Below, piece after piece: positions 1 to 64,000 of a stretch of DNA of 64,000 bases. The DNA lies in NCBI GenBank assembly GCA_944381575.1, contig CALWLS010000006.1, positions 1 through 64,000 on the forward strand, written 5' to 3'. Numbering within the stretch: position 1 is the stretch's first letter; each line of letters opens with the position of its first letter. Under the pieces are notes generated by a model. That model made no database searches and was not told the origin of the DNA. It was given only the letters and a program-made list of their open reading frames with translations. The translations under genes were made by a program, and so were the position numbers. The stretch comes from an uncultured Lachnospiraceae bacterium (GTDB lineage Bacteria > Bacillota > Clostridia > Lachnospirales > Lachnospiraceae).

Positions 1-696
1 AGCAAAAAATGGTTGTCCAAACCGGCATTGGACGAACAGGGAGCGCCTATTCTCCAGAAGAATGGCAAGCCGGTGCTGCGGAAGTCTTACAGCGTCCTCC
101 AGGATGATTTCTTCCAAGCCATGCGCAATGCCGGATATTCTGATGTGGAGCGTGGAGAACGAGGAAGTTCTGAGGAACATTTGACCGTAACCCAGTTCAA
201 GGTGGAACGGGAACAGGAGCGATTGGAACAACTCACCGCACAAACGCAGCAGAAAGAGCAGCAGGCAGCTTCTCTGGAAAAGAAGATTGAGAAGATTCAA
301 AAACAGCAGATTGCGGTTCAGGAAGTGGAGCAAATAGAACCTCATGCCGTTCCGTTTTCCTCAAAAGTCATGCTGGATCGTTCCGAATATGAAAACCTGG
401 CAGCTGCGGCAAAGAAGTTCTATGTCCAGGAGCGCAAGGAATCCAAGCTGCAAAAAGCTTTGGATGCAGCGTTGAAAATGATAAGTGAGTTGAAAGCAAA
501 GGTCGCCGCACTGACCGCAGAGCTGGCAGAGTACAAGTCTATTCGTGGTCAGCTTCACACAGCGGACTTGGAGAGAGAAAGTAGTGAGCTTCGTGGTAAA
601 CTCCGCAAATATGAAGATGTAATTTCTCGGCATAATTTGTGGTCGTATTTTTCACAGCATAGAAGAAGCGAAATTGATAGAGGAGAGTCGCGATAA
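1..696 (+). CDS. MobV/Pre-family relaxase, C-terminal part (5' truncated by window)
   Basis: The open frame runs in from base 1 without a start, and the TTG at 13 is internal. The residues SKPALDEQGAPILQKNGKPV, followed by a tyrosine/glutamine segment and a long Glu/Gln/Lys coiled coil (about residues 60-110 and 140-205), match the C-terminal region of plasmid recombination/mobilization (MobV, Pre) proteins of gut Firmicutes. The catalytic N-terminal relaxase domain is outside the window. MobV enzymes nick the transfer origin for conjugative mobilization. A 12-bp inverted repeat follows four bases after the stop. The family call rests on the tail only. Confidence 0.7.
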   Translation, partial: SKKWLSKPALDEQGAPILQKNGKPVLRKSYSVLQDDFFQAMRNAGYSDVERGERGSSEEHLTVTQFKVEREQERLEQLTAQTQQKEQQAASLEKKIEKIQKQQIAVQEVEQIEPHAVPFSSKVMLDRSEYENLAAAAKKFYVQERKESKLQKALDAALKMISELKAKVAALTAELAEYKSIRGQLHTADLERESSELRGKLRKYEDVISRHNLWSYFSQHRRSEIDRGESR

Positions 697-699
697 TTA

Positions 700-739
700 A
701 CAAACAGGAGGTTGGGTTTTCACCTGGCCTCCTGTTTGT
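700..739 (+). terminator. Hairpin after relaxase gene
   Basis: A perfect 12-bp stem (ACAAACAGGAGG at 700-711 with CCTCCTGTTTGT at 728-739) begins four bases past the relaxase stop. It lacks a clean T-run, so it could be a weak terminator or an mRNA-end stabiliser. Confidence 0.5.
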
Positions 740-870
740 CAAACAAGGCGGAGAAATATCTTATCTACAGCTATAAAACAAAGATGGAGCCAGTCTAAGT
801 TTGTTGATTTATGTGCCATTTTGTGGTACACTATTACACAAGTACACAATTAAATGTGTGTGAGAGGTAA

Positions 871-1032
871 ATGACTATGGCGGAAAGAAACATGGTGAAC
901 CTGACAATTACAATGACGAAGGAAGAGCGCAAGGCACTCAAACAGATTGCCCTGGATAGGGATATGACTGTTTCTGCCCTGCTGAGAGACTGGCTGAGGG
1001 AACACCTCGAAGAGGAAGAGGTTGAAAAATAA
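871..1032 (+). CDS. Small ribbon-helix-helix (CopG/Arc-like) protein, 53 aa
   Basis: ATG at 871 is preceded by GAGAGGTAA. The 53 codons read MTMAERNMVNLTITMTKEER, then KALKQIALDRDMTVSALLRD and an acidic tail. An N-terminal beta strand (VNLTITMT) followed by two helices is the ribbon-helix-helix layout of small DNA-binding proteins such as CopG or antitoxins. The stop TAA at 1030-1032 shares its last A with the ATG of the methyltransferase, so the two are translationally coupled. It may control the downstream methyltransferase/nuclease pair, as controller proteins of other R-M systems do; that role is inferred. Confidence 0.75.
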   Translation: MTMAERNMVNLTITMTKEERKALKQIALDRDMTVSALLRDWLREHLEEEEVEK

Positions 1033-2207
1033 TGGAGAAAAAGCAACGAAATTTGAATGCAGCTGCAAAAGCGAAGAAGGATGAGTTTTACACACAGTTG
1101 ACGGACATTGAAAAAGAAATGCGATACTATCGTAAACATTTTCGTGGAAAAACAATTCTGTGTAATTGCGATGATCCGTTTGAAAGCAACTTTTTCAAAT
1201 ACTTTGTATTGAATTTCAATCGCCTTGGTTTGACCAAACTAATTGCAACATGCTATTCCACATCGCCTATTATGGGAAGCCAGTTACACTATCATTTTGA
1301 TGAACACGGTCAAATGTCTTTTTCTTTTGGAGATACATCCAGAGATGACGGTGTAAAGCATCCATATAAGGCCGTCGTTAAACAAGTTTATGATAAGACT
1401 GGAGACGGCGGTGTCGATATGCTGGATGTTGTCGAACTGTTTAAGTCTGGCGAGAATGAGTTATCAGAACTTTCTGGAGATGGAGATTTCAGAAGTCCAG
1501 AATGCTTGAGTTTATTAGATGAAGCCGATATTGTCGTAACCAATCCTCCATTTTCTTTATTTCGAGAATATATCTCCACCTTGATGGAACACAGAAAGAG
1601 TTTTATCATCATAGGCAATGTGAATGCAATTACATATAAAGAATTTTTCCCATTACTTAAAGAAAACAAAGTATGGATCGGTGCGAGCATTCATTCAGGT
1701 GACCGTAAATTCTATGTTCCAGATGATTATCCATTGAGTGCAGCCGGGTGTGGTATTGATGAAGAGGGACGTCGTTTTATCCGAGTAAAAGGTGTCAGAT
1801 GGTATACCAATCTGGATATTAAACAAAGGCACGAGGAATTGATATTAGTAAAAAAATACACATCAAATGAGTATCCGCATTTTGAAAATTATGATGCAAT
1901 AAATGTGGACAAAACTGTGGATATTCCATGCGATTTTGACGGAGTGATGGGAGTCCCAATTACATTTATGGATAAATATAGTCCAGATCAGTTTGATATT
2001 ATCGGACTGGGAATTGCAAATTTGGGGTTGAGTATTGGGGTACAGCCGTATAAACCAGAGCATAAGGCATATCGCAAAGAAGTACAAAAGCGCGGAGCTG
2101 TGGATGGGGATCTATATATGCTAGATGAGAATGGTAACCCTGTTGTGCCATATGCGAGAGTGCTAATTCGCAATAAACACCCTGAACCGCGGAAAGAGGT
2201 GAAATGA
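1032..2207 (+). CDS. EcoRI-family adenine-specific DNA methyltransferase
   Basis: 391 residues. N-terminal [18 protein letters not shown] and the segment [17 protein letters not shown] (about residues 42-58) match the EcoRI methylase family. The catalytic motif [14 protein letters not shown] is present with NPPF at 171-174, which flips out and N6-methylates adenine using SAM. It starts on the stop codon of the ribbon-helix-helix gene and ends one base before the DUF262-HNH gene, so the three form one unit. Recognition of GAATTC is known for EcoRI itself but cannot be assumed here. It should protect host DNA from the partner nuclease. Confidence 0.9.
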
Positions 2208-2208
2208 T

Positions 2209-3318
2209 ATGCAGATCAATGAACTAAAAGTGACTGTCGGTGAAGTTTGTGAGGGATACTTCAACGACGCAGAAGAAGGTGTTGTCGGTTACGATGAGCG
2301 CCTCGATATAAGACCGAAGTATCAGCGCGAGTTCGTCTACAAGGACGCGCAGCGTGATGAAGTCATTCGCACTGTCATGAAGGGCTTACCGCTCAACGTG
2401 ATGTACTGGTGCAAGGTGAAGAAAGAGGACGGCTCCAACGGGTTCGAGGTACTGGACGGCCAGCAACGCACGATTTCTCTGTGCGAATACGTGGACGGCT
2501 CTTTCTCTGTGGATGACAAGTATTTTTATAATCTGCCAGCCGACAAGAAACAGCAGATTCTTGACTATCCCCTGTTTGTGTATGTCTGTGATGGTACGGA
2601 CAGCGAAAAGCTGGAATGGTTCCGTATTATCAACATTGCAGGCGAAGAATTGACCGATCAGGAGCTGCGGAACGCCGTCTATGCCGGTAGCTGGACTTCT
2701 GACGCAAAGCGGTATTTCTCTAAGACCGGCTGCGCAGCAGGTACGCTGGCTGGTGATTATTTGAAAGGCGCTTCTATCCGTCAGGAATACCTTGAAACGG
2801 CTATTTTCTGGGCAGCCAGTGCTGAAGGAAAAACCATTGAAGCGTATATGGCTGAACATCAGAACGACCCAAGTGCGGTGCAGCTGTGGAACTATTTCCG
2901 CTCTGTGATCGACTGGGTACAAGCGATTTTCCCGAAAAAGCGCAAAGAAATGAAAGGACTGCCGTGGGGCCTTTTCTACAATCAGCATGGCAAGCGGACA
3001 GACCTTGACCCCAAGAAGCTGGAAACAGAAATTCAGCGACTCATGGGTGATGAAGATGTGACCAAAAAATCCGGTATTTATGAGTACCTGTTGACTGGCG
3101 AAGAAAAGAAACTGTCAATCCGTTCCTTTGACCGTCGGGATGCTCTGGCTGCTTACGAGAAGCAAGGACACAAGTGTGCTATTTGTGGTGAAGAATTTGA
3201 GTTTGAGCAGATGCACGCCGATCATATAACGCCGTGGAGCAAAGGCGGCAAGACGACGCCTGATAACTGTCAGATGCTCTGCCGGGATTGTAATCTGAAA
3301 AAGGGTGCGCAGGAATAA
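2209..3318 (+). CDS. DUF262 and HNH domain endonuclease, probable restriction partner
   Basis: 369 residues. An N-terminal DUF262 (ParB/Srx-like) domain carries the DGQQRT motif at residues 83-88. The C terminus is an HNH nuclease with CAIC (323-326), HADHITPW (336 onward), a central Asn-containing loop and CRDCN (358-362) forming the zinc knuckle and metal site. DUF262-HNH fusions resemble GmrS/GmrD-type and other restriction nucleases. Its start lies one base after the methyltransferase stop, which supports an R-M pair. GC content is higher than that of the genes that follow, hinting at separate origins. Cleavage specificity is unknown. Confidence 0.85.
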
Positions 3319-3363
3319 GTTGTCTGTTCAGCATGAAGTTGTCACGAACGGCTTGAGCTATAA

Positions 3364-3462
3364 CCTGAGAAATGTGAAGAAGAAAAGCGTGGGTTGATAG
3401 AACTCCGTGACTGGGCTCCTGCCCATGCTGATGAATGGACTGGCACGGGTGGAATGAGGTGA
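3364..3462 (+). pseudogene. Possible gene remnant between HNH nuclease and next gene
   Basis: Between in-frame stops at 3361 and 3460 the frame reads GLIELRDWAPAHADEWTGTG in its middle, with a composition that looks coding and no good start. It may be the 3' tail of a gene replaced by neighbouring cargo. No family was recognised, and chance cannot be excluded at this length. Confidence 0.25.
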
Positions 3463-3466
3463 AAAG

Positions 3467-4327
3467 ATGAGACGGAATTTTGCCCAAATTCTAAAAGAAG
3501 CTAAAATTGATATAAAATCAGAATATCAGAAGTTATATGGTATGCTTTATGATCGCAGTATTCAAGTGTCAAACACCAAACGGATCTCTGCGTACGACGA
3601 ATTGAGCGATTATTTTCTGGGATTCTATTTTCGTGGGACCTGTTTGTCTATAGAGGAGTTTAATAATGTAAACGGGTTTCACTTTGAGAAAGAGCCAGAA
3701 CCTTTTAGTATTGATAACTTGATTCTGTTATGTGAGTATATTGAAAATATGCTTATGGGGTACCAAAGCGCACAGTGTGCTTCTGGAGTTGGATATTTAC
3801 CAATGCCACAACCAGCAATTAACGTTCAGTTTTACTTAATGCAAATTGCTCAGATTATCGAAAAAATAGGGTATATGCCTTTAAATCAAGATGGTTTTGT
3901 AATATATGTTGAGAAATCGCCTGCGGCAATTTCTGTTGCGGAAAGTGAGCAGATTCCAAAAGAAATATCGTATAAGATGATTTCCTATAACCATCATAGC
4001 ATGAGGGGAAATTTACAAGAAAAGAAAAATACGATTTTGAAGCTTGCAGAACTATTGGAAGCCAAGCGGACTGAATTAGCTAAAGTTGATAGCAGATTTT
4101 GCAGTGATATCTTTTATTTGTTCAATAATTTGAACATTCGTCATAATAATGTTGATCCTTCCATAAACGGAAAGTTCAAACAAGCGGTTGCAGACATGCC
4201 TCCAGAAAAATTAGAACACTGGTATGATGAAACATATCAAATGTGTCTCCTCGCTTTTTTACGGTTGGAACAAGCAGATCGTAAGATAGAATTTGATAAA
4301 TTAAAAAGTGTAATTGAAAGCAATTAA
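3467..4327 (+). CDS. Unrecognised 286-aa protein in the accessory block
   Basis: ATG at 3467 is preceded by GAGGTGAAAAG. The protein is soluble, with no signal peptide or membrane segment, and mostly helical in appearance. The C-terminal third holds a Lys/Glu-rich helix, then FNNLNIRHNNVDP and a segment with Trp and many Leu/Glu. An Arg-His pair after a helix is loosely reminiscent of HEPN RNases, but the spacing does not clearly fit Rx4-6H. It is AT-rich compared with the preceding HNH gene. Its position between a restriction nuclease and an EEP nuclease suggests a defence or accessory role; I do not recognise the family. Confidence 0.7.
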   Translation: MRRNFAQILKEAKIDIKSEYQKLYGMLYDRSIQVSNTKRISAYDELSDYFLGFYFRGTCLSIEEFNNVNGFHFEKEPEPFSIDNLILLCEYIENMLMGYQSAQCASGVGYLPMPQPAINVQFYLMQIAQIIEKIGYMPLNQDGFVIYVEKSPAAISVAESEQIPKEISYKMISYNHHSMRGNLQEKKNTILKLAELLEAKRTELAKVDSRFCSDIFYLFNNLNIRHNNVDPSINGKFKQAVADMPPEKLEHWYDETYQMCLLAFLRLEQADRKIEFDKLKSVIESN

Positions 4328-4393
4328 TTGTTCCTGGAGCATGTGTATAGGAATTTGTGGGAGTAATACCCGACAAGGGGAGCTGTTGGCACT

Positions 4394-4495
4394 ATGATAA
4401 TAAGCAAGATGCTACGGTCTCTATGGCAAAATGCAAAAGAGTTATTACTTAAAAGTCAGCAGAACAATTTAATGTGCAGGGGGGTGATAAGATGA
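4394..4495 (+). CDS. Possible 33-aa upstream ORF coupled to the EEP gene
   Basis: ATG at 4394 opens 33 codons (MIISKMLRSLWQNAKELLLK and a short tail) whose TGA at 4493-4495 overlaps the ATG of the EEP gene in the ATGA arrangement. AAGGGGAG lies about 12 bases upstream of its start. It could be a coupling leader peptide or chance. Confidence 0.25.
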   Translation: MIISKMLRSLWQNAKELLLKSQQNNLMCRGVIR

Positions 4496-5295
4496 ATTTG
4501 TTATACTGGAATTTAAAGTCCAACAAAAACGAAGAATATATTGCCCTCCTGCTTAAAGAGCACTCCATTGATATTGCAATTTTTTCAGAATACTCTGGCA
4601 CTGACTTCCGTACTATTACGCATACATTGTTATCAGACACTTATCGGTTTTATCAAGGATATGGTGGCTGTGAAAAAGTGGTGATGCTCGCCAAGAAGAC
4701 TGTACAGGTAGAAATCAATCGTGAGCATAGTAGGTATGTATTATACTCTGTTATCTCTGATTCATCTAAGTATATAGTTGCGGGGACCCATCTACCATCA
4801 AACCCGCATACCGATGCGGATGGAAGAAAAATGGTTATCCGAGAACTGATTGCCGATTTAAAAGAACAAGAGAAAATACATAAACATTCTTATTCGATAA
4901 TTATTGGTGATCTAAATGCAAGTCCATTTGATGAAGAACTTATCCAGAAGGACGCATTTAATGCAGTTTTATATAAAGAAGTAATTCAAAATAAGAGCGA
5001 GATAGTATATCAACACAGAAAATTCAGATTGTTGTATAATCCTACATTAAATCATATATCGGAAACAAATCATCAGTATGGATCTTTTTACTATACAGGA
5101 GATTCAAAGAGTTTGTATTGGTACTGCTATGATCAAATTCTTATGACACGGGATTTGGTGGATAAATTTCAAGGCATGGAGTATTGTCAATCGATAAATG
5201 GGAAATCATTGTTAAAAAAGATTTCTCCCAATAAAGCTATCAGTGACCATTTACCGTTAGTGGCTAAATTCGAAAGGAGTGTTAATGATGAATGA
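4492..5295 (+). CDS. Endonuclease/exonuclease/phosphatase (EEP) family protein
   Basis: The ATG at 4492 is chosen over an in-frame GTG 18 bases upstream because GGGGGGTGATAAG sits directly before it. The 267-residue protein has the EEP (DNase I-like) signature: WN near residue 6, SEY at 32-34, GTHLPS at 98-103, GDLNASP at 139-145 and SDHLP at 251-255, supplying Asn, Glu, Asp/Asn and His of the metal-dependent active site. It hydrolyses phosphodiester or phosphomonoester bonds; the substrate is unknown. It overlaps the next gene by 11 bases, so the two are probably co-translated. No signal peptide is seen, so it acts in the cytoplasm. Confidence 0.85.
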   Translation: MNLLYWNLKSNKNEEYIALLLKEHSIDIAIFSEYSGTDFRTITHTLLSDTYRFYQGYGGCEKVVMLAKKTVQVEINREHSRYVLYSVISDSSKYIVAGTHLPSNPHTDADGRKMVIRELIADLKEQEKIHKHSYSIIIGDLNASPFDEELIQKDAFNAVLYKEVIQNKSEIVYQHRKFRLLYNPTLNHISETNHQYGSFYYTGDSKSLYWYCYDQILMTRDLVDKFQGMEYCQSINGKSLLKKISPNKAISDHLPLVAKFERSVNDE

Positions 5296-5821
5296 TTTAT
5301 GGCCTGATTTTGATATGACAGAACAGTCTGAAGCCAATAATGCTCTAAAAATCCTGCGTGAACAATCACGTGCTTTAGCAAAAAAAATGGGCAATAAAGT
5401 AAAAGCAACCTTTAGTAAGATACAGTACACGGAAACTCTAAGTGGTCTGACATCAGCTTTAAGCGTAGTGGCAACGTTAAGTGCTGCAACTCAAGTGAAA
5501 AGAGAAGAGGTATTAGAAGAGGATTTAACAGGAAAAACTAATATTTCTGATGTGTTGAAAGAACAGTATTATAAATTTGAAATTTATAATGAAAAGTATC
5601 GATTTAGGTTGTTTACTTATACCTACACCCCAATATATCCAAATAAGATGTTACTTGACGAAAATATTGCGAAAGAAATTGATGAAAAGCAAGAAGTTTC
5701 CGTGGAAAATGATCAGGAACTTATTGATCTTCTTCGGTCGATTTTTTCAAGCCAACGAGTTGCACGTATCATTAGGATGATGGTTTTGGAAATGGAAGGC
5801 GATGATAAGAAAACAAACTAA
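5285..5821 (+). CDS. Unrecognised 178-aa partner of the EEP nuclease
   Basis: AAAGGAG at 5273-5279 places the start at ATG 5285 (or 5288) rather than the GTG at 5279. The protein begins MMNDLWPDFDMTEQSEANNA and has a short hydrophobic stretch around residues 45-60 (LTSALSVVATLSAAT), then a beta-rich middle (YKFEIYNEKYRFRLFTYTYT) and an acidic C-terminal helix. It overlaps the EEP gene in a different frame, which indicates a tight two-gene unit. I recognise no family. A sensor, inhibitor or substrate-binding partner for the nuclease is possible but inferred from position only. Confidence 0.7.
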   Translation: MMNDLWPDFDMTEQSEANNALKILREQSRALAKKMGNKVKATFSKIQYTETLSGLTSALSVVATLSAATQVKREEVLEEDLTGKTNISDVLKEQYYKFEIYNEKYRFRLFTYTYTPIYPNKMLLDENIAKEIDEKQEVSVENDQELIDLLRSIFSSQRVARIIRMMVLEMEGDDKKTN

Positions 5822-5899
5822 AACAACCTCTCCTTCACCCAATCAACCTATTTTGACCCAAGAAATTGGTAGGAAAAAGCAAATTTTATTCTAACAAAA

Positions 5900-5932
5900 A
5901 GTGAGCCGAGCAATATTGTTGCTTGGCTCACT
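5900..5932 (-). terminator. Bidirectional hairpin between convergent genes
   Basis: The stem AGTGAGCCGAGCAA (5900-5913) pairs with TTGCTTGGCTCACT (5919-5932). On the minus strand it is followed by a run of T, fitting termination of the DUF6061-like gene; it also follows the EEP partner gene on the plus strand. Confidence 0.75.
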
Positions 5933-5937
5933 AAAAA

Positions 5938-6198
5938 TTAACTGTAGTTGTCCAACTCTAAGCTATGGGGGCTGACTATATCTTTAAGATAATTGATTAA
6001 TGTGCCACCCAACACCATCTGTGTATAGGACAATGGATCGTTATAGATCAGCCAGTCCAGTTCTACCCGGGCGTGGGGAGAGTAGCCAAATTCATCCTCA
6101 ACAGCGATACAGTCAATGCTTAGGATTTCTCCATCTGCATATCGTAGCTCGACACAAGCAGTGTCTATGTTAAACTTACAGGAAAGCAATATATCCAT
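5938..6198 (-). CDS. Small DUF6061-like protein of mobile elements, 86 aa
   Basis: The open frame extends upstream to 6309, but GCAAAGGAGAAAAC directly before the ATG at 6198 marks the real start. The protein begins MDILLSCKFNIDTACVELRY and continues with a WLIYNDPLSYTQMVL segment. Small proteins of this type are common on conjugative and mobilizable elements of gut Firmicutes and resemble DUF6061. The function is unknown. It sits alone at the right end of the accessory block, convergent with the EEP partner gene. Confidence 0.65.
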   Translation of the reverse strand: MDILLSCKFNIDTACVELRYADGEILSIDCIAVEDEFGYSPHARVELDWLIYNDPLSYTQMVLGGTLINYLKDIVSPHSLELDNYS

Positions 6199-6539
6199 TT
6201 TGTTTTCTCCTTTGCTGTTTTGAAAAATTGAGGTGACTCCAAGAACAGCAACCAAGTTTTTTTCCTTACTGTTGTCCTGCGTCGCCCTGGGCAGCGATAC
6301 GCAAGGCACACATAAGGAGCAAAACCTGCTTTTCGTGCGTCATGCACGAGGACGAAAATTAGAATCTGGTGTGCAGAAAAACCGCAGTATTAAGCCAAAA
6401 ATCAGGTGGAAAGAGAAGGGATTACCGGATGTTTGGCAGGGACAGCACCAAGTCCTTGAAGTTCAGCAAGCGCTAATCTCACTTACCAAAGAGATAATCA
6501 TTTCTTACAACAGAATCCACAAAAACAGGATCTATATAT
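6199..6539. other. Intergenic stretch at the accessory/chromosome junction
   Basis: About 340 bases between the DUF6061-like gene and the terminator at 6540. An open plus-strand frame at 6233-6604 shows no recognised protein and runs through the terminator hairpin. A short inverted repeat TCGTGC/GCACGA lies at 6333-6349. I see no supported gene. The integration junction probably lies here. Confidence 0.4.
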
Positions 6540-6570
6540 CCCGGAAGGTCTCAGATCTTCCGGGTTTTTT
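6540..6570 (+). terminator. Rho-independent terminator
   Basis: CCCGGAAG (6540-6547) pairs with CTTCCGGG (6557-6564), followed by six T. No gene on the plus strand ends just before it. It may be the terminator of a chromosomal gene separated from its body by the insertion. Confidence 0.8.
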
Positions 6571-6587
6571 AATACTGCTTATGACAA

Positions 6588-6662
6588 AAAGTGATCATCT
6601 CTGACTTTAAGCTGTTCTCTCTAAAGATTAAAGTAAAGCCTAAAGACAGGAATGATCACTTT
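6588..6662 (-). terminator. Long-stem terminator after the SseB-family gene
   Basis: AAAGTGATCAT (6588-6598) and ATGATCACTTT (6652-6662) form an 11-bp inverted repeat. Read on the minus strand, downstream of the SseB-family stop, the hairpin ends in CACTTTTTG. Confidence 0.5.
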
Positions 6663-6681
6663 ATCTGGTCTGATTTTAAAT

Positions 6682-7638
6682 TTATTTTTCTTCTGGAATA
6701 AATCTCTTATCTGCCGCAAGTTTCTGCACTGATTTTTTCAGCATAGGCAGTTTTACGCCGGCAGGGTTGACGATAATGCCGTCAAGCTTTGCCTTATCGT
6801 TGATGAATGCAGCAACTATCTCCCTGTACGGCATGGCCCTGTAAGGGACCTTCTGCTCAGGCTGTCCGCGAAATGCCTTTTTGAGCTCGTTTATATCCGT
6901 AAATATAGGAAGCATCAGGCGGCCTTCTTTATCCTTAAGGACTGCCGGAACGAATTTCTTAACATGCTCTGAGCCGCTTTCGCCGCTCTTTCCATCCGCA
7001 TCGGCAGTGGCGGCATTGTTATCTGTAGCTGCTCCAGTATCTGTACCGGATGCCGCATTATCAGGGCTGTCTGCATTTTCAGCGGCGCCTTCGGCTGCAG
7101 CAGTCTTATCCTTAAGCTCGGTAAACGCTAAATAAAAGCTGGAATTTGCTATATCCCTTAAAGCCTCTGTCTGATATTCATTTAAAAGCTGAGGGTCTCT
7201 CTTGGGACTGTCAGGCCTTTTCATGAGCTCCTGTACAAGATAGACCATGCTGATCTGGGCAGGCCTATTGATAAGATAAGGCTTACCGTCGGGACTCTTG
7301 ACATTAGGATCTATGCGGACCATCTGCTCCGTCTCGATTATCATGCTTTCCTCTTCAAGATTGAACTTGATGGCGTCTATTCCAAGGTAAAGGGTATCGA
7401 TGAGGACGGAAACTATCTGATCCTTATTGATCTTCATTGCGGTCTTGGGACCAAGGCCCTCCGCCGTCAGCGCCTTGGCGTCGGCCAGTGCCATCTCCTC
7501 GGAAAAATACAATGAAGCATAGTCAAGCATGGTGTCGTCGGTGTCACACCTGACATAAGGTACTATTGAGTTGGTGTTAAAGATCATATAAACATGATCT
7601 TCGTTCTGTAATCGGTTGAATGCATCTTTTATCGTCAT
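6682..7638 (-). CDS. SseB family protein
   Basis: 318 residues, with ATG at 7638 behind GGAGGATCAAG. The C-terminal part (about 223-318) matches the SseB domain, with VPAVLKDKEGRLMLPIFTDI and a GIIVNPAG segment near the end. The N-terminal half has a related layout. An Ala/Asp/Gly-rich linker (about 178-222) separates the two, and its repetitive GC-rich coding differs from its surroundings. SseB-domain proteins in Firmicutes are cytoplasmic and of unclear function, so no activity can be assigned. It is transcribed divergently from trxA, sharing the interval 7639-7816. Confidence 0.8.
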   Translation of the reverse strand: MTIKDAFNRLQNEDHVYMIFNTNSIVPYVRCDTDDTMLDYASLYFSEEMALADAKALTAEGLGPKTAMKINKDQIVSVLIDTLYLGIDAIKFNLEEESMIIETEQMVRIDPNVKSPDGKPYLINRPAQISMVYLVQELMKRPDSPKRDPQLLNEYQTEALRDIANSSFYLAFTELKDKTAAAEGAAENADSPDNAASGTDTGAATDNNAATADADGKSGESGSEHVKKFVPAVLKDKEGRLMLPIFTDINELKKAFRGQPEQKVPYRAMPYREIVAAFINDKAKLDGIIVNPAGVKLPMLKKSVQKLAADKRFIPEEK

Positions 7639-7728
7639 CTTGATCCTCCGGATATAATCATATCAGAAAATGTACTCTTGTGATATTAAATTTGTATTTT
7701 AATTCTTTGAAATCCCTGTAATATCATC

Positions 7729-7757
7729 TTGTAATATTACGAGGTATATGCCATAAT
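7729..7757 (+). promoter_or_regulatory. Probable sigma-A promoter of trxA
   Basis: TTGTAA (7729-7734), 17 bases, CATAAT (7752-7757), then about 60 bases to trxA. The palindrome GTAATATTAC overlaps the -35 box. Confidence 0.5.
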
Positions 7758-7816
7758 ATTTTTAGAAGGATTTTAATTCTAATTTTGTAAATGCAAAGAT
7801 AAGGAGGATTAAATAT

Positions 7817-8125
7817 ATGATCCATATTATAAAAAATGATAACTGGGACGAGGCTCTTAAGGCTAAGAAGGCTGTGGTGGATTTTTCAGCAGAGTGGTGC
7901 GGACCATGCAAGATGCTTGGCCCGGTACTTAACGAGCTTTCTGAGGAAATGCCGGAGGTGGAGTTTTATAACGCGGATACGGACCAGAACATGCAGCTTG
8001 CCATTAAAAACGGCATATCCAGCATACCCGCGCTGTTCCTTTTAGAGGACGGAAAGGTCAAGGATACCATGGTAGGGTTCATGCCTAAGGAAGCGGTAAA
8101 GGACTGGATCAACAAGGCAAGATAA
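7817..8125 (+). CDS. trxA: Thioredoxin
   Basis: 102 residues, the normal thioredoxin length. The active site WCGPC is at residues 27-31, preceded by the conserved VDFSA strand; the cis-proline loop SIPALF lies at about 73-78. It reduces protein disulfides in the cytoplasm and would be re-reduced by a thioredoxin reductase, possibly the TrxB-like flavoprotein encoded at 9199-10086. AAGGAGG lies before the ATG. It is followed by a HAD phosphatase after 125 bases. Confidence 0.97.
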   Translation: MIHIIKNDNWDEALKAKKAVVDFSAEWCGPCKMLGPVLNELSEEMPEVEFYNADTDQNMQLAIKNGISSIPALFLLEDGKVKDTMVGFMPKEAVKDWINKAR

Positions 8126-8250
8126 GACGCTGTAAAATTTTGCATAAATTTTTCATTATCCTTAATTTTACCGGGTTGCTTAGGGACATTCGCATGTGAT
8201 AATGTAAAAAGGACGAAAGATGTGAATGATGAGATTTAAGGGGAAATGAT

Positions 8251-9027
8251 ATGATGAAAATATCTGAAAAGCAGGGCTTCATATGCGATATGGACGGAGT
8301 CCTTTATCATGGCAACAGGCTGCTTCCCGGTGCGGCGGAATTTGTAAACTGGCTGATTGAAAATGATAAGAACTTCCTGTTCCTTACCAATTCATCCCAG
8401 TACACTCCGAGAGAACTGCAGCATAAGCTTGCAAGGATGGGTATAAATGTGGACCAGAGCCATTTTTATACAAGCGCCCTTGCAACGGCACACTTTCTTG
8501 ACAATCAGGCGCCGGGCTGCAGCGCGTATGTGATAGGGGAGCACGGAGTACTGAACGCCCTCTACGACAGGGGTATAACCTATAACGACGTGGATCCGGA
8601 TTACGTGGTGGTAGGTGAGGCGTCAAGCTATAATCTTGAACAGATAACCAAGGCCGTCAGGCTGGTAAACGCCGGCGCGAGGCTCATAGGGACCAATTCG
8701 GATCTTACCGGGCCTACTGAAAACGGCATAGCGCCTGCCTGCAGGGCTCTGATCTCTCCGATAGAGCTTGCGACAGGAAGGACGGCGTATTTCGTAGGAA
8801 AGCCTAATCCTCTGATGATGAGGACGGGACTGAGACTGCTTGGAGTTCATTCTGAAGATGCAGTAATGGTAGGCGACAGGATGGACACCGACATAATAGC
8901 CGGAATAGAAACCGGCCTTGATACGGTGCTGGTGCTTTCAGGAGTCACAAGGAGAGTGGATACGGAGATGTATCCTTACAGGCCTACTATTGTGCTTGAC
9001 AGCGTGGGAGACATACCGGAGAACTGA
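8251..9027 (+). CDS. HAD-IIA family phosphatase (NagD/AraL-like)
   Basis: 258 residues. Motif I is CDMDGVLYHG with the nucleophile Asp13 and acid/base Asp15; motif II is LTNSS; motif III is GKPNPLMM; motif IV is MVGDRMDTDI. The large C2-type cap between motifs II and III is typical of the NagD group. These enzymes dephosphorylate nucleotides or sugar phosphates (NagD acts on UMP, AraL and relatives on sugar phosphates). The actual substrate is unknown. AAGGGGAAATGAT precedes the tandem ATGs at 8251/8254. Confidence 0.92.
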   Translation: MMKISEKQGFICDMDGVLYHGNRLLPGAAEFVNWLIENDKNFLFLTNSSQYTPRELQHKLARMGINVDQSHFYTSALATAHFLDNQAPGCSAYVIGEHGVLNALYDRGITYNDVDPDYVVVGEASSYNLEQITKAVRLVNAGARLIGTNSDLTGPTENGIAPACRALISPIELATGRTAYFVGKPNPLMMRTGLRLLGVHSEDAVMVGDRMDTDIIAGIETGLDTVLVLSGVTRRVDTEMYPYRPTIVLDSVGDIPEN

Positions 9028-9087
9028 GGTACTGTGCTGTGATATTCAGGCAGGTTTGGCGGGCATAAAAAATAATTGAAAATATAT

Positions 9088-9138
9088 AAAAGCTGCTTTT
9101 AAGCCCTTTTGCTTTGCGGACTTAAGAGCAGCTTTTTA
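9088..9138 (+). terminator. Rho-independent terminator between convergent genes
   Basis: AAAGCTGCTTTTAAG (9089-9103) pairs with CTTAAGAGCAGCTTT (9121-9135), followed by TTTAAT. It serves the HAD gene and can also terminate the oncoming flavoprotein gene. Confidence 0.8.
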
Positions 9139-9198
9139 ATGTTGTGATCATGGTTTGATCGTAAATTCAGATAAATATATTATATCGTGAGGCGTATA

Positions 9199-10086
9199 TC
9201 AGATCCCTGCAAGATAATTAACTGCGGAGATTGCGGCAACATTTCCCTCTCCTGCGGCCTTTATATACTGGTAAGGAGCCCCGGTCATGTCCCCTGCGGC
9301 AAAAAGCCCGGGTATATTGGTCCTCATCAGACGGTCTACGGCCGCGTGTCTGTTATCGGTCTTGAGTCCCGGTACCAGCCTGTCAGGAGCTACGGCGTCC
9401 CTTATGATAAAAATGCCGTCAGCCCTGTATTCGTTCTTATCAGTATTAAGAGCCTCTGCCTTCAGGGATCCAGAGATGGAAGAAGGGATCTCGTCGGCTA
9501 TGATCATTATGTTTGAATGATCTTTGAATTTTTCTGAGGCTTCATCTGCTATCCGGGCGCGGTCTTTGCCGGCGGGCAGAAACGTTACCTTGTCGGCAAG
9601 CTCGGAAAGATAGATGGTGTCATTTATGGCTTCCTCGTTATAGCCTGCGACGATGACTTCCTTACCGCGGTAAAACTGCCCGTCGCAGGTGGCGCAGTAG
9701 CTTACGCCGCGTCCGAGAAAATCCTCTTCACCGGATAAAAGCTGGGACGGAGCAACTCCGCAGGCAAGAATTACTGCGGAAGCTTCGAACATGCCGCTGC
9801 CGGTCTGGATCCCGAAATAACTGCCCATGGAATAGACAGTGCTTACCTGGGCTTTGGTGACGGATATTTGAAGAGAGGCAAGATGCCCGGTCAGCCTCTC
9901 GGCCAGTTCGGTTCCGGATACTGAAGGAAGCCCTGGATAATTCAGGATACCGTGGGCTGTGCTGACCTTATTACTTACGGAGCTGCTTCCAAACAGTATC
10001 ACGTTTTTATTTCTTATTTTTGCAGTAATGGCGGCAGAAATGCCGGCAGGGCCGGTGCCGATCACTGCTATATCGTATCTTTCCAT
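9199..10086 (-). CDS. Thioredoxin reductase-like flavoprotein lacking NADPH motifs
   Basis: 295 residues, slightly short for TrxB (about 310). The FAD motif GTGPAG is at 10-15, the redox-active CATC at 131-134 in the context SYCATCDGQFYRG, and the C-terminal FAD signature FAAGDMTG near 270. In the second nucleotide-binding region the usual GxGxxA reads VAGYNEEA (146-153), and the HRRxxxR NADPH motif is replaced by FLPAGKDRAR. Ferredoxin-dependent flavin thioredoxin reductases of clostridia lack the same motifs. It is probably a TrxA reductase, but the electron donor is an inference. It forms an operon with the perR-like gene 38 bases upstream. Confidence 0.88.
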   Translation of the reverse strand: MERYDIAVIGTGPAGISAAITAKIRNKNVILFGSSSVSNKVSTAHGILNYPGLPSVSGTELAERLTGHLASLQISVTKAQVSTVYSMGSYFGIQTGSGMFEASAVILACGVAPSQLLSGEEDFLGRGVSYCATCDGQFYRGKEVIVAGYNEEAINDTIYLSELADKVTFLPAGKDRARIADEASEKFKDHSNIMIIADEIPSSISGSLKAEALNTDKNEYRADGIFIIRDAVAPDRLVPGLKTDNRHAAVDRLMRTNIPGLFAAGDMTGAPYQYIKAAGEGNVAAISAVNYLAGI

Positions 10087-10124
10087 AGCGCGCTTCCTTT
10101 TTTGTCCAGTTTAATGGCAGCTGA

Positions 10125-10493
10125 TCACATGCCGAGCTTTTTTCTGCATTCAGGGCAGATATAGCTGCATTTAAGATCATAGGATAATATATGGCTTCCA
10201 AGCTTGGCTTCAAGGATGTCAGTGATATCATCCATGTAGAAATCTGCTATCGCCCCGCATTCCCTGCAGATAAGATGATCATGCCTTATGGTCTTATCAT
10301 AGCGGTCAGGAGCATTCTCCATAACGATCTTGCGGATATATCCTCCCTCGCAGAGATAATTGAGATTGTTATAAACTGTAGCAAGCACGACCCTGCCGTG
10401 CTCTGATTTCAGCCTCAGGTAGATCTCCTCCGCCGTAGGGTGGCTCGTGGAATTACATATTATGTTGTAGATCAATTCTGCATTTTTTGTCAT
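10125..10493 (-). CDS. perR: PerR-type Fur family repressor
   Basis: ATG at 10493 with AGGTGATG upstream is preferred over the GTG at 10499. The 122-residue protein has the winged-helix HPTAEEIY...ATVYNNLNYL segment, a RYD motif (the PerR-type Asp, where Fur has Glu), the HDH metal pair, IADF, and two CxxC pairs (CREC, CPEC) for structural zinc. PerR senses peroxide by iron-catalysed oxidation of metal-ligand histidines and derepresses oxidative-stress genes. The N terminus is about 15 residues shorter than Bacillus PerR. A PerR-box-like palindrome lies upstream at 10521-10535, suggesting autoregulation together with the flavoprotein gene. Confidence 0.88.
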   Translation of the reverse strand: MTKNAELIYNIICNSTSHPTAEEIYLRLKSEHGRVVLATVYNNLNYLCEGGYIRKIVMENAPDRYDKTIRHDHLICRECGAIADFYMDDITDILEAKLGSHILSYDLKCSYICPECRKKLGM

Positions 10494-10520
10494 AAACACA
10501 TCACCTGCAATATATCTATG

Positions 10521-10535
10521 TTAGAATTATTCCAA
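10521..10535 (-). promoter_or_regulatory. PerR-box-like operator
   Basis: TTAGAATTATTCCAA is a 15-base near-palindrome that resembles the PerR consensus TTATAATNATTATAA in form. It sits about 28 bases upstream of the perR-like start, in a promoter position. Confidence 0.6.
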
Positions 10536-10592
10536 TTAAATTTTACTATATTATCAGGATTATGTAAACTATTTTTTGCATACGGGCCATAA

Positions 10593-10612
10593 ATGATAAT
10601 GATAAGTTATGC
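10593..10612. promoter_or_regulatory. Fur-box-like AT-rich site
   Basis: ATGATAATGATAAGTTATGC resembles the GATAATGAT hexamer array of Fur boxes. It lies between the perR-like gene and the leu promoter. Weak evidence. Confidence 0.25.
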
Positions 10613-10679
10613 ATCATATTACACATGGTTATAAATATGGCCGGTAACACCATGCAGTGGGCACATTTGCAAACTTTCC

Positions 10680-10709
10680 TTGACAGTTTAAAAATGATTT
10701 ATGTATAAT
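10680..10709 (+). promoter_or_regulatory. Sigma-A promoter of the leu operon
   Basis: TTGACA (10680-10685), 18 bases, TATAAT (10704-10709), a strong consensus match. Transcription should begin near 10717, just before the T-box leader. Confidence 0.85.
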
Positions 10710-10716
10710 GTCGCTG

Positions 10717-11017
10717 TAAATATTTAAGATAACGCGATGAAACAGACCAGTAGGCGGAAATGGGCTTTAAGAGAAGTGCCGGGCGGTGCGAGGCATCAAG
10801 ACAGGAACGCTGAACTCACTGCGGAGCGGATGCGCTGAACCAATAGCTTAACTTATATCAGTAGGTGCATACGGGTGCTCCCGTTACAGGGCGGGGATAT
10901 GTTAGTATCCTAATGAGAGTGTTCCTTTAACAGGGAGCAAAGAAGAGTGGTACCGCGGAGGGATATATACCTTTCGTCTCTTCTGTCTTAAGGCAGCAGA
11001 GATGAAAGGTTTTTGTT
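10717..11017 (+). ncRNA. T-box leader, leucine-specific
   Basis: The leader contains the conserved T-box AGAGTGGTACCGCGG (10944-10958), which pairs with the NCCA end of uncharged tRNA. Stem I carries GAACTCA, giving the specifier CTC (10815-10817) for leucine, as expected before leuA. The terminator stem CCTTTCGTCTCTTCTG (about 10970-10985) pairs with CAGCAGAGATGAAAGG and ends in TTTTTG. Uncharged tRNA-Leu should favour the antiterminator and switch on leuACDB. The exact 5' end is estimated from the promoter. Confidence 0.93.
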
Positions 11018-11066
11018 TTTGAAGCTGCCGGGCAGTTTAAAAAGAATCGAAAAGGAGCAGATCATC

Positions 11067-12728
11067 ATGATGAATTACACAAAGTACAGGCCTTATCCGC
11101 CTATGGACATGCCGAACAGAAAATGGCCGAATAACGTGATAAAGAGCGCGCCTATCTGGTGCAGCGTTGACTTAAGGGATGGAAACCAGGCCCTGGAGAT
11201 CCCGATGAACCTCGAGGAAAAGATAGAATTCTTCAAGTTCCTGTTAAAGATCGGCTTTAAGCAGATCGAGATCGGATTCCCGGCGGCAAGCGATACGGAA
11301 TTTGAGTTCACACGATATCTTATTGAAAATGACCTGATCCCGGATGATGTTGTCATACAGGTGCTCACCCAGTCGAGACCGCATATCATAAAAAAGACCT
11401 TTGAGGCCCTTAGGGGAGCAAAAAATGCCATTGTGCATCTGTATAACTCGACCTCCACGCTTCAGAGAGAGGTGGTGTTTCATAATTCCATGGAGGCTAC
11501 CATTGATCTTGCGGTATCCGGAGCAAAGCTTCTTCAGGAATATGCTGCCGAGCAGCCTGAAACAAACTTCATATTTGAGTATTCACCGGAGAGCTTTACA
11601 GGCACTGAGATGCCTTTTGCAGTGGATATATGCAACGCCGTGCTGGATATATGGAAGCCTACGCCTGATAAAAAGGTCATCATAAACCTTCCTTCCACGG
11701 TGGAGATGGCTACGGCAAATGTTTACGCCGACCAGATAGAGTACTGTTGTGAAAACCTTAAATACAGGGACTCCATCTATGTGAGCCTTCATGCCCATAA
11801 TGACAGAGGATGCGCGGTGGCTGCCACCGAGCTTGCGCTTATGGCAGGAGCCGACAGAGTGGAGGGTACCATATTCGGAAACGGCGAGAGGACAGGCAAC
11901 ACGGATATAGCCTGTGTGGCTCTCAATATATTCTCCCAGGGAATGGATCCGATGCTTGACTTCAGCCGCATTGACGATGTGGTGGAAATGTTTGAAAAGT
12001 CCACCCGCATGGAGGTGCCTCCAAGGCATCCGTATGCCGGTTCCCTCGTATACACGGCTTTCTCCGGTTCGCATCAGGACGCCATAAGGAAGGGAATGGA
12101 GGCTATGAAGTCACATCCCGACAGATGGGAGGTGCCTTATCTTCCTATCGATCCAAAGGATGTGGGAAGGAGCTACGATCCTATCGTAAGGATCAACAGC
12201 CAGTCCGGAAAGGGCGGAGTTGCATTTGTATTAGAGCAGAATTTCGGACTTTATCTGCCTAAGGCAATGCAGCAGAACTTAAGCTATGTTATAACCGGCA
12301 TTTCCGACAGGAAGCACAGGGATCTTACTCCTGAGGACATAAGGGGCATATTTGAAGCTGAGTACGTCAATCTTACGGAGCCGGTACAGCTGGTATACTA
12401 CAGGCAGACAACGGTGGACAATGTATTCAGAAACAGCACGGACATGAAGATAAACGGCAGGGACGTGACCATAAACGGCGAGGGTACCGGAGTCATAGAC
12501 GCCTTCTGCCATGCTCTTGAAACAGAGCTTGGGGTCAAGCTTGAGGTGGTAAACTACAGCGAGCATTCCATGGAATACGGCACCAAGGCAAGAGCAATTT
12601 CCTACATACAGATACTTATAAACGGCGAGGAATACTTCGGAGCTGGAACCAGCAGCGATATAGCAAAATCCTCTTACAGAGGCATAGTCAGCGCCCTTAA
12701 CAAATATTATAAGGATCACAGGGAATAA
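11067..12728 (+). CDS. leuA: 2-isopropylmalate synthase
   Basis: The frame is open from 11013, but that start lies inside the T-box terminator; AAAGGAG before the tandem ATGs at 11067/11070 sets the start, giving 553 residues. DLRDGNQ (about 35-41) and LHAHNDRG supply the metal-binding Asp and His residues of the DRE-TIM catalytic barrel. The long C-terminal regulatory domain and the [10 protein letters not shown] start are typical of the longer LeuA type. It condenses 2-oxoisovalerate with acetyl-CoA, the first committed step to leucine, and is usually feedback-inhibited by leucine. First gene of leuA-leuC-leuD-leuB. Confidence 0.97.
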
Positions 12729-12777
12729 AAGCGGATTTTGCCGGATAACACAATTTCAAGCTAAGGAGGAAAACGAT

Positions 12778-14043
12778 ATGGGAATGACGATGACTCAGAA
12801 GATCATCGCTGAGCATGCCGGACTTGACAGTGTAAGAGCAGGCCAGCTTGTGGAAGCGGATCTCGATATAGTAATGGGAAATGACATCACCACTGCGGTC
12901 GCATTAAAGGAGTTTAAAAAGACCGGCGCCAAGGGAGTGTTTGATAAGGAAAAGGTCGTGATCGTACTTGATCATTTCACGCCGAATAAGGACATCAAGG
13001 CTGCTGAGCAGTGCAAGGCCTGCCGCGGCTTTGCGATGGACATGGATGTAAAGCATTTCTATGATGTGGGAGAGGTAGGCATAGAGCATGCGCTGCTTCC
13101 GGAAAAGGGCATCGTTTCAGCGGGTCAGATCATCATAGGAGCGGATTCCCATACCTGTACCTACGGAGCCCTTGGAGCATTTTCAACAGGCGTGGGCTCA
13201 ACGGATATGGCCATTGGAATGGCTACGGGCAAAGCCTGGTTCAAGGTGCCTTCCGCCATAAAATTCATCCTTACCGGAAAGCCGGCGAAATGGGTGAGCG
13301 GAAAAGACGTTATCCTTCATATCATAGGCCTTATAGGAGTGGACGGAGCATTATATAAGTCCATGGAATTTGTCGGCAACGGCATACAGTATCTCAGCAT
13401 GGACGACAGGTTCTCCATGGCCAATATGGCCATCGAGGCCGGCGCGAAGAACGGTATATTCCCTGCCGATGATAAGGCCGTGGAGTATTGTCGTGAGCAT
13501 GGAGCGAAGGAGCCTGTTATATACGAAGCTGATGAGGATGCCGTTTATGATGAGGTCATAACGATAGACCTTTCCGAGCTTAAGCCGACAGTGGCCTTCC
13601 CTCATCTTCCGGAAAATACCAAGCCGATAGACGAGGCGGAAAAGGAAGCCGTAGCCATAGATCAGGTGGTCATCGGATCCTGTACAAATGGAAGGATCTC
13701 CGACATGGAGGTGGCAGCCGGCATTTTAAGGGGCAGACATGTGCATAAGAATGTCAGGACCATCATAATCCCGGCCACTCAGGAAATATATCTTGAATGC
13801 GTAAAGCGCGGCTACGTTGAGGATTTCATAAAGGCGGGAGCTGTATTCAGCGTACCGACCTGCGGCCCATGTCTTGGAGGATATATGGGCATACTTGCAT
13901 CAGGAGAAAGATGCGTTTCAACGACAAACCGCAACTTCGTAGGAAGGATGGGAGCAAAGGATTCAGAGGTCTATCTTGCAAGCCCTGCGGTTGCTGCAGC
14001 TTCAGCCATAGCCGGACGTATAGCAGGCCCTGAAAGCATATGA
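12778..14043 (+). CDS. leuC: 3-isopropylmalate dehydratase large subunit
   Basis: 421 residues. The three [4Fe-4S] cysteine ligands are Cys302 (GSCTNG) and Cys362/Cys365 (TCGPC). [10 protein letters not shown] and [10 protein letters not shown] are aconitase-superfamily motifs. With LeuD it isomerises 2-isopropylmalate to 3-isopropylmalate in the cytoplasm. CTAAGGAGG lies before the ATG, 49 bases after leuA. The 420-residue size matches the two-subunit archaeal/clostridial HacA/LeuC2 type. Confidence 0.97.
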
Positions 14044-14067
14044 TCTTTTGAGTATGGGAGGCAGAAA

Positions 14068-14562
14068 ATGACGACAGAAGGAAGAGTGTTCAAGTACGGC
14101 GATAATGTGGATACCGATGTTATCATACCGGCAAGATATCTGAACGTATCGAGCGGAGAAGAGCTCGCGAAATACTGCATGATAGATATAGATGAGGACT
14201 TCGCAAAGGAGGTGCAGCCCGGAGACATAATAGTCGCCGGCAAAAACTTCGGCTGCGGATCCTCAAGGGAGCATGCGCCGCTGGCCATCAAATGCGCAGG
14301 AGTAGGCTGCGTTATAGCTCCTTCATTTGCCAGAATATTTTACAGGAATTCCATCAATATAGGGATGCCTATCATGGAATGCCCTGAGGCTGCTGAGGAC
14401 ATCAAAGCCGGGGACAGGGTGAGCGTGGACTTTTCAACGGGCGTGATAACGAATATCACTACGGGAAAGACCTATCAGGCTGAGCCTTTCCCTGAATTCA
14501 TGCAGAAGATCATTGATAAGGGCGGTCTGGTAAAATATGTTTCCAGCCAGTTTGAGGACTGA
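14068..14562 (+). CDS. leuD: 3-isopropylmalate dehydratase small subunit
   Basis: 164 residues, the short LeuD form that pairs with a 420-residue LeuC. It contains [16 protein letters not shown] at the N terminus and [12 protein letters not shown], the swivelling-domain substrate loop. It completes the isopropylmalate isomerase. The gene starts 24 bases after leuC, with GGGAGGC before the ATG. Confidence 0.97.
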
Positions 14563-14629
14563 GCCGGCTGAGTCATAAAAGTACGGCGTGAAGCCGGGCA
14601 TTGATTAATAAACGGAGGAACTGCTTTCG

Positions 14630-15703
14630 ATGGGAGTCTATAATATAGCCGTCATAAAGGGCGACGGCATAGGACCTGATGTTGTAAATGAAGAGATAAG
14701 GGTCTTAAATAAGATCGGGGAGAAATTCGGACATAAGTTTGAATATAAGGAGGTATTGCTTGGCGGAGCGGCGATAGACGCCTGCGGCACGCCGATACCA
14801 AAGGAAACGGTCGAGACCTGCAAGGCCAGTGATTCGGTGCTGCTTGGAGCTGTCGGGGGTCCAAAGTGGGATGATCTTCCGGGAGAGCTGAGGCCTGAAA
14901 GGGGTCTGCTTGGCATAAGATCCGAGCTTGGACTTTACGCAAATCTCAGACCTGCAATAATACATAAGGCCCTGGCGTCAGCAAGCCCGATAAAGCCTGA
15001 GATCATAGGCGACAGCCTCGATATACTCGTGGTAAGGGAGCTTACCGGCGGAATATATTTTGGAGAGCACGGGTACCGCTCAGGCAAGTACGGCGAGGAA
15101 GCCTATGATATCGAAAATTACAGTGAGTTTGAGATAAAGAGGATAGCGAAGGTTGCCTTTGATTCCGCCATGAAGCGCGGAAAGAAGATAACGAGCGTTG
15201 ATAAGTCCAACGTGCTTGAGAGCTCCAAGCTCTGGAGGCGCACGGTAATTGAGATGGCAAAGGATTATCCGGAAGTGGAGCTTAACCATATGTATGTGGA
15301 TAACGCCGCCATGCAGTTAGTAAGGAATCCTAAGCAGTTCGACGTCATACTTACTTCAAATATTTTCGGAGACATCCTCTCGGATGAAGCAAGCCAGATC
15401 ACCGGCTCCATAGGAATGCTGCCTTCGGCAAGCCTTGCGGACGGAGCCTTTGGCCTTTATGAGCCTATACACGGCTCTGCTCCTGATATAGCCGGTATGG
15501 ATATGGCAAACCCTATCGCCACCATTTTAAGCGGAGCCATGATGCTGAGGTACTCCTTCGGCCTCACGGATGAGGCAAAGGCTATAGAGGACGCTGTTGA
15601 GAGAGTCCTCGATAAAAACATCAGGACAGGGGATATCGCGGACGCCGATTCCGTAAGGGTTGGAACAAAGGCCATGGGAGAAGCGATCTTAGCTGAGATC
15701 TGA
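14630..15703 (+). CDS. leuB: 3-isopropylmalate dehydrogenase
   Basis: 357 residues of the isocitrate/isopropylmalate dehydrogenase family. It starts with [14 protein letters not shown], and has the substrate Arg region [22 protein letters not shown] (positions about 87-108), [11 protein letters not shown], and the metal Asp/nucleotide region [13 protein letters not shown] and HGSAPDIAG. It oxidatively decarboxylates 3-isopropylmalate to 2-oxoisocaproate with NAD. Last gene of the leu operon; a terminator follows at 15754. Confidence 0.97.
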
Positions 15704-15753
15704 AAAAAAATAATATATTGATATATTGAGGCCGATATATAAATATAAAATGT

Positions 15754-15803
15754 CCGGTGCTTCCGTTACGAAAAATGTAAATTTTCGGGAGCACCGGTTT
15801 TTC
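15754..15803 (+). terminator. Terminator of the leu operon
   Basis: CCGGTGCTTCCG (15754-15765) pairs with CGGGAGCACCGG (15786-15797), followed by TTTTT. Confidence 0.85.
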
Positions 15804-16118
15804 ATCTCTTTAGTGAAAAACTCAAAATATATCCGTACAAATCCTTCGGAAAATACGGATGATTTTTCATTTATTTATAAAAAAGATGAATGCAGCCGCA
15901 TGAAAAACGGATAGGAATGGTATACTGCCAGAAGAAGGTGACTTTTTTACTCAATATATACAGATAAAAATCTGAAAATCTAAAATCAGGGTGAAATGAT
16001 TTCCTTGAATCCTTAAAACAGGGTTCAGTTCAAAAAAAATAGCCCAATGTATCTTATAAGGAAAAATAATATGAGAGAGTGAATACTGGTTAAAATAATA
16101 AATGTATTAGTGTTTGAG

Positions 16119-16160
16119 GAGGTTTAAACCTGAGCGTTTTTAGGTTATAACCTCTTTTTT
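16119..16160 (+). terminator. Second hairpin terminator in the leuB-maf gap
   Basis: GAGGTTTAAACCT (16119-16131) pairs imperfectly with AGGTTATAACCTC (16142-16154), followed by TTTTTT. No gene ends just before it, so it may terminate an unannotated short transcript. Confidence 0.65.
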
Positions 16161-16343
16161 GTTATAAACCATTTGAAAATTATTGTATAAAATATATTTT
16201 GATAATATACTAAGTATCAGTCATGCTGTCTGCATGACCGCAGAGTATAATGACAGGCGATGAAAATACGATAATGATATGGCCAAATAATATTAGCAAA
16301 TAATATAGTTAGATAATATGGCCTAAGAGGTCAGGAGATATGG

Positions 16344-16943
16344 ATGCATAAAGAAAGTTCTTTAAAATATATCCTTGCTTCGGGCTCGCCAAGAAGAAGG
16401 GAGCTTATGAGCCTGATAAGGGAGGATTTTACGGTCGAGATACCGGGAGTGGATGAATCGGTACCGGATAATGTGGAAACAGAGGATATAGCCGAGTACC
16501 TGTCAGGCATAAAAGCCGGAGCCGTATTTGATGGGCATGATAATGAGGCGGTGGTGGTTACAGGCTCAGACACCGTAGTCATTTATGGGGACAGGGTCCT
16601 CGGAAAGCCCCGCTCCAGGCAGGACGCGTATGACATGCTTAAGACATTAAGCGGCAGGACCCATGAGGTCAGGACAGGAGTGACCGTCATATACAGGACG
16701 GAGTCCGGGGAAGAAGGAAGGCTCAGCTTTACGGATCATGCGAAAGTAGAGTTTTACGAGCTTACGGATCAGGAGATAGAGGAGTATATCAGTACGGGAG
16801 AACCCCTTGATAAGGCCGGGGCATACGGCATTCAGGGAAGGGGAGCCCTGCTTGTCAGGAAAATAGACGGCGACTATTATTCCGTAGTGGGTTTTCCGGT
16901 GGGAAGGCTCAACAGGGAGCTTAAAGCTCACGGACTGATTTAA
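16344..16943 (+). CDS. maf: Maf family nucleotide pyrophosphatase
   Basis: 199 residues. ILASGSPRRRELM at the N terminus is the Maf/Ham1-fold signature. GSDTVV, LGKPRSRQDAYDML, SGRTHEV and DKAGAYGIQG follow in the usual order. Maf proteins hydrolyse non-canonical or canonical NTPs to NMPs and are linked to septum control or nucleotide-pool cleaning. AGGAG lies eight bases before the ATG; an out-of-frame ATG four bases earlier hits an early stop. It precedes the secreted deacetylase by about 140 AT-rich bases. Confidence 0.94.
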   Translation: MHKESSLKYILASGSPRRRELMSLIREDFTVEIPGVDESVPDNVETEDIAEYLSGIKAGAVFDGHDNEAVVVTGSDTVVIYGDRVLGKPRSRQDAYDMLKTLSGRTHEVRTGVTVIYRTESGEEGRLSFTDHAKVEFYELTDQEIEEYISTGEPLDKAGAYGIQGRGALLVRKIDGDYYSVVGFPVGRLNRELKAHGLI

Positions 16944-17085
16944 AGGGAAATTAGATTATCAGATTAATAAATCATATTAATAAAAACAGATCAAGAAATA
17001 AGCTAAAAAAATAGGCATTAAAAAATAAGCATAAAAAACTTTAAGAAATAAGCCGAGAAATAAATTGAGAAATGAGGGCAAAAAA

Positions 17086-18177
17086 ATGAGGGCAAAAAGA
17101 TTTTTGACATGGGCTGCGGCGATCGTCCTGTCGCTTAATACTGTGGCATTTGCTGCGGAGGCCGCGGTGATCGTTCAGCCGGGGGTAGTCATAGGAGGCG
17201 GAAATAACACTGCAGAAGGACCTCAGTATTCACTGGCAGGAGAAGGTGAAGCTGAAAGCGGACAGGCAGTGATGATAATAACCGGAGATGGAGAAGTGAT
17301 AAAAAGCGGCGAGGACGCGGCCGGGGAGACTCCTGAAGGTCAGGGCGCCAGTGCCCAGGAAGGAAGCAGTGGAGATAACGCCGGTCAGGCTGTTACGGAA
17401 GGAGCCTCGGGTGCGGGCGTGATGGATGCAGGCACGACTGGCGCTGGGGCCGCTGAGGCCGGGGATTTAGGTACAGCTGCATCCGATCCGGCGGCGGAAA
17501 GCATCGCCAACAGGAATACGCTCGTAGCAACTTCGGATCCTGATATCTTTTACATAAATGGAAGGCAGATAGATAAAACCAGACCTGTGGCGGCTCTTAC
17601 ATATGACGACGGGCCTCATCCTCCGGTGGGGAACAGGATAATGGACGTAATGGCCCAGTATGGACAGAAATGCACCTTTTTCATGGTGGGGAACAGAGTT
17701 TCAGCAAGGGCAGATGAAGTAAAGCGGATGGCGGCGGAGGGACATGAGCTTGCCAATCATTCCCACAGCCACGCATATCTCAATAAGGTGAGCGCTGAAG
17801 CGGTAAGGCAGGAGGTGGCTGCCTGCAATGATGCGATAGCCGCGGCGGCAGGCGTAAGGCCGGGACTCATGAGACTTCCCGGAGGTCTTAAGAACGATAC
17901 GGTAATGTCGAATATCGGAATGCCGGTGATACTCTGGAATATAGATACAAGGGACTGGAAGACAAGAAATTCCGATCAGGTCACGGCGGAGGTGCTTAAT
18001 AATATCAAGGACGGGGATGTAGTGCTTATGCATGAGCTCTATAATTCCACGGCGGATGCGACGGAAAGGATAGTGCCTGAGCTTACGGCAAGAGGCTTTC
18101 AGCTGGTAACAGTTTCGGAACTGGCTGCGATAAAGGGAGTGGGGCTCAATCCGGGACAGATATATTACAGCTTTTGA
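17086..18177 (+). CDS. Secreted polysaccharide deacetylase (CE4 family)
   Basis: A near-duplicate GAGGGCAAAAAA context gives several possible starts; ATG 17086 yields a clean signal peptide, MRAKRFLTWAAAIVLSLNTV ending near AFAAEA. An Ala/Gly/Glu-rich linker follows (about 30-145). The NodB domain holds YDDGPH (Asp174/Asp175), NHSHSH (His225, His227, His229) and a late LMHELY. Motif 3 is RLPGG rather than the common RxPYG. CE4 enzymes remove N-acetyl groups from peptidoglycan, chitin-like or other glycans outside the cell. It is 363 residues, and is followed closely by an ATPase gene on the same strand. Confidence 0.92.
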   Translation: MRAKRFLTWAAAIVLSLNTVAFAAEAAVIVQPGVVIGGGNNTAEGPQYSLAGEGEAESGQAVMIITGDGEVIKSGEDAAGETPEGQGASAQEGSSGDNAGQAVTEGASGAGVMDAGTTGAGAAEAGDLGTAASDPAAESIANRNTLVATSDPDIFYINGRQIDKTRPVAALTYDDGPHPPVGNRIMDVMAQYGQKCTFFMVGNRVSARADEVKRMAAEGHELANHSHSHAYLNKVSAEAVRQEVAACNDAIAAAAGVRPGLMRLPGGLKNDTVMSNIGMPVILWNIDTRDWKTRNSDQVTAEVLNNIKDGDVVLMHELYNSTADATERIVPELTARGFQLVTVSELAAIKGVGLNPGQIYYSF

Positions 18178-18211
18178 CAGAGGCGTTTAGCGGTATCAGG
18201 GGGAAATCAGC

Positions 18212-19441
18212 ATGATCAAAAGGACTATGTATCTTGAAAAACTTGAAATGTATTTAAACCGCGATGTGGTCAAGATCATAACCGGGGTAAGGAGATGCGG
18301 AAAGACCACGCTGATCAGACAGTTTATCGAAGAACTTAAGGAAAACGGCATACCTGAGGAAAATATAATTTATCTTAATTTCGAGGCCATGATATACGCT
18401 TATTTCAACAGAGCCTCGGATCTGAGGGATATGCTGTTCGAATTCATGGAGCAGTCAAAGGGACATACCTACATTTTCCTGGATGAGGTACAGAATATAG
18501 AGGGCTGGGCTAATGTCGCCTCTGAGCTTTTGAATCTGTTTGACTGTGATCTCTATGTTTCATCCTCGAATTCCTCAGTATTTAAAAACGATTTCGCAAA
18601 GGTCCTGGGCTACAGATATGTAAGGATAGATGTTTTTCCGCTCACCTTCAGCGAATATCTGGCTATAACGGCTGAGGAGAGGATAATACCTGAGGGATCC
18701 GAAGCACAGGCTCCTTCAAAGGAAGAACTGTTTATGGACTATCTCAGGAGAGGCAGCATGCCGGGGACATATTCCTTAAAGGACGATGCTGACAGGACGG
18801 ATTACCTGTCGGACCTCTATAATGCGATAATACTTAAGGATGTTGTCCAGTGCAATAATTTAAGGGACATAAACCATATAGATAAGATCATGGAGTTCAT
18901 CTTAAGCCACATGGGAGAGGTATTTTCGCCCAAGGCAGTCAAGGACCATGTTAAAAAAAGCGGGGCAGTCATATCCGTGGATACGGTATATTCCTGTCTT
19001 GACGCCCTTACAGGCGCCTACCTTATATATAAAGTGCCGAGATTCGATATCAAAAACGACAGGGTATTGGAGACCCAGGAAAAATACTATATCTGCGATC
19101 CTGCAATGAGGGATTCAGTCATGAAGGACGAGGGACCGGGAATAGAGGCGATGCTGGAAAACGCCCTCTGTCTGGAAATGCTCCAGAGAGGCTTCAACCT
19201 GTATGTGGGCAAGCAGGGCCAGAATATCATAGATTTCATGGCAATGAGAGGACAGGACAGGACCTACTTAAACTGCTGTGAAACGGTCAGCGACAGAACT
19301 GAGGCAAAGAATAATTTTGGTCCGCTTACAAGGATCAGGGATAATTATTTCAAGATGGTGTTGTCCATGGATTCAGGGACCATAATCAACAAGGGAGGGA
19401 TAATCAACTACCCGATAGTCGATTTCCTGAGCGAGGCCTGA
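18212..19441 (+). CDS. AAA_14/DUF4143 ATP-binding protein
   Basis: 409 residues. The Walker A motif GVRRCGKT is at 25-32, Walker B is IFLDEVQN near residue 90, and VFPLTFSEYL is the typical sensor region of this predicted ATPase group. The C-terminal DUF4143 nuclease-like domain holds VGKQGQNIIDFMA. The function of the family is not established; members are common in Lachnospiraceae genomes, often in several copies. The ATG at 18212 lies 34 bases after the deacetylase, behind GGGGGAAATCAGC. Confidence 0.85.
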   Translation: MIKRTMYLEKLEMYLNRDVVKIITGVRRCGKTTLIRQFIEELKENGIPEENIIYLNFEAMIYAYFNRASDLRDMLFEFMEQSKGHTYIFLDEVQNIEGWANVASELLNLFDCDLYVSSSNSSVFKNDFAKVLGYRYVRIDVFPLTFSEYLAITAEERIIPEGSEAQAPSKEELFMDYLRRGSMPGTYSLKDDADRTDYLSDLYNAIILKDVVQCNNLRDINHIDKIMEFILSHMGEVFSPKAVKDHVKKSGAVISVDTVYSCLDALTGAYLIYKVPRFDIKNDRVLETQEKYYICDPAMRDSVMKDEGPGIEAMLENALCLEMLQRGFNLYVGKQGQNIIDFMAMRGQDRTYLNCCETVSDRTEAKNNFGPLTRIRDNYFKMVLSMDSGTIINKGGIINYPIVDFLSEA

Positions 19442-19554
19442 GACCCGCTGCTAAACCATGGAGAGCAGCATAAAGCCATAAAAAAGAGCATCACTGCTGC
19501 GACGAAGACGCCTGAAGATGTCTGAAGATCCCTTAAGATCTCATAAGATCTCAT

Positions 19555-19588
19555 CACAAAAAACGGACGGGAGTAATCCCGTCCGTTT
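19555..19588 (-). terminator. Terminator of hpf
   Basis: AAACGGACGGGA (19561-19572) pairs with TCCCGTCCGTTT (19577-19588). On the minus strand it is followed by TTTTG, placing it about 85 bases after the hpf stop. Confidence 0.8.
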
Positions 19589-19670
19589 CAGCATATCGTA
19601 TATCTGAAAAAACGCACCATAATGTTTGATCTGTGAGATCTTAAGGCCGTGGACCTTATAAAAGGATCCG

Positions 19671-20207
19671 TCAGCCCTCCGGAACTATGAGGCCGTAGCC
19701 GTTATTCTTTCTCTTATATACTACGCAGGTCTCATCAGTTTCAGCGTCTTTGAATACGAAGAAATTATGTCCTAAAAGATCCATCTGGAGGCATGCCTCC
19801 TCAGCGGACATAGGCTTAAAATCAAATCTCTTGACCTTCTCTATGCGGATGTCGTCATCCTCAGGTACAGGCTCCTCCTCGTTCTCGATAAAAAGTGAGG
19901 AGAAGGATTCAGCGCCCTGGGTCCTGTCTATAAGCTTTGTACGATGGCGTTTTACCTGACGCTCAAGTATCTCTTCCACGAGATCTATTGAAACATAGAG
20001 ATCAGTGGAGGTCTCCTCAGCACGTATGATGGAATTCTTGATAGGGATAGTTACTTCTACTGTATAATCATCCTTCTGTCTGGACAAGGTAACATTGGCT
20101 GTTGTATCTTCGGCAAAGAGCTTGGAGATCTTGCCGAGCTTTTTTTCGACCTGGTCTTTTGTTCTGTCGCTCACGTTGATATTTCTGCCGGTAATGTTAA
20201 ACTTCAT
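19671..20207 (-). CDS. hpf: Long-form ribosome hibernation promoting factor
   Basis: The ATG at 20207 has GAAAGGATG upstream and gives MKFNITGRNINVSDRTKDQV, the standard start; the frame extends upstream without support. It is 178 residues. The N-terminal S30AE domain (about 1-100) binds the 30S decoding region. The C-terminal domain (about 120-178, KRFDFKPMSAEEACLQMDLL and GHNFFVFKDAETDE) drives dimerisation into 100S ribosomes in stationary phase. It is transcribed away from dCMP deaminase. Confidence 0.95.
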   Translation of the reverse strand: MKFNITGRNINVSDRTKDQVEKKLGKISKLFAEDTTANVTLSRQKDDYTVEVTIPIKNSIIRAEETSTDLYVSIDLVEEILERQVKRHRTKLIDRTQGAESFSSLFIENEEEPVPEDDDIRIEKVKRFDFKPMSAEEACLQMDLLGHNFFVFKDAETDETCVVYKRKNNGYGLIVPEG

Positions 20208-20358
20208 ATAAACACATCCTTTCTTAGGGAGCATAATGGATAAATTCACGCTCCTTATATGGGCATTATAGCATAAGTCGCCGTATATTTCGATTATCTA
20301 TTATAAAAATTCAACTTATTTTAACATAAATATGTACAAAATACACAAATGGCTAAAC

Positions 20359-20387
20359 TTGCCCGGAACAGCATATTTTAGTATAAT
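20359..20387 (+). promoter_or_regulatory. Sigma-A promoter of the dCMP deaminase gene
   Basis: TTGCCC (20359-20364), 17 bases, TATAAT (20382-20387), about 48 bases before the start codon. Confidence 0.65.
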
Positions 20388-20434
20388 ATAAAAGATTATG
20401 TGCTGAAGCCGGTAAGCTTCATTTAAGGAGAATT

Positions 20435-20923
20435 ATGGAGAGACGGGATAAGACCAACTACTATCTGGACCTTGCCGATATCGTTTCAAAAAGAGGTACG
20501 TGTCTAAGGAGACGTTTCGGCGCTGTAATAGTTAAAAATGACGAGGTGATATCTACCGGTTACGTTGGAGCTCCGAGAGGCAGGAAAAACTGTACGGATC
20601 TTGGCTATTGCGTAAGACAGGAGCTCAATATACCGAGAGGGGAAAGATATGAGCTTTGCAGGAGCGTGCATGCCGAAGCAAACGCCATAATCAGTGCCTC
20701 AAGGGATAAAATGATCGGCTCCACCCTTTACCTTTCCGGAAGGGAAGCGGACACCGGCGAATATGTAAAAAACGCTTCCTGCTGTTCCATGTGCAAGCGC
20801 ATGGTGATAAATGCGGGAATAGAAAAGGTGGTCATCAGGGATGATGACGATAATTACCGTGTTGTGGACGTCAGAGACTGGGTCGAGGATGACGAATCCC
20901 TAAGCGGCATGAAGGGCTATTGA
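20435..20923 (+). CDS. Deoxycytidylate (dCMP) deaminase family protein
   Basis: 162 residues. The zinc site is formed by HAEANAI (His and catalytic Glu) and the later CCSMCKRM. KRGTCLRRRFGAVIV at the N terminus is typical of the ComEB/dCMP deaminase group. It converts dCMP to dUMP for thymidylate synthesis. AAGGAG lies eight bases before the ATG. It stands alone between hpf and an MBL gene. Confidence 0.92.
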   Translation: MERRDKTNYYLDLADIVSKRGTCLRRRFGAVIVKNDEVISTGYVGAPRGRKNCTDLGYCVRQELNIPRGERYELCRSVHAEANAIISASRDKMIGSTLYLSGREADTGEYVKNASCCSMCKRMVINAGIEKVVIRDDDDNYRVVDVRDWVEDDESLSGMKGY

Positions 20924-20962
20924 AGCCCTGAAGTGTTCAGCCTTTTAAGGGCATGGAAGATT

Positions 20963-21694
20963 TCAGATATCGATGGTTTCCTTTTGAAAGGGAGTGTCGA
21001 GGAACCTTATGTCATCAATGCCCTTAAGCTTTGAGGCGCCTTCAGCAGCTGCGCGTCCGTATCCGGAAATATCTTCGGATGCAAAGGGAAGATGGGTGAT
21101 CATAAGATGCTTTGGACGGATAATATCCCCGATGACATCACGGCCCTTTTTGAAGAGGAGCCAGGAAAATGTCATAAAAGCCACATCGGTGTCATGACAC
21201 CCGGCATATCCGGAAAATGTTTCATCTGAGATCGAGGTATCGCCTGAAACAAGCATGCTGCAGCTGGGATATGAGATATTGATAAAGTAATTATTGTGCC
21301 CGGATTCACGGCCGCTGTGTCTGGCCTTTACAAATTCAAGGCGCAGGCTGCCGGCTGTGACTTCGTGCCTTTCTTCCTTTAATAATAACTGTCCGGGAAA
21401 ATAGTTTTCCGGAAGTATCAGCCTGGCTTCAGGCCAGATGGATTTAGCTTCCCTGCACATACGGCTTGAGAAATGATCTGTATGGCAGTGGGTGAAGGCG
21501 ATAATATCAGGACCCTTTCCGGTCCCGCCCGTAAAGTCCGGATCGGATCTCAGCACCTTCCAGAGCTCGGGACTTACCGATGAAAAGGAAGCGGAGTTCT
21601 TATCGTGAAGGGCGTCTATCCAGACTGTCCCGTAAGGAAGTACAGCGGAAAAGCCTGCGTTTGCTGAAAATGAAATTTTGATTTTTTCTGACAT
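20963..21694 (-). CDS. MBL-fold metal-dependent hydrolase (UlaG-like)
   Basis: The frame opens at 21769, but GAAAGGAACGGATCC before the ATG at 21694 gives the likely start (243 residues, MSEKIKISFSANAGF). FTHCHTDHFSS supplies the first metal-binding motif, SGDTSIS the Asp, and MITHLPF the last His. The layout is that of L-ascorbate-6-phosphate lactonase-like beta-lactamase-fold hydrolases. The substrate is unknown. It is convergent with the dCMP deaminase gene, with 39 bases between stops. Confidence 0.85.
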   Translation of the reverse strand: MSEKIKISFSANAGFSAVLPYGTVWIDALHDKNSASFSSVSPELWKVLRSDPDFTGGTGKGPDIIAFTHCHTDHFSSRMCREAKSIWPEARLILPENYFPGQLLLKEERHEVTAGSLRLEFVKARHSGRESGHNNYFINISYPSCSMLVSGDTSISDETFSGYAGCHDTDVAFMTFSWLLFKKGRDVIGDIIRPKHLMITHLPFASEDISGYGRAAAEGASKLKGIDDIRFLDTPFQKETIDI

Positions 21695-21897
21695 GGATCC
21701 GTTCCTTTCAGGATGGCGTTCATATATCCCATCCGCCTTTTGATTATAAGGTATCGCGGAGGGATTCATAAAGATAATCTTTCAATACTTTTAATAATGA
21801 ACAAGGCCGGACAGCCCGCCTTGACAACCTATATATTTGGTGGTAGGGTTGATTGGCGAATTTGGAGATTTTGTGCCTTTAAGGCATTTGGAGAGTA

Positions 21898-22911
21898 ATG
21901 TCCTACGATGTTTTAACACGTGAAATATCGAATGACTTTTATAAAGAGCTGCTCTACAGGATGATAAAGGTGAACCGCTTTGAAACGGAACTTTTACGTC
22001 TGCAGAACGAGGGGAAGGTCCACGGGACGCTTCACTTATGCGTCGGGGAGGAAGCCTCTGTGGTAGGCAGTACGGCAGCGCTTAAAAAGGACGATTATAT
22101 TTTTACCACGCATCGCGGCCATGGAGAGAGCATAGGAAAGGGAGCGGACATCAGACTGATTATGGCCGAGATACTCGGCAAGACCGGAAGCTCTAACCGC
22201 GGCATAGGCGGATCCATGCACGTTACCGCTCCTGAAGTGGGAGTGGTCGGATCCAACGGAGTGGTGGGCGCATCGGTACCTATATCGCTGGGAGCCGCCC
22301 TTACCATCAAGTTAAAAAAGATCCCGGACCGCGTATCGGTATGCTTTTTTGGTGACGGAGCCGCCAATCAGGGGGCTGTGCTCGAATCCATGAATCTTGC
22401 GGGCGCATGGAAGCTGCCCGTTATTTTCGTACTTATAGAAAATGGATACGCCGTATCCACCCGTCCGGAGGAGGCGTCGGCAGACCCTGATTTCGTAAAG
22501 AGAGCGATGCCTTTTAAACTCAATCCTTTTGACGTTGACGGGGACGATGTATTAAAGGTGCTCTATACCGTGGCAAAGGCAAGGGAGATGGTCTTAAGCG
22601 GAGCAGGTCCCTGTCTTATAGTGGAGCATACCTACAGGATATCCGGACATTCAAGGTCGGATGTCAATTCCTACAGATCCACGGAGGAGATAGAGACCCA
22701 TATCAAGAATGACCCTATAAAGAGATATACGGATTATCTGATATCCAACGGGTTCTTCGGGGCCGAGGAGCTTGAAGCCGTCAAAAGATCGGCTGAAGAA
22801 GAGGTCAAGGCTGCCGTAAGCTATGCCCTTTCAAGGCCGGATGCGGATATGGGAGCGGAGGAGCTTGAACGGCTCGTGTACTCGGATGATCATGATCGGA
22901 GGGCGTTATGA
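21898..22911 (+). CDS. Thiamine-diphosphate 2-oxoacid/acetoin dehydrogenase E1 alpha
   Basis: 337 residues. TTHRGHGESIGKGADI, GGSMHV and the ThDP motif FFGDGAANQGAVLESMNLA identify the E1 alpha subunit; the usual ENN end of the motif is ENGYAVST. The closest general match is the acetoin/pyruvate dehydrogenase type. With the beta subunit it decarboxylates a 2-oxoacid or acetoin and transfers the acyl group to a lipoyl E2. GGAGAGTA precedes the ATG. It overlaps the beta gene by four bases (ATGA). No E2 or E3 gene is nearby. Confidence 0.9.
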   Translation: MSYDVLTREISNDFYKELLYRMIKVNRFETELLRLQNEGKVHGTLHLCVGEEASVVGSTAALKKDDYIFTTHRGHGESIGKGADIRLIMAEILGKTGSSNRGIGGSMHVTAPEVGVVGSNGVVGASVPISLGAALTIKLKKIPDRVSVCFFGDGAANQGAVLESMNLAGAWKLPVIFVLIENGYAVSTRPEEASADPDFVKRAMPFKLNPFDVDGDDVLKVLYTVAKAREMVLSGAGPCLIVEHTYRISGHSRSDVNSYRSTEEIETHIKNDPIKRYTDYLISNGFFGAEELEAVKRSAEEEVKAAVSYALSRPDADMGAEELERLVYSDDHDRRAL

Positions 22912-23903
22912 ATAATGTACGAAGGATAACCTTCAGGGAAGCCCTCAGGGAAGCCTTATCGGAAGAAATGAGGCGGGATGAAAACGTCATAATGTTAGGA
23001 GAGGATATAGGTGAGTACGGCGGAGGCTTCAGGGTCACGGAAGGAATGATCGACGAGTTCGGAAGCGGCAGGATACTTGAAACCCCTATATCGGAGACCG
23101 CCTTTACGGGAATGGCCACGGGAGCGGCCATTACGGGAATGAGACCGGTGGTGGAGTACATGTTTTCAGATTTTATGGGTGTGTGTTTCGACCAGATCAT
23201 GAATGAGGCGGCAAAGGTACATTATATATATAATGGTAATTACAGCGTACCGATGGTCATAAGGTCAGCTTCGGGAGCCGGCACCGGCGCAGCGGCGCAG
23301 CATTCCCAGTCCCTCGAAAATATGTATTGTCATGTTCCGGGGCTGAAGGTGGTAATGCCCTCCACCCCCTATGACGCCAAAGGTCTTATGAAGACCGCCA
23401 TAAGGGATAATGATCCGGTTATATTTTTAGAGGATAAGCTCCTTTATGATACGGAAGGCGAAGTGCCTGAAGCAGAATATACCATTCCGCTGGGAGTGGC
23501 GGACCTTAAGAAAAAGGGAAGAGACATAACCCTTATAACCTATGGACGCATGACGGGAATGTGTCTTGAGGCAGCGGAGATGTTAAAGGTAAAAGAAGGG
23601 ATCGAAGCCGCCGTGCTGGACTTAAGGTCTCTCCTTCCTTTGGACAGGGATGCGATAATAGCCTCCGTGGCGGAGACCGGCAGGGCGCTTATAGTTCATG
23701 AGGCAGTCAAATTTGCGGGCTTTGGAGCTGAGATACTTTCAACCATCATGGAAAGCAGGGCTTTTTATAAGCTTAAGAGTCCTGTAAGAAGGCTCGGAGC
23801 GGCGTTCTGCCCTGTACCGAGCGCAAAAAAACTGGAAGAAAATGTATTTCCTACGCCGTTTAGCATAACGGATGCGGCAGCAGAGCTGATAAAGGGCGTC
23901 TGA
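22908..23903 (+). CDS. 2-oxoacid/acetoin dehydrogenase E1 beta
   Basis: 331 residues of the transketolase beta-subunit family. REALREALSEEMRRDENVIM, LGEDIGEYGGGF, the TPISE segment, and the C-terminal transketolase domain with LITYGRM and DLRSLLPLD are all normal. It forms the alpha2-beta2 E1 with the preceding gene, to which it is translationally coupled. The following gene is secA, so the pair is a self-contained unit without lipoyl components. Confidence 0.92.
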   Translation: MNNVRRITFREALREALSEEMRRDENVIMLGEDIGEYGGGFRVTEGMIDEFGSGRILETPISETAFTGMATGAAITGMRPVVEYMFSDFMGVCFDQIMNEAAKVHYIYNGNYSVPMVIRSASGAGTGAAAQHSQSLENMYCHVPGLKVVMPSTPYDAKGLMKTAIRDNDPVIFLEDKLLYDTEGEVPEAEYTIPLGVADLKKKGRDITLITYGRMTGMCLEAAEMLKVKEGIEAAVLDLRSLLPLDRDAIIASVAETGRALIVHEAVKFAGFGAEILSTIMESRAFYKLKSPVRRLGAAFCPVPSAKKLEENVFPTPFSITDAAAELIKGV

Positions 23904-23985
23904 ACACGATATGGACATACTTTTTTGATATATTATTTTTTCTTACGGAAACCAATTAATTTGAGATTTCAGGAACGGAGTTTAG

Positions 23986-26604
23986 ATGGCAAGCATTGCA
24001 GAAAAGTTATTCGGCACGCACAGTGACAGAGAGCTGAAAAGGATCATGCCCATAGTGGATAAGATCGAAGCCCTGGATCCGGTCATGTCGGCCATGACCG
24101 ATGAAGATCTTAAGGCACAGACTCCAAAATTCAAGGAGAGACTGGCTAAAGGAGAGACCCTGGACGATATACTGCCGGAGGCCTTTGCCACTGTCAGGGA
24201 GGCGTCGAAGAGAGTCCTTGGAATGAAGCATTTCAGGGTACAGCTCATAGGAGGCATCGTTCTTCATCAGGGACGTATAGCCGAGATGAAGACCGGTGAA
24301 GGAAAGACCCTCGTATCCACCTGTCCGGCATATCTTAACGCTCTTGCGGGAAAAGGCGTGCATATAGTTACGGTCAATGATTACCTTGCAAAGCGTGACG
24401 CTGAGTGGATGGGACAGGTACATGAATTCCTTGGACTTACCGTCGGCGTGATACTTAATTCCATGGATAATCCTGCAAGGAAGCGGGCTTATGCATGTGA
24501 CATCACCTATGTTACAAATAATGAGCTCGGATTCGATTATCTGAGAGACAATATGGCGATCTATAAGGAACAGCTGGTCTTAAGAGGCCTTGACTATGCC
24601 ATCATAGACGAGGTCGATTCAGTACTCATAGATGAAGCCAGGACGCCTCTTATCATTTCCGGACAGTCCGGAAAGAGCACCAAGCTTTATGAGGCCTGCG
24701 ATGTGCTTGCAAGGCAGATGGAGCGGGGAGAGGCTTCGGCGGAATTTTCCAAGATCAACGCCATACTTGGAGAGGAGATCGAGGAGACCGGCGACTATAT
24801 ATATGATGAAAAAGAGAAAAACGTATCTCTTACGGAGGAAGGCGTAAAGAAGGTCGAGAAGTTCTTCCATATAGATAACCTTGCCGATCCGGAAAACCTT
24901 GAGATACAGCACTGCATCATCCTGGCCCTTCGCGCCCACAATGCGATGCACAGGGATAAGGATTATGTAATAAAGGATGGTCAGGTGGTGATCGTAGACG
25001 AGTTTACCGGACGTATAATGCCGGGACGCCGTTATTCCGACGGTCTCCATCAGGCCATAGAGGCGAAGGAACACGTGGAGGTCAAAAGGGAGAGCCGTAC
25101 GCTTGCCACCATCACCTTCCAGAACTTCTTTAATAAATTCAATAAGAAATCCGGCATGACCGGTACGGCCCAGACCGAGGAAAAGGAATTCAGGAATATC
25201 TACGGGATGGACGTTATCGTCATACCGACCAACAAGCCGGTCATCAGAAAGGACTATGACGACGCCGTATATAAGACGGAAAAGGAAAAATTCCGCGCCG
25301 TATGCGACGCCGTGGTGGAGGCTCATTCCAAGGGACAGCCGGTACTTGTGGGAACTGTGAACATAGATACCTCGGAAATGCTTTCGGAGATGTTAAAGCG
25401 CAGGGGAGTACCTCACAGCGTGCTGAACGCCAAGTTCCACGAAAAGGAAGCGGAGATAGTCGCAGGGGCAGGACAGCATGGAGCCGTGACCATAGCCACG
25501 AACATGGCCGGACGAGGAACCGATATCAAGCTGGACGATGAAGCCAAGGCCCTCGGCGGATTAAAGATAATCGGCACAGAGAGACATGAGTCCAGACGTA
25601 TCGATAATCAGCTTAGAGGACGTTCCGGACGTCAGGGAGACCCGGGTGAATCCAAGTTCTACCTTTCCCTTGAGGATAAGCTCTTAAGGCTTTTCGGAGC
25701 GGATAACCTGATGAATATGTTCAACGCCCTCGGAGTAGAGGAAGGCGAGGAGATACATCATAAGATGCTTTCCAAGGCCATAGAGAACGCCCAGAAAAAG
25801 ATAGAGGGCAATAACTTCGGAGTACGTGAGCAGCTTTTAAAGTACGATGAGGTCAATAACGAGCAGAGGGATATAGTTTATGCCGAGAGGAGAAAGGTCC
25901 TGGACGGCATAAGCATGAGAGATGTCATCATCGGATATGCCCAGGATATCGTGGATAATGCCGTTGACATGACCATAGCCGAGGATAAGAAGCCTGAGGA
26001 CTGGGATGTAAGAGAGCTTAACAACATGCTGCTTCCTGTCATCCCTATAGCTCCGATCAAGATGAGCGAGGAGGAATTCAAAAAGCTCAATAAGGAATCC
26101 TTAAAGCAGCTCTTAAAGGAAAAGGCCATCAGGCTGTATGAGGAAAAGGAGGCCCTGTTCCCTGATCCTGAGCAGCTGAGGGAAGCAGAGAGAGTAGTGC
26201 TCCTAAAGGTTATCGACAACAAGTGGATGAATCATATAGACGACATGACGCAGCTCCGTGAGGGTATCGGACTTGTGTCCTATGGAAATAAGGATCCGCT
26301 CGTTGAGTATAAGACCGAAGGCTACGAAATGTTCGAGGGCATGATAGCCTCCATAAAGGAGGATACGGTAAGGGTACTTTATCATCTTCAGGTAGAGCAG
26401 AAGGTGGAGAGAGAGCCGGCTGCAAAGATCACCGGAACGAACCGTGACGACAGTGCTGCCAAGGCCCCGGTAAAACGTGCGATAAGGAAGATATATCCTA
26501 ATGACCCTTGCCCTTGCGGAAGCGGCAAGAAATTCAAACAGTGCCATGGAAGATTTATGAAAGACGGGGAGCAGCTGGACTTCAGTAATATTTCAGGCAC
26601 ATGA
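23986..26604 (+). CDS. secA: Preprotein translocase ATPase SecA
   Basis: 872 residues, a normal length. Walker A MKTGEGKT is at 101-108, the DEAD-like Walker B is [18 protein letters not shown], and [24 protein letters not shown] and [13 protein letters not shown] are helicase motifs. The C-terminal zinc tail [13 protein letters not shown] binds SecB or lipids in other bacteria. SecA drives post-translational export through SecYEG, and would export the surface proteins of this window. It is followed by a strong hairpin and then prfB. Confidence 0.98.
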
Positions 26605-26643
26605 AAATGACGACCGGACGTTAAATTGGTATTATTAAGTATA

Positions 26644-26678
26644 AACTGAGCCGGCTTTTTATAAGAGCCGGCTCAGTT
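26644..26678 (+). terminator. Perfect 13-bp hairpin between secA and prfB
   Basis: AACTGAGCCGGCT (26644-26656) pairs exactly with AGCCGGCTCAGTT (26666-26678). The T-run after it is weak (GGAAGTTTTT). It ends 28 bases before the prfB start. Confidence 0.7.
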
Positions 26679-26706
26679 GGAAGTTTTTAAGGTATCGGGA
26701 GAACAG

Positions 26707-27849
26707 ATGGCATTAATAGAATTTGATAATTACAAATCCGAACTGGGATCCTACAGGCCTACGCTGGATGAGATAAAAGGATCCCTGGATCTGGATAATA
26801 AAAAACAGCGTATAGCTGAGATGGAAAGACAAATGGAGGAGCCGGGATTCTGGGACGATCCTGAGAAATCCACTAAGATAGTAAAGGAGGCCAACTCCCT
26901 AAAGAGCGCAGTCACAAGATATGAAAAGCTTGCGAGGCAGTACGAGGATATAGAGACACTTATAGAGATGGGCCGGGAGGAGGACGATCCGGATCTTGCG
27001 TCCGAGGCCGGAGAGGAGCTTGCAGGCTTCAAAAAGGATCTGGAGGATATGCGTACTTCACTGCTCTTATCCGGGGAGTACGACCATAATAATGCCATCC
27101 TTGCACTTTCGGCAGGAACCGGCGGGACTGAGGCCATGGACTTTAACGAGATGCTCTACCGTATGTATATGAGATGGTGCGAGCGCCATGGAATGACGGT
27201 CAAGCTCATGGATTATCAGGAGGGCGACGAAGCCGGCATAAAGGGCGTTACCTTTACTGTGGAAGGTGAAAACGCTTACGGGCTTCTGAAGTCGGAGATG
27301 GGCGTACACAGGCTTGTACGCATCTCACCGTTCAACGCTCAGGGCAAGAGACAGACCTCCTTCTGTTCAGTGGATGTTATGCCTGAACTGGATGAATCCA
27401 TAGAGATAGATATCGATCCTTCGGACTTGAGGATCGATACGTACCGTTCTTCAGGAGCAGGCGGACAGCACATCAATAAGACCTCATCTGCCGTCAGGAT
27501 AACACATATCCCTACAGGAATAGTATGCGCCTGCCAGGAGGAGCGTTCACAGTTCCAGAACAAGGACAAGGCCATGGCAATGCTGAAGGCCAAGCTGTTC
27601 ATGTTAAAGCAGCAGGCTCATGCTGAAAAGCTGTCGGACATCAGGGGAGAGGTAAAGGATATAGCCTGGGGCAGCCAGATCAGGAACTATGTGCTGCAGC
27701 CGTACACCATGGTAAAGGACGTGCGGACAGGCGAAGAGACCGGTAATGCACAGGCAGTGCTTGACGGAGACATAGATCAGTTTATAAGCGCATATCTCAA
27801 ATGGCTCCAGCTTGGAAAACCGGACAGGAGAGTCGCAGATACCGATTGA
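26707..27849 (+). CDS. prfB: Peptide chain release factor 2, no programmed frameshift
   Basis: ATG at 26707 follows GGGAGAACAG; the frame opens earlier inside the hairpin. It is 380 residues. The SPF-type specificity region (RLVRISPFNAQGKRQTSF) recognises UGA, and the GGQ motif is at 252-254 in SSGAGGQHINK. In most bacteria an in-frame UGA after about codon 25 requires a +1 shift; here the equivalent segment reads KGSLDLDNKKQ in one frame (AAAGGATCCCTGGATCTG), so autoregulation by frameshifting is absent. RF2 releases peptides at UGA and UAA. Confidence 0.96.
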   Translation: MALIEFDNYKSELGSYRPTLDEIKGSLDLDNKKQRIAEMERQMEEPGFWDDPEKSTKIVKEANSLKSAVTRYEKLARQYEDIETLIEMGREEDDPDLASEAGEELAGFKKDLEDMRTSLLLSGEYDHNNAILALSAGTGGTEAMDFNEMLYRMYMRWCERHGMTVKLMDYQEGDEAGIKGVTFTVEGENAYGLLKSEMGVHRLVRISPFNAQGKRQTSFCSVDVMPELDESIEIDIDPSDLRIDTYRSSGAGGQHINKTSSAVRITHIPTGIVCACQEERSQFQNKDKAMAMLKAKLFMLKQQAHAEKLSDIRGEVKDIAWGSQIRNYVLQPYTMVKDVRTGEETGNAQAVLDGDIDQFISAYLKWLQLGKPDRRVADTD

Positions 27850-27877
27850 GTTCGGAACTAAATAAAATCAAAAATTG

Positions 27878-27926
27878 CCGGACGGACCGCCCAGCCCATC
27901 AGGACTGACGGGACCGCCCGGTTTTT
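27878..27926 (+). terminator. Terminator of prfB
   Basis: CCGGACGG (27878-27885) pairs with CCGCCCGG (27914-27921) with one mismatch, followed by TTTTT. Confidence 0.7.
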
Positions 27927-27984
27927 GTATGGAAAATGACAGCTGAAGAGGGAAATTTATGCAGAAAAAATTTTGAATCAGCTA

Positions 27985-28013
27985 TTTACAAATCTGATAT
28001 TTAGTAGTAAAGT
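27985..28013 (+). promoter_or_regulatory. Probable promoter of the feo operon
   Basis: TTTACA (27985-27990), 17 bases, TAAAGT (28008-28013). The operator palindrome at 28020 would cover the transcription start. Confidence 0.45.
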
Positions 28014-28019
28014 ATCGTT

Positions 28020-28035
28020 GTTAGCTGAGGCTAAC
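28020..28035. promoter_or_regulatory. Palindromic operator upstream of feoA, DtxR/IdeR-like
   Basis: GTTAGCTGAGGCTAAC is a perfect 6-4-6 palindrome with TTAG-N6-CTAA architecture. The same layout recurs upstream of the DUF2325 gene at 31374-31387, and a weaker copy TTAGCATATACTAT lies at 28054-28067. TTAG/CTAA half-sites are typical of iron-sensing DtxR-family repressors; the actual regulator is not in this window. Confidence 0.65.
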
Positions 28036-28117
28036 AAATTTTTACATTAAATGTTAGCATATACTATTAATACATATTAGATAGATATGTATAATGATGT
28101 GCTTAAGGAGGGACATG

Positions 28118-28327
28118 ATGCCTTTAACATTTGCTGAAAAAGACAAGGAAGCCATTATAAAGAAGATAAACGGCACGCCTGAGGTAAGGCAGCACCTTGC
28201 GGATATGGGCTTTGTCGTTGGAGGCGGAGTCACCGTTATAACGTCCATAGACGGGAACCTGATAGTCAGCGTTAAGGGAGCCCGCATAGCCTTAAATAAT
28301 TCAATGGCTAATAAAATCATCATCTGA
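28118..28327 (+). CDS. feoA: FeoA family protein (first copy)
   Basis: Tandem ATGs lie at 28115/28118; AAGGAGG at 28105-28111 gives better spacing for 28118, so 69 residues. The SH3-like FeoA fold is visible: HLADMGFVVGGGVTVITSID and ISVKGARIALNNSMA-type strands near the C terminus. FeoA binds or stimulates FeoB, the membrane Fe(II) transporter. First gene of the iron cluster, behind a DtxR-like operator. Confidence 0.9.
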   Translation: MPLTFAEKDKEAIIKKINGTPEVRQHLADMGFVVGGGVTVITSIDGNLIVSVKGARIALNNSMANKIII

Positions 28328-28410
28328 CCGGAGAAAAAGGCTGCATTTAAGGGATAATGTCCGGAATGGCCTTAAGGCTGTTCATCCGGATAAGATATAA
28401 GGAGGATAAG

Positions 28411-28632
28411 GTGAAAACATTAAAGGATGCCGAAGTCGGATCGACCGTTAAAGTAGTAAAGGTAAACGGCGAAGGGGCTGTCAGGAGAAGGATCATGGAT
28501 ATGGGCATAACCAAGGGAGCGGTGATCAATATCATGAAGGTGGCTCCGCTGGGAGATCCCATAGAGGTTACCATAAGAGGATATGAACTTACTCTGCGTA
28601 AAGCAGATGCAGAGATGATAGCGGTTGAGTAA
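28411..28632 (+). CDS. feoA: FeoA family protein (second copy)
   Basis: The frame opens at 28357, but AAGGAGGATAAG directly precedes GTG at 28411, giving 73 residues beginning MKTLKDAEVGSTVKVVKVNG. RRRIMDMGITKGAVINIMKV and DPIEVTIRGYELTLRKADAE are the canonical FeoA strands, closer to the family consensus than the first copy. Two FeoA paralogues before FeoB are common in clostridia. Probably a cytoplasmic partner of FeoB. Confidence 0.92.
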   Translation: MKTLKDAEVGSTVKVVKVNGEGAVRRRIMDMGITKGAVINIMKVAPLGDPIEVTIRGYELTLRKADAEMIAVE

Positions 28633-28669
28633 CTGAAATGATAAGGATAAGGACGGTTATACGATAAAG

Positions 28670-30802
28670 ATGAATATTACCATAGCTTTAGCGGGAAATC
28701 CTAACTGCGGAAAAACAACTTTGTTCAATGCGCTCACCGGATCCAATCAGTATGTGGGAAACTGGCCGGGCGTAACTGTTGAAAAAAAGGAAGGCAAGCT
28801 TAAGAAACATAATGATGTGACGGTCACCGACCTTCCGGGTATTTATTCTCTTTCGCCATATACCCTCGAAGAGGTGGTGGCAAGAGATTATCTTACGAAT
28901 GAGAAACCAGACGTCATACTTAACATAATCGACGGTACCAATCTTGAGAGAAACCTCTATCTGACCACACAGCTTTTAGAGCTGGGGATACCTATGGTGG
29001 TTGCGGTCAACATGATGGATATCATCAATAAAAACGGAGACCGTATAGATAAGGCAGGACTTGAACAGGAGCTGGGCTGCAGGGTCGTAGGCATATCGGC
29101 GCTCAAAGGGGAAGGTATTTCAGAAGCCGCGGACGCCGCCATCAAGGCAGCCGGAGACAGGATAAAGCCGGCGCCTCACAGATTTGCGGCGGATGTGGAA
29201 GAGGCGGTATCAAAGATCGAAGATATCATAGCCCCAAAGGTACCTGCCGACATGAAAAGATGGTATGCGGTAAAGGTATTCGAGAGGGATGAAAAGATAC
29301 TTGAGAAGCTGTCCGTGAGAGATGCCGATCCGATAATCAGAGCTGTAGAGGAGGCCCGGGACGACGATCCGGAAAGCATCATAACAAATGAACGTTATGA
29401 ATACATAACCTCTATTATATCAGACTGCATAAACAGAAAAACCGTAAGGAAGCTTACGCTGTCCGATAAGATAGACAGAGTCGTCACCAACAGGATACTT
29501 GCTCTTCCGATATTTGCCCTCATAATGTTCGTGATCTACTACATAACTGTATCTACCATAGGTACGGTCGTTACGGACTGGACAAATGACGTGCTCTTTG
29601 GAGAATGGCTGATGGGAGGAGCTGAGACGCTGCTTACGAATGCCGGTGCGTCAGACTGGGTAATTTCCCTTGTGGTGGACGGTATATTAGGCGGTATAGG
29701 AGCTCCGGTGGGCTTTGCTCCTCAGATGGCCATAATGTTCCTCTTCCTTTCAATACTTGAGGACTGCGGATACATGGCAAGAGTTGCCTTCATCATGGAC
29801 AGGATATTCAGGAAATTCGGACTTTCCGGAAAGTCATTCATATCCTTTATGATAGGCTCCGGCTGCGGCATACCGGGCATCATGGCAACGAGGACCATCG
29901 AGGAGGAAAAGGACCGTCGAATGACCATGATGACCACGACCTTCATGCCGTGCGGCGCGAAGCTTCCGGTTATAGCCCTTGTTTCTGGATTTATACTTGG
30001 CGGCGATGTATGGTGGTTTGCCCCGGTGATATATTTCTCGGCTATAGCGATAATAATTATTTCATGCATAATCCTTAAGAAAACGGCAGCCTTTGCCGGG
30101 GATCCGGCACCGTTTGTAATGGAGCTGCCACAGTACCACATGCCTTCACCTAAGAACGTACTGCTTCATGTATGGGAGAGGGTATGGGCATTCCTTAAGA
30201 AAGCCGGAACGATACTCTTCGTATGCTGTGCCGTAATGTGGTTCCTTGGAAGCTTCGGCATCCAGGACGGTACCTTCGGCCTTGTTGATACGGAGTACTG
30301 CTTCTTAAGATACATAGGCGATGCAATAGCATGGATATTTGCACCGCTTGGATTCGGAACCTGGCAGGCCGTTGCATCCTCCATATCAGGATTTGTGGCA
30401 AAGGAGGGAATCCTTTCAACCATGGGAGTCCTGGCAGGCCTTGGAGAAGTAGAGGAATACGCGGTAGATATGCACAATCAGTTTGCTGCATTCTTCCCGT
30501 CAAATATAGCTGCGGTATCCTTCCTGTTCTTTAACCTGTTCGATTCGCCATGCCTGGCAGCAATATCGACATTAGCTAAGGAAATGGGCAACAGAAAGTA
30601 TTTCTGGTATACGATACTTTTCCAGAATGTGCTCTCATACTGCATTGCTCTTATGATCTATCAGATCGGCGGACTTATCCTGGGACAGGTGGCCTTTGGA
30701 ATTGGCACGATCGCGGCATTTATAGTACTTGCAATAGTCCTGTATCTGCTGTTCAGGCCTGATCCGAATAAAAAAAGGCAGACGGCAGGAGTAACAGCAT
30801 AA
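28670..30802 (+). CDS. feoB: Ferrous iron transporter B
   Basis: 710 residues. The N-terminal G domain has GNPNCGKT (9-16), VEKKEGKL, DLPGIYSL and NMMD (G4-like). The membrane part (from about residue 275) includes GSGCGIPGIMATRT and ATTFMPCGAKLPV, the Cys-containing Gate motifs for Fe(II) passage. It imports Fe(II) across the cytoplasmic membrane under iron limitation. It lies 37 bases after the second feoA and four bases before a small membrane protein gene. Confidence 0.97.
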   Translation: MNITIALAGNPNCGKTTLFNALTGSNQYVGNWPGVTVEKKEGKLKKHNDVTVTDLPGIYSLSPYTLEEVVARDYLTNEKPDVILNIIDGTNLERNLYLTTQLLELGIPMVVAVNMMDIINKNGDRIDKAGLEQELGCRVVGISALKGEGISEAADAAIKAAGDRIKPAPHRFAADVEEAVSKIEDIIAPKVPADMKRWYAVKVFERDEKILEKLSVRDADPIIRAVEEARDDDPESIITNERYEYITSIISDCINRKTVRKLTLSDKIDRVVTNRILALPIFALIMFVIYYITVSTIGTVVTDWTNDVLFGEWLMGGAETLLTNAGASDWVISLVVDGILGGIGAPVGFAPQMAIMFLFLSILEDCGYMARVAFIMDRIFRKFGLSGKSFISFMIGSGCGIPGIMATRTIEEEKDRRMTMMTTTFMPCGAKLPVIALVSGFILGGDVWWFAPVIYFSAIAIIIISCIILKKTAAFAGDPAPFVMELPQYHMPSPKNVLLHVWERVWAFLKKAGTILFVCCAVMWFLGSFGIQDGTFGLVDTEYCFLRYIGDAIAWIFAPLGFGTWQAVASSISGFVAKEGILSTMGVLAGLGEVEEYAVDMHNQFAAFFPSNIAAVSFLFFNLFDSPCLAAISTLAKEMGNRKYFWYTILFQNVLSYCIALMIYQIGGLILGQVAFGIGTIAAFIVLAIVLYLLFRPDPNKKRQTAGVTA

Positions 30803-30805
30803 AAA

Positions 30806-30940
30806 ATGAGCACAAACCTGACGGTGAATCTTACTGATGCCATAGTAATAGTGTTAGTCCTCCTCCTGTGCGCCGTCGCCGTAAAGAGCATAATAGGATT
30901 TTTTAAACCGAATCCCGGCGATGACGATGAAGAGGACTGA
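30806..30940 (+). CDS. 44-aa membrane protein after feoB
   Basis: ATG at 30806, three bases past the feoB stop. The protein is MSTNLTVNLTDAIVIVLVLL, one transmembrane helix (about residues 11-32), then a short basic piece and an acidic tail ending DDDEED. It is too short for routine calling but open, in tight register with the operon and of sensible membrane composition. It could be a FeoC-like or FeoB-stabilising subunit; this is inference from position. Confidence 0.6.
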   Translation: MSTNLTVNLTDAIVIVLVLLLCAVAVKSIIGFFKPNPGDDDEED

Positions 30941-31060
30941 CACGAGCCTTCCGGCAAAGAAAATGCCTGAAAAGTAAACCATGGGATGGCAAAAACCCCT
31001 AAGGCAGATGCAAAGGGCAAAATGCCGGAAGCAAAGTGCACGGAAAAGGAGGCACGGGAA

Positions 31061-31288
31061 ATGAGCCAGCTGCTTAATTCAGGTATAACGGATATAGCCG
31101 TATGCGCAATAATAGCCGCGCTGTGTATAGCGATCACAGTTTCAGAGGTAAGAAAAAAAATAAAAGCAAAAAGAAACGGCACCTGTGCGTATGGATGCGC
31201 CTACTGCAGCGGCTGCACGTCATGCAGCTGCGGCGGACAGGAATCAGGCTGTTCACAGAAAGTTAATGCAAAGCGCGGCCAAAAGTAA
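31061..31288 (+). CDS. FeoB-associated Cys-rich membrane protein
   Basis: AAAAGGAGG nine bases before ATG 31061 sets the start within a longer frame; 75 residues. A transmembrane helix (about 10-29) is followed by a basic stretch and the cysteine cluster CAYGCAYCSGCTSCSCGG, which could bind iron or a metal cofactor. The layout matches the FeoB-associated Cys-rich membrane protein family found after feoB in Firmicutes. Probably assists Fe(II) uptake at the membrane. Confidence 0.85.
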   Translation: MSQLLNSGITDIAVCAIIAALCIAITVSEVRKKIKAKRNGTCAYGCAYCSGCTSCSCGGQESGCSQKVNAKRGQK

Positions 31289-31334
31289 GCTGTGAGGGCA
31301 GATAAAAACTGTCTGATCATAAATAACCCCTTCG

Positions 31335-31356
31335 GGCGCCCTGAAATACGGGCGCC
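31335..31356 (+). terminator. GC-rich hairpin after the feo operon
   Basis: GGCGCCC (31335-31341) pairs with GGGCGCC (31350-31356). The following bases TGACATTTAA are a poor T-tract, so termination may be partial. Confidence 0.45.
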
Positions 31357-31373
31357 TGACATTTAAGGCTATG

Positions 31374-31387
31374 TTAGCTTAAACTAA
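31374..31387. promoter_or_regulatory. DtxR-like operator upstream of the DUF2325 gene
   Basis: TTAGCTTAAACTAA repeats the TTAG-N6-CTAA architecture of the feoA site and shares the leading TTAGCT. It lies about 50 bases before the DUF2325 start. This links the gene to the same iron regulon. Confidence 0.6.
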
Positions 31388-31435
31388 TATAACATATAAA
31401 ATAAATATGATTTATGAAAGGAGGCATAAGCCGTA

Positions 31436-31714
31436 ATGAGCATAGTTATTTTAGGCGGAAATGAATGTATGGAAAGGAGATACAAGGATCTGTGCAGCGA
31501 ATATAAATGCAGCGCAAAGGTATTTACCAAGCCTTCAGGAAATCTTAAAAGCAAGATAGGAAACCCGGACCTGATGGTGCTCTTTACCGGCACCATGTCT
31601 CACAAAATGGTCCATGCGGCGGTCACGGACGGCCGGAGCGAGACTGTAATAGAAAGATCTCATTCAAGCTCTCTTTCGGCCCTCAGAGGGATACTGGATA
31701 AATACGCCTCATGA
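31436..31714 (+). CDS. DUF2325 family protein
   Basis: 92 residues, beginning MSIVILGGNECMERRYKDLC, with LMVLFTGTMSHKMVHAA and HSSSLSALRGIL. This matches DUF2325, small cytoplasmic proteins often beside feo or other metal genes in clostridia; the function is not established. GAAAGGAGG lies upstream. A 16-bp palindrome ACGCCTCATGAGGCGT (31704-31719) spans its stop codon. Confidence 0.85.
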   Translation: MSIVILGGNECMERRYKDLCSEYKCSAKVFTKPSGNLKSKIGNPDLMVLFTGTMSHKMVHAAVTDGRSETVIERSHSSSLSALRGILDKYAS

Positions 31715-31798
31715 GGCGTTAAAAGCACAAAATAAGGATTACTAAAGTTCAGTATCCATAAGGAATGTATTGGATCACTGTAAGAAAGAGGAAGTGAC

Positions 31799-32350
31799 AT
31801 GTCGGAGGAATATTTAGTCAGATACAGTTCGCCGACGCTTGCCGGCATAAAGACCGGAAGCCTGTTTATGTGTCCAATGGATAGCAGGGAGAACGTCATA
31901 CAGGAAATATCCCGGTATAACCAGCTGCTCCTGGATAAGGGCTTATGCATGGTACCGGTAAAATTCAACGCTGACAGCGTACTTATATATGTATTCAGGC
32001 CAAAGAGACTTGAAAATGATCTGAATGCGCCCATGGCAAGAAAGATACTTAAAAATGCGGGCTATGGCAGCAGCACCTGCATGGGATTTCTTTCAGAGCT
32101 TTTGGAACGTGTCAGAAAAGGCGGGGATTTCCCACATGAGATAGGGCTGTTTCTCAGCTATCCGCCGGAGGATGTAAAAGGCTTTATGGATAATTCGGCA
32201 GAAAATTATAAATGTGTGGGAGACTGGAAGGTTTACGGTGATGTAAATGCTGCCAAAAGGACCTTTGCCTTATATGACAGATGTAAAAAGACATACTGCA
32301 GGCTGATCAAAAAGGGTATGAGCTTAAGGGAGCTTGTCGTAGCAGTATGA
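31799..32350 (+). CDS. DUF3793 family protein
   Basis: 183 residues, matching the DUF3793 family: an early SPTLAGIKTGSLF, a central PVKFNADSVLIYVFRPKRL, then EIGLFLSYPPEDVKGFM and CVGDWKVYGD toward the end. DUF3793 genes commonly lie next to feo genes and flavodoxin in Lachnospiraceae; the activity is unknown. It is cytoplasmic, with no signal peptide. AAGAGGAAGTGAC precedes the ATG. It sits between DUF2325 and flavodoxin, supporting a role in iron-limited growth. Confidence 0.88.
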   Translation: MSEEYLVRYSSPTLAGIKTGSLFMCPMDSRENVIQEISRYNQLLLDKGLCMVPVKFNADSVLIYVFRPKRLENDLNAPMARKILKNAGYGSSTCMGFLSELLERVRKGGDFPHEIGLFLSYPPEDVKGFMDNSAENYKCVGDWKVYGDVNAAKRTFALYDRCKKTYCRLIKKGMSLRELVVAV

Positions 32351-32464
32351 TGGTCCGGGACTTGTGGCTGAGGCCGGGACAGGATATATGATACCGGCCG
32401 TGGAAAAGTTTGTAACTGCCAAAAAAATGGCGATAATATATTTTTAACAGAAAGGAAGAACCTT

Positions 32465-32890
32465 ATGAGTAAGGTAGCAGTTGTTTATTGGAGCGGCTCA
32501 GGCAATACTCTGGCTATGGCGGAGGCCGTGCTTGAAGGAGCAAAAAGCTCGGGAGCAGAGGCAGAGCTGATCCAGGCGGGAGATTTCGGACCGGAAAAGG
32601 TATCCGGCTATACCGGCATTGCCTTCGGCTGCCCGGCCATGGGAGCCGAACAGCTTGAGGAAAGTGAATTCGAGCCTATGTGGCAGGCCGTGAAAGGAAA
32701 TCTTATCGGAAAAAGGATAGGGCTTTTCGGATCCTACGGCTGGGGAGACGGAGAGTGGATGAGGGTCTGGCATGCGGATGCCGAAAGCGAAGGCATAGGA
32801 CTCTGCACAGAGTGCGTTTTAGGACATGAAGCACCAGATGAGGAAACTCTTGAAAAATGCAGGGCTCTTGGACAGGCCGTTGCAGCGTAA
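32465..32890 (+). CDS. Flavodoxin
   Basis: 141 residues. The FMN phosphate loop VVYWSGSGNTLAMAEA is at about 5-20; the 50s-type loop FGCPAMGAEQLEE and the aromatic loop FGSYGWGDGEWM follow. Flavodoxin replaces ferredoxin as an electron carrier when iron is scarce, so its place after the feo cluster fits. AGAAAGGAAGAACCTT precedes the ATG. A 15-bp terminator follows. Confidence 0.95.
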   Translation: MSKVAVVYWSGSGNTLAMAEAVLEGAKSSGAEAELIQAGDFGPEKVSGYTGIAFGCPAMGAEQLEESEFEPMWQAVKGNLIGKRIGLFGSYGWGDGEWMRVWHADAESEGIGLCTECVLGHEAPDEETLEKCRALGQAVAA

Positions 32891-32934
32891 ATTTCAGAAT
32901 AATTAAAGTATTACCCCTTCTTAAATATGTGAAA

Positions 32935-32974
32935 ACAGACGGCTGGACTTAAAAAAAGGTCCAGCCGTCTGTTA
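32935..32974. terminator. Bidirectional terminator after flavodoxin
   Basis: AACAGACGGCTGGAC (32935-32949) pairs exactly with GTCCAGCCGTCTGTT (32960-32974). It lies between the flavodoxin gene and the convergent membrane protein gene. Confidence 0.8.
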
Positions 32975-33060
32975 TGTGATAGGCCTGCATCAGATGCAGG
33001 CTGTTATGCCGTATAATGTAACTGTATGATCTGTCAGCGGATCTTATTGAGATCGCAGGA

Positions 33061-33429
33061 TCAGTACGCCATCAGCTGCGAGAACATCTCCAGCGACATT
33101 CCGTACTGGCTGAGCATGTCGGAGATCAATGAGGTAAGCCTCGGACCCGCAACGGGATCCAACAGCATGGAGTAGATGAGATACAGACCGTAATAGGCTA
33201 TCGCTGATAAAATAACATCTATTATGCCTATGGCAAGCCCGGCTCCGATACGGGCCTCGGGATTGTTCATCCTGGCGGTCACTGCAAAGGCTATGGCCAT
33301 GACGCCGCAGAAGAAACCGTAGTAAATACCTGAAGGGAAAAAGGTAAGATAAAAGATCATACCTATGATGGCAAGCCAGGTACTGTATTTTCCAAATTTG
33401 AGATAGATTTTTGAAGCATTATCGTTCAT
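33061..33429 (-). CDS. Small integral membrane protein, unrecognised
   Basis: 122 residues with three or so hydrophobic segments (about 17-45 as one or two helices, 58-82). A YSTWLAIIGMIFYLTFF start and GAGLAIGIIDVILSAI middle recall DUF4190-like small membrane proteins, but the match is not secure. It is transcribed convergently to flavodoxin and divergently from tsaE. No function can be assigned. Confidence 0.65.
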   Translation of the reverse strand: MNDNASKIYLKFGKYSTWLAIIGMIFYLTFFPSGIYYGFFCGVMAIAFAVTARMNNPEARIGAGLAIGIIDVILSAIAYYGLYLIYSMLLDPVAGPRLTSLISDMLSQYGMSLEMFSQLMAY

Positions 33430-33537
33430 TATGCGGATACTATATCATCAAAAGAGCTTTGTTTCAACAGGCTTTACTGTGATATAATATGGAAGCACGC
33501 GTAAGGACATGCAGTTTGGATTTTGGATAAAGAGGAT

Positions 33538-33969
33538 ATGATTATTGAAACAAGCTCCGAAAAGGAGACCTTTGACATAGGGGAGAGGCTTGGAAAAAAA
33601 GCCCTGCCGGGAAGCATATATTGTCTTGACGGAGACCTTGGAGCGGGGAAGACCGTTTTTGCCAAGGGATTCGCCAGGGGACTCGGCATAGATGAGCCCG
33701 TCACGTCGCCTACATTTACCATAGTTCAGGAATATTCAGGCGGCAGGCTTAAGCTTTATCATTTTGATGTTTACAGGATAGCGGATCCTGACGAGATGGA
33801 AATGATAGGGTACGAGGAGTATTTTTACGGAGACGGCGTCTGCCTTGTGGAGTGGTCTGAGCTGATAGAGGAGCTGATCCCGGATGAGGCGGTGCGCATA
33901 AATATAAGCAGGGAAAACTTAAAGGGTGACGACTTCAGGCTGCTTGAGATAGAGGGAGCTGAAATATGA
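33538..33969 (+). CDS. tsaE: tRNA t6A biosynthesis ATPase TsaE
   Basis: ATG 33538 (MIIETSSEKETFDIGERLGK) is the usual N terminus; a TTG at 33523 in frame is also possible. The P-loop GDLGAGKT is at 32-39, and PTFTIVQEYSGG and HFDVYRI follow. TsaE powers cycling of the TsaB-TsaD complex, which adds threonylcarbamoyl to A37 of ANN-decoding tRNAs. It overlaps tsaB by four bases (ATGA) and starts the operon tsaE-tsaB-rimI-rnz-tsaD-ispD. Confidence 0.95.
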   Translation: MIIETSSEKETFDIGERLGKKALPGSIYCLDGDLGAGKTVFAKGFARGLGIDEPVTSPTFTIVQEYSGGRLKLYHFDVYRIADPDEMEMIGYEEYFYGDGVCLVEWSELIEELIPDEAVRINISRENLKGDDFRLLEIEGAEI

Positions 33970-34784
33970 AAATACTTGGAATAGAATCCTCCGGGCTCAC
34001 GGCCTCGGCAGCAATAGTGGAGGACGGGATACTTAAATGCGAGTTTACCGTTAACAATAAGCTTACCCATTCTGAGACTCTGCTTCCCATGATAAGGGAA
34101 ATGTGCCGGATATCAGGCATGGATGCGGCGGACTGCGACGCCGTGGCCGTATCCTGCGGACCGGGTTCATTTACAGGATTAAGGATAGGCGTTGCAACTG
34201 CAAAGGGCCTTGCCCTTGCATATAACATACCGGCAATAAGGGTATCGACACTGGATGCCATGGGAGTGCCTTTAAGCCGCATAACACACTCCATTGTTTG
34301 TCCGATTATGGACGCAAGGAGAGGACAGACCTACGCTGCGGCATATCTTGACGGGGGCAGCGTGGTCAAAAGGGGAGCCTACGACATATATGATTATATC
34401 GGCATCCTGAACGGGCTTATGGAAGACGGAACAAAAGAGTTTATATTTGTCGGAGACGGAGTTCCGGTATTTTCCGGCATGATCAGGGAAAAGCTTGAAG
34501 GAAAGATCTGTTTTGCAGGGCCGGAGTATAACAGGCAGAGGGCTGCGCAGGTCGCTGAGCTTGGAGCTTTAATGTTTAAGGACTGGCTTTTGGCAAATGA
34601 GCTTACGACGGACAGTTTAAGGGCTCTTGGAGCCGACGGCATTAAATGCTACGGCGGCGGGGTGATGAATTCTGATGAGCTGGTGCCGGAATATATGAGA
34701 AAGTCCCAGGCGGAAAGAGAAAACGAAATGGGACTTTTGGAGGACGCCGGGGAACACAGTCTCAAAAAGCTCAGGGCACACTGA
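33966..34784 (+). CDS. tsaB: t6A complex subunit TsaB
   Basis: 272 residues. ILGIESSGLTASAAIVEDG at the N terminus and GPGSFTGLRIGVATAKGLA identify TsaB (YeaZ). MDARRGQTYAA is also typical. It is an ASKHA-fold, catalytically inactive partner that dimerises with TsaD. The C terminus (about 235-272) is a longer charged tail than in E. coli. Translationally coupled to tsaE. Confidence 0.95.
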   Translation: MKILGIESSGLTASAAIVEDGILKCEFTVNNKLTHSETLLPMIREMCRISGMDAADCDAVAVSCGPGSFTGLRIGVATAKGLALAYNIPAIRVSTLDAMGVPLSRITHSIVCPIMDARRGQTYAAAYLDGGSVVKRGAYDIYDYIGILNGLMEDGTKEFIFVGDGVPVFSGMIREKLEGKICFAGPEYNRQRAAQVAELGALMFKDWLLANELTTDSLRALGADGIKCYGGGVMNSDELVPEYMRKSQAERENEMGLLEDAGEHSLKKLRAH

Positions 34785-34791
34785 TTTCGAT

Positions 34792-35262
34792 ATGGAACTG
34801 ATAGAGATAACCGGAGAAACTGAAGCAGGTAAGCTCAGAGTCCTGCTTGAGGAGATCGCCAAAATAGATACGGCTGTATTTGGAGAAAGCCGCTGGGGAA
34901 GAGAAGCCTTTTATGAAAATATCCATAATCCCTACGATCATCTTATAGCGGCGGTCGAAGCATCTGAGGACGTGACTGAAGTGTCAGGGTATGCTCTTTT
35001 AAGAGTGCTTCAGGACGCCGAGGTCATAATGATAGCTGTCAAAAGCGGCATGAGGAGACAGGGGACAGGAAGGAAGCTTGCAAAAAGGCTTATCGAGCTT
35101 GCGGCCTCAGACGGGGCGGAGAGCATATTCCTTGAAGTAAGGGAAAGCAACATCCCTGCCATAGGCATGTACGAAGAGCTTGGATTTACGGTATTTGGAA
35201 GGCGTAAGGGCTATTATAACAGCCCAAGGGAAGACGCCTTGATCATGAGGTATATATGTTAG
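34792..35262 (+). CDS. rimI: Ribosomal protein S18 N-acetyltransferase-like GNAT
   Basis: 156 residues of the GNAT fold. The acetyl-CoA loop is RRQGTGRKL, preceded by IMIAVKSG; LEVRESNIPAIGMYEELGF is the conserved RimI C-terminal segment. In bacteria rimI is often next to tsaB, as here; RimI acetylates the N terminus of S18, though other protein targets are possible. Starts seven bases after tsaB and overlaps rnz by seven. Confidence 0.9.
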   Translation: MELIEITGETEAGKLRVLLEEIAKIDTAVFGESRWGREAFYENIHNPYDHLIAAVEASEDVTEVSGYALLRVLQDAEVIMIAVKSGMRRQGTGRKLAKRLIELAASDGAESIFLEVRESNIPAIGMYEELGFTVFGRRKGYYNSPREDALIMRYIC

Positions 35263-36179
35263 ATGTTTGTTTGCTGGGCACAGGCGGCATGACGCCTATG
35301 CCTTACAGATGGCTCACGAGCCTGATGCTGAGGAGCGAGGGCTCCAATATACTCATAGACTGCGGAGAGGGGACACAGATAGCCTTAAAGGAGGTGGGCT
35401 GGTCTCCGAAATCGATAGACATAATGTGTTTCACCCACTATCACGCTGATCATATAGCCGGACTTCCGGGAATGCTGCTCAATATGACAAATGCGGAAAG
35501 GACGGAGCCCGTCGTTATGATCGGACCCAAGGGTCTGTTTAACGTGGTGAAGTCATTAAGGTGCATAGCTCCTGAGCTTTCATTTGAGTTAAGGTTCATA
35601 GAGCTTGACCAGAATACGGAGGAGTACAGGCTCGGGCCGTATATAGTAAAGGCCTTTAAGGTAAGGCACGCCATACCATGCTACGGTTACAGCGTCACGG
35701 TACCGAGGAAGGGAAAATTCGATCCGGAGGCGGCCAAAAGCGCCGATATACCGGTGGAATTCTGGAACAGGCTGCAGAAGGGCGAGATCATAAAGGACGC
35801 CGCGACAGGACGCATTTTAAGGCCTGAGATGGTGATGGGGCCTGAGAGAAGAGGGCTTAAGGTCACCTATACGACGGATACCAGACCCTGTGAAAACATA
35901 GTTGAATCCTTAGCGGATTCAGATTTGTTTATCTGCGAGGGTATGTACGGTGATCCCGACTGCGCCGATAAGGCCAGAGCCTATAAGCACTGCACCATGC
36001 AGGAGGCAGTGGAAATGGCTGCAAAGGCCAAGATACCTCCAAGGAGGATGTGGCTGACCCATTACAGTCCGTCAATGACAAATCCAAAGATATATTTAGA
36101 GGAGCTGAAAAAGACATTTCCGGCCGTCAGGTGCGGAAAGGACGGAATGACACTGGAGCTTAATTACGACGAAGAGTAA
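35256..36179 (+). CDS. rnz: Ribonuclease Z
   Basis: 307 residues. [16 protein letters not shown] holds the zinc-binding HxHxDH motif; [20 protein letters not shown] at the N terminus and TYTTDTRPC plus THYSPSM near the C terminus are RNase Z features. It removes 3' trailers from tRNA precursors lacking CCA; the tRNA-Ser genes of this window lack encoded CCA and are plausible substrates. Its place among t6A genes gives a tRNA-maturation operon. Confidence 0.92.
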
Positions 36180-36183
36180 AATT

Positions 36184-37224
36184 ATGGCAGAGAATTTAAC
36201 GGATAAAAAAGATATATATGTCCTTGGCATAGAGAGCTCCTGCGATGAGACTGCCGCAGCGGTGGTTAAAAACGGCAGGGAGGTGCTCTCCAATGTCATA
36301 TCTTCCCAGATAGACATACATACGGTATATGGAGGAGTAGTGCCGGAGATAGCCTCAAGGCTGCACTGTGAAAACATAAACGGGGTCATAAGGCTGGCTC
36401 TTGAGAATGCCGGTATGGGGTTTGAGGATGTGGACGTGATAGCCGTCACTAAGGGACCCGGGCTTGTGGGAGCTCTCCTTGTGGGAGTTTCGGAGGCCAA
36501 GGCAATAGCCTACGCCTTAAATAAGCCTCTGGTGGGCGTGAACCATATAAGAGGGCATATAGCTGCCAATTATATAACCCATAAGGATCTTGAGCCGCCT
36601 TATGTATGTCTTGTGGTAAGCGGAGGCCACACTCATCTTATCGTAGTCAGGGATTATGGAAGCTTTGAGCTTATAGGAAGGACCCATGATGATGCGGCGG
36701 GCGAGACCTTCGATAAGGTAGCAAGAGCCGTGGGGCTCGGATATCCGGGAGGGCCTAAGATAGATAAGGCTGCTGCAGGGGGAGATCCTAAGGCTATGGA
36801 GTTTCCAAGGGGCGAGGTGAAGGACCATCCTTATGACTTTACTTTTTCAGGGCTGAAATCCGCCGTGCTGAACCATATCAACCAGATGAAGATGAAAGGA
36901 GAAACGATACGGGTGGAGGATCTTGCGGCCTCCTTTGAGGCTTCAGTTACGGATTCCCTCGTGTCGAGGACCTTAAGATGCGCAAGGGAAAACGGTCTTA
37001 ACACGGTCGCCATGGCCGGAGGAGTCAGCGCTAACTCAGCCTTAAGGAAGGCGATGCAGGATGAATGTGATAAGGCCGGGCTCAGATGTCTCTATCCAGA
37101 GCCGGTGTACTGTACTGATAATGCGGCGATGATAGCGTCTGCCGGATACTATGATTTCCTGTCGGGAAGGTGGGATGATGAAAGCCTTAACGCCGTGCCC
37201 GATCTGAAGCTTTCGGCAGATTGA
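36184..37224 (+). CDS. tsaD: t6A threonylcarbamoyltransferase TsaD
   Basis: 346 residues. [14 protein letters not shown] at the start, the metal-binding [10 protein letters not shown] (HxxxH), [27 protein letters not shown] and [10 protein letters not shown] are canonical TsaD (Gcp) motifs. It transfers threonylcarbamoyl from TC-AMP to tRNA A37 with TsaB and TsaE, both encoded upstream. Four bases separate it from rnz. Confidence 0.97.
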
Positions 37225-37243
37225 TTTTTGAGCGGAGGGATAT

Positions 37244-37984
37244 ATGCTGGCGGATAAACCTAAATATACGGCGCTGATAATGGCGGCCGGCCTCGGCACA
37301 AGGATGCATGCTGCGGAAAAAAAACAGTTCATGGACCTGAACGGAAAGCCGGTGATATGGCATACCATCAGGGCCTTTGAGGAAAACGGATATATAGATA
37401 ACATAGTGATAACCGTGCCTAAGGGAGGTGCAGAGGAAATGCTTAAGCTGTGCGTTTCCTCAGGCTTCAGAAAGGTAAGGAGCATAACAGAGGGCGGGGA
37501 TGAGCGATTTAGGTCTGTATATAACGGGCTGAGATCAGTTCCTGAGGATACCGAATATATCCTCATACATGACGGAGTAAGGCCGCTTATTACCAGGGAG
37601 GTCATCGACAGGTGCTGCAAATATGTGCCTATCACCATGGCCTGCGTGGCGGCAGTACCGGTCACGGACACGATAAAAAGGGCGGATCCTTCAGGGTTTG
37701 CAAGAGAAACTCTGGACAGATCCCAGCTTTGGAGCATCCAGACTCCTCAGGCGTTTTCATTTACCCTTATAAAAAAGGCCTATGATTCACTGTATAAGAC
37801 CATAGAGGAATACGGTGCCGATACCGGAAAGATAACCGACGACGCCGTTATAGTGGAAAATATGACGGATACGAGAGTAAGGATAATAAGGGGAGACTAC
37901 AGCAACATAAAGATCACCAACCCGGGAGACATGGCGGTTGCAAGAGCGCTCATGGCGGCAAGGGACGGAAATAGTGATACATGA
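37244..37984 (+). CDS. ispD: 2-C-methyl-D-erythritol 4-phosphate cytidylyltransferase
   Basis: 246 residues. IMAAGLGTRMHAAEKKQF is the nucleotidyl-transferase signature, with ILIHDGVRPLI, AAVPVTDTIKRAD, QTPQAF and DDAVIVE in IspD order. It makes CDP-ME in the non-mevalonate isoprenoid pathway. GCGGAGGGATAT precedes the ATG. It ends the tsa operon, followed by a clear terminator. Confidence 0.96.
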   Translation: MLADKPKYTALIMAAGLGTRMHAAEKKQFMDLNGKPVIWHTIRAFEENGYIDNIVITVPKGGAEEMLKLCVSSGFRKVRSITEGGDERFRSVYNGLRSVPEDTEYILIHDGVRPLITREVIDRCCKYVPITMACVAAVPVTDTIKRADPSGFARETLDRSQLWSIQTPQAFSFTLIKKAYDSLYKTIEEYGADTGKITDDAVIVENMTDTRVRIIRGDYSNIKITNPGDMAVARALMAARDGNSDT

Positions 37985-37990
37985 AACACC

Positions 37991-38024
37991 AGGTGCCGGC
38001 AGTTTTAAAAGCCGGCACCTTTTA
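37991..38024 (+). terminator. Terminator of the tsa-ispD operon
   Basis: AGGTGCCGGC (37991-38000) pairs with GCCGGCACCT (38011-38020), followed by TTTT. Confidence 0.9.
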
Positions 38025-38149
38025 ATATGTATTCATAAAAAAACAGATACTTATGATTGACAAGGAAGCCGCCAAATATTAATATCAGACTGTGATCTTT
38101 CATATGTGTTCTGATAATGGATTCAGTGCAGATGTCATGGGAGGGGGAG

Positions 38150-38272
38150 CGCCCTAACGTGATGTATGGGAGTGTAGCGAGGGAGCCCGTGTTTCCGGGT
38201 TGAGAGGATGCCGTAAGCATCGACCGCATTTGCCGAGGCAGATCGCTATCCCCTAAAACAGCGCTGTTTTAG
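38150..38272 (+). ncRNA. Unassigned structured leader before thiW
   Basis: A closing helix GTAGCGA/TCGCTAT (38174-38180 with 38243-38249) encloses three hairpins: GCCCG/CGGGT (38185-38200), GATGC/GCATC (38207-38221) and TTTGC/GCAGA (38229-38242). GGGAGCC...TTGAGAGG...GACC resembles the first half of a TPP (THI) element, but the essential AACCUGAUC and GCGnAGGGA blocks are missing in their expected places. A 20-base palindrome and a terminator follow. It is probably a regulatory RNA of thiamine salvage, either a divergent TPP riboswitch or another class. Confidence 0.5.
38253..38272. promoter_or_regulatory. Perfect 20-base palindrome
   Basis: CTAAAACAGCGCTGTTTTAG is fully self-complementary. 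It could be a protein operator or an antiterminator hairpin between the structured leader and its terminator. Confidence 0.5.
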
Positions 38273-38287
38273 ACAGATAACGGATTT

Positions 38288-38316
38288 AAGCGCCTCATGT
38301 ATGAGCGCTTTTTTAT
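38288..38316 (+). terminator. Attenuator terminator before thiW
   Basis: AAGCG-C-CTCAT (38288-38298) pairs with ATGAGCGCTT (38301-38310) with one bulged base, followed by TTTTATTT. It lies 70 bases upstream of thiW, in the position of a riboswitch-controlled terminator. Confidence 0.8.
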
Positions 38317-38385
38317 TTGCCTCTTTTCTGTTTACTGCGTTATGCATTATGACGCAAGTATGTTTTAAGGAAAGGAAGTAAAGTG

Positions 38386-39105
38386 ATGAATACTGTAAAA
38401 GTAAGGAAGATGGTTTTCTTAAGCATGATGATAGCCTTGGGGGTAGTCATATCTCCTATCCTAAGAGTCGAGGGCATGTGCCCGATGGCACACTTTATCA
38501 ATATAACCTGCGCTGTATTCTTAGGGCCGGCATATGCGTTTATATGCGCCCTGTGCATAGGCATACTCAGGATGATACTGATGGGGATACCGCCGCTGGC
38601 CCTTACGGGAGCGATATTCGGAGCCTTCCTTTCAGGAATGTTCTACAGGCTCTCAAAGGGGAATCTCCTGATGGCTTTTGCCGGAGAGGTATTCGGTACG
38701 GGCATAATAGGAGCCATCATATCCTATCCGGTCATGACCCTGCTTTGGGGATACACTAATCTCACATGGTTTTTCTATGTGCCGTCCTTTATCGCGGGAA
38801 CTTTGATAGGAGGAAGCATAGCTTTTATATTCTTAAAGCAGCTCCAGAAGAACGGCATGCTCGTAAAGATACAGTCGAGCCTCGGCTCTAAGGTGTTCTC
38901 AGGCGCCGACGTGGTATTGAACGATTCCATAGGCATAGGAGTTATGGGATTTATAGGATATCTTGCAACGCTTGTCATTGTGAAGAATTTTGTTGCAGAG
39001 CCCGGAGCATTTGCATCAAGCCTCAAATATATAGTGCTGATTGCTTTTTTTGCCGCTGCGGTAATATACTATTTTGTAAAGAGGCCGAAAACCGCAGCAA
39101 AATAA
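38386..39105 (+). CDS. thiW: Thiamine-precursor ECF transporter substrate component ThiW, extended
   Basis: AAAGGAAG seven bases upstream favours ATG 38386 over GTG 38383. It has 239 residues with about six or more hydrophobic segments. MVFLSMMIALGVVISPILRV, GMCPMAHFINITCAVFLGP and GIPPLALTGAIFGAFLSGMF match ThiW, the S component for hydroxyethylthiazole uptake. ThiW is usually about 160-170 residues, so the C-terminal part (about 165-239, with two extra membrane spans) is an extension. It pairs with thiM 34 bases downstream. The ECF energising module is not in the window. Confidence 0.9.
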   Translation: MNTVKVRKMVFLSMMIALGVVISPILRVEGMCPMAHFINITCAVFLGPAYAFICALCIGILRMILMGIPPLALTGAIFGAFLSGMFYRLSKGNLLMAFAGEVFGTGIIGAIISYPVMTLLWGYTNLTWFFYVPSFIAGTLIGGSIAFIFLKQLQKNGMLVKIQSSLGSKVFSGADVVLNDSIGIGVMGFIGYLATLVIVKNFVAEPGAFASSLKYIVLIAFFAAAVIYYFVKRPKTAAK

Positions 39106-39139
39106 TAAACAGGCTGTGTCAGCTTTGATAATGTAATCT

Positions 39140-39964
39140 ATGGAAATGGATCTGTTTAACATAATCGAAAAAGTAAGGGCCGATAAACCTCTCATTCACT
39201 GCATAACAAGTCCGATTGCCATTAATGACTGCGCGAATCTTGTGCTTATAGCAGGGGCGAGGCCTATCATGGCCGAGCACCCGGAGGAGGTATCCGGCAT
39301 AACCGCCATGGCGGGGGGACTTTCGGTAAGTCTCGCCAATATCACTGACGCAAGGGCAAGATCCGTGCTTATATCCGGTAACGCGGCTTTTTTTAAAGGA
39401 GTGCCAAAGGTCATAGATCTTGTGGGCATAACCTGTTCAAAGCTCCGAATGGATATAGCGGACAGATTTATAAAGGAATGCCGTCCTGAGGTGATAAAGG
39501 GAAATGTCTCTGAGATAAGGGCGTTATTAGGGCTGTCCCATGACTCGTCCGGAGTGGATACCGGACCTATGGATAAGATAACCGCAGGGGACGATCCGGG
39601 GGTAAGGAAGCTGCTGCTTGCAATGAGGGATTTTTCTGAAAAAACAGGTTCAGTACTGCTCGCAACGGGCGAGGTCGACATGGCGGCAGACGGAAAAACC
39701 ATGTGGAGGATAGATAACGGAAGTCCTGCCATGTCCTATGTAACGGGTACCGGATGCATGATGAGCTGTCTTATTGCAGCGATGCTATATGGAGGCGGGC
39801 CTCTTGAAGCCGTACTTTTTTCCTCCTCTGTTTTCGGCATAGCGGGAGAGCTGGCGGACGACAGCCAGGGGCTCGGAAGCTTTCACATACACCTGCTTGA
39901 TGAGATGAGCCTGATGACCCGGGATAAATTTGAAAAATACAGCAGGATAAGCGAAGTAATATAA
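39140..39964 (+). CDS. thiM: Hydroxyethylthiazole kinase
   Basis: 274 residues. PLIHCITSPIAINDCANLVL, ARPIMAEHPEEVSG, GNVSEIRAL, LLATGEVD and GTGCMMSCL (the ribokinase-like ATP/anion site) are in ThiM order. NYVT is common where this has CITSPI. It phosphorylates 4-methyl-5-(2-hydroxyethyl)thiazole, salvaged through ThiW, for thiamine phosphate synthesis. No strong ribosome site is visible before the ATG, so coupling to thiW is possible. Confidence 0.95.
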   Translation: MEMDLFNIIEKVRADKPLIHCITSPIAINDCANLVLIAGARPIMAEHPEEVSGITAMAGGLSVSLANITDARARSVLISGNAAFFKGVPKVIDLVGITCSKLRMDIADRFIKECRPEVIKGNVSEIRALLGLSHDSSGVDTGPMDKITAGDDPGVRKLLLAMRDFSEKTGSVLLATGEVDMAADGKTMWRIDNGSPAMSYVTGTGCMMSCLIAAMLYGGGPLEAVLFSSSVFGIAGELADDSQGLGSFHIHLLDEMSLMTRDKFEKYSRISEVI

Positions 39965-39970
39965 TTAAAA

Positions 39971-40027
39971 GCCGGCAGATACGGATCAGTGCTTAAAGGG
40001 AGCACAGGGGATCGGCCGGCAATTTTT
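39971..40027 (+). terminator. Terminator of thiWM
   Basis: GCCGGCAGAT (39971-39980) pairs with ATCGGCCGGC (40011-40020) around an inner GTGCT/AGCAC stem, followed by AATTTTT. Confidence 0.75.
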
Positions 40028-40114
40028 ATGTCCTGTTTTTATACATATTTTTTTATAGCGGGCTTCGGAGAGCCTGTGGTATATAAGAGGCATGAGAATA
40101 TCAGGAGGTCAATT

Positions 40115-41044
40115 ATGAAACAGGATCGTGTAGTCATAGCAGGTTCCGGCGTTATGGGAGCATCCCTTGCCCAGGTCTACGCCCTTGTCGGATATGAAAC
40201 TATAGTGTATGGAAATTCTGAAGCCGGCATCGAAAGAGGAAAAAAACTCATCAGCCTTAATCAGGAGACAATGATAAAGGAAGGCCTCGTTACGGCTGAG
40301 GGATCCGAAGCCGCTATGGGACGCATAAGCTTTACCCTTGAAAGGGATTGTTTTAAGGACTGCTTTTTAGTGGTTGAAAATATAGTGGAGGATCTTGAGA
40401 TCAAAAAGACTTTCTGGAAGGAGATATCCGAAATAGTGCCGGAAGACGCCTTACTTGCGACAAATACCTCCGGATTAAGCATAACAAAGATCGCGGAGGC
40501 CTGCCGCGGACCGGAGAGATTTATGGGACAGCATTGGCTCAACCCGCCGCACCTGCTCCCTCTCTGTGAGATAATAAAAGGTGAAAAAACCTCTGAGGAA
40601 AACGCTGCGGCGATGAGAAAGCTGATAGAGGGCATGGGAAAGCGGCCGGTAGTGGTCAAGGATATCAGCGGTTTTATAGTAAACAGGATACAGTTTGCCG
40701 TGCTGAGAGAAGCCCTCAATATAGTAGATATGGGAGCTGCTTCATACGAGGACGTGGATACGGTGCTGAAAGCCGGACTGGGATTAAGATATGCAGCGCT
40801 TGGAGCCTTCGGGGTAGCTGATTTCGGAGGGCTTGACACCTTTGACAGGATCAACAGTTATCTTAACGCTGACCTAAGCGACAGCAAGGAAGGCAATAAG
40901 AGGCTTCATGACATGGTGCTTTCCGGAAAGCTTGGAGTAAAGAGCGGAGAAGACTTTTATGATTATTCCGGAGATAAAAAGGACGAGGCCATAAGGATGA
41001 GGGACAGCCTCTATATAAGGCTGGCGAAGCTGTTATATTATTAA
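40115..41044 (+). CDS. 3-hydroxyacyl-CoA dehydrogenase family protein
   Basis: The frame opens at 39989, but ATCAGGAGGTCAATT before ATG 40115 fixes the start (309 residues). The NAD site is GSGVMG (10-15). QHWLNPPHLLPLCEII, SGFIVNRIQ and the helical C-terminal domain match 3-hydroxyacyl/3-hydroxybutyryl-CoA dehydrogenase. It could act in butyrate formation or on a related hydroxyacid; being alone, without crotonase or thiolase genes, leaves the substrate open. Confidence 0.88.
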   Translation: MKQDRVVIAGSGVMGASLAQVYALVGYETIVYGNSEAGIERGKKLISLNQETMIKEGLVTAEGSEAAMGRISFTLERDCFKDCFLVVENIVEDLEIKKTFWKEISEIVPEDALLATNTSGLSITKIAEACRGPERFMGQHWLNPPHLLPLCEIIKGEKTSEENAAAMRKLIEGMGKRPVVVKDISGFIVNRIQFAVLREALNIVDMGAASYEDVDTVLKAGLGLRYAALGAFGVADFGGLDTFDRINSYLNADLSDSKEGNKRLHDMVLSGKLGVKSGEDFYDYSGDKKDEAIRMRDSLYIRLAKLLYY

Positions 41045-41150
41045 GTGCGGAAAGAATAGCTAAGATTTCATGCCAAATCCGTGCCAAATTTAATGTAAGA
41101 AATGCTTTATCAGTAATTTAGATGCGTTAGATTTTCTTAACAGTCAGAAC

Positions 41151-41210
41151 ACAGAAAGACCGCACAGAATAAGGCGTATAAGTGGTTTTCCTTATCCTGT
41201 GCGGTCTTAT
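41151..41210 (-). terminator. Long-stem terminator downstream of the tRNA-Ser genes
   Basis: AAGACCGCACAGAATAAGG pairs with CCTTATCCTGTGCGGTCTT with a single mismatch (about 41156-41208). On the minus strand a T-rich TCTTTCTG follows, fitting the end of the tRNA transcript. Confidence 0.6.
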
Positions 41211-41217
41211 CATGTTA

Positions 41218-41306
41218 CGCAGAAAGAGGGATTTGAACCCTCGCGCCGCTATTAACAGCCTACTCACTTTCCAGGCGAGCCCCTTCGACCACTTGGGTAT
41301 TTCTGC
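41218..41306 (-). tRNA. tRNA-Ser (anticodon GGA)
   Basis: An acceptor stem GCAGAAA/TTTCTGC with discriminator G, anticodon stem CTCGC/GTGAG with loop CTGGAAA (anticodon GGA), a long variable arm and a T arm GAGGG-TTCAAAT-CCCTC. Length 89 bases, a type II serine tRNA. CCA is not encoded. It decodes UCC/UCU. Confidence 0.95.
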
Positions 41307-41365
41307 AGTCTAAGATAATGTGTAACACTATTCTTAAAAAAAATGAGAGCACTATGTGCTCCCTA

Positions 41366-41451
41366 CGGAAAGGATGGGATTCGAACCCATGTGGAGTTGC
41401 CCCCAAACGGTTTTCAAGACCGCCTCGTTATGACCACTTCGATACCTTTCC
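41366..41451 (-). tRNA. tRNA-Ser (anticodon TGA)
   Basis: An acceptor stem GGAAAGG/CCTTTCC with discriminator G, anticodon loop CTTGAAA (anticodon TGA), a variable arm with GGGGG/CTCC pairing and a T arm ATGGG-TTCGAAT-CCCAT. Length 86 bases. CCA is not encoded. It lies 59 bases upstream of the GGA tRNA on the same strand, likely co-transcribed. Confidence 0.95.
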
Positions 41452-41563
41452 AAATGCATCACGCGTGAACTAATATACCTAATTTCATATGCAATGTCAA
41501 GCACTTTATTAATAGCGGAACTGACTGTGAACTGTGACTGGGAGACAGGTTCAGTAAAACGAT

Positions 41564-42277
41564 TCAGATCCTTGCATACAGAGTAGGCTCGCCGTAGATA
41601 CCGTAGGAATTCTTAAAGTCAGTAAGAGGCAGGGCGTCGTGGCCGCTCAAGGCTGCCCGTATGAGATACTTTGTAAGCTCAGGCACGTCGTCTCTTGCCA
41701 GGGCCTCATCGGTATCGAGCCAGATCATTTCACTGTTTTCTTCATCGCCGCAGCATGCTTCGCCGCTCACATATTCGAGCAGGAAGGCGACATACCAGTC
41801 CTTGGAGTTAAAACGTATGCCGATAATGCTTACCGGCCGGACGGTCACTCCGGTCTCCTCCAGATACTCCCTTACGACTGTTTCCTCCGGAGTCTCTCCG
41901 ATGGAGAGATACCCTCCGGGGACGATGAGCTTACCCTTTCCGGATCCGTAGGTATGCCTTCCAAGCAGGACTCTGCCGTCTTTGATAAGAACGCCGGTGA
42001 CGGACTGGTTCCAGCTGGTCTTTTTGATGCCTATTACACGGTCGGTATCAAAGGTGACGGTCATATCGTCATCGTCCAAAAGGTAGCAGGGGATCCCAAT
42101 CTCCCCACATTTTTTTACGTCTAAAAACCGTTCCTCCTTATCTCTTAAGTTCAGAAATTCCTTAAGATTTTCCTCTGAGGCCGTTATGTCTATGAATTCG
42201 TAGGATACCCCTGCTTCGCCAAGTCTCTTAAATGCCTCGAGACAGGCTTTGTCACTGTTTGTTCCGTAGAGCTTCAT
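41564..42277 (-). CDS. Glutaredoxin-like and Nudix hydrolase fusion
   Basis: 237 residues. The first 80 residues (MKLYGTNSDKACLEAFKRLG, FIDITASEENLKEFLNLRDK, GIPCYLLDDD) follow the glutaredoxin fold but lack the CxxC pair, with TNSDKAC instead. A Nudix domain follows: GGYLSIGETP starts at 121 and REYLEE is at 136-141, giving the full GX5EX7REUXEEXGU metal site. It probably hydrolyses a nucleoside diphosphate derivative; the thioredoxin-fold part may bind a partner or substrate. It overlaps the upstream lspA-like gene by four bases. Confidence 0.88.
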   Translation of the reverse strand: MKLYGTNSDKACLEAFKRLGEAGVSYEFIDITASEENLKEFLNLRDKEERFLDVKKCGEIGIPCYLLDDDDMTVTFDTDRVIGIKKTSWNQSVTGVLIKDGRVLLGRHTYGSGKGKLIVPGGYLSIGETPEETVVREYLEETGVTVRPVSIIGIRFNSKDWYVAFLLEYVSGEACCGDEENSEMIWLDTDEALARDDVPELTKYLIRAALSGHDALPLTDFKNSYGIYGEPTLYARI

Positions 42278-42774
42278 GATTCCCCCTCTGATATTTCGCG
42301 GATCATCAGGTATAAGGTACCGCCTATAATAAAGAAATCCGAGATATTAAAAACTATGCCGCCGATATATTTACCGGCCTTTTTTCCAAAAAGCCGTGAG
42401 AGCCGGTCACCGATAAATGAAAATGAAACATAATCCGTCACAAAGCCTTTATTTATGCGGTCGAGGGTATTGGAAGCGGCGCCGCCGATGATCAGGGCAA
42501 GAGCCCTCAGCCGTCTGCTATCCTTTCCGCATATGAAACTTAATATATAGGCAGAGATCAGAGCTCCCGTAAGCCCGCAGGACATTATTTTAACGGCTTT
42601 CGGATCCCGGTCGTTAAAATTCAGCATGGCTCCGTGGTTATGATGGAGTTTCAGTTTTATCCGCCTTTTAAACAGATATTTTTCACTGCCGCCTTTAAGC
42701 CTTTCCTCCGCCTGGTGTTTGACCGCTGAATCAAGCAGGAATACGCCGGCGGAACAGATAATGTCCTTAAACAT
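42274..42774 (-). CDS. lspA: Signal peptidase II (LspA-like)
   Basis: ACGGAGGTATT precedes the ATG at 42774, giving 166 residues. Four hydrophobic segments are visible. The catalytic aspartates lie in GGAASNTLDRINKG (Asp105) and VFNISDFFIIGG (Asp146), matching the aspartic signal peptidase that cleaves lipoprotein signal peptides. The N-terminal half is more divergent than usual, and the region between the two Asp is longer and basic. It overlaps the Nudix fusion gene, forming a two-gene unit; a second, canonical lspA may exist elsewhere. Confidence 0.8.
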   Translation of the reverse strand: MFKDIICSAGVFLLDSAVKHQAEERLKGGSEKYLFKRRIKLKLHHNHGAMLNFNDRDPKAVKIMSCGLTGALISAYILSFICGKDSRRLRALALIIGGAASNTLDRINKGFVTDYVSFSFIGDRLSRLFGKKAGKYIGGIVFNISDFFIIGGTLYLMIREISEGES

Positions 42775-42923
42775 AATACCTCCGTTTTGACCTGATGCAG
42801 ATAGCATAAATATATCAGAAACGGACGACCTTGTATATCTTATTAAGGATCATGGCCATCACAGCCATCATTTGCCATCGGGAGCGCTTATTGACGCCAT
42901 ATGAATATCCGCAGCCGTTGCCG

Positions 42924-43517
42924 TCACGCTTTGCCGGCATGGTTTATAAAGGTTCCGGTGATATCCGCCAGCTCCTCCGGGGATTCCTTCATGCCGGAGG
43001 CGAACCAGTACTGCAGCAGATTGAGACAGCCGCCTACTATAAATGCGTAGTGTGCGTCGAAATGTTCTGAATTAAGTTCTCTTAAATTGATGCTCCAGTC
43101 ATGCAGGCATTTTTCCTTAAGCAGCTCCTTCATACTGTTTAAGAATTTGAGATCTCCGTTTTCGGAGATCAGTATCCTGACTATGTCGGCGTCCTTTTTG
43201 CAGAGGGTATACAGCTCCTTAAAAAGCCTGCGCGGATCAGTGTTGACGCTTTCGGCAGAAAAGGAATTGACCATCGCCTTAAGGCCCTCCATCAGTTCCT
43301 CTTCGGACTGTCCCAGCAGATCATAAACATCCTTATAGTGCAGATAGAAGGTCCCGCGGTTGATGTCAGCCATATCAGTAAGTTCCTTAACGGATATGGC
43401 ATTGATGCTTTTTTCAAGAAGCAGGGTAGTCAAAGCCTTTTTAAGAGCGGCCCTGGTTTTGCGTACCCTGCGGTCGTCAGGACGTTTTTTTTCTGCTATT
43501 TCAGGTCTTTCGTTCAT
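42924..43517 (-). CDS. TetR/AcrR family transcriptional regulator
   Basis: 197 residues. The N-terminal helix-turn-helix is RRVRKTRAALKKALTTLLLE and NAISVKELTDMADINRGTFY with LHYKDVYDLL, the standard TetR layout. The C-terminal domain recalls the TetR_C group found in clostridial regulators of MMPL transporters. It is divergent from an MMPL transporter gene and an operator-like palindrome lies between them at 43578-43599. It probably represses the transporter operon and itself; the ligand is unknown. GGAGGCAAATTTC precedes the ATG. Confidence 0.9.
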   Translation of the reverse strand: MNERPEIAEKKRPDDRRVRKTRAALKKALTTLLLEKSINAISVKELTDMADINRGTFYLHYKDVYDLLGQSEEELMEGLKAMVNSFSAESVNTDPRRLFKELYTLCKKDADIVRILISENGDLKFLNSMKELLKEKCLHDWSINLRELNSEHFDAHYAFIVGGCLNLLQYWFASGMKESPEELADITGTFINHAGKA

Positions 43518-43577
43518 GAAATTTGCCTCCGCATTATTATTTTTGGATCAAAACAACAATATTGATCATAAAGTATG

Positions 43578-43599
43578 TTAATAGACATATGACTATTAA
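43578..43599. promoter_or_regulatory. TetR-type operator palindrome
   Basis: TTAATAG-A-CATATG-A-CTATTAA, 22 bases, is symmetric except for the two A spacers. It lies between the divergent TetR and MMPL genes, where TetR regulators normally bind. Confidence 0.65.
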
Positions 43600-43696
43600 T
43601 TGATTATTGTTAATTGCCGCTGCCGCTTTTATAATACATTATACGATTAATGAACATGTGTCAATAAATTTAACTTTACACAGGCCGGGCGGCAGT

Positions 43697-45874
43697 ATGG
43701 ATATGATAAGGGACAAAATAAAAAAAGTAAGTGATAAAAACGACGGAATAGCCGGATTTATAGTAGAACACAACAAAATAATAAGGAATATCGTCATAGC
43801 GGCAGTGGTATTTTTTTCCTTCTGCATACCTTTTGTAGGGATAAACTATGACCTGACCTCGTATCTTCCCTCCAGTGAGCCCTCCAAGACGGCAATAGAT
43901 AAGATGGAGGATATATTTGGCTATCCGGGGACCGCAAGGCTCATGATAAAGGATGTTTCCATTTATGAGGCCAAGCAGTATAAGGACAGGATAGAAAAGA
44001 TAGAGGGCGTGGACCAGGTGGTCTGGTGCGATATGGGGACCGATATATACGGGAGCTCGGCCTTTATAGACGCAGAAAGCATAAAGGATTATTACAGGGA
44101 CGGGGACGCCTGCATGGATATAACCTTTACCGGAGGCGATACCTCAAAGCTGACCCACAGGGCCATAGATGAGATCGAAGATCTCCTCGGGGATAAATGC
44201 ATGATGGACGGCATGGCCCCAACCAATAAGTTCATTGAGGAAAATGTCAAAAGCGAAATGAATATGATACTTGTGATAGCTGTCGTATTCATTTCCCTGA
44301 TACTTGTGCTTACGACTACCTCCTGGCTGGATCCGGTACTGTTCCTTACGGTCATAGGCTGTGCGGTATTGATCAATAAGGGCTCGAATATATTCCTTGG
44401 GACCATCTCCTACATAACCAACAATATCTGCATCGTGCTGCAGCTGGCGACCTCCATGGATTATTCCATATTCCTTCTGCACAGCTATGAAAAGGAGAGG
44501 GAAGAGGGCTTCGATAACGTGACTGCTCTTAAAAGGGGGCTCAATAGTACCATAACCACGATAATAGCCTCCTCCATGACTACGTTTTTCGGATTCATAG
44601 TGCTGATATTTATGAAATTCACAATAGGCTTCGATATGGGCATAGTCATGGCGAAGAGTATCATATGCTCGCTGTTCATGGTCATATTCCTTATGCCGTC
44701 CCTTATTTTATCCTGGTCGGACAGGATAGACAGATGTAAGCACAGGTCCTTTATACCGGACCTTAAGGCTCTGTCAGGGAAAATAGTAAGGATGGGATCG
44801 GCAGCCCTTATCATAAGCCTGCTGCTTGCAGGTCCGATATACGTGGCCCAGGGGATGAATGATTTCAAATACGGCACTGACGCCACGGGAGTCGGGCCCG
44901 GAACTTCGATATATGAGGCTACGGAGGAGATCAACTCAAAGTTCGGCCGTTCCAATCTGATGGTGGCGCTGGTGCCGGACACGGATATGCGTATGGAAAA
45001 GGCCATGTCTGAGGAAATAGAGGAAAAGGATTATGTAAAAAGGGTAATGAGCCTTGCTGATGAGCTTCCGGAAGGCATACCTGAAGAGATAATCCCAAAG
45101 TCACTGACGGAGCTTTTTCATAAGGACGGATATGCGAGGCTGCTGATATATACCGCCACCAGGCCGGAATCGGAAGCCTCCTACAGATACACTGATGAGA
45201 TATCCGACATTATAGAAAGCTATTATCCTGAAGGGGCGTATATAACCGGAAATACGCCGGTGACCATGGATATGGAGAAGGTGCTCATACCTGATTACAC
45301 TATGGTGAACGCTCTTGCCATGATAGCGATATTTATTGTAGTGACCTTATCCTTTAAGTCTCCGGTCATGGCCCTTACGGCGATGATACCGATAATGATG
45401 GCCATTTACTCCAATATGGTCTTTCCGTATCTGGCGGGAAAGGAGCTGATATTTATCGCCTACGCCGTAGTTTCCTGCGTGCAGCTCGGAGCTACAATAG
45501 ATTACGCCATATCAGAGACCTCCAACTACCTGCAGATAAGGAAGACAGTAACGGACAGGAAAAGGGCAGCGGAGCTCATGTGCGAGGCGTCCATTCCTTC
45601 CATACTTACCTCAGGGCTCATACTGGTGGTCTGCGGTTATACGATAACCATCCTGTCCTCAATACCGGCAATAAGCGAAGTGGGACATCTTGTGGGCAGG
45701 GGAGCGCTGCTGTCCATGTTTTTTGTAACCATACTTATGCCAAGGCTGCTTACGCTCATAGATCCCTTCATTACAAAAACATTTAAGGAAAGGCTCGCGG
45801 ACTTAAGGAGCAAAAGGGCGGCAGGAAAACAAAAAGTTAAAGATAAGCTTAATGAAAGCGGTGCCAGAATATGA
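43697..45874 (+). CDS. MMPL/RND family transporter
   Basis: ATG 43697 (MDMIRDKIKKVSDK) follows GGGCGGCAG and starts after an AT-rich leader; the frame is open earlier. It is 725 residues with two halves, each with one membrane span, a large extracytoplasmic loop and five more spans. TTTSWLDPVLFL, NICIVLQLATSMDYSIFLLH and QLGATIDYAISETSNYLQ carry the conserved intramembrane charged residues of proton-driven MMPL pumps. It exports lipids or hydrophobic molecules. It overlaps the following gene by four bases (ATGA). Confidence 0.92.
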   Translation: MDMIRDKIKKVSDKNDGIAGFIVEHNKIIRNIVIAAVVFFSFCIPFVGINYDLTSYLPSSEPSKTAIDKMEDIFGYPGTARLMIKDVSIYEAKQYKDRIEKIEGVDQVVWCDMGTDIYGSSAFIDAESIKDYYRDGDACMDITFTGGDTSKLTHRAIDEIEDLLGDKCMMDGMAPTNKFIEENVKSEMNMILVIAVVFISLILVLTTTSWLDPVLFLTVIGCAVLINKGSNIFLGTISYITNNICIVLQLATSMDYSIFLLHSYEKEREEGFDNVTALKRGLNSTITTIIASSMTTFFGFIVLIFMKFTIGFDMGIVMAKSIICSLFMVIFLMPSLILSWSDRIDRCKHRSFIPDLKALSGKIVRMGSAALIISLLLAGPIYVAQGMNDFKYGTDATGVGPGTSIYEATEEINSKFGRSNLMVALVPDTDMRMEKAMSEEIEEKDYVKRVMSLADELPEGIPEEIIPKSLTELFHKDGYARLLIYTATRPESEASYRYTDEISDIIESYYPEGAYITGNTPVTMDMEKVLIPDYTMVNALAMIAIFIVVTLSFKSPVMALTAMIPIMMAIYSNMVFPYLAGKELIFIAYAVVSCVQLGATIDYAISETSNYLQIRKTVTDRKRAAELMCEASIPSILTSGLILVVCGYTITILSSIPAISEVGHLVGRGALLSMFFVTILMPRLLTLIDPFITKTFKERLADLRSKRAAGKQKVKDKLNESGARI

Positions 45875-48384
45875 AAATAACTAAAAAAAGATTTCCCATA
45901 AGGCAGGCTGCGGCAATGCTTGCCGTAAGCATGGCGGCGGAGGGTACCGGGACATTTGCAGCCTGGGCTGCTGAACCCTATGCGAGCGTTGACGAAACAC
46001 TGTACATAAATCTTGACCACTACGGTTCAGTTACTGAGGCCAATATAGTAAAGAGCGTGGATTTTAATTCTCTTGAGGATTATACGGATTACGGGGATTA
46101 TATATCTCTTACAAATATGTCCACGCCTCAGGAGCTTAAGCTCGAGAATGGCTCTGTGACGCTGAAAGCCCCTGTAGACGGAAGCAGGATGTATTTTGAA
46201 GGCGGTCTTGCCCCTGAAAGCGTGATCATGCCCTGGACCTTTGACGTGACCTATAAGCTTAATGGAAAGGTTTCCGAGGCGGAGGATATAGCCGGGGCCT
46301 CAGGACTTGTGGAGATAGACATAGACGCTTATCCAAATGAAGCCGCCTCAGAATATATGAAAAACAACTTCGTATTAATGATCGCGGTGCCGGTGGATAC
46401 AAATAAATATTATTCAGTGGACGCGCCGGATTCCCAGAGGGCAGTGCTCGGCGAATATAACTGCGTGATATTTGAGGCGCTTCCTGGAAAGGAAGGGCAT
46501 TTTGAAGTGCGCCTCGGTACGGAATCCTTTGAGACTCCGGGCGTTATAATGACCATGTCTCCGATGACCGTGGGAGATCTTGATAAGGTTAAGAACCTTA
46601 AGGAGCTGAATGACAAATTCCGTGACAATACCAACGCCATGTTTGACGATATAGACGCGGTCATGGATAATGTCACGGATATATCAGATCAGCTTGAGCT
46701 CACAAATCAGATGCTTGGTGAGCTTAAGGAAGGCAAGGATAAGCTGCATGCTGCCTCAGGCGGCATATTTGAGGGAAATGATGCCGCCATCAGTGATCTT
46801 AAGGAGCTGTCGGAGCTGATGACACCCCTTGATACCTCCCTTAAGACGATGGAGTGGTTCATATATGACATCAATAAGACGCTGAATGACACGGATCAGG
46901 ATATCTTGAGCGCCGGTTCAAAAATGAAGACCTTAAGCAGCAGGCTCAAAGGTCTCGGATCCTCCTTAAACGGAACAGACGGGATATCGGAAGCGGAATT
47001 AAAATCAGAGCTTGAGGATCTGAAGCTGAGCCTTGATAAAATAAATTCGGGTCTCAGTACGGGAGCGGCTGCGGCAGGAAACCTTAATGCGATAGCCGGT
47101 CTTGGAAGCAGTGGAGCTGACGGGCTTATAACAAAAGCAGGCCTGATAAACGCTGAATACGGAGAACAGTATCTGCCGCAGGCAGTCATAGGCTGTATAA
47201 ATGCCTGTATAAGCTCTGAGGGCGCGGATATAAATGTCATGGCTCCGGAGGACATAAGGGGTCTTAAGGACAGTGTGACAGCCATGCTCTGCCTCTATGA
47301 CGAGCTTAAGGCCGCAGGGGCAGACTCTCTTGATAGCAGCGCCATGCTCAATATAATAAATACCGATCCCAATGATCCTTCCGCACTGCTCATTGCCCTT
47401 TCGGATGCCGGAGTTCCTGCTGACAGTCTTGATGCGGTGACAAAGGAGCTTGCGGCAGCGCTTTCCCAGGCGGGAGGAGACGCGGTAGCGGCTTTTAACC
47501 TTATGGCTTCTCAGGAGCAAAAGGACAACGCCTCAAGGTTTACCGAGAGGCTTGCCGCCATGAAGGAACTGAAGGACGCGGCAGAAAGCATCCGTAAGGA
47601 TTCGGAAGCTGCCGTGGGCAGCAGCACCGCCGATAACCTGCAGGATCTTACGGAGTCCCTAAAGGACATGGCGGAGGGCGTGAATGAAGCGTACGGCAGC
47701 GCGGATACCGAAGAGCTGTTAAAGGGAATAACGGCAGTTTCAAAGGACATAGAGGAGATATCCTTATATGCGGGCTCCGTTTCATTTCAGACCGCAAGAG
47801 TGCTGGAGAGCTTAAGAAACCTTGCAGGAGACATGGACGAGCTTACATCGGTCATGAACGCCTACTACGAAGACACCCAGGCCGCGGTGGAAAATACGGA
47901 TAAGGTACTGCTGCAGACACAAAAGACCACGGCGGATCTTGCTGATACCCTTAAGACCGTAAACGATACCTTAAGATCGGCAGAGGAAAACATGAACAGG
48001 GCTGCGGATCTTGGGGTGGACGCAGGAAAAAAGGCAGTGGAAAATACCGGAGAGATAGTGGAAAACGTTAAGGATCTTAAGGCGTCGGGAGCTGACCTAA
48101 GGAAAGCCATAAATGATGAGCTGGATGAGAATGAAGCAGAAAATAACTTCCTTAACATGGATCCAGACGCGGCAAAGGTCTCCCTTACAAGTGATAAAAA
48201 CGCGGAGCCCGCATCCGTTTCCATCATTTTAAGGACAGAGGAGATAAACGACGGGGACAGCAGCGAGGAGGCCATACTGGATGCGGAAGAGGAGGCTGCC
48301 CAAAGTACGGTCCTGGAAAGGATAGCAGACGTTTTCAGGAAGATATGGAATACAATTAAGGGAATATTTACAAGAGACGAATGA
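45871..48384 (+). CDS. Secreted helical partner of the MMPL transporter
   Basis: 837 residues. An N-terminal signal peptide (about 1-32, ending AAWAAEP) is followed by a beta-rich domain (35-250) and then long helical, coiled-coil stretches (about 255-780) with many Leu/Asp/Ser heptads resembling the extracytoplasmic part of YhgE/Pip proteins. The C terminus is an amphipathic segment (VFRKIWNTIKGIFTRDE) rather than a clear membrane span. The ATGA overlap with the MMPL gene indicates a stoichiometric partner, probably an extracytoplasmic adaptor. Specific function unknown. Confidence 0.8.
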   Translation: MKITKKRFPIRQAAAMLAVSMAAEGTGTFAAWAAEPYASVDETLYINLDHYGSVTEANIVKSVDFNSLEDYTDYGDYISLTNMSTPQELKLENGSVTLKAPVDGSRMYFEGGLAPESVIMPWTFDVTYKLNGKVSEAEDIAGASGLVEIDIDAYPNEAASEYMKNNFVLMIAVPVDTNKYYSVDAPDSQRAVLGEYNCVIFEALPGKEGHFEVRLGTESFETPGVIMTMSPMTVGDLDKVKNLKELNDKFRDNTNAMFDDIDAVMDNVTDISDQLELTNQMLGELKEGKDKLHAASGGIFEGNDAAISDLKELSELMTPLDTSLKTMEWFIYDINKTLNDTDQDILSAGSKMKTLSSRLKGLGSSLNGTDGISEAELKSELEDLKLSLDKINSGLSTGAAAAGNLNAIAGLGSSGADGLITKAGLINAEYGEQYLPQAVIGCINACISSEGADINVMAPEDIRGLKDSVTAMLCLYDELKAAGADSLDSSAMLNIINTDPNDPSALLIALSDAGVPADSLDAVTKELAAALSQAGGDAVAAFNLMASQEQKDNASRFTERLAAMKELKDAAESIRKDSEAAVGSSTADNLQDLTESLKDMAEGVNEAYGSADTEELLKGITAVSKDIEEISLYAGSVSFQTARVLESLRNLAGDMDELTSVMNAYYEDTQAAVENTDKVLLQTQKTTADLADTLKTVNDTLRSAEENMNRAADLGVDAGKKAVENTGEIVENVKDLKASGADLRKAINDELDENEAENNFLNMDPDAAKVSLTSDKNAEPASVSIILRTEEINDGDSSEEAILDAEEEAAQSTVLERIADVFRKIWNTIKGIFTRDE

Positions 48385-48433
48385 CAGGCGGTGACAGTAA
48401 ATGATACTAAACGACAGGATAGGGAGAGAACTT

Positions 48434-49600
48434 ATGAAGAAAAAGAAATATATAAGTATAGCCTTATGCAGCATGGCACTTGCTGCAGCAAATGCATTTC
48501 CGGTCTGCGCCGCCATAAAAAACCTTGAGATAAATGCGGATGTGGATAATATTTCGGACTGGGAGCCGGGAGTCCCGTTTTTCCCGGAGCTTGAGGTGGA
48601 GGACGAGGATTCGGACATGCTCAGCTTCAGGGCCTATGACGAAGACTTAAGGAATGCGGATCCGACAAGGGGCTGTGTACTGAGGTTTTCCATAGAGGCA
48701 GAGGATGAGATACTCAGCGACGATCTTAAGATCAGGGGCAGGGGTATCAGGGCTTCATATGTAGACTCCGTATCATCGGACAATATGAGCGCCTCGGGAA
48801 GGCTTTTGGTATATCCTTTTTATCAGCTGAGATCTCCGGCACCGGTGCTTGATATTTCAAGTGGAAAAATATACTGGGATGAAGTGCCGTATGCCGGCAG
48901 CTATGAGGTGGTGGTCACATATATTTCGGAAAACGGAAATGAAAGGACGGCACATTTTAAGACCTCTGACTGTGAAAGCGATATATCCGATTATGTAAAA
49001 AAGGGAAAAGGCGGAATCGGGGCAGCGGTAAGGGCCCTGCCGACAAAAAAGGACAGCAGGATAGAAGCTGAGGGTCCGTATGTGGATATGGACGGACAGA
49101 AGATCAGGCTTACCAGCGAGGCGAAGTATTATAATATTGCCTTGTCAGATTTTGGAGATGCGGAAAACAGTACGCTTAAGGCAGACACATCAGACTGTGA
49201 AACAGATGACGTATGGGCGCTGCTTGGTGATTATGAGGCGGTCACGGACGGAAATTTCGCTTCCTATAACGAACCTTTAAGGGCCTATGGCACGAATGAT
49301 GGAAATGCCGCCGCAGGCCCTGGAGGAACCTCCGGAACCTGGAAGAGGGTGACCTATAAGTGGCAGTATGTGGTAAGCGGGACGCCTTACAGCAGCGGAT
49401 GGCTTAAGCTTGGAAAATCATGGTATTATTTTGATGAGGACGGCTTCATGCATACGGGCTGGCTCATGGATAACGGAAAATGGTATTACCTCGAAAGCAA
49501 AGTGGGAGAGGACACCGGAGTCATGTATACGGGAACGAGAGTGATAGACGGCAGAAACTATACCTTTGATGAGAGCGGAGCCTGCCTCGATAAGGAGTAA
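48434..49600 (+). CDS. Secreted protein with C-terminal cell wall-binding repeats
   Basis: GGGAGAG before ATG 48434 sets the start (388 residues; the frame is open from 48401). A signal peptide, MKKKKYISIALCSMALAAAN ending near VCAA, is followed by beta-rich domains (about 30-290) and then choline-binding-type repeats: GWLKLGKSWYYFDEDGFMHT, GWLMDNGKWYYLE and a degenerate third. Such repeats attach proteins non-covalently to the wall. It lies 49 bases after the MMPL partner gene and may share the transcript. Confidence 0.82.
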   Translation: MKKKKYISIALCSMALAAANAFPVCAAIKNLEINADVDNISDWEPGVPFFPELEVEDEDSDMLSFRAYDEDLRNADPTRGCVLRFSIEAEDEILSDDLKIRGRGIRASYVDSVSSDNMSASGRLLVYPFYQLRSPAPVLDISSGKIYWDEVPYAGSYEVVVTYISENGNERTAHFKTSDCESDISDYVKKGKGGIGAAVRALPTKKDSRIEAEGPYVDMDGQKIRLTSEAKYYNIALSDFGDAENSTLKADTSDCETDDVWALLGDYEAVTDGNFASYNEPLRAYGTNDGNAAAGPGGTSGTWKRVTYKWQYVVSGTPYSSGWLKLGKSWYYFDEDGFMHTGWLMDNGKWYYLESKVGEDTGVMYTGTRVIDGRNYTFDESGACLDKE

Positions 49601-49607
49601 ATTTTTA

Positions 49608-49636
49608 TTTACATGCCGTGACCCATGGGGTATAAT
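49608..49636 (+). promoter_or_regulatory. Sigma-A promoter of the lar genes
   Basis: TTTACA (49608-49613), 17 bases, TATAAT (49631-49636). Transcription should start near 49643, leaving a leader of about 18 bases before larE. Confidence 0.75.
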
Positions 49637-49660
49637 GTCAAAAGCTGAAAGGCTTAAGGC

Positions 49661-50578
49661 ATGAAGAGGCTTCGATATGTAAATGACCCGCAGGAAGCGG
49701 GACGCCGGCCCGATGGCTTTAAGCAGGAGCTGTTCAGCTGTTATGGTATAGATAATATTACGGATCAGTATCAGGAAGGTACATTTTTCCCGGAAGGGGA
49801 GAGTGTGCCTTTTATTTTTCGGAGGGATATGGAGTTAAAAGACTTTTTTAAGGAAAATCCAAGGGCCGCCCTGGCGTTTTCCGGAGGCGTGGATTCGGCC
49901 TATCTTATGTATGCCGCTTCAAAGTATGCAAAGGAATTCAAGGCGTACTATGTCAGATCGGATTTCCAGCCGGAATTTGAATTTGAAGACGCGGTGAGAC
50001 TTGCAAAAGAGCTTAAGGCTGACATGGAGGTCATAAAGGCCGATGTGTTAAAGGATGACCGTATAGCCGTCAACATGCCGGACAGGTGCTATCACTGCAA
50101 GAAGCTGATATTTAATAAGATCATTGAGGCAGCCGCTGCAGACGGCTTCAAACTCATCATGGACGGTACCAACGCTTCGGATGATGCTTCGGACAGGCCG
50201 GGCATGAGGGCCCTTAAGGAGCTTTATGTAAGGTCCCCCTTAAGGGAATGCGGACTTACAAAGGATGAGATCAGGAGACTGTCGAAGGAGGCAGGGCTTT
50301 TTACCCACGATAAGCCATCCTACGCATGTCTTGCCACAAGGATACCTGTGGGGATAGAGATAGGAAAGGAAGCCCTTATACGGGTAGAAAAGGCTGAGGA
50401 CTATCTTATGTCCCTCGGGTTTAAGGATCTCAGGGTAAGGACTACGGTGGACGGCAATGCGAAGCTTCAGCTTAAAAAGCCGGACATGGAAAAACTCATG
50501 GATATGAGGGAAGACATAGTTAAGGAGCTTAAGAAATATTTTCCATGCGTAATGCTGGATCTGGAGGAAAGAACATGA
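49661..50578 (+). CDS. larE: ATP-dependent sacrificial sulfur transferase LarE
   Basis: 305 residues, with about 40 extra N-terminal residues compared with typical LarE. The PP-loop AFSGGVDSAY adenylates the substrate. DRCYHCKKLIF and KPSYACLATRIPVG contain conserved cysteines, the latter in the position of the sacrificial cysteine of known LarE. It inserts sulfur into P2CMN to build the nickel-pincer nucleotide (NPN) cofactor. Start of the larE-larB-larC1-larC2 cluster, overlapping larB by four bases. Confidence 0.93.
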   Translation: MKRLRYVNDPQEAGRRPDGFKQELFSCYGIDNITDQYQEGTFFPEGESVPFIFRRDMELKDFFKENPRAALAFSGGVDSAYLMYAASKYAKEFKAYYVRSDFQPEFEFEDAVRLAKELKADMEVIKADVLKDDRIAVNMPDRCYHCKKLIFNKIIEAAAADGFKLIMDGTNASDDASDRPGMRALKELYVRSPLRECGLTKDEIRRLSKEAGLFTHDKPSYACLATRIPVGIEIGKEALIRVEKAEDYLMSLGFKDLRVRTTVDGNAKLQLKKPDMEKLMDMREDIVKELKKYFPCVMLDLEERT

Positions 50579-51330
50579 ACACGGAGATAAAAAGGATACT
50601 TGAAGATGTAAGGGACGGCAGGCTCACTGTCGACGATGCGGAATTAAAGATCAAGATGGAGCCTTTTTCGGATCTTGGATACGCCAAGATAGACCACCAC
50701 AGAAAGATACGCCAGGGGGCTGCAGAGGTCATATACGGAGAAGGAAAGACCCCTGAGCATATCATAGGTATAGTTAAAAATCTCAGGGAGCACGGGCACG
50801 ACGCCATACTTATCACAAGGCTGAGCAGGGAAAAGGCTGACAGGATAGCTGAGGAAATAGTTTTCGATTACCATGAACTCTGCCGCATAGGCATAGTCGG
50901 AGACATACCGGAGCCTGACGGCATAGGGAAAATCGTCATAGCTACGGGAGGCACCAGCGATATACCTGTGGCAGAGGAAGCCGCCCTTACCGCGGAGATA
51001 TACGGAAATGACGTAACAAGGCTTTACGACGTGGGAGTGGCAGGCATACACAGGCTGCTGGCACATTCTGAGGAGCTTATGAGCGCCAGCGTCATAATAG
51101 CCATAGCCGGTATGGAGGGAGCCCTGGCCAGCGTTGTGGGAGGCCTTGCGGATTGCCCTGTCATAGCCGTGCCTACCAGCGTGGGATACGGCGCTTCCTT
51201 CCATGGTGTAGCCGCCCTGTTATCCATGCTGAATTCCTGCGCCAGCGGTATCTCAGTAGTAAACATAGATAACGGCTTTGGAGCGGGTTATCTTGCAAGT
51301 ATGATAAATCATGAGGCAAAAAGAAAATGA
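50575..51330 (+). CDS. larB: NPN cofactor carboxylase/hydrolase LarB
   Basis: ATG 50575 overlaps the larE stop (ATGA) and follows GGAGGAAAGAAC; 251 residues. It contains LGYAKIDHHRKIRQGAAEVI, GKTPEHI, ATGGTSDIPVAEEA and GMEGALASVVGGL and VGYGASFHGVAALL, the PurE-like LarB signatures. LarB carboxylates nicotinic acid adenine dinucleotide to start NPN synthesis. It overlaps larC1 by four bases. Confidence 0.96.
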   Translation: MNTEIKRILEDVRDGRLTVDDAELKIKMEPFSDLGYAKIDHHRKIRQGAAEVIYGEGKTPEHIIGIVKNLREHGHDAILITRLSREKADRIAEEIVFDYHELCRIGIVGDIPEPDGIGKIVIATGGTSDIPVAEEAALTAEIYGNDVTRLYDVGVAGIHRLLAHSEELMSASVIIAIAGMEGALASVVGGLADCPVIAVPTSVGYGASFHGVAALLSMLNSCASGISVVNIDNGFGAGYLASMINHEAKRK

Positions 51331-52136
51331 AGATATTATATTTTAACTTAGAAATGGGAGCTGCCGGGGACATGCTCACGGCAGCGCTTTATGAGCTGTT
51401 GAGCGACGCGGATAAGCAAAAAGCACTGGAGGCATTTAAAGCCTTCAATATACCCGGAGTAAGCTTTGTGCCGGAAAGAAGCGAAAAATGCGGTATCGTA
51501 GGTACGCACATGAACGTAATCATAAACGGAACTGAGGAGGATGAGAGCATATTTACGGAAAATGCTTCAGCGGGAGGAAGCGCCGGTAAGACAGAGGAAA
51601 AGCACGCGGGTAAAGCCGGTGAGGAAGCAGAGACCGCGGCGGACAATAGCTCACCTCAGAAAAGCCTGAGTCTTCCGGACAATGTAAGAGCCCATTTCAG
51701 GGAGGTATATAAGCTCATTGGAAAGGCTGAGAGCAAGGCCCACGGCGTACCGGTAAAGCAGGTACATTTTCATGAGGTGGCGGAAGCCGACGCCGTGGCG
51801 GATATCTCGGCAGCATGCTTCCTTATGGAGATGATAAAGCCGGATCTTGTGGTCGCTTCACCGATAAACGTGGGCTCAGGTCAGGTGAGGTGCATGCACG
51901 GAATCGTGCCGGTGCCGGCTCCGGCCACGGCGAATATACTTAAGGGGGTTCCGATATACAGCAACGGGATATCCGGGGAGCTCTGCACGCCTACGGGAGC
52001 GGCCCTAATCAGGCATTTCGCTGACAGCTTCGGAAACCTGCCGGAGATGAAGGTATCAAAGATTGGCTATGGCATGGGCAAAAAGGATTTTGAGGCCGCA
52101 AACTGCGTGGTGGCAATGCTGGGAGAGTCAGTATAA
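51327..52136 (+). CDS. larC1: Nickel insertion protein LarC, N-terminal part (LarC1)
   Basis: 269 residues. LYFNLEMGAAGDMLTAALYE at the start and VKQVHFHEVAEADAVADISA, VGSGQVRCMHGIVPVPAPAT and GELCTPTGAALI are LarC1 motifs. A Glu/Ala/Gly-rich insert lies at about 74-110. LarC inserts nickel into the pincer nucleotide using CTP. In Lactobacillus plantarum full-length LarC arises by a programmed frameshift; here larC2 is a separate gene 61 bases away. Confidence 0.94.
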   Translation: MKILYFNLEMGAAGDMLTAALYELLSDADKQKALEAFKAFNIPGVSFVPERSEKCGIVGTHMNVIINGTEEDESIFTENASAGGSAGKTEEKHAGKAGEEAETAADNSSPQKSLSLPDNVRAHFREVYKLIGKAESKAHGVPVKQVHFHEVAEADAVADISAACFLMEMIKPDLVVASPINVGSGQVRCMHGIVPVPAPATANILKGVPIYSNGISGELCTPTGAALIRHFADSFGNLPEMKVSKIGYGMGKKDFEAANCVVAMLGESV

Positions 52137-52197
52137 GTTTAAGGCGGAGGAAGTCCGTATTGGATCCGCAGTACCTTAGCATAAGAAAGGCTTACAT

Positions 52198-52674
52198 ATG
52201 AACGTACACGGGGAAATAAGACCAAACGACGAGATAATAGAGCTTACCGCAAATATCGACGACATGACGGGAGAAGAGCTGGGACGTGCCCTTGAGGAGA
52301 TATTAAAGGCAGGGGCAGTGGACGTATACATGCTGCCCGCCATAATGAAAAAAAACAGGCCGGGGACCATACTTAACGTCCTTACAAGGGAGGATAAAAG
52401 GGAAGCGGTCATAAGGGCTGTTTTTAAGAATACAAATACCATAGGCGTGAGGGAAAAGCTCATGCAAAGATATGTGTTAAAAAGAGAGATGGATCATGTG
52501 GAGACTCCCCTCGGAGCTGTCAGTTTAAAGCGTTCTGAAGGCTACGGCGTCAGGAGGGAAAAGCCTGAGCATGACGATATGGTAAAGATAGCCGCAGAAA
52601 ATGATATGACGCTCATGGAGGTCAAGGACCTCGTAAAAAGCTGCATGATTAAAAAGGCCGCAGGGAAAACTTAA
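52198..52674 (+). CDS. larC2: Nickel insertion protein LarC, C-terminal part (LarC2)
   Basis: 158 residues, with its own ATG behind AAGAAAGG. LTANIDDMTGEELGRALEEI, DVYMLPAIMKKNRPGTIL and EKPEHDDMVKIA correspond to the C-terminal domain of LarC. Its frame has a stop (TAG) at 52177-52179, so read-through from larC1 by a simple frameshift is not possible. The two halves should assemble. Its TAA (52672-52674) overlaps the stop of the convergent MFS gene. Confidence 0.9.
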   Translation: MNVHGEIRPNDEIIELTANIDDMTGEELGRALEEILKAGAVDVYMLPAIMKKNRPGTILNVLTREDKREAVIRAVFKNTNTIGVREKLMQRYVLKREMDHVETPLGAVSLKRSEGYGVRREKPEHDDMVKIAAENDMTLMEVKDLVKSCMIKKAAGKT

Positions 52675-52683
52675 TCCCTGCGG
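52658..52683. terminator. Bidirectional terminator enclosing two stop codons
   Basis: CCGCAGGG (52658-52665) pairs with CCCTGCGG (52676-52683). The loop AAAACTTAAT contains the overlapping stops of larC2 (+) and the MFS gene (-). TCTCTTTT follows on the plus strand. Confidence 0.75.
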
Positions 52684-53969
52684 TCTCTTTTGATATTTAA
52701 GACATACATATACTGTATTGCAGCTACTGCAAAGAAGCTGAATATTATAAATACCACATAGGCCGGCACATATGAACCGCCGCATCTGTCGGCCACCATT
52801 CCCGGGAACAGGGTAAATACGATGGAGCCGAGATTATAAAGCTGCTGGAAGCGTCTTATTACTGAGTCGAACTGGTCTTCGGAGCTTAAGTCTCCCGCCC
52901 AGGCCGTAGGACCGATCACAGTAATGCCCACTCCGAAGGAAAATACCGCGACGCTTAAGTACATTATGGACATTGAAGAAGCGGTGCACATAAGTATGAG
53001 TCCTGCCGTCATAAGCATGCCGTAGATGAAATTGCAGACAAAAACGGATATCTTATCCGAAAGCCAGCCAAACAGCAGCTTTCCGGCCGTCCCTGCAAGG
53101 CCTGAGGCCGAGAGGGCAAGGGCTATTGCCGAAGGGTCGAAGCCCTGCCCGCTGAACAGCACGGACATATGATTGTAGGCGGGATTGGCCAGTACGCCTA
53201 TAAAAAACAGAGTCGGTATGAGTATGAGCCAGTCGGACTTTCTGACATAGCCGTGAAAGTTTAAGGAAAATCCTTTTGTTCTTGATGTGTTCTCAGGCGG
53301 ATCCTTTTTATCATTTCCCTCTGTCTCATTTCCGTCTGCCGGGGCGTCCTGGTCACCGGAGGTTTCAGCTTCACCGAAGCGCCTGAGGGACATGGAGGAG
53401 GGATCATCCCTTATTATCATAAAGCAAAGCAAGGCAATGGCAACCATCACTGCCGACTGCATAAGGAAGGTGGACCTTAAGCCTAATGTATTTACCGAAG
53501 CAGTAACAAGGGACGGGACTCCGATGGTGGCCAGGGTGGTGCCGACGGCGCTTATGGACATGGCCAGATTGCGGTATTTGAAAAACCAGCGGTTAAGCAG
53601 CATGGATACCGGAAGGGTGGCGCCTATGCCAAAGCCTATGCCCGTAAGGGCAGAGCCCGCTATCATCAGCGGGTATCCGTTTGCGCGGCTGTAGGTCACA
53701 AAGCCAAGAGCGGATATCAGGGCGGCCGTGAGCATGCCCTTCCTTAAATTGAAAAGCTTATAGTAAAACCCCGATACGGATATGGCTAAAAATGAGGAAA
53801 AGCTGCGTATCAGGAGTATCGACGAGGACTGGGTGTTAGTTATGCCGTAATCCTTAAGGATGAAAGGCATATAGATGGAAAAAAGGTTGCATGCCAGGCC
53901 AGTGCAGACAAAAAGCGTGAGGGTGCACGCAAGGCAGATGAAAAAAGAATAGTGAAAATGCTTTTTCAT
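52671..53969 (-). CDS. MFS transporter (OFA-like)
   Basis: 432 residues with 12 predicted spans and a charged central loop (about 193-230, rich in Glu/Asp/Lys). GIGFGIGATLPVSMLLNRWF and GLAGTAGKLLFGWLSDKI are major facilitator signatures; overall it resembles oxalate/formate antiporter-like permeases of anaerobes. The substrate is probably an organic acid but is not defined. It converges on larC2, sharing bases at the stop codons. Confidence 0.88.
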   Translation of the reverse strand: MKKHFHYSFFICLACTLTLFVCTGLACNLFSIYMPFILKDYGITNTQSSSILLIRSFSSFLAISVSGFYYKLFNLRKGMLTAALISALGFVTYSRANGYPLMIAGSALTGIGFGIGATLPVSMLLNRWFFKYRNLAMSISAVGTTLATIGVPSLVTASVNTLGLRSTFLMQSAVMVAIALLCFMIIRDDPSSMSLRRFGEAETSGDQDAPADGNETEGNDKKDPPENTSRTKGFSLNFHGYVRKSDWLILIPTLFFIGVLANPAYNHMSVLFSGQGFDPSAIALALSASGLAGTAGKLLFGWLSDKISVFVCNFIYGMLMTAGLILMCTASSMSIMYLSVAVFSFGVGITVIGPTAWAGDLSSEDQFDSVIRRFQQLYNLGSIVFTLFPGMVADRCGGSYVPAYVVFIIFSFFAVAAIQYMYVLNIKRDRRD

Positions 53970-54176
53970 GGTGAAGACCTTCCGGACAGAGCCGGAAAGA
54001 GGCTCCTTTCCTGCTGTTTATTAAATGAGCGTTTGTTAACGATAACTAATTTATAGCACATGTAAAAATAAAAAAAAATAATTTGGTATAATTTAATAAA
54101 GATATCTGTGGTAATATCTAATATTAGAATAAAGTAACTAAATTTTATTAAATTTATCTTGCGGAAGGTGTAGGTT

Positions 54177-54860
54177 ATGGACGACAGAGTTCTTATAGTT
54201 GACGACGATAAGGCGGTCATAGAGATCCTTTATAAGGTGATAAGGAGCAACGGCATAGCCTCGGATCTGGCGTCGAGCGGAGAGGAAGCGATAGCCAGGG
54301 CTGAGACCACAAAATATGACTGCATCCTTCTGGACATAAACATGCACGGCATAGACGGCTTTGACGTTATAAAGATACTAAGGGAAAAGAAGATCATGAC
54401 GCCGATAATAGTGGTGAGCGGCAGGAAAGAGGATTATGATCAGATCTTCGGTCTCGATATAGGAGCTGACGACTATGTGACAAAGCCCTTTAATCCGGTG
54501 ACCTTAGGGGCCAAGGTCAAGGCCATCATAAGGCGCAGCAAGGGAAACGCCCACGGGCGGGAGGGCACCATAGAGGCCGGACCCTTTGTGTATAATACAA
54601 GCACCTTAAAGCTGTTCAAAAACGGCACTGAGCTCAACCTGACCTCCAAGGAAAACGCCATGATGAAGATGTTTATAGATAACGTGGGCAGGATATTTCC
54701 AAAGGACATAATCTACGAGATGATATGGGGAGAGAATCAGATAGATGAAAATGTCGTAATGGTATACATAAACAGGCTGAGGCAGAAGATAGAGGACGAC
54801 CCTGCCCATCCGAGCTATATACAGAACGTCAGGGGACTTGGATATAAATTTGTGGTATGA
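54177..54860 (+). CDS. OmpR/PhoB family response regulator
   Basis: 227 residues. The receiver domain has the phospho-acceptor Asp53 (ILLDINMHG), acidic DDD near the start and the VTKPF lysine. The C-terminal winged helix (about 130-227) includes LTSKENAMMKMFID and VYINRLRQKIEDDP. It overlaps the histidine kinase gene by four bases (ATGA). Together they form a two-component system immediately upstream of the SipW operon; regulation of that operon is an inference. Confidence 0.95.
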   Translation: MDDRVLIVDDDKAVIEILYKVIRSNGIASDLASSGEEAIARAETTKYDCILLDINMHGIDGFDVIKILREKKIMTPIIVVSGRKEDYDQIFGLDIGADDYVTKPFNPVTLGAKVKAIIRRSKGNAHGREGTIEAGPFVYNTSTLKLFKNGTELNLTSKENAMMKMFIDNVGRIFPKDIIYEMIWGENQIDENVVMVYINRLRQKIEDDPAHPSYIQNVRGLGYKFVV

Positions 54861-56662
54861 ATTTTAAAGAGTATTTTATGCAGGCCGCGGGCAGGATCAG
54901 GCATGCCAGACATTCCTCCACGATATTCGGACTTGTATTTGTGGCTGCCGGAGTCATATGCTCCATAGGGGCCATAACCATGAGCCGCAGGATTGTGCTG
55001 GAGGAAAAGGAAAAGGCGCTGATCGATTATGCGGCATCCATAGATAAAAATATCGCAAATACTGCCTCCAACATACATGACCAGCTGTACTACATAACGG
55101 CGGACGATGAATTTAAAGAGGCGGAACAGGAGTTTTTTTCAGGAGGAAACAGCTTTCCCCTCTGGCGTATATTAAGAAATAATTCCCTGTGTGATTCAGA
55201 GCTGATAAGCGCGATGATCGGGATGACCCGCGGAAAGGTGCAGATAGCCTCGGACAATGATTTTTACGGGGATATATTTTTCTATGACGATCTGGGAAAT
55301 TACGGCCTTTCTTTCTGCAGGCTCCAGAACGGCAGGTATTATCTGGCCTTTAAGTTTAACGGATATCTGGACGGGATGCAGTATTACGCACTGATGGACT
55401 CAGAGGTGCTCTATGATCAGGTCGTGGTGTCTCCGGTGGAAAAAGGAACCGATAACGTGGTCCTCTACAGTGACGAGCTGGATTTTCTCATAACAAGAGG
55501 AGAGGATTCGACCATAGTAAGGCATGTAAGTGACCTTGAGTACATAGAAGAGCGCGGAATAGCGACGATAATAAAGGAATTAGAAAGCTACAGCATGAAT
55601 GAGCCCGGGACGGACATCGTGGACCGCAGCAGCGGCTCAGGAGTGGCGGAATTTGTCACCATATACCCGGCGTCAATAAGCGATAACGGAGTATTTTCCG
55701 TGGCTTTTATATCGGACTACGACAGTGTCCTTGGGGATATGATGCATATGAATATGCTCATAATCATTGGCATAGGTATATTTTTCCTTGGAGTATTCAG
55801 TTTGATGAACGGACTTGTCGAAGCCGAAAGCGTACATGAGAGGCAGACGACGGAGATAGAGGAGCTGAAGGATAAAAACATACTCATGCAGGGACAGATG
55901 GATGAGATGAGGGAGCTGGAGCATTCACAGCGGCTGGAGCTTTTGGGCTCCATGACCTCAGGTATCTCCCATGAGTTCAATAATCTGCTGACGCCCATCA
56001 TGGCCTACAGCCTTATGTCCCTTGAGATAGTGCCAAAGGACAATACTGAGCTTTCCGATAATATCATTGAGATATACAACGCCTCGAAAAAGGCCAAGGA
56101 CATAGTGAAGCGTATCTCGGAGCTTTCCAAGAAAACGGCTCCGGACACCATGACCTATATAGAGGTGGACAGCTTTATGGATAAGATGCTGTCCCTTACA
56201 AGGGTGTCAAAGCCGGATAATGTGAGCATTATAAGGGAGTATGACGCCAAGGGGTACTGTATTTACGCAAATGAGACCCAGATATCGCAGGTATTTATGA
56301 ATATAATCATAAACGCCTTCAGTCTGATGGATAAGGAAGGGGATATCTTAAGGATACGCACGGGACATTTCAGCTCGAAAAATGAAGTTGTGATAACCAT
56401 AAGCGATACCGGGCCGGGCATACCGAAGGAAAATCTTGAGCATATCTTTGAGCCGTTTTTTACCACAAGGGAGCAGGGCACGGGACTTGGTCTTGCCATA
56501 GCCAAAAATATCATAGATACTCTGGGAGGCTCCATATCCGTAAGATCCCATTTCGGCAGCAGCACCACGTTTATAGTTGCGCTGCCGGCATTTAAACAGG
56601 AAGGAGAGGATCAGGAGGACACTGACAAAGAGAAGGATCAGGAGGCACTGCCGGAGGACTGA
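54857..56662 (+). CDS. Membrane sensor histidine kinase
   Basis: 601 residues. One membrane span near 24-45 and a second near 293-315 enclose a 245-residue extracytoplasmic sensor domain. After a coiled coil (about 318-360) the phospho-acceptor is His372 in SGISHEFNNLLTPI, an NtrB-like H-box. N-box and G-boxes (NIIINAF, DTGPGIP, GTGLGLAIAKNI) follow. An acidic tail ends the protein. It pairs with the preceding response regulator. A terminator follows the gene. Confidence 0.94.
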   Translation: MNFKEYFMQAAGRIRHARHSSTIFGLVFVAAGVICSIGAITMSRRIVLEEKEKALIDYAASIDKNIANTASNIHDQLYYITADDEFKEAEQEFFSGGNSFPLWRILRNNSLCDSELISAMIGMTRGKVQIASDNDFYGDIFFYDDLGNYGLSFCRLQNGRYYLAFKFNGYLDGMQYYALMDSEVLYDQVVVSPVEKGTDNVVLYSDELDFLITRGEDSTIVRHVSDLEYIEERGIATIIKELESYSMNEPGTDIVDRSSGSGVAEFVTIYPASISDNGVFSVAFISDYDSVLGDMMHMNMLIIIGIGIFFLGVFSLMNGLVEAESVHERQTTEIEELKDKNILMQGQMDEMRELEHSQRLELLGSMTSGISHEFNNLLTPIMAYSLMSLEIVPKDNTELSDNIIEIYNASKKAKDIVKRISELSKKTAPDTMTYIEVDSFMDKMLSLTRVSKPDNVSIIREYDAKGYCIYANETQISQVFMNIIINAFSLMDKEGDILRIRTGHFSSKNEVVITISDTGPGIPKENLEHIFEPFFTTREQGTGLGLAIAKNIIDTLGGSISVRSHFGSSTTFIVALPAFKQEGEDQEDTDKEKDQEALPED

Positions 56663-56684
56663 TCTTCCTGGAAACTTTTTGATG

Positions 56685-56722
56685 AACGGGTGCATTTTAT
56701 TCAAAATGCATCCGTTTATTTT
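56685..56722 (+). terminator. Terminator after the histidine kinase
   Basis: AACGGGTGCATTTT (56685-56698) pairs with AAAATGCATCCGTT (56703-56716), followed by TATTTT. Confidence 0.8.
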
Positions 56723-56726
56723 GGTA

Positions 56727-56755
56727 TTGACTGATGCTGCGGCCCAAACTATAAT
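56727..56755 (+). promoter_or_regulatory. Sigma-A promoter of the SipW operon
   Basis: TTGACT (56727-56732), 17 bases, TATAAT (56750-56755), a near-consensus promoter. Transcription should start near 56762, leaving a leader of about 70 bases. Confidence 0.8.
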
Positions 56756-56833
56756 GACAATACCTCAAAATTCTTTTTTCTTTTATTCATTTCTGACCGG
56801 ATCATAATTTTCCAACAGAAAGGTTAATTAAAT

Positions 56834-58360
56834 ATGAGAGGATATGCGCGTTTTTTTGTGCTGCGTATTTTCCTTGCGGTCGTTATTTTTACTGTTTCAG
56901 GGCTGAAGCTCGCGATATCATCTTTGGCCGGCGACGGTCTTATTGTCGTATACACTGACGAGGGCACGGATAAGATCGCGCTGGACGGGACGGAGCTGTT
57001 TATTGAACGTCCAATGCCTGGATACACTGAAACGGCCGGTATCAAGGTGGTAAATCTGAAAAAGAGCAACGTCTATTACAGGTGCAGTTTGGACAGCAAC
57101 GGCTCCAACGCCTTATACAGATCCCTTGACATGGAGGTATCCGGAAAGGATGGCCTCGTCTATGAGGGAGAGCTTCAAAGCCTATGGTTTAAGGGAGGCC
57201 CCATAGAGCCTGGAAAAAGCGTGGAATTTGACTTAAGGCTGTCGCTTCCGGTGACTGCGGGAAATGAGACCGCCGGCAAAACAGCAGCCTTTAATATTGT
57301 CATGGATTTTGCGGATAATAAGGAGGCGTTTGATGATAATGACGATGCCGGGGAAGATGGTGAAGACGGCGGAGAAGGTGACGGCGGAAAGGATGACGGC
57401 GATGGAGGAACAGGTGACGTCGGTGATAATACGGATCCGGGAAGCGGAAACGGCTCCATGGGAGGCGGAGAGCCCGGCGGGGATAGCCTAAATGGCGGCG
57501 CACAGGGCGGCTCATCCGGCAGCGGATCGTCTGACGGCGGGGCATCCGGCGGAGGCTCACATGGAGGCTCTTCAGGCGGCGGATCATCGGCTGGAGGTTC
57601 AAACGGCGGCTCCGGTTCATCAGGAGGCAGCGGCGGAACAGGTCTTTCAGCGTATGTTCCGGGAGGTGAGGCTCATGGCAGCTTTGGAGGCAGCGGCGTT
57701 TATAAGGACGGAAATGTGATAATAGGCGGAAGCACTGATAAAACGGCAGGCCTGACCTATATCCTGTCTGCTGAAGGCGGTGGAGAGGAACGGGTTTATG
57801 ATGCTCCGGATCCTTCGCTTAAAAAGGGAGTGGATTCCGGAGAGTGGCTTAAGGAGGGCGGCATCTGGAAGTACAGATTCAAAAACGGGAGCTATGCCGC
57901 CGACGGCTTTGCCTTTCTTTATAATCCTTTCACGGAACGTGATGACAGATTCGGATGGTTTTATTTTGACGGAGACGGAAAGCTCATGATCGGATGGATA
58001 AGGACAAAGGGCGATATCTGGTATCACTCCCACGAGACCTCCGACGGCGATCTTGGCGTTATTGAAACGGGCTGGATAACGGAGTCAGAGGACGGAAAGC
58101 TTTATTACGCCGATGAAACAGACGCCAAAATGCTCACAGGCTGGGTAGGCTTTGCAAAGGATATGAGCCGGGATACGGAATATTACTATTTTGCCAAACT
58201 CAGCGACACCTACGGACAGAACTGGTTTTTCAATACCTCCATTGGCCGCTGGATATATGACAGGCTTGGAAAAAGGTCCTATGGATCCATGTACTCAGAT
58301 GAAGTAACTCCGGACGGTTTCCGTGTCGATGCTTCCGGAAGGTGGACGGGGGAGAAATGA
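56834..58360 (+). CDS. Exported TasA/CalY-like protein with Gly/Ser linker and wall-binding repeats
   Basis: 508 residues. A hydrophobic N terminus (8-32) serves as a signal. Residues about 35-160 form a beta domain ending SLPVTAGNETAGKTAAFNIV, resembling the AGN-Q/G-K segment of TasA/camelysin proteins. A long Asp/Gly/Ser linker (about 164-275) is followed by choline-binding-type repeats (GWFYFDGDGKLMIGWI, GWITESEDGKLYYAD, GWVGF) from about 370 to 460. It is probably a surface-attached subunit processed by the SipW-type peptidase, whose gene overlaps its stop (ATGA). No family assignment covers the whole protein. Confidence 0.8.
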   Translation: MRGYARFFVLRIFLAVVIFTVSGLKLAISSLAGDGLIVVYTDEGTDKIALDGTELFIERPMPGYTETAGIKVVNLKKSNVYYRCSLDSNGSNALYRSLDMEVSGKDGLVYEGELQSLWFKGGPIEPGKSVEFDLRLSLPVTAGNETAGKTAAFNIVMDFADNKEAFDDNDDAGEDGEDGGEGDGGKDDGDGGTGDVGDNTDPGSGNGSMGGGEPGGDSLNGGAQGGSSGSGSSDGGASGGGSHGGSSGGGSSAGGSNGGSGSSGGSGGTGLSAYVPGGEAHGSFGGSGVYKDGNVIIGGSTDKTAGLTYILSAEGGGEERVYDAPDPSLKKGVDSGEWLKEGGIWKYRFKNGSYAADGFAFLYNPFTERDDRFGWFYFDGDGKLMIGWIRTKGDIWYHSHETSDGDLGVIETGWITESEDGKLYYADETDAKMLTGWVGFAKDMSRDTEYYYFAKLSDTYGQNWFFNTSIGRWIYDRLGKRSYGSMYSDEVTPDGFRVDASGRWTGEK

Positions 58361-58797
58361 GAAAAGATAAGCCGGGATTTATAAATGCGGCGGTGGATGC
58401 GCTTACGGGGCTGATAGTGACGGCCTCTTTGCTTATTGCAGCAGGATGCATTTTTATAAATATCAGGGAGAGGCTCACGGGTGAGATGGGCTTTTTATTC
58501 GGATATAAGCCTGTATACATAGAAAGCGGTTCCATGGAGCCGGCCATACCGTCGGGGTCCTTTATCATTGTAAAGAAGGCCTCTTTTGATGATGTAAAGG
58601 AAGGGGACGTTATAGTGTTTGAAACGGATGGCGGATATGTTACCCACAGATACATCGGCATAGATGAGGAGGCTCTTAACAGCGGAAGCGAAAGCTATAT
58701 CGTAACAAAGGGAGACGCCAACAGTATTTCGGATCCGGAGCTGCTTGACCCATTAAATATAAGGGGAAAGGCAATCATCAGGGAAACGGCGGACTGA
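58357..58797 (+). CDS. sipW: SipW-type signal peptidase I
   Basis: 146 residues. ATG 58357 overlaps the previous stop. A membrane span (13-35) is followed by the catalytic box ESGSMEPAIPSGS with nucleophile Ser59, and YVTHRYIG with His97 in the place where ordinary bacterial signal peptidases have Lys. Ser/His is the ER/archaeal-like SipW class, which in Bacillus processes the biofilm proteins TasA and TapA. The neighbouring genes encode exported proteins with AxA-YTD-type N termini, the likely substrates. Confidence 0.93.
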   Translation: MRKDKPGFINAAVDALTGLIVTASLLIAAGCIFINIRERLTGEMGFLFGYKPVYIESGSMEPAIPSGSFIIVKKASFDDVKEGDVIVFETDGGYVTHRYIGIDEEALNSGSESYIVTKGDANSISDPELLDPLNIRGKAIIRETAD

Positions 58798-58818
58798 AAT
58801 GACAGGAGATCAGCACAG

Positions 58819-59472
58819 ATGACAGGAAATATAAGGTTAAAAATTAAAATAACCATGCTCTGCATTGCAGCAGTCATGGCTGCGGCAACGGTTTCATCGG
58901 CTTTCTGGACGGACAGGATAGAAATGGAGCAGGAAATAAAGGCATATGACATAGGTATAGATTATGAGGATGAAAGCCTGAACGGTATTTCAGAGAGTCC
59001 CTATATCCCGGGAGACATAAAGGGATTCTCATTTGCGGTAATTAATTCAGGAGACATTTCGGTGGATATAAAACCGGTGATCAGCATTACGGCCTCAAAG
59101 GATATGATACCGGGATGCTCAGGCTTTATCATAACTGACGCTGGGGGAGAGGAGATATCGGGATATGAGAAAAAATATATCGATGAAAACGGTGAGGAGC
59201 TCAGCAAGGAGGATATAGAGGAAGGTAAAGCTTACAGGACGCTGATATATACGAAAGCTGATGAAGAAGTGCTTGCCGGAAGCAGCCAGAGAGACGAAAG
59301 CATAGGGGAGCTGGAAACAAGACGGGATTACTCCTACGGTCTTAAGCTGCTTGAGGACACGGATAATTCATTTGCCGGAGCGGAAGCAGTCATTGATATA
59401 AGCACCTACGCCATACAGCACAGGAACAGGGAAGCTTCCGGAGAATGGATAAGCATAGTGGAGGAAAGATGA
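58819..59472 (+). CDS. SipW-type substrate, camelysin/TasA-like exported protein
   Basis: 217 residues. The N terminus has KIKITMLCIAAVMAAATVSS then AFWTDRIE, the SipW-type cleavage context (compare AYFTD in TasA/CalY). SPYIPGDIKGFSFAVINSGD and IKPVISI form the Ig-like strand pattern seen in CalY-family proteins. It ends without an anchor. AGGAG lies about ten bases before the ATG. Its stop overlaps the next start (ATGA). A fibre or matrix subunit is possible. Confidence 0.78.
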   Translation: MTGNIRLKIKITMLCIAAVMAAATVSSAFWTDRIEMEQEIKAYDIGIDYEDESLNGISESPYIPGDIKGFSFAVINSGDISVDIKPVISITASKDMIPGCSGFIITDAGGEEISGYEKKYIDENGEELSKEDIEEGKAYRTLIYTKADEEVLAGSSQRDESIGELETRRDYSYGLKLLEDTDNSFAGAEAVIDISTYAIQHRNREASGEWISIVEER

Positions 59473-60392
59473 AAAAAATATCATGGATAGCCGTCCCGGT
59501 CCTGCTTATAACCGCTCTTTTTGTAACGGCAGCCTCCGCGTATTACACGGACATAAAGGAAAGCTCCGTGACGGTAAAGGCGGCGTATACGGGATTTTCA
59601 GGTGGCGGCGGAGGCATAACGGTGGATTCCTCGGATCAGGATGACAGGTTCGTTCCGATAGGGGAAAACGAAAGCTTTATCATAAAGTGTTCCGCGGTCT
59701 ATGGAGGAGATGTGGAAGCTTTAGCAGTGGCAAGACTTAAGCTTTTCATAGGAAATTTCATGGAGGGAGACAGGATAAAAGTATCTGATGGGGAAACAGA
59801 AGCCGTATTGGAGGCCTCGGAGGGAGAGATATTCTCTGCCCCCATAAAGCTCAGCCCTGGAGATATCCTTGAAAAGACATACACTGTTACGGTTGAAAGT
59901 CATGCATCTGAAGAACCCCTTATCTTCGATCATGAATTCACCGTAGCAAGTACGCAGTATTCCGGAAATGAGGAGCTTATCCCGGGTGAAAAGGATCCGG
60001 ATGAGATATACGAAGATATAGAAAAGGGGGAGACCGAGGGCTTTGGAGAGGTATCAGATCCTGAGGGTAACAGAGACCCGGAGGGAGAGACTGGCACAGT
60101 CAAAAGAACGGCAGTTAAGTTCATACCTGAGATAACGGATGGCTTTACGGACAAAAATATCTTCAGATGGTACGCGTTTTATGATGATACAAGTGAAAAA
60201 GAGATATCGAATGGAGAAAATTTAGATCTTATACTAAATAAATCCAATATCAGAGATGGATTATTTCTTAGATTCGAGGTGGAAAATGAAGCGGGAGCTG
60301 TCAGCTCTAAGGTCTACCGCATCCTGTTTACTGAAGATGGGATATCGGTAGAAGAGGCCGGTGAGACAGCGGAAAGTGAGGAGAAATCATGA
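59469..60392 (+). CDS. Second SipW-type exported protein
   Basis: ATG 59469 overlaps the previous stop; 307 residues. The signal MKKISWIAVPVLLITALFVT and ASAYYTDIKE again show the SipW-type cleavage context. A Gly-rich turn (SGGGGG) precedes beta-rich domains; an acidic Glu/Gly/Asp/Pro-rich linker lies at about 175-215, followed by another beta domain (about 220-290) and a Glu-rich tail. No wall anchor is seen. No family recognised beyond the signal type. Confidence 0.75.
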   Translation: MKKISWIAVPVLLITALFVTAASAYYTDIKESSVTVKAAYTGFSGGGGGITVDSSDQDDRFVPIGENESFIIKCSAVYGGDVEALAVARLKLFIGNFMEGDRIKVSDGETEAVLEASEGEIFSAPIKLSPGDILEKTYTVTVESHASEEPLIFDHEFTVASTQYSGNEELIPGEKDPDEIYEDIEKGETEGFGEVSDPEGNRDPEGETGTVKRTAVKFIPEITDGFTDKNIFRWYAFYDDTSEKEISNGENLDLILNKSNIRDGLFLRFEVENEAGAVSSKVYRILFTEDGISVEEAGETAESEEKS

Positions 60393-61441
60393 AGAAAGGG
60401 AGACAACTGAAGAAAGCCTTTTGGATGCCGGCACTTTTGGGAAGCTTGGCGTTTTTTGCAGCAGCTGTATCAGCTTTTGACGTCATGGCCGCGCCTTCAG
60501 GGAGCGGAAGCGCATCGGATCCCTATACCGGGAGCGCGGCGGCAGGGGATGTGCTTAAAGCAGGGGCATATATTAAAAATCTGACGACTAAGGACGGAGG
60601 GAGGATCAGCCTTAAGAGAGAATATAAGCCGAAGGAATATGGGGTCCTGCTTGAGGCTTCAGGAGGAGGATTTCCGGACGGCGCACTGCAAAAGAAGCTT
60701 AAATTAAGCTATGGCAGCGACATGCTCAAGGCATTTGAAGAAGCAGGAAACACTATACCGGAAGCGGAAAATGCAGAGTTTGCCGGCTGGTACATTAAGG
60801 GCAACCATGAGTACGGTACAACGGACACATACGGGGCCATCCATGCCGGAGATATAGGAAAAGAAGTTATTGGAGAGGGCGACCTGTTCCTTATAGCGCC
60901 GGATGATGAGGAGGACAGGAGAAACGCGGATATAGACGGATCAGGTAATGTACGGATAAGGGCCCTGTGGCTTAAAAAACCATCTGAGGAAACTGACGGG
61001 ACCGAGGCCGACGACACGGCCGCGGAGGACAATACGGCGGGGCTTGGTTCCTGGGATCCTGATAACGCTAAAAATCATGCCATAGAATATCTGAATGACT
61101 ATCCGGATAAGGAGAGCTACGCCCTTAAGTTTGGAAGGACAAAATACAGGTACGGGCAGGTAAGGCTCTGTGCGGAAACAAGCCTTGCTGAAAATTATGT
61201 ATGGTATATCAAAAAAGCAGGCGATGACAGTTTCAGTCCTATCGATGAGTCAGGACCGGAGCTTAAGCTTGAGGGGCTTACGAGAGAGTATAACGGGGCT
61301 AAAGTAAAATGCGAGGTAGATATAGGAGACGGAGGCGGCGGTACAGGCCGTCTTACCTACGAGACCGATATAACAGTTTACCATCTTCCCGAGATAACAG
61401 GGGTGAGGGTAAGGATGAATGATGAAGAGGTAAGGCTATGA
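60389..61441 (+). CDS. Third exported protein of the SipW operon
   Basis: 350 residues. A signal peptide (about 8-33, ending VMAAP) opens the protein. A Ser/Gly/Ala-rich segment, a region with AEFAGWYIKGN, an Asp/Glu-rich linker (about 185-220) and a C-terminal Ig-like domain with cysteine (VRLCAET, VKCEVDIG) follow. Overlaps both neighbours by four bases (ATGA). No family recognised; probably a surface protein. Confidence 0.7.
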   Translation: MKKGRQLKKAFWMPALLGSLAFFAAAVSAFDVMAAPSGSGSASDPYTGSAAAGDVLKAGAYIKNLTTKDGGRISLKREYKPKEYGVLLEASGGGFPDGALQKKLKLSYGSDMLKAFEEAGNTIPEAENAEFAGWYIKGNHEYGTTDTYGAIHAGDIGKEVIGEGDLFLIAPDDEEDRRNADIDGSGNVRIRALWLKKPSEETDGTEADDTAAEDNTAGLGSWDPDNAKNHAIEYLNDYPDKESYALKFGRTKYRYGQVRLCAETSLAENYVWYIKKAGDDSFSPIDESGPELKLEGLTREYNGAKVKCEVDIGDGGGGTGRLTYETDITVYHLPEITGVRVRMNDEEVRL

Positions 61442-62643
61442 GATCAGGCAGACTTTTAAATCTTGCCGCGATAATAGCGACAGTTTTATTTACCGCGGCG
61501 GGCATCACAGGAATAGCCGGAGCGGTACCGGAAAGCGGCCTGTCTGATTTGGAGACCCGTAACGGAAGCGGATCTTCATGCACGGCTACCATGGACTGCT
61601 ATGTGGACGAGATAAAAAAGGCGACGGACAGCTGCTTTACTGAGGCAGATAATGCAGATAATGTTGAGGATGCGGTAAATGACGGTGATGACATGACGGA
61701 GCATGCCGCGATAGAAAAGGTTCCCTCCATGAATGCAGCCGGAGGTTTGGATAACGGACAGATATCTCTTTTAGCGGGAGGCTACTGCAGTTGGAGGAGT
61801 AACAGTTGGTCGGCATCCTATAACGGAAGCAATCTTATTTTTTCCTTTAACGTGGAGTTTTACGCCAACGGCAATTCCAATGTGAGCTATTATCCGAGAT
61901 ACACCTTTGGGTACAGCGAATCCAGCAATATGCCGAGCAATATCCTCGACTGTACCTCGACCTCTAATGACGCGTCAAAGGTAAGATCCTCCTGCGGGAC
62001 CATCAGCTTTTCCGAATATGTGAGGAACAGGGGCTTAAGCGGAGAGCGTTACCTTAAAATGGTGGGTACCATAACGGTGGATCCGGATTATGTGGATAAT
62101 TTTACCGGAGGCAGGTTCAGATCCGTAGGAGGAGGCTGGGGCGATGACTGGATGGCCTATGACGCTTCCAACATAACGGTTTCTAATTTTGAGACGGCCT
62201 CAAAGCAGGCCCAGTGCGGGCATGTATCTTGGAGCTATACCTCAAACGGGGCGGGAGGACATAAGGCTGTGTGCAGTTCCTGCGGCTATCAGAAAAACGA
62301 AAGTCACAGCATGTCCGGCGGGAAATGCTCGAAATGCGGATATGTGAGCAATATCAGCCTCACAATAAGATATGTCATGACCGGAAGGACAGAAACAGAG
62401 ACCATACAGATAGCGCCGGGAGCTTCATACCAGCCAAAGTCATTTACGGGATACCGCAAACCGGCAGGCATTACGGCTCCGCAGTCAGATAAGACCATCG
62501 ATATAGTAATGGTACCGATAGTGTATACGCTGACTGACGGAGAGTATACCTACAGTATAAAATATGACGAGAGCTTTCAGCTTCCGGTTAAAGAACCTAA
62601 AGGCTATGAACATACGGCTTACAGAGTGGAGGGCGTATCGTAG
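61438..62643 (+). CDS. Fourth SipW-operon exported protein, probably truncated at 3' end
   Basis: 401 residues. A signal peptide (about 8-30, [10 protein letters not shown]) leads into an acidic segment and a beta domain (about 115-255). A zinc-ribbon-like segment follows with CGHVSW, CSSCGYQ and CSKCGY, then [18 protein letters not shown] and the start of a repeat-type domain. The frame ends [12 protein letters not shown] inside the 3' end of the convergent uvrB gene (overlap 62619-62643), without completing the last domain. It is therefore likely cut by a rearrangement; alternatively a short natural end. Confidence 0.68.
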
Positions 62644-64000
62644 ATGGCCTTTCTTACCTCGGTGAGCTTGTCACGCAGAGCTATCGCCTCCTCGAAATTG
62701 AGCTCCGCAGCGGCTGCCCTCATACGTTTATTGAGCGTGGTCTCAAGAGCCTTGAGCTCCTTTAAGCTCATGGATTCGATATCCTTTTCGAGGGATTCAC
62801 TGGTGCCGGTTTCTACGGCCTTCGATATGGCCATGAGCTCGCGTACGGCCTTCTTTATGGTTTTAGGAGTTATGCCGTGTTCAATGTTGTAGGCGTTCTG
62901 AATGCTGCGGCGGCGGTTGGTCTCATCAATGGCCCTTTTCATGGAATCGGTTACGGTATCGGCGTACATGATGACCCGGCCGTTTTCATTTCTTGCCGCG
63001 CGGCCTATGGTCTGGATGAGGGAGGTCTCGCTTCTTAAAAAGCCTTCCTTGTCAGCGTCGAGTATGGCTATAAGCGATACCTCCGGAATGTCGAGGCCTT
63101 CCCTTAACAGGTTGATGCCCACGAGGACGTCGAACACGTCGAGACGCATATCGCGGATTATCTGGCTTCGTTCGAGGGTATCTATATCCGAGTGGAGATA
63201 TCTCACCCTTATGCCTATATCCTGCATGTATTTCGTGAGATCCTCCGCCATCTTTTTGGTGAGGGTGGTTACAAGTACCTTGTCCCCGCGTTTTGTCACC
63301 TGGGATATCTCGCTTACAAGGTCGTCTATCTGGCCCTTTACAGGGTGTATCTCCACCACAGGGTCTAAAAGCCCGGTAGGACGGATGATCTGCTCCGCCC
63401 TTAAAAGCTCATGCTCTGCCTCATAGACATTAGGCGTTGCCGAAACAAACAGCATCTGGTCGATCTTCTGCTCGAATTCCTCAAAATTAAGAGGCCTGTT
63501 GTCAAGGGCTGAAGGAAGCCTGAAGCCGTATTCCACCAGTACGGATTTCCGTGAATGGTCGCCGGCGTACATGCCCCTGACCTGAGGCAGGGTTATATGG
63601 GACTCATCCACTATGATCAGGAAATCCTTTGGAAAATAATCTATCAGTGTGTAAGGCGGCGCCCCTGCGGGCGAACCGGAAAGATGTCTGGAGTAATTTT
63701 CAATGCCTGAGCAGATACCGGTCTCCCTAAGCATCTCTACATCGAAGTTTGTGCGTTCCTCAATGCGCTGGGCTTCGATAAGTTTATCCTCCGACTTGAA
63801 AAACCTGACGCGTTCCTCCATTTCCTTTAAGATCTCATTGCAGGCCCGTTCCATCTGGTCCTTGGGAACGACATAATGGGATGCCGGGAAAACTATGCAG
63901 TGGCTTAATTCGGCGCGGACATGTCCTGTGACGGAATCTATGGAGGTGATGCGGTCCACCTCATCTCCGAAAAACTCTATGCGGTAGGCCTCGCCGCCGG
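62619..64000 (-). CDS. uvrB: Excinuclease ABC subunit UvrB (5' end outside window)
   Basis: The reading frame continues to base 64000 ([17 protein letters not shown] precedes the GTG at 63959), so the start lies beyond the window. Visible segments: [64 protein letters not shown] and the C-terminal UVR motif [11 protein letters not shown] that contacts UvrC. UvrB verifies DNA lesions in nucleotide excision repair. Its last 25 bases overlap the convergent surface-protein gene. Confidence 0.97.

What the first reader, a model, noticed from the sequence alone, without database searches (positions are those of the whole stretch)
56834..62643. SipW-centred operon encoding five exported proteins, a candidate matrix or fibre system
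One Ser/His (SipW-type) signal peptidase gene sits among five exported-protein genes. Four of the five junctions are ATGA overlaps, and a near-consensus promoter precedes the operon. Two proteins carry SipW-type AFWTD/AYYTD cleavage contexts and the first has a TasA/CalY-like AGN segment plus wall-binding repeats. Established knowledge: SipW processes TasA and TapA in Bacillus biofilms. The gene set here does not match that operon beyond the peptidase and signal type, so it may be an unrecognised surface assembly.
Basis: partly seen in the sequence, partly recalled or inferred. Interest (0 to 1): 0.72.

Follow-up and report, generated by a model that had tools for sequence, protein, structure and literature searches.

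The report
Wall-anchored SipW-dependent surface fibre operon
A six-gene operon of a gut Lachnospiraceae bacterium probably builds a protein fibre on the cell surface, related in outline to the biofilm fibres of Bacillus, but fixed to the wall by a protein of its own and carrying extra adhesive-looking parts; none of this has been tested at the bench.

Summary
In detail: six + strand genes (56834-62643), 4 of 5 junctions ATGA, a Ser/His SipW-type peptidase and five exported proteins. The operon is inherited: 13 of 25 genomes of the genus hold it (4 cut by contig ends), 12 of these seen beside convergent uvrB, although g3-g6 share only 21-47% identity with the window's. SipW-type cleavage motifs occur in 11 of 11 g3 and 9 of 9 g4 orthologues, in 0 of 9 g5 and 0 of 9 g6. 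After signal removal the N-termini of g3 and g4 are related, and so are g1's N-domain and g3. Best reading: g3 a TasA-like fibre subunit, g4 a TapA-like starter, g1 the wall anchor, g5 (InlB repeat, Ig-like) and g6 (Cys/His cluster) accessory subunits. In other species of the genus, g1-, g4-, g5- or g6-like genes recur around a different SipW-substrate family, so the fibre subunit looks exchangeable. TasA membership is unsettled: Pfam, PDB-sequence and fold searches were weak or negative. New variant of a known kind; function inferred, not shown.

The parts
56681..56720 (+). terminator-like hairpin between the histidine kinase gene and the operon
   Evidence: 18 pairs followed by T-rich tail
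56727..56755 (+). candidate promoter TTGACT-17-TATAAT
   Evidence: 11 of 12 consensus positions, best site in the 9 kb scanned; number of sites not above shuffles
56834..58360 (+). g1: ordinary (AxA-like) signal peptide, TasA-like N-domain (about residues 32-165), Gly/Ser/Asp linker, C-terminal choline-binding-type wall-binding module (about residues 325-505)
   Evidence: N-domain related to g3 by profile comparison; C-module Choline_bind_3 in 10 of 12 family members, window copy weak; g1 profile matches, in the rows shown mostly its C-terminal columns, in 25 of 25 genomes of the genus
58357..58797 (+). SipW-type signal peptidase, Ser/His dyad, 146 aa
   Evidence: TIGR02228 82.7 bits (over cut-off), NF046067 SipW 57.5 bits (below its cut-off of 190); dyad in 11 of 11 orthologues
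58819..59472 (+). g3: SipW-type signal, candidate major TasA-like fibre subunit
   Evidence: AFWTD; motif in 11 of 11 orthologues; PF12389 in 5 of 11 orthologues, not in the window's own copy; AlphaFold beta-sandwich, pLDDT 74.9
59469..60392 (+). g4: SipW-type signal, low-confidence mature N-terminus, two predicted beta-sandwich domains; candidate TapA-like starter
   Evidence: AYYTD; motif in 9 of 9 orthologues; mature N-part aligns with that of g3; model
60389..61441 (+). g5: ordinary signal peptide, InlB/Listeria-Bacteroides repeat, C-terminal Ig-like domain
   Evidence: PF09479 in 7 of 9 orthologues, best 2.4e-7, not in the window's own copy; PDB internalin B repeat E 0.0062; Ig-like assignment read by eye from the alignment
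61438..62643 (+). g6: ordinary signal peptide, variable N-part, invariant Cys/His cluster (C260 H262 H275 C279 C282 H290 C297 C300), C-terminal repeat-like region
   Evidence: invariant in 9 of 9 orthologues; overlaps the 3' end of convergent uvrB by 25 nt
54177..54860 (+). OmpR-type response regulator, possible regulator of the operon
   Evidence: PF00072 and PF00486; beside the operon here and in L049, not in L041, L044 or L050; the other six relatives' loci hold under 1.6 kb upstream and cannot tell
54857..56662 (+). sensor histidine kinase, possible regulator of the operon
   Evidence: PF02518; same limited linkage

Best explanation
The operon makes a SipW-dependent surface fibre anchored without covalent linkage to the cell wall. 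Shown or well supported by sequence: the six genes are an inherited unit; SipW has the Ser/His dyad; only g3 and g4 carry the SipW-type cleavage context with an aromatic P2' residue; g3, g4 and g1 share related segments; g1 ends in a wall-binding-type module common in the genus. Inferred: SipW cleaves g3 and g4 and frees N-termini that act as donor strands. g3 polymerises by passing its N-terminal strand into the next subunit. g4, which has a related N-terminus but apparently complete domains, starts the fibre as TapA does. g1, a g3-like domain whose similarity to g3 begins only after that N-terminal segment, caps the wall end and holds the fibre through its repeats. g5 and g6 decorate the fibre or its tip and bind other cells, polysaccharide or surfaces.
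For: Order g1-sipW-g3-g4-g5-g6 with convergent uvrB in the window and 8 of 8 contig-complete relatives; 13 of 25 genus genomes hold it wholly or contig-cut. Signal motif in 11 of 11 g3, 9 of 9 g4, 0 of 9 g5, 0 of 9 g6; in g1 2 of 12, both past the signal peptide. Mature g3 against the g4 N-part: hhalign score 34.7 over 69 columns from residue 1 of both, 0 of 60 column shuffles as high (highest 19.7). g1 N-domain against mature g3: score 34.0 over 113 columns, 0 of 60 (highest 17.0). Control pairs with g5 and g6 gave probabilities of 0.2-1.3%. The g1 profile matches in 25 of 25 genomes, 14 times in this one. Two type II and two type III loci in the same genus hold sipW, a SipW-type substrate of another family and g1-, g4-, g5- or g6-like genes. 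E. coli signal peptidase cleaves poorly when P2' is aromatic, and TasA has Phe there (PMC10269814, start of abstract seen). TasA and TapA donor strands: PMC9674648 and PMC10151520 (passages).
Against: The window's own g3 has no PF12389 hit. Without signal peptides only 2 of the 10 g3 orthologues scanned match PF12389, at E 0.011 and 0.017. The g3 profile finds no PDB chain at E up to 10, although a TasA fibre is in the PDB. Foldseek of the g3 model lists generic beta-sandwiches, the TasA fibre only at rank 17 with TMq 0.35; g4 hits are generic. With all of g4 instead of its N-part the g3-g4 comparison falls to 25.5% probability, score 31.5 against a shuffle maximum of 28.9; g1 against g4 is weak, 5.6-7.4%. 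One relative (G022) has a g1-g4-g5-g6-like cluster but no SipW match in its genome. In 6 of 25 genomes of the genus I saw no g1-like gene set of this kind. Donor-strand exchange, polymerisation and wall binding are untested.
Confidence: 0.55

Rival explanations
1. A SipW-dependent surface adhesin complex that is not a fibre: g1 anchors a fixed, stoichiometric complex of g3, g4, g5 and g6 on the wall.
For: Ig-like, InlB-repeat and Cys/His modules suit adhesive surface proteins; the fold searches give no specific fibre match; the g4 list is headed by WxLIP, part of another Gram-positive surface system (TMq only 0.20, so little weight).
Against: Two SipW-type substrates with related mature N-termini and low-confidence N-termini of g3 and g4 in the models are what strand exchange would need, but do not prove it.
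Confidence: 0.27
2. A BsaA-type matrix polymer as in C. perfringens sipW-bsaABCRSD: secreted SDS-resistant polymer in the medium, g1/g5/g6 being BsaB/C/D-like helpers, with the upstream two-component pair acting like BsaRS.
For: Same combination of SipW, SipW substrate, several exported proteins and a neighbouring two-component system (PMC7395162); weak TIGR04090 matches in 2 of 11 g3 orthologues, in the type II substrates and in one protein of L132.
Against: TIGR04090 is not matched by the window protein, and the matches of the type II and L132 proteins are below its cut-off of 60 bits; the authors judge that BsaA does not bind tightly to walls, whereas g1 carries a wall-binding-type module; the two-component genes adjoin the operon in only 2 of the 5 loci that can tell.
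Confidence: 0.13
3. A chance cluster of exported-protein genes around a housekeeping signal peptidase.
For: Short gaps and ATGA overlaps are common in operons generally (recalled).
Against: Same six-gene order in 9 contig-complete genomes with g3-g6 at 21-47% identity, and recurrence of the parts in other arrangements.
Confidence: 0.02

Closest known systems
Bacillus subtilis tapA-sipW-tasA
   Same: Dedicated SipW peptidase inside the operon; two substrates with aromatic cleavage context; the two mature N-termini are alike; one subunit with apparently complete domains as candidate starter
   Different: No TapA-family match above cut-off; g3 only marginally in PF12389; wall-anchored third protein g1 and accessory g5 and g6 have no counterpart in that three-gene operon
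Clostridium perfringens sipW-bsaABCRSD
   Same: SipW, SipW-dependent polymer subunit, several accessory exported proteins, two-component regulator genes nearby
   Different: g3 is not a BsaA by TIGR04090; regulator genes are upstream behind a terminator-like hairpin and adjoin the operon in 2 of 5 loci that can tell; wall-binding-type module present
Bacillus cereus sipW-tasA, calY, capP
   Same: Sortase-independent filaments with two TasA-type proteins and a helper that localises to the wall (abstract and passages seen)
   Different: CapP has a DUF4047 motif and a repetitive C-domain; here the wall-binding protein carries a g3-like domain and choline-binding-type repeats
Choline-binding surface proteins
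   Same: C-terminal module of g1 (Choline_bind_3)
   Different: Ligand not known; N-domain related to g3

Membership tests
SipW (ER-type, Ser/His signal peptidase I) | Ser nucleophile in the SME box and His instead of Lys as base (roles recalled) | tested here: met
   11 of 11 orthologues, constant spacing
SipW (ER-type, Ser/His signal peptidase I) | match to the Bacillus SipW model above cut-off | tested here: not met
   NF046067 57.5 bits, cut-off 190; the wider TIGR02228 is passed, 82.7 against 51.85. It works like SipW; it is not the Bacillus equivalog
TasA/camelysin (PF12389) | profile match above cut-off | tested here: inconclusive
   window copy none; 5 of 11 orthologues at E<=1, best 7.9e-6; one (G015) over cut-off with 24.2 bits; 2 of 10 mature forms at E 0.011-0.017, both below cut-off
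TasA/camelysin (PF12389) | TasA jelly-roll fold | tested here: inconclusive
   beta-sandwich, TasA fibre 8aur_A rank 17, probability 0.96, TMq 0.35, among many unrelated sandwiches
TasA/camelysin (PF12389) | filament by donor-strand exchange | not testable with these tools
   needs protein
TapA (TIGR04087) | profile match above cut-off | tested here: not met
   window copy 11.4 bits against 80, residues 3-40 only; 1 of 9 members
BsaA (TIGR04090) | profile match above cut-off | tested here: not met
   2 of 11 g3 orthologues at E<=1, best E 0.015; window copy none
Choline-binding surface proteins | Choline_bind repeats | tested here: met
   10 of 12 g1-family members, best 2.8e-11; window copy itself weak, 14.9 bits against cut-off 27, so met for the family, marginal for this copy
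Sortase-assembled pilus | LPXTG-type sorting signal at C-terminus | tested here: not met
   none in the six translations (read by eye); sortase genes not searched for

The most novel reading that the evidence does not exclude
This genus has a modular, wall-anchored SipW fibre platform. A wall anchor with a g3-like domain (g1) and Ig-like, InlB-repeat and g6-type accessory proteins recur, while the polymerising SipW substrate is exchanged between a TasA-like family (type I, g3) and a second family shared by types II and III that is not detectably related to g3 and leans towards BsaA; g1 is the acceptor end of the fibre and g4 its starter, giving a fibre with two specialised ends.
Probability: 0.3. 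Interest if true: 0.68.

Novelty: new variant of a known kind. Interest (0 to 1): 0.5.

Why it matters
TasA-type fibres have, to my knowledge (recalled), been studied mainly in Bacillus, and how such a fibre is held at the wall and ended is not settled there. An operon with a wall-binding, g3-like protein next to a TasA-like and a TapA-like substrate would make that directly testable with six small genes, and would extend SipW-dependent fibres to anaerobic gut Lachnospiraceae. Four of the ten named relatives' record titles name a ruminant gut compartment. A held-library search for SipW with Lachnospiraceae found one paper, a general surfaceome review by its title (listing only).

Tried and rejected
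Pfam and NCBIfam on the single window proteins named little beyond SipW, the two-component pair and choline-binding-type matches in g1. PDB sequence searches gave nothing for g3, signal-region noise for g4, internalin B repeats for g5, and weak zinc-finger and ribosomal matches for g6. A Peptidase_M73 filing for g3 was weakened by my own control: much of the full-length match goes with the signal peptide (10 of the 11 orthologues scanned). The 93% g3-g4 profile match is inflated by the signal peptide; after removing it the figure is 58.7% (g4 N-part) or 25.5% (whole g4). The second domain of g4 and the Ig-like domain of g5 are not detectably related (probability 0.9%, 1 of 60 shuffles as high). 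The type II and III substrates are not detectably related to g3 (0.2% and 1.3%; 24 and 1 of 40 shuffles as high). A search for TafF in papers listed nothing on such a fimbria by title among the 12 of 76 shown. A UvrB tree of 23 of the 25 genomes (G004 and G012 left out: no uvrB in hand for them then) shows the 11 carriers in it in two separated groups with non-carriers between; several nodes have low support, so ancestral presence with losses is favoured by the shared site but not proven.

Left out before counts: the g4, g5 and g6 alignments hold 9 of the 13 type I carriers (G004, G007, G010 and G012 left out as contig-cut); the g3 and SipW sets hold 11 (without G007 and G010). Foldseek lists show the top 50 of 1684 and of 1871 matches. 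The non-type-I loci were fetched because a g1-like or SipW match lay there, so their tally is not an unbiased sample. In one search not all matches were listed.
Full report
What is there. Six genes on the + strand fill 56834-62643: g1, sipW, g3, g4, g5, g6. Four of five junctions are ATGA overlaps; sipW/g3 is 21 nt. An 11-of-12 promoter match lies at 56727-56755, just behind an 18-pair terminator-like hairpin that follows the upstream response-regulator/histidine-kinase pair. g6 ends 25 nt inside the 3' end of convergent uvrB. The genome has 2.0 Mb in 18 contigs and holds one match to this SipW at E 0.001.

Conservation. In 61 genomes (this one and 60 relatives) g3 was found in 11, this one included, all in the same genus. 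Wider regions show g1-sipW-g3-g4-g5-g6 followed by convergent uvrB in 8 relatives besides the window. Four more genomes hold pieces cut by contig ends: G004 (two contigs, the second with g6 and uvrB), G010 (g4-g5-g6 beside uvrB), G007 (g6 beside uvrB) and G012 (g1-sipW-g3, no uvrB on its 4.3-kb contig). That makes 13 of 25 genomes of the genus, 12 of them seen beside uvrB. In the contig-complete loci, reading the longest open frames, the longest gap between neighbouring genes is 107 nt. Identity to the window proteins is 34-47% for g3, 23-37% for g4, 31-39% for g5 and 21-41% for g6, 34-44% for g1 orthologues. A g3 profile over 397 family genomes found only the window strongly (297.6 bits); five others scored 20-28 bits. 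The one scan of named genomes returned 10 loci: nine titled Lachnospiraceae and one Eubacteriales, all MAGs, and the same DNA as ten of the unnamed relatives. The C-terminal end of g6 is conserved in 9 of 9, so g6 is not a truncated gene.

The parts. SipW carries the Ser and His in 11 of 11 orthologues. The SipW-type motif, with an aromatic residue at P2', is in 11 of 11 g3 and 9 of 9 g4 proteins (one g4 has AYYEA), in 0 of 9 g5 and 0 of 9 g6; the 2 of 12 g1 hits lie at residues 55 and 60, past the signal peptide; beyond residue 85 there are 2 hits in 14,082 residues. E. coli signal peptidase is reported to cleave poorly when P2' is aromatic, as in TasA (PMC10269814; only the start of the abstract was seen). 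g1 has an ordinary signal peptide, an N-domain, a low-complexity linker and a choline-binding-type module. A g1 profile matches in 25 of 25 genomes of the genus, 14 times in this one, in the rows shown mostly over its C-terminal columns and often in much longer frames. g5 has a Listeria-Bacteroides repeat in 7 of 9 orthologues. g6 has eight invariant Cys/His; zinc binding is my inference. Over 397 family genomes the g6 profile found only this genome strongly; eight others scored 19-33 bits, over short stretches.

Relations among the parts. Profile comparison after removal of signal peptides aligns mature g3 and the g4 N-part (first 170 residues, my cut) from residue 1 over 69 columns: score 34.7, 0 of 60 shuffles as high. 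With whole g4 the score is 31.5 against a shuffle maximum of 28.9. The g1 N-domain aligns with mature g3 over 113 columns starting at residue 16 of both: score 34.0, 0 of 60. g1 against the g4 N-part is weaker: 23.3, 0 of 60, probability 7.4% (5.6%). Comparisons with g5 and g6 are at background, though g3 against the g5 N-part (18.2) just exceeded its shuffles (18.0) at 0.9% probability. In B. subtilis TapA's N-terminal residues resemble the TasA donor strand and TapA is proposed to start the fibre (PMC9674648 and PMC10151520, passages); the g3/g4 relation repeats that pattern.

Folds. The g3 model (11 sequences, pLDDT 74.9, pTM 0.68) is a beta-sandwich with residues 25-42 of low confidence. 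The g4 model (9 sequences, pLDDT 78.1, pTM 0.73) has a low-confidence N-terminus and two sandwiches. Foldseek lists many unrelated sandwiches; the TasA fibre is rank 17 for g3 and there is nothing specific for g4 in the 50 rows shown. The folds are compatible with TasA/TapA but do not identify them. g1, g5 and g6 were not modelled.

Other arrangements in the genus. L058 (G011) and L077 (G020) have an InlB-repeat protein with an aromatic cleavage context (by eye), a g6-like protein, sipW and a SipW-motif substrate with weak BsaA similarity (E 0.001 and 0.0019, below cut-off); L058 continues into a g1-like protein, L077 ends before it. L129 (G018) and L130 (G014) have sipW, a substrate with YAAFS (SipW-like by eye; my motif did not flag it and no SipW family matched it in either locus), a g1-like protein, a short protein matching only g4's second domain, g5 (E 1e-78 and 8.5e-79) and a protein in the g6 position that my g6 profile did not match. 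The type II and type III substrates are one family: blastp E down to 1e-18, hhalign 97.7%, score 80.5 against a maximum of 18.8 in 40 shuffles. They are not detectably related to g3, and are distantly related (E 2e-4 to 0.99 by pair) to a protein of L132 that matches TIGR04090 at E 8e-6, below cut-off. L132 (G008) has sipW, two SipW-signal proteins and a g1-like N-domain at its contig end. L131 (G022) has g1-, g4-, g5- and g6-like genes without sipW, and no SipW match was found in that genome. So of the five g1-like loci outside type I that I looked at (L058, L129, L130, L131, L132), four have sipW. L051 (G013) has a lone sipW beside uvrB. In the remaining five genomes (G005, G006, G016, G017, G021) I saw no such set; G016 has a SipW match elsewhere.

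Mechanism. I read the operon as a wall-anchored SipW-dependent fibre: g3 the repeating subunit, g4 the starter, g1 the wall end, g5 and g6 accessory adhesive subunits. The cleavage contexts and the gene linkage are well supported by sequence. Cleavage itself, polymerisation, strand exchange, the order of subunits and adhesion are inference. The nearest described systems are B. subtilis tapA-sipW-tasA, B. cereus TasA/CalY/CapP (PMC13082335, abstract and passages) and C. perfringens sipW-bsaABCRSD (PMC7395162, passages and Discussion). The last needs its own two-component pair for expression; here such a pair lies upstream in the window and in L049, not in L041, L044 or L050, and the other relatives' loci hold too little upstream DNA to tell, so the regulatory parallel is a lead, not a finding.

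Not in print, as far as searched: SipW with Lachnospiraceae gave 1 paper; SipW, signal peptidase and Clostridium gave 15, all listed, of which the C. perfringens paper is the one on such an operon by title and abstract start; SipW, TasA, camelysin, Firmicutes (three of four) gave 36, 20 listed; TasA, Lachnospiraceae, signal peptidase (two of three) gave 259, 15 listed, none on such a Lachnospiraceae operon by title. The library holds open-licence papers only.

Changed after checking: identity range, the uvrB count (12 of 13), the two-component linkage (2 of 5 loci that can tell), and the type III substrate, first called BsaA-like, now placed in one family with type II.

Noticed in passing
54177-56662: OmpR-type response regulator and sensor kinase directly upstream; kept beside the operon in L049, absent there in L041, L044 and L050. 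Recalls BsaRS of C. perfringens.
   Followed up: partly
L131:4592-9523: G022 has a g1-g4-g5-g6-like cluster without sipW, and no SipW match was found in its genome; its g4 still has an aromatic context (AYFRE). Which peptidase would cleave it is unexplained.
   Followed up: partly
L051:12740-13288: G013 keeps a lone sipW beside uvrB, with none of the other five genes detected on that contig: possible remnant of the operon.
   Followed up: partly
L129:3890-9616 and L130:4261-10166: Type III arrangement: sipW, substrate, g1-like, short g4-like, g5, g6-position protein; a 536/564-aa protein that begins like a membrane sensor follows the operon in both, not analysed.
   Followed up: partly
62619-62643: g6 and uvrB overlap tail to tail by 25 nt; the uvrB neighbourhood is kept in the 12 carriers whose contigs show it.
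   Followed up: no
L056:348-4618: G018 has another sipW locus with two SipW-signal proteins that match PF12389 (one over, one under the cut-off) and a protein with an LPXTG-like end (PKTGD), i.e. perhaps a sortase-type variant.
   Followed up: no
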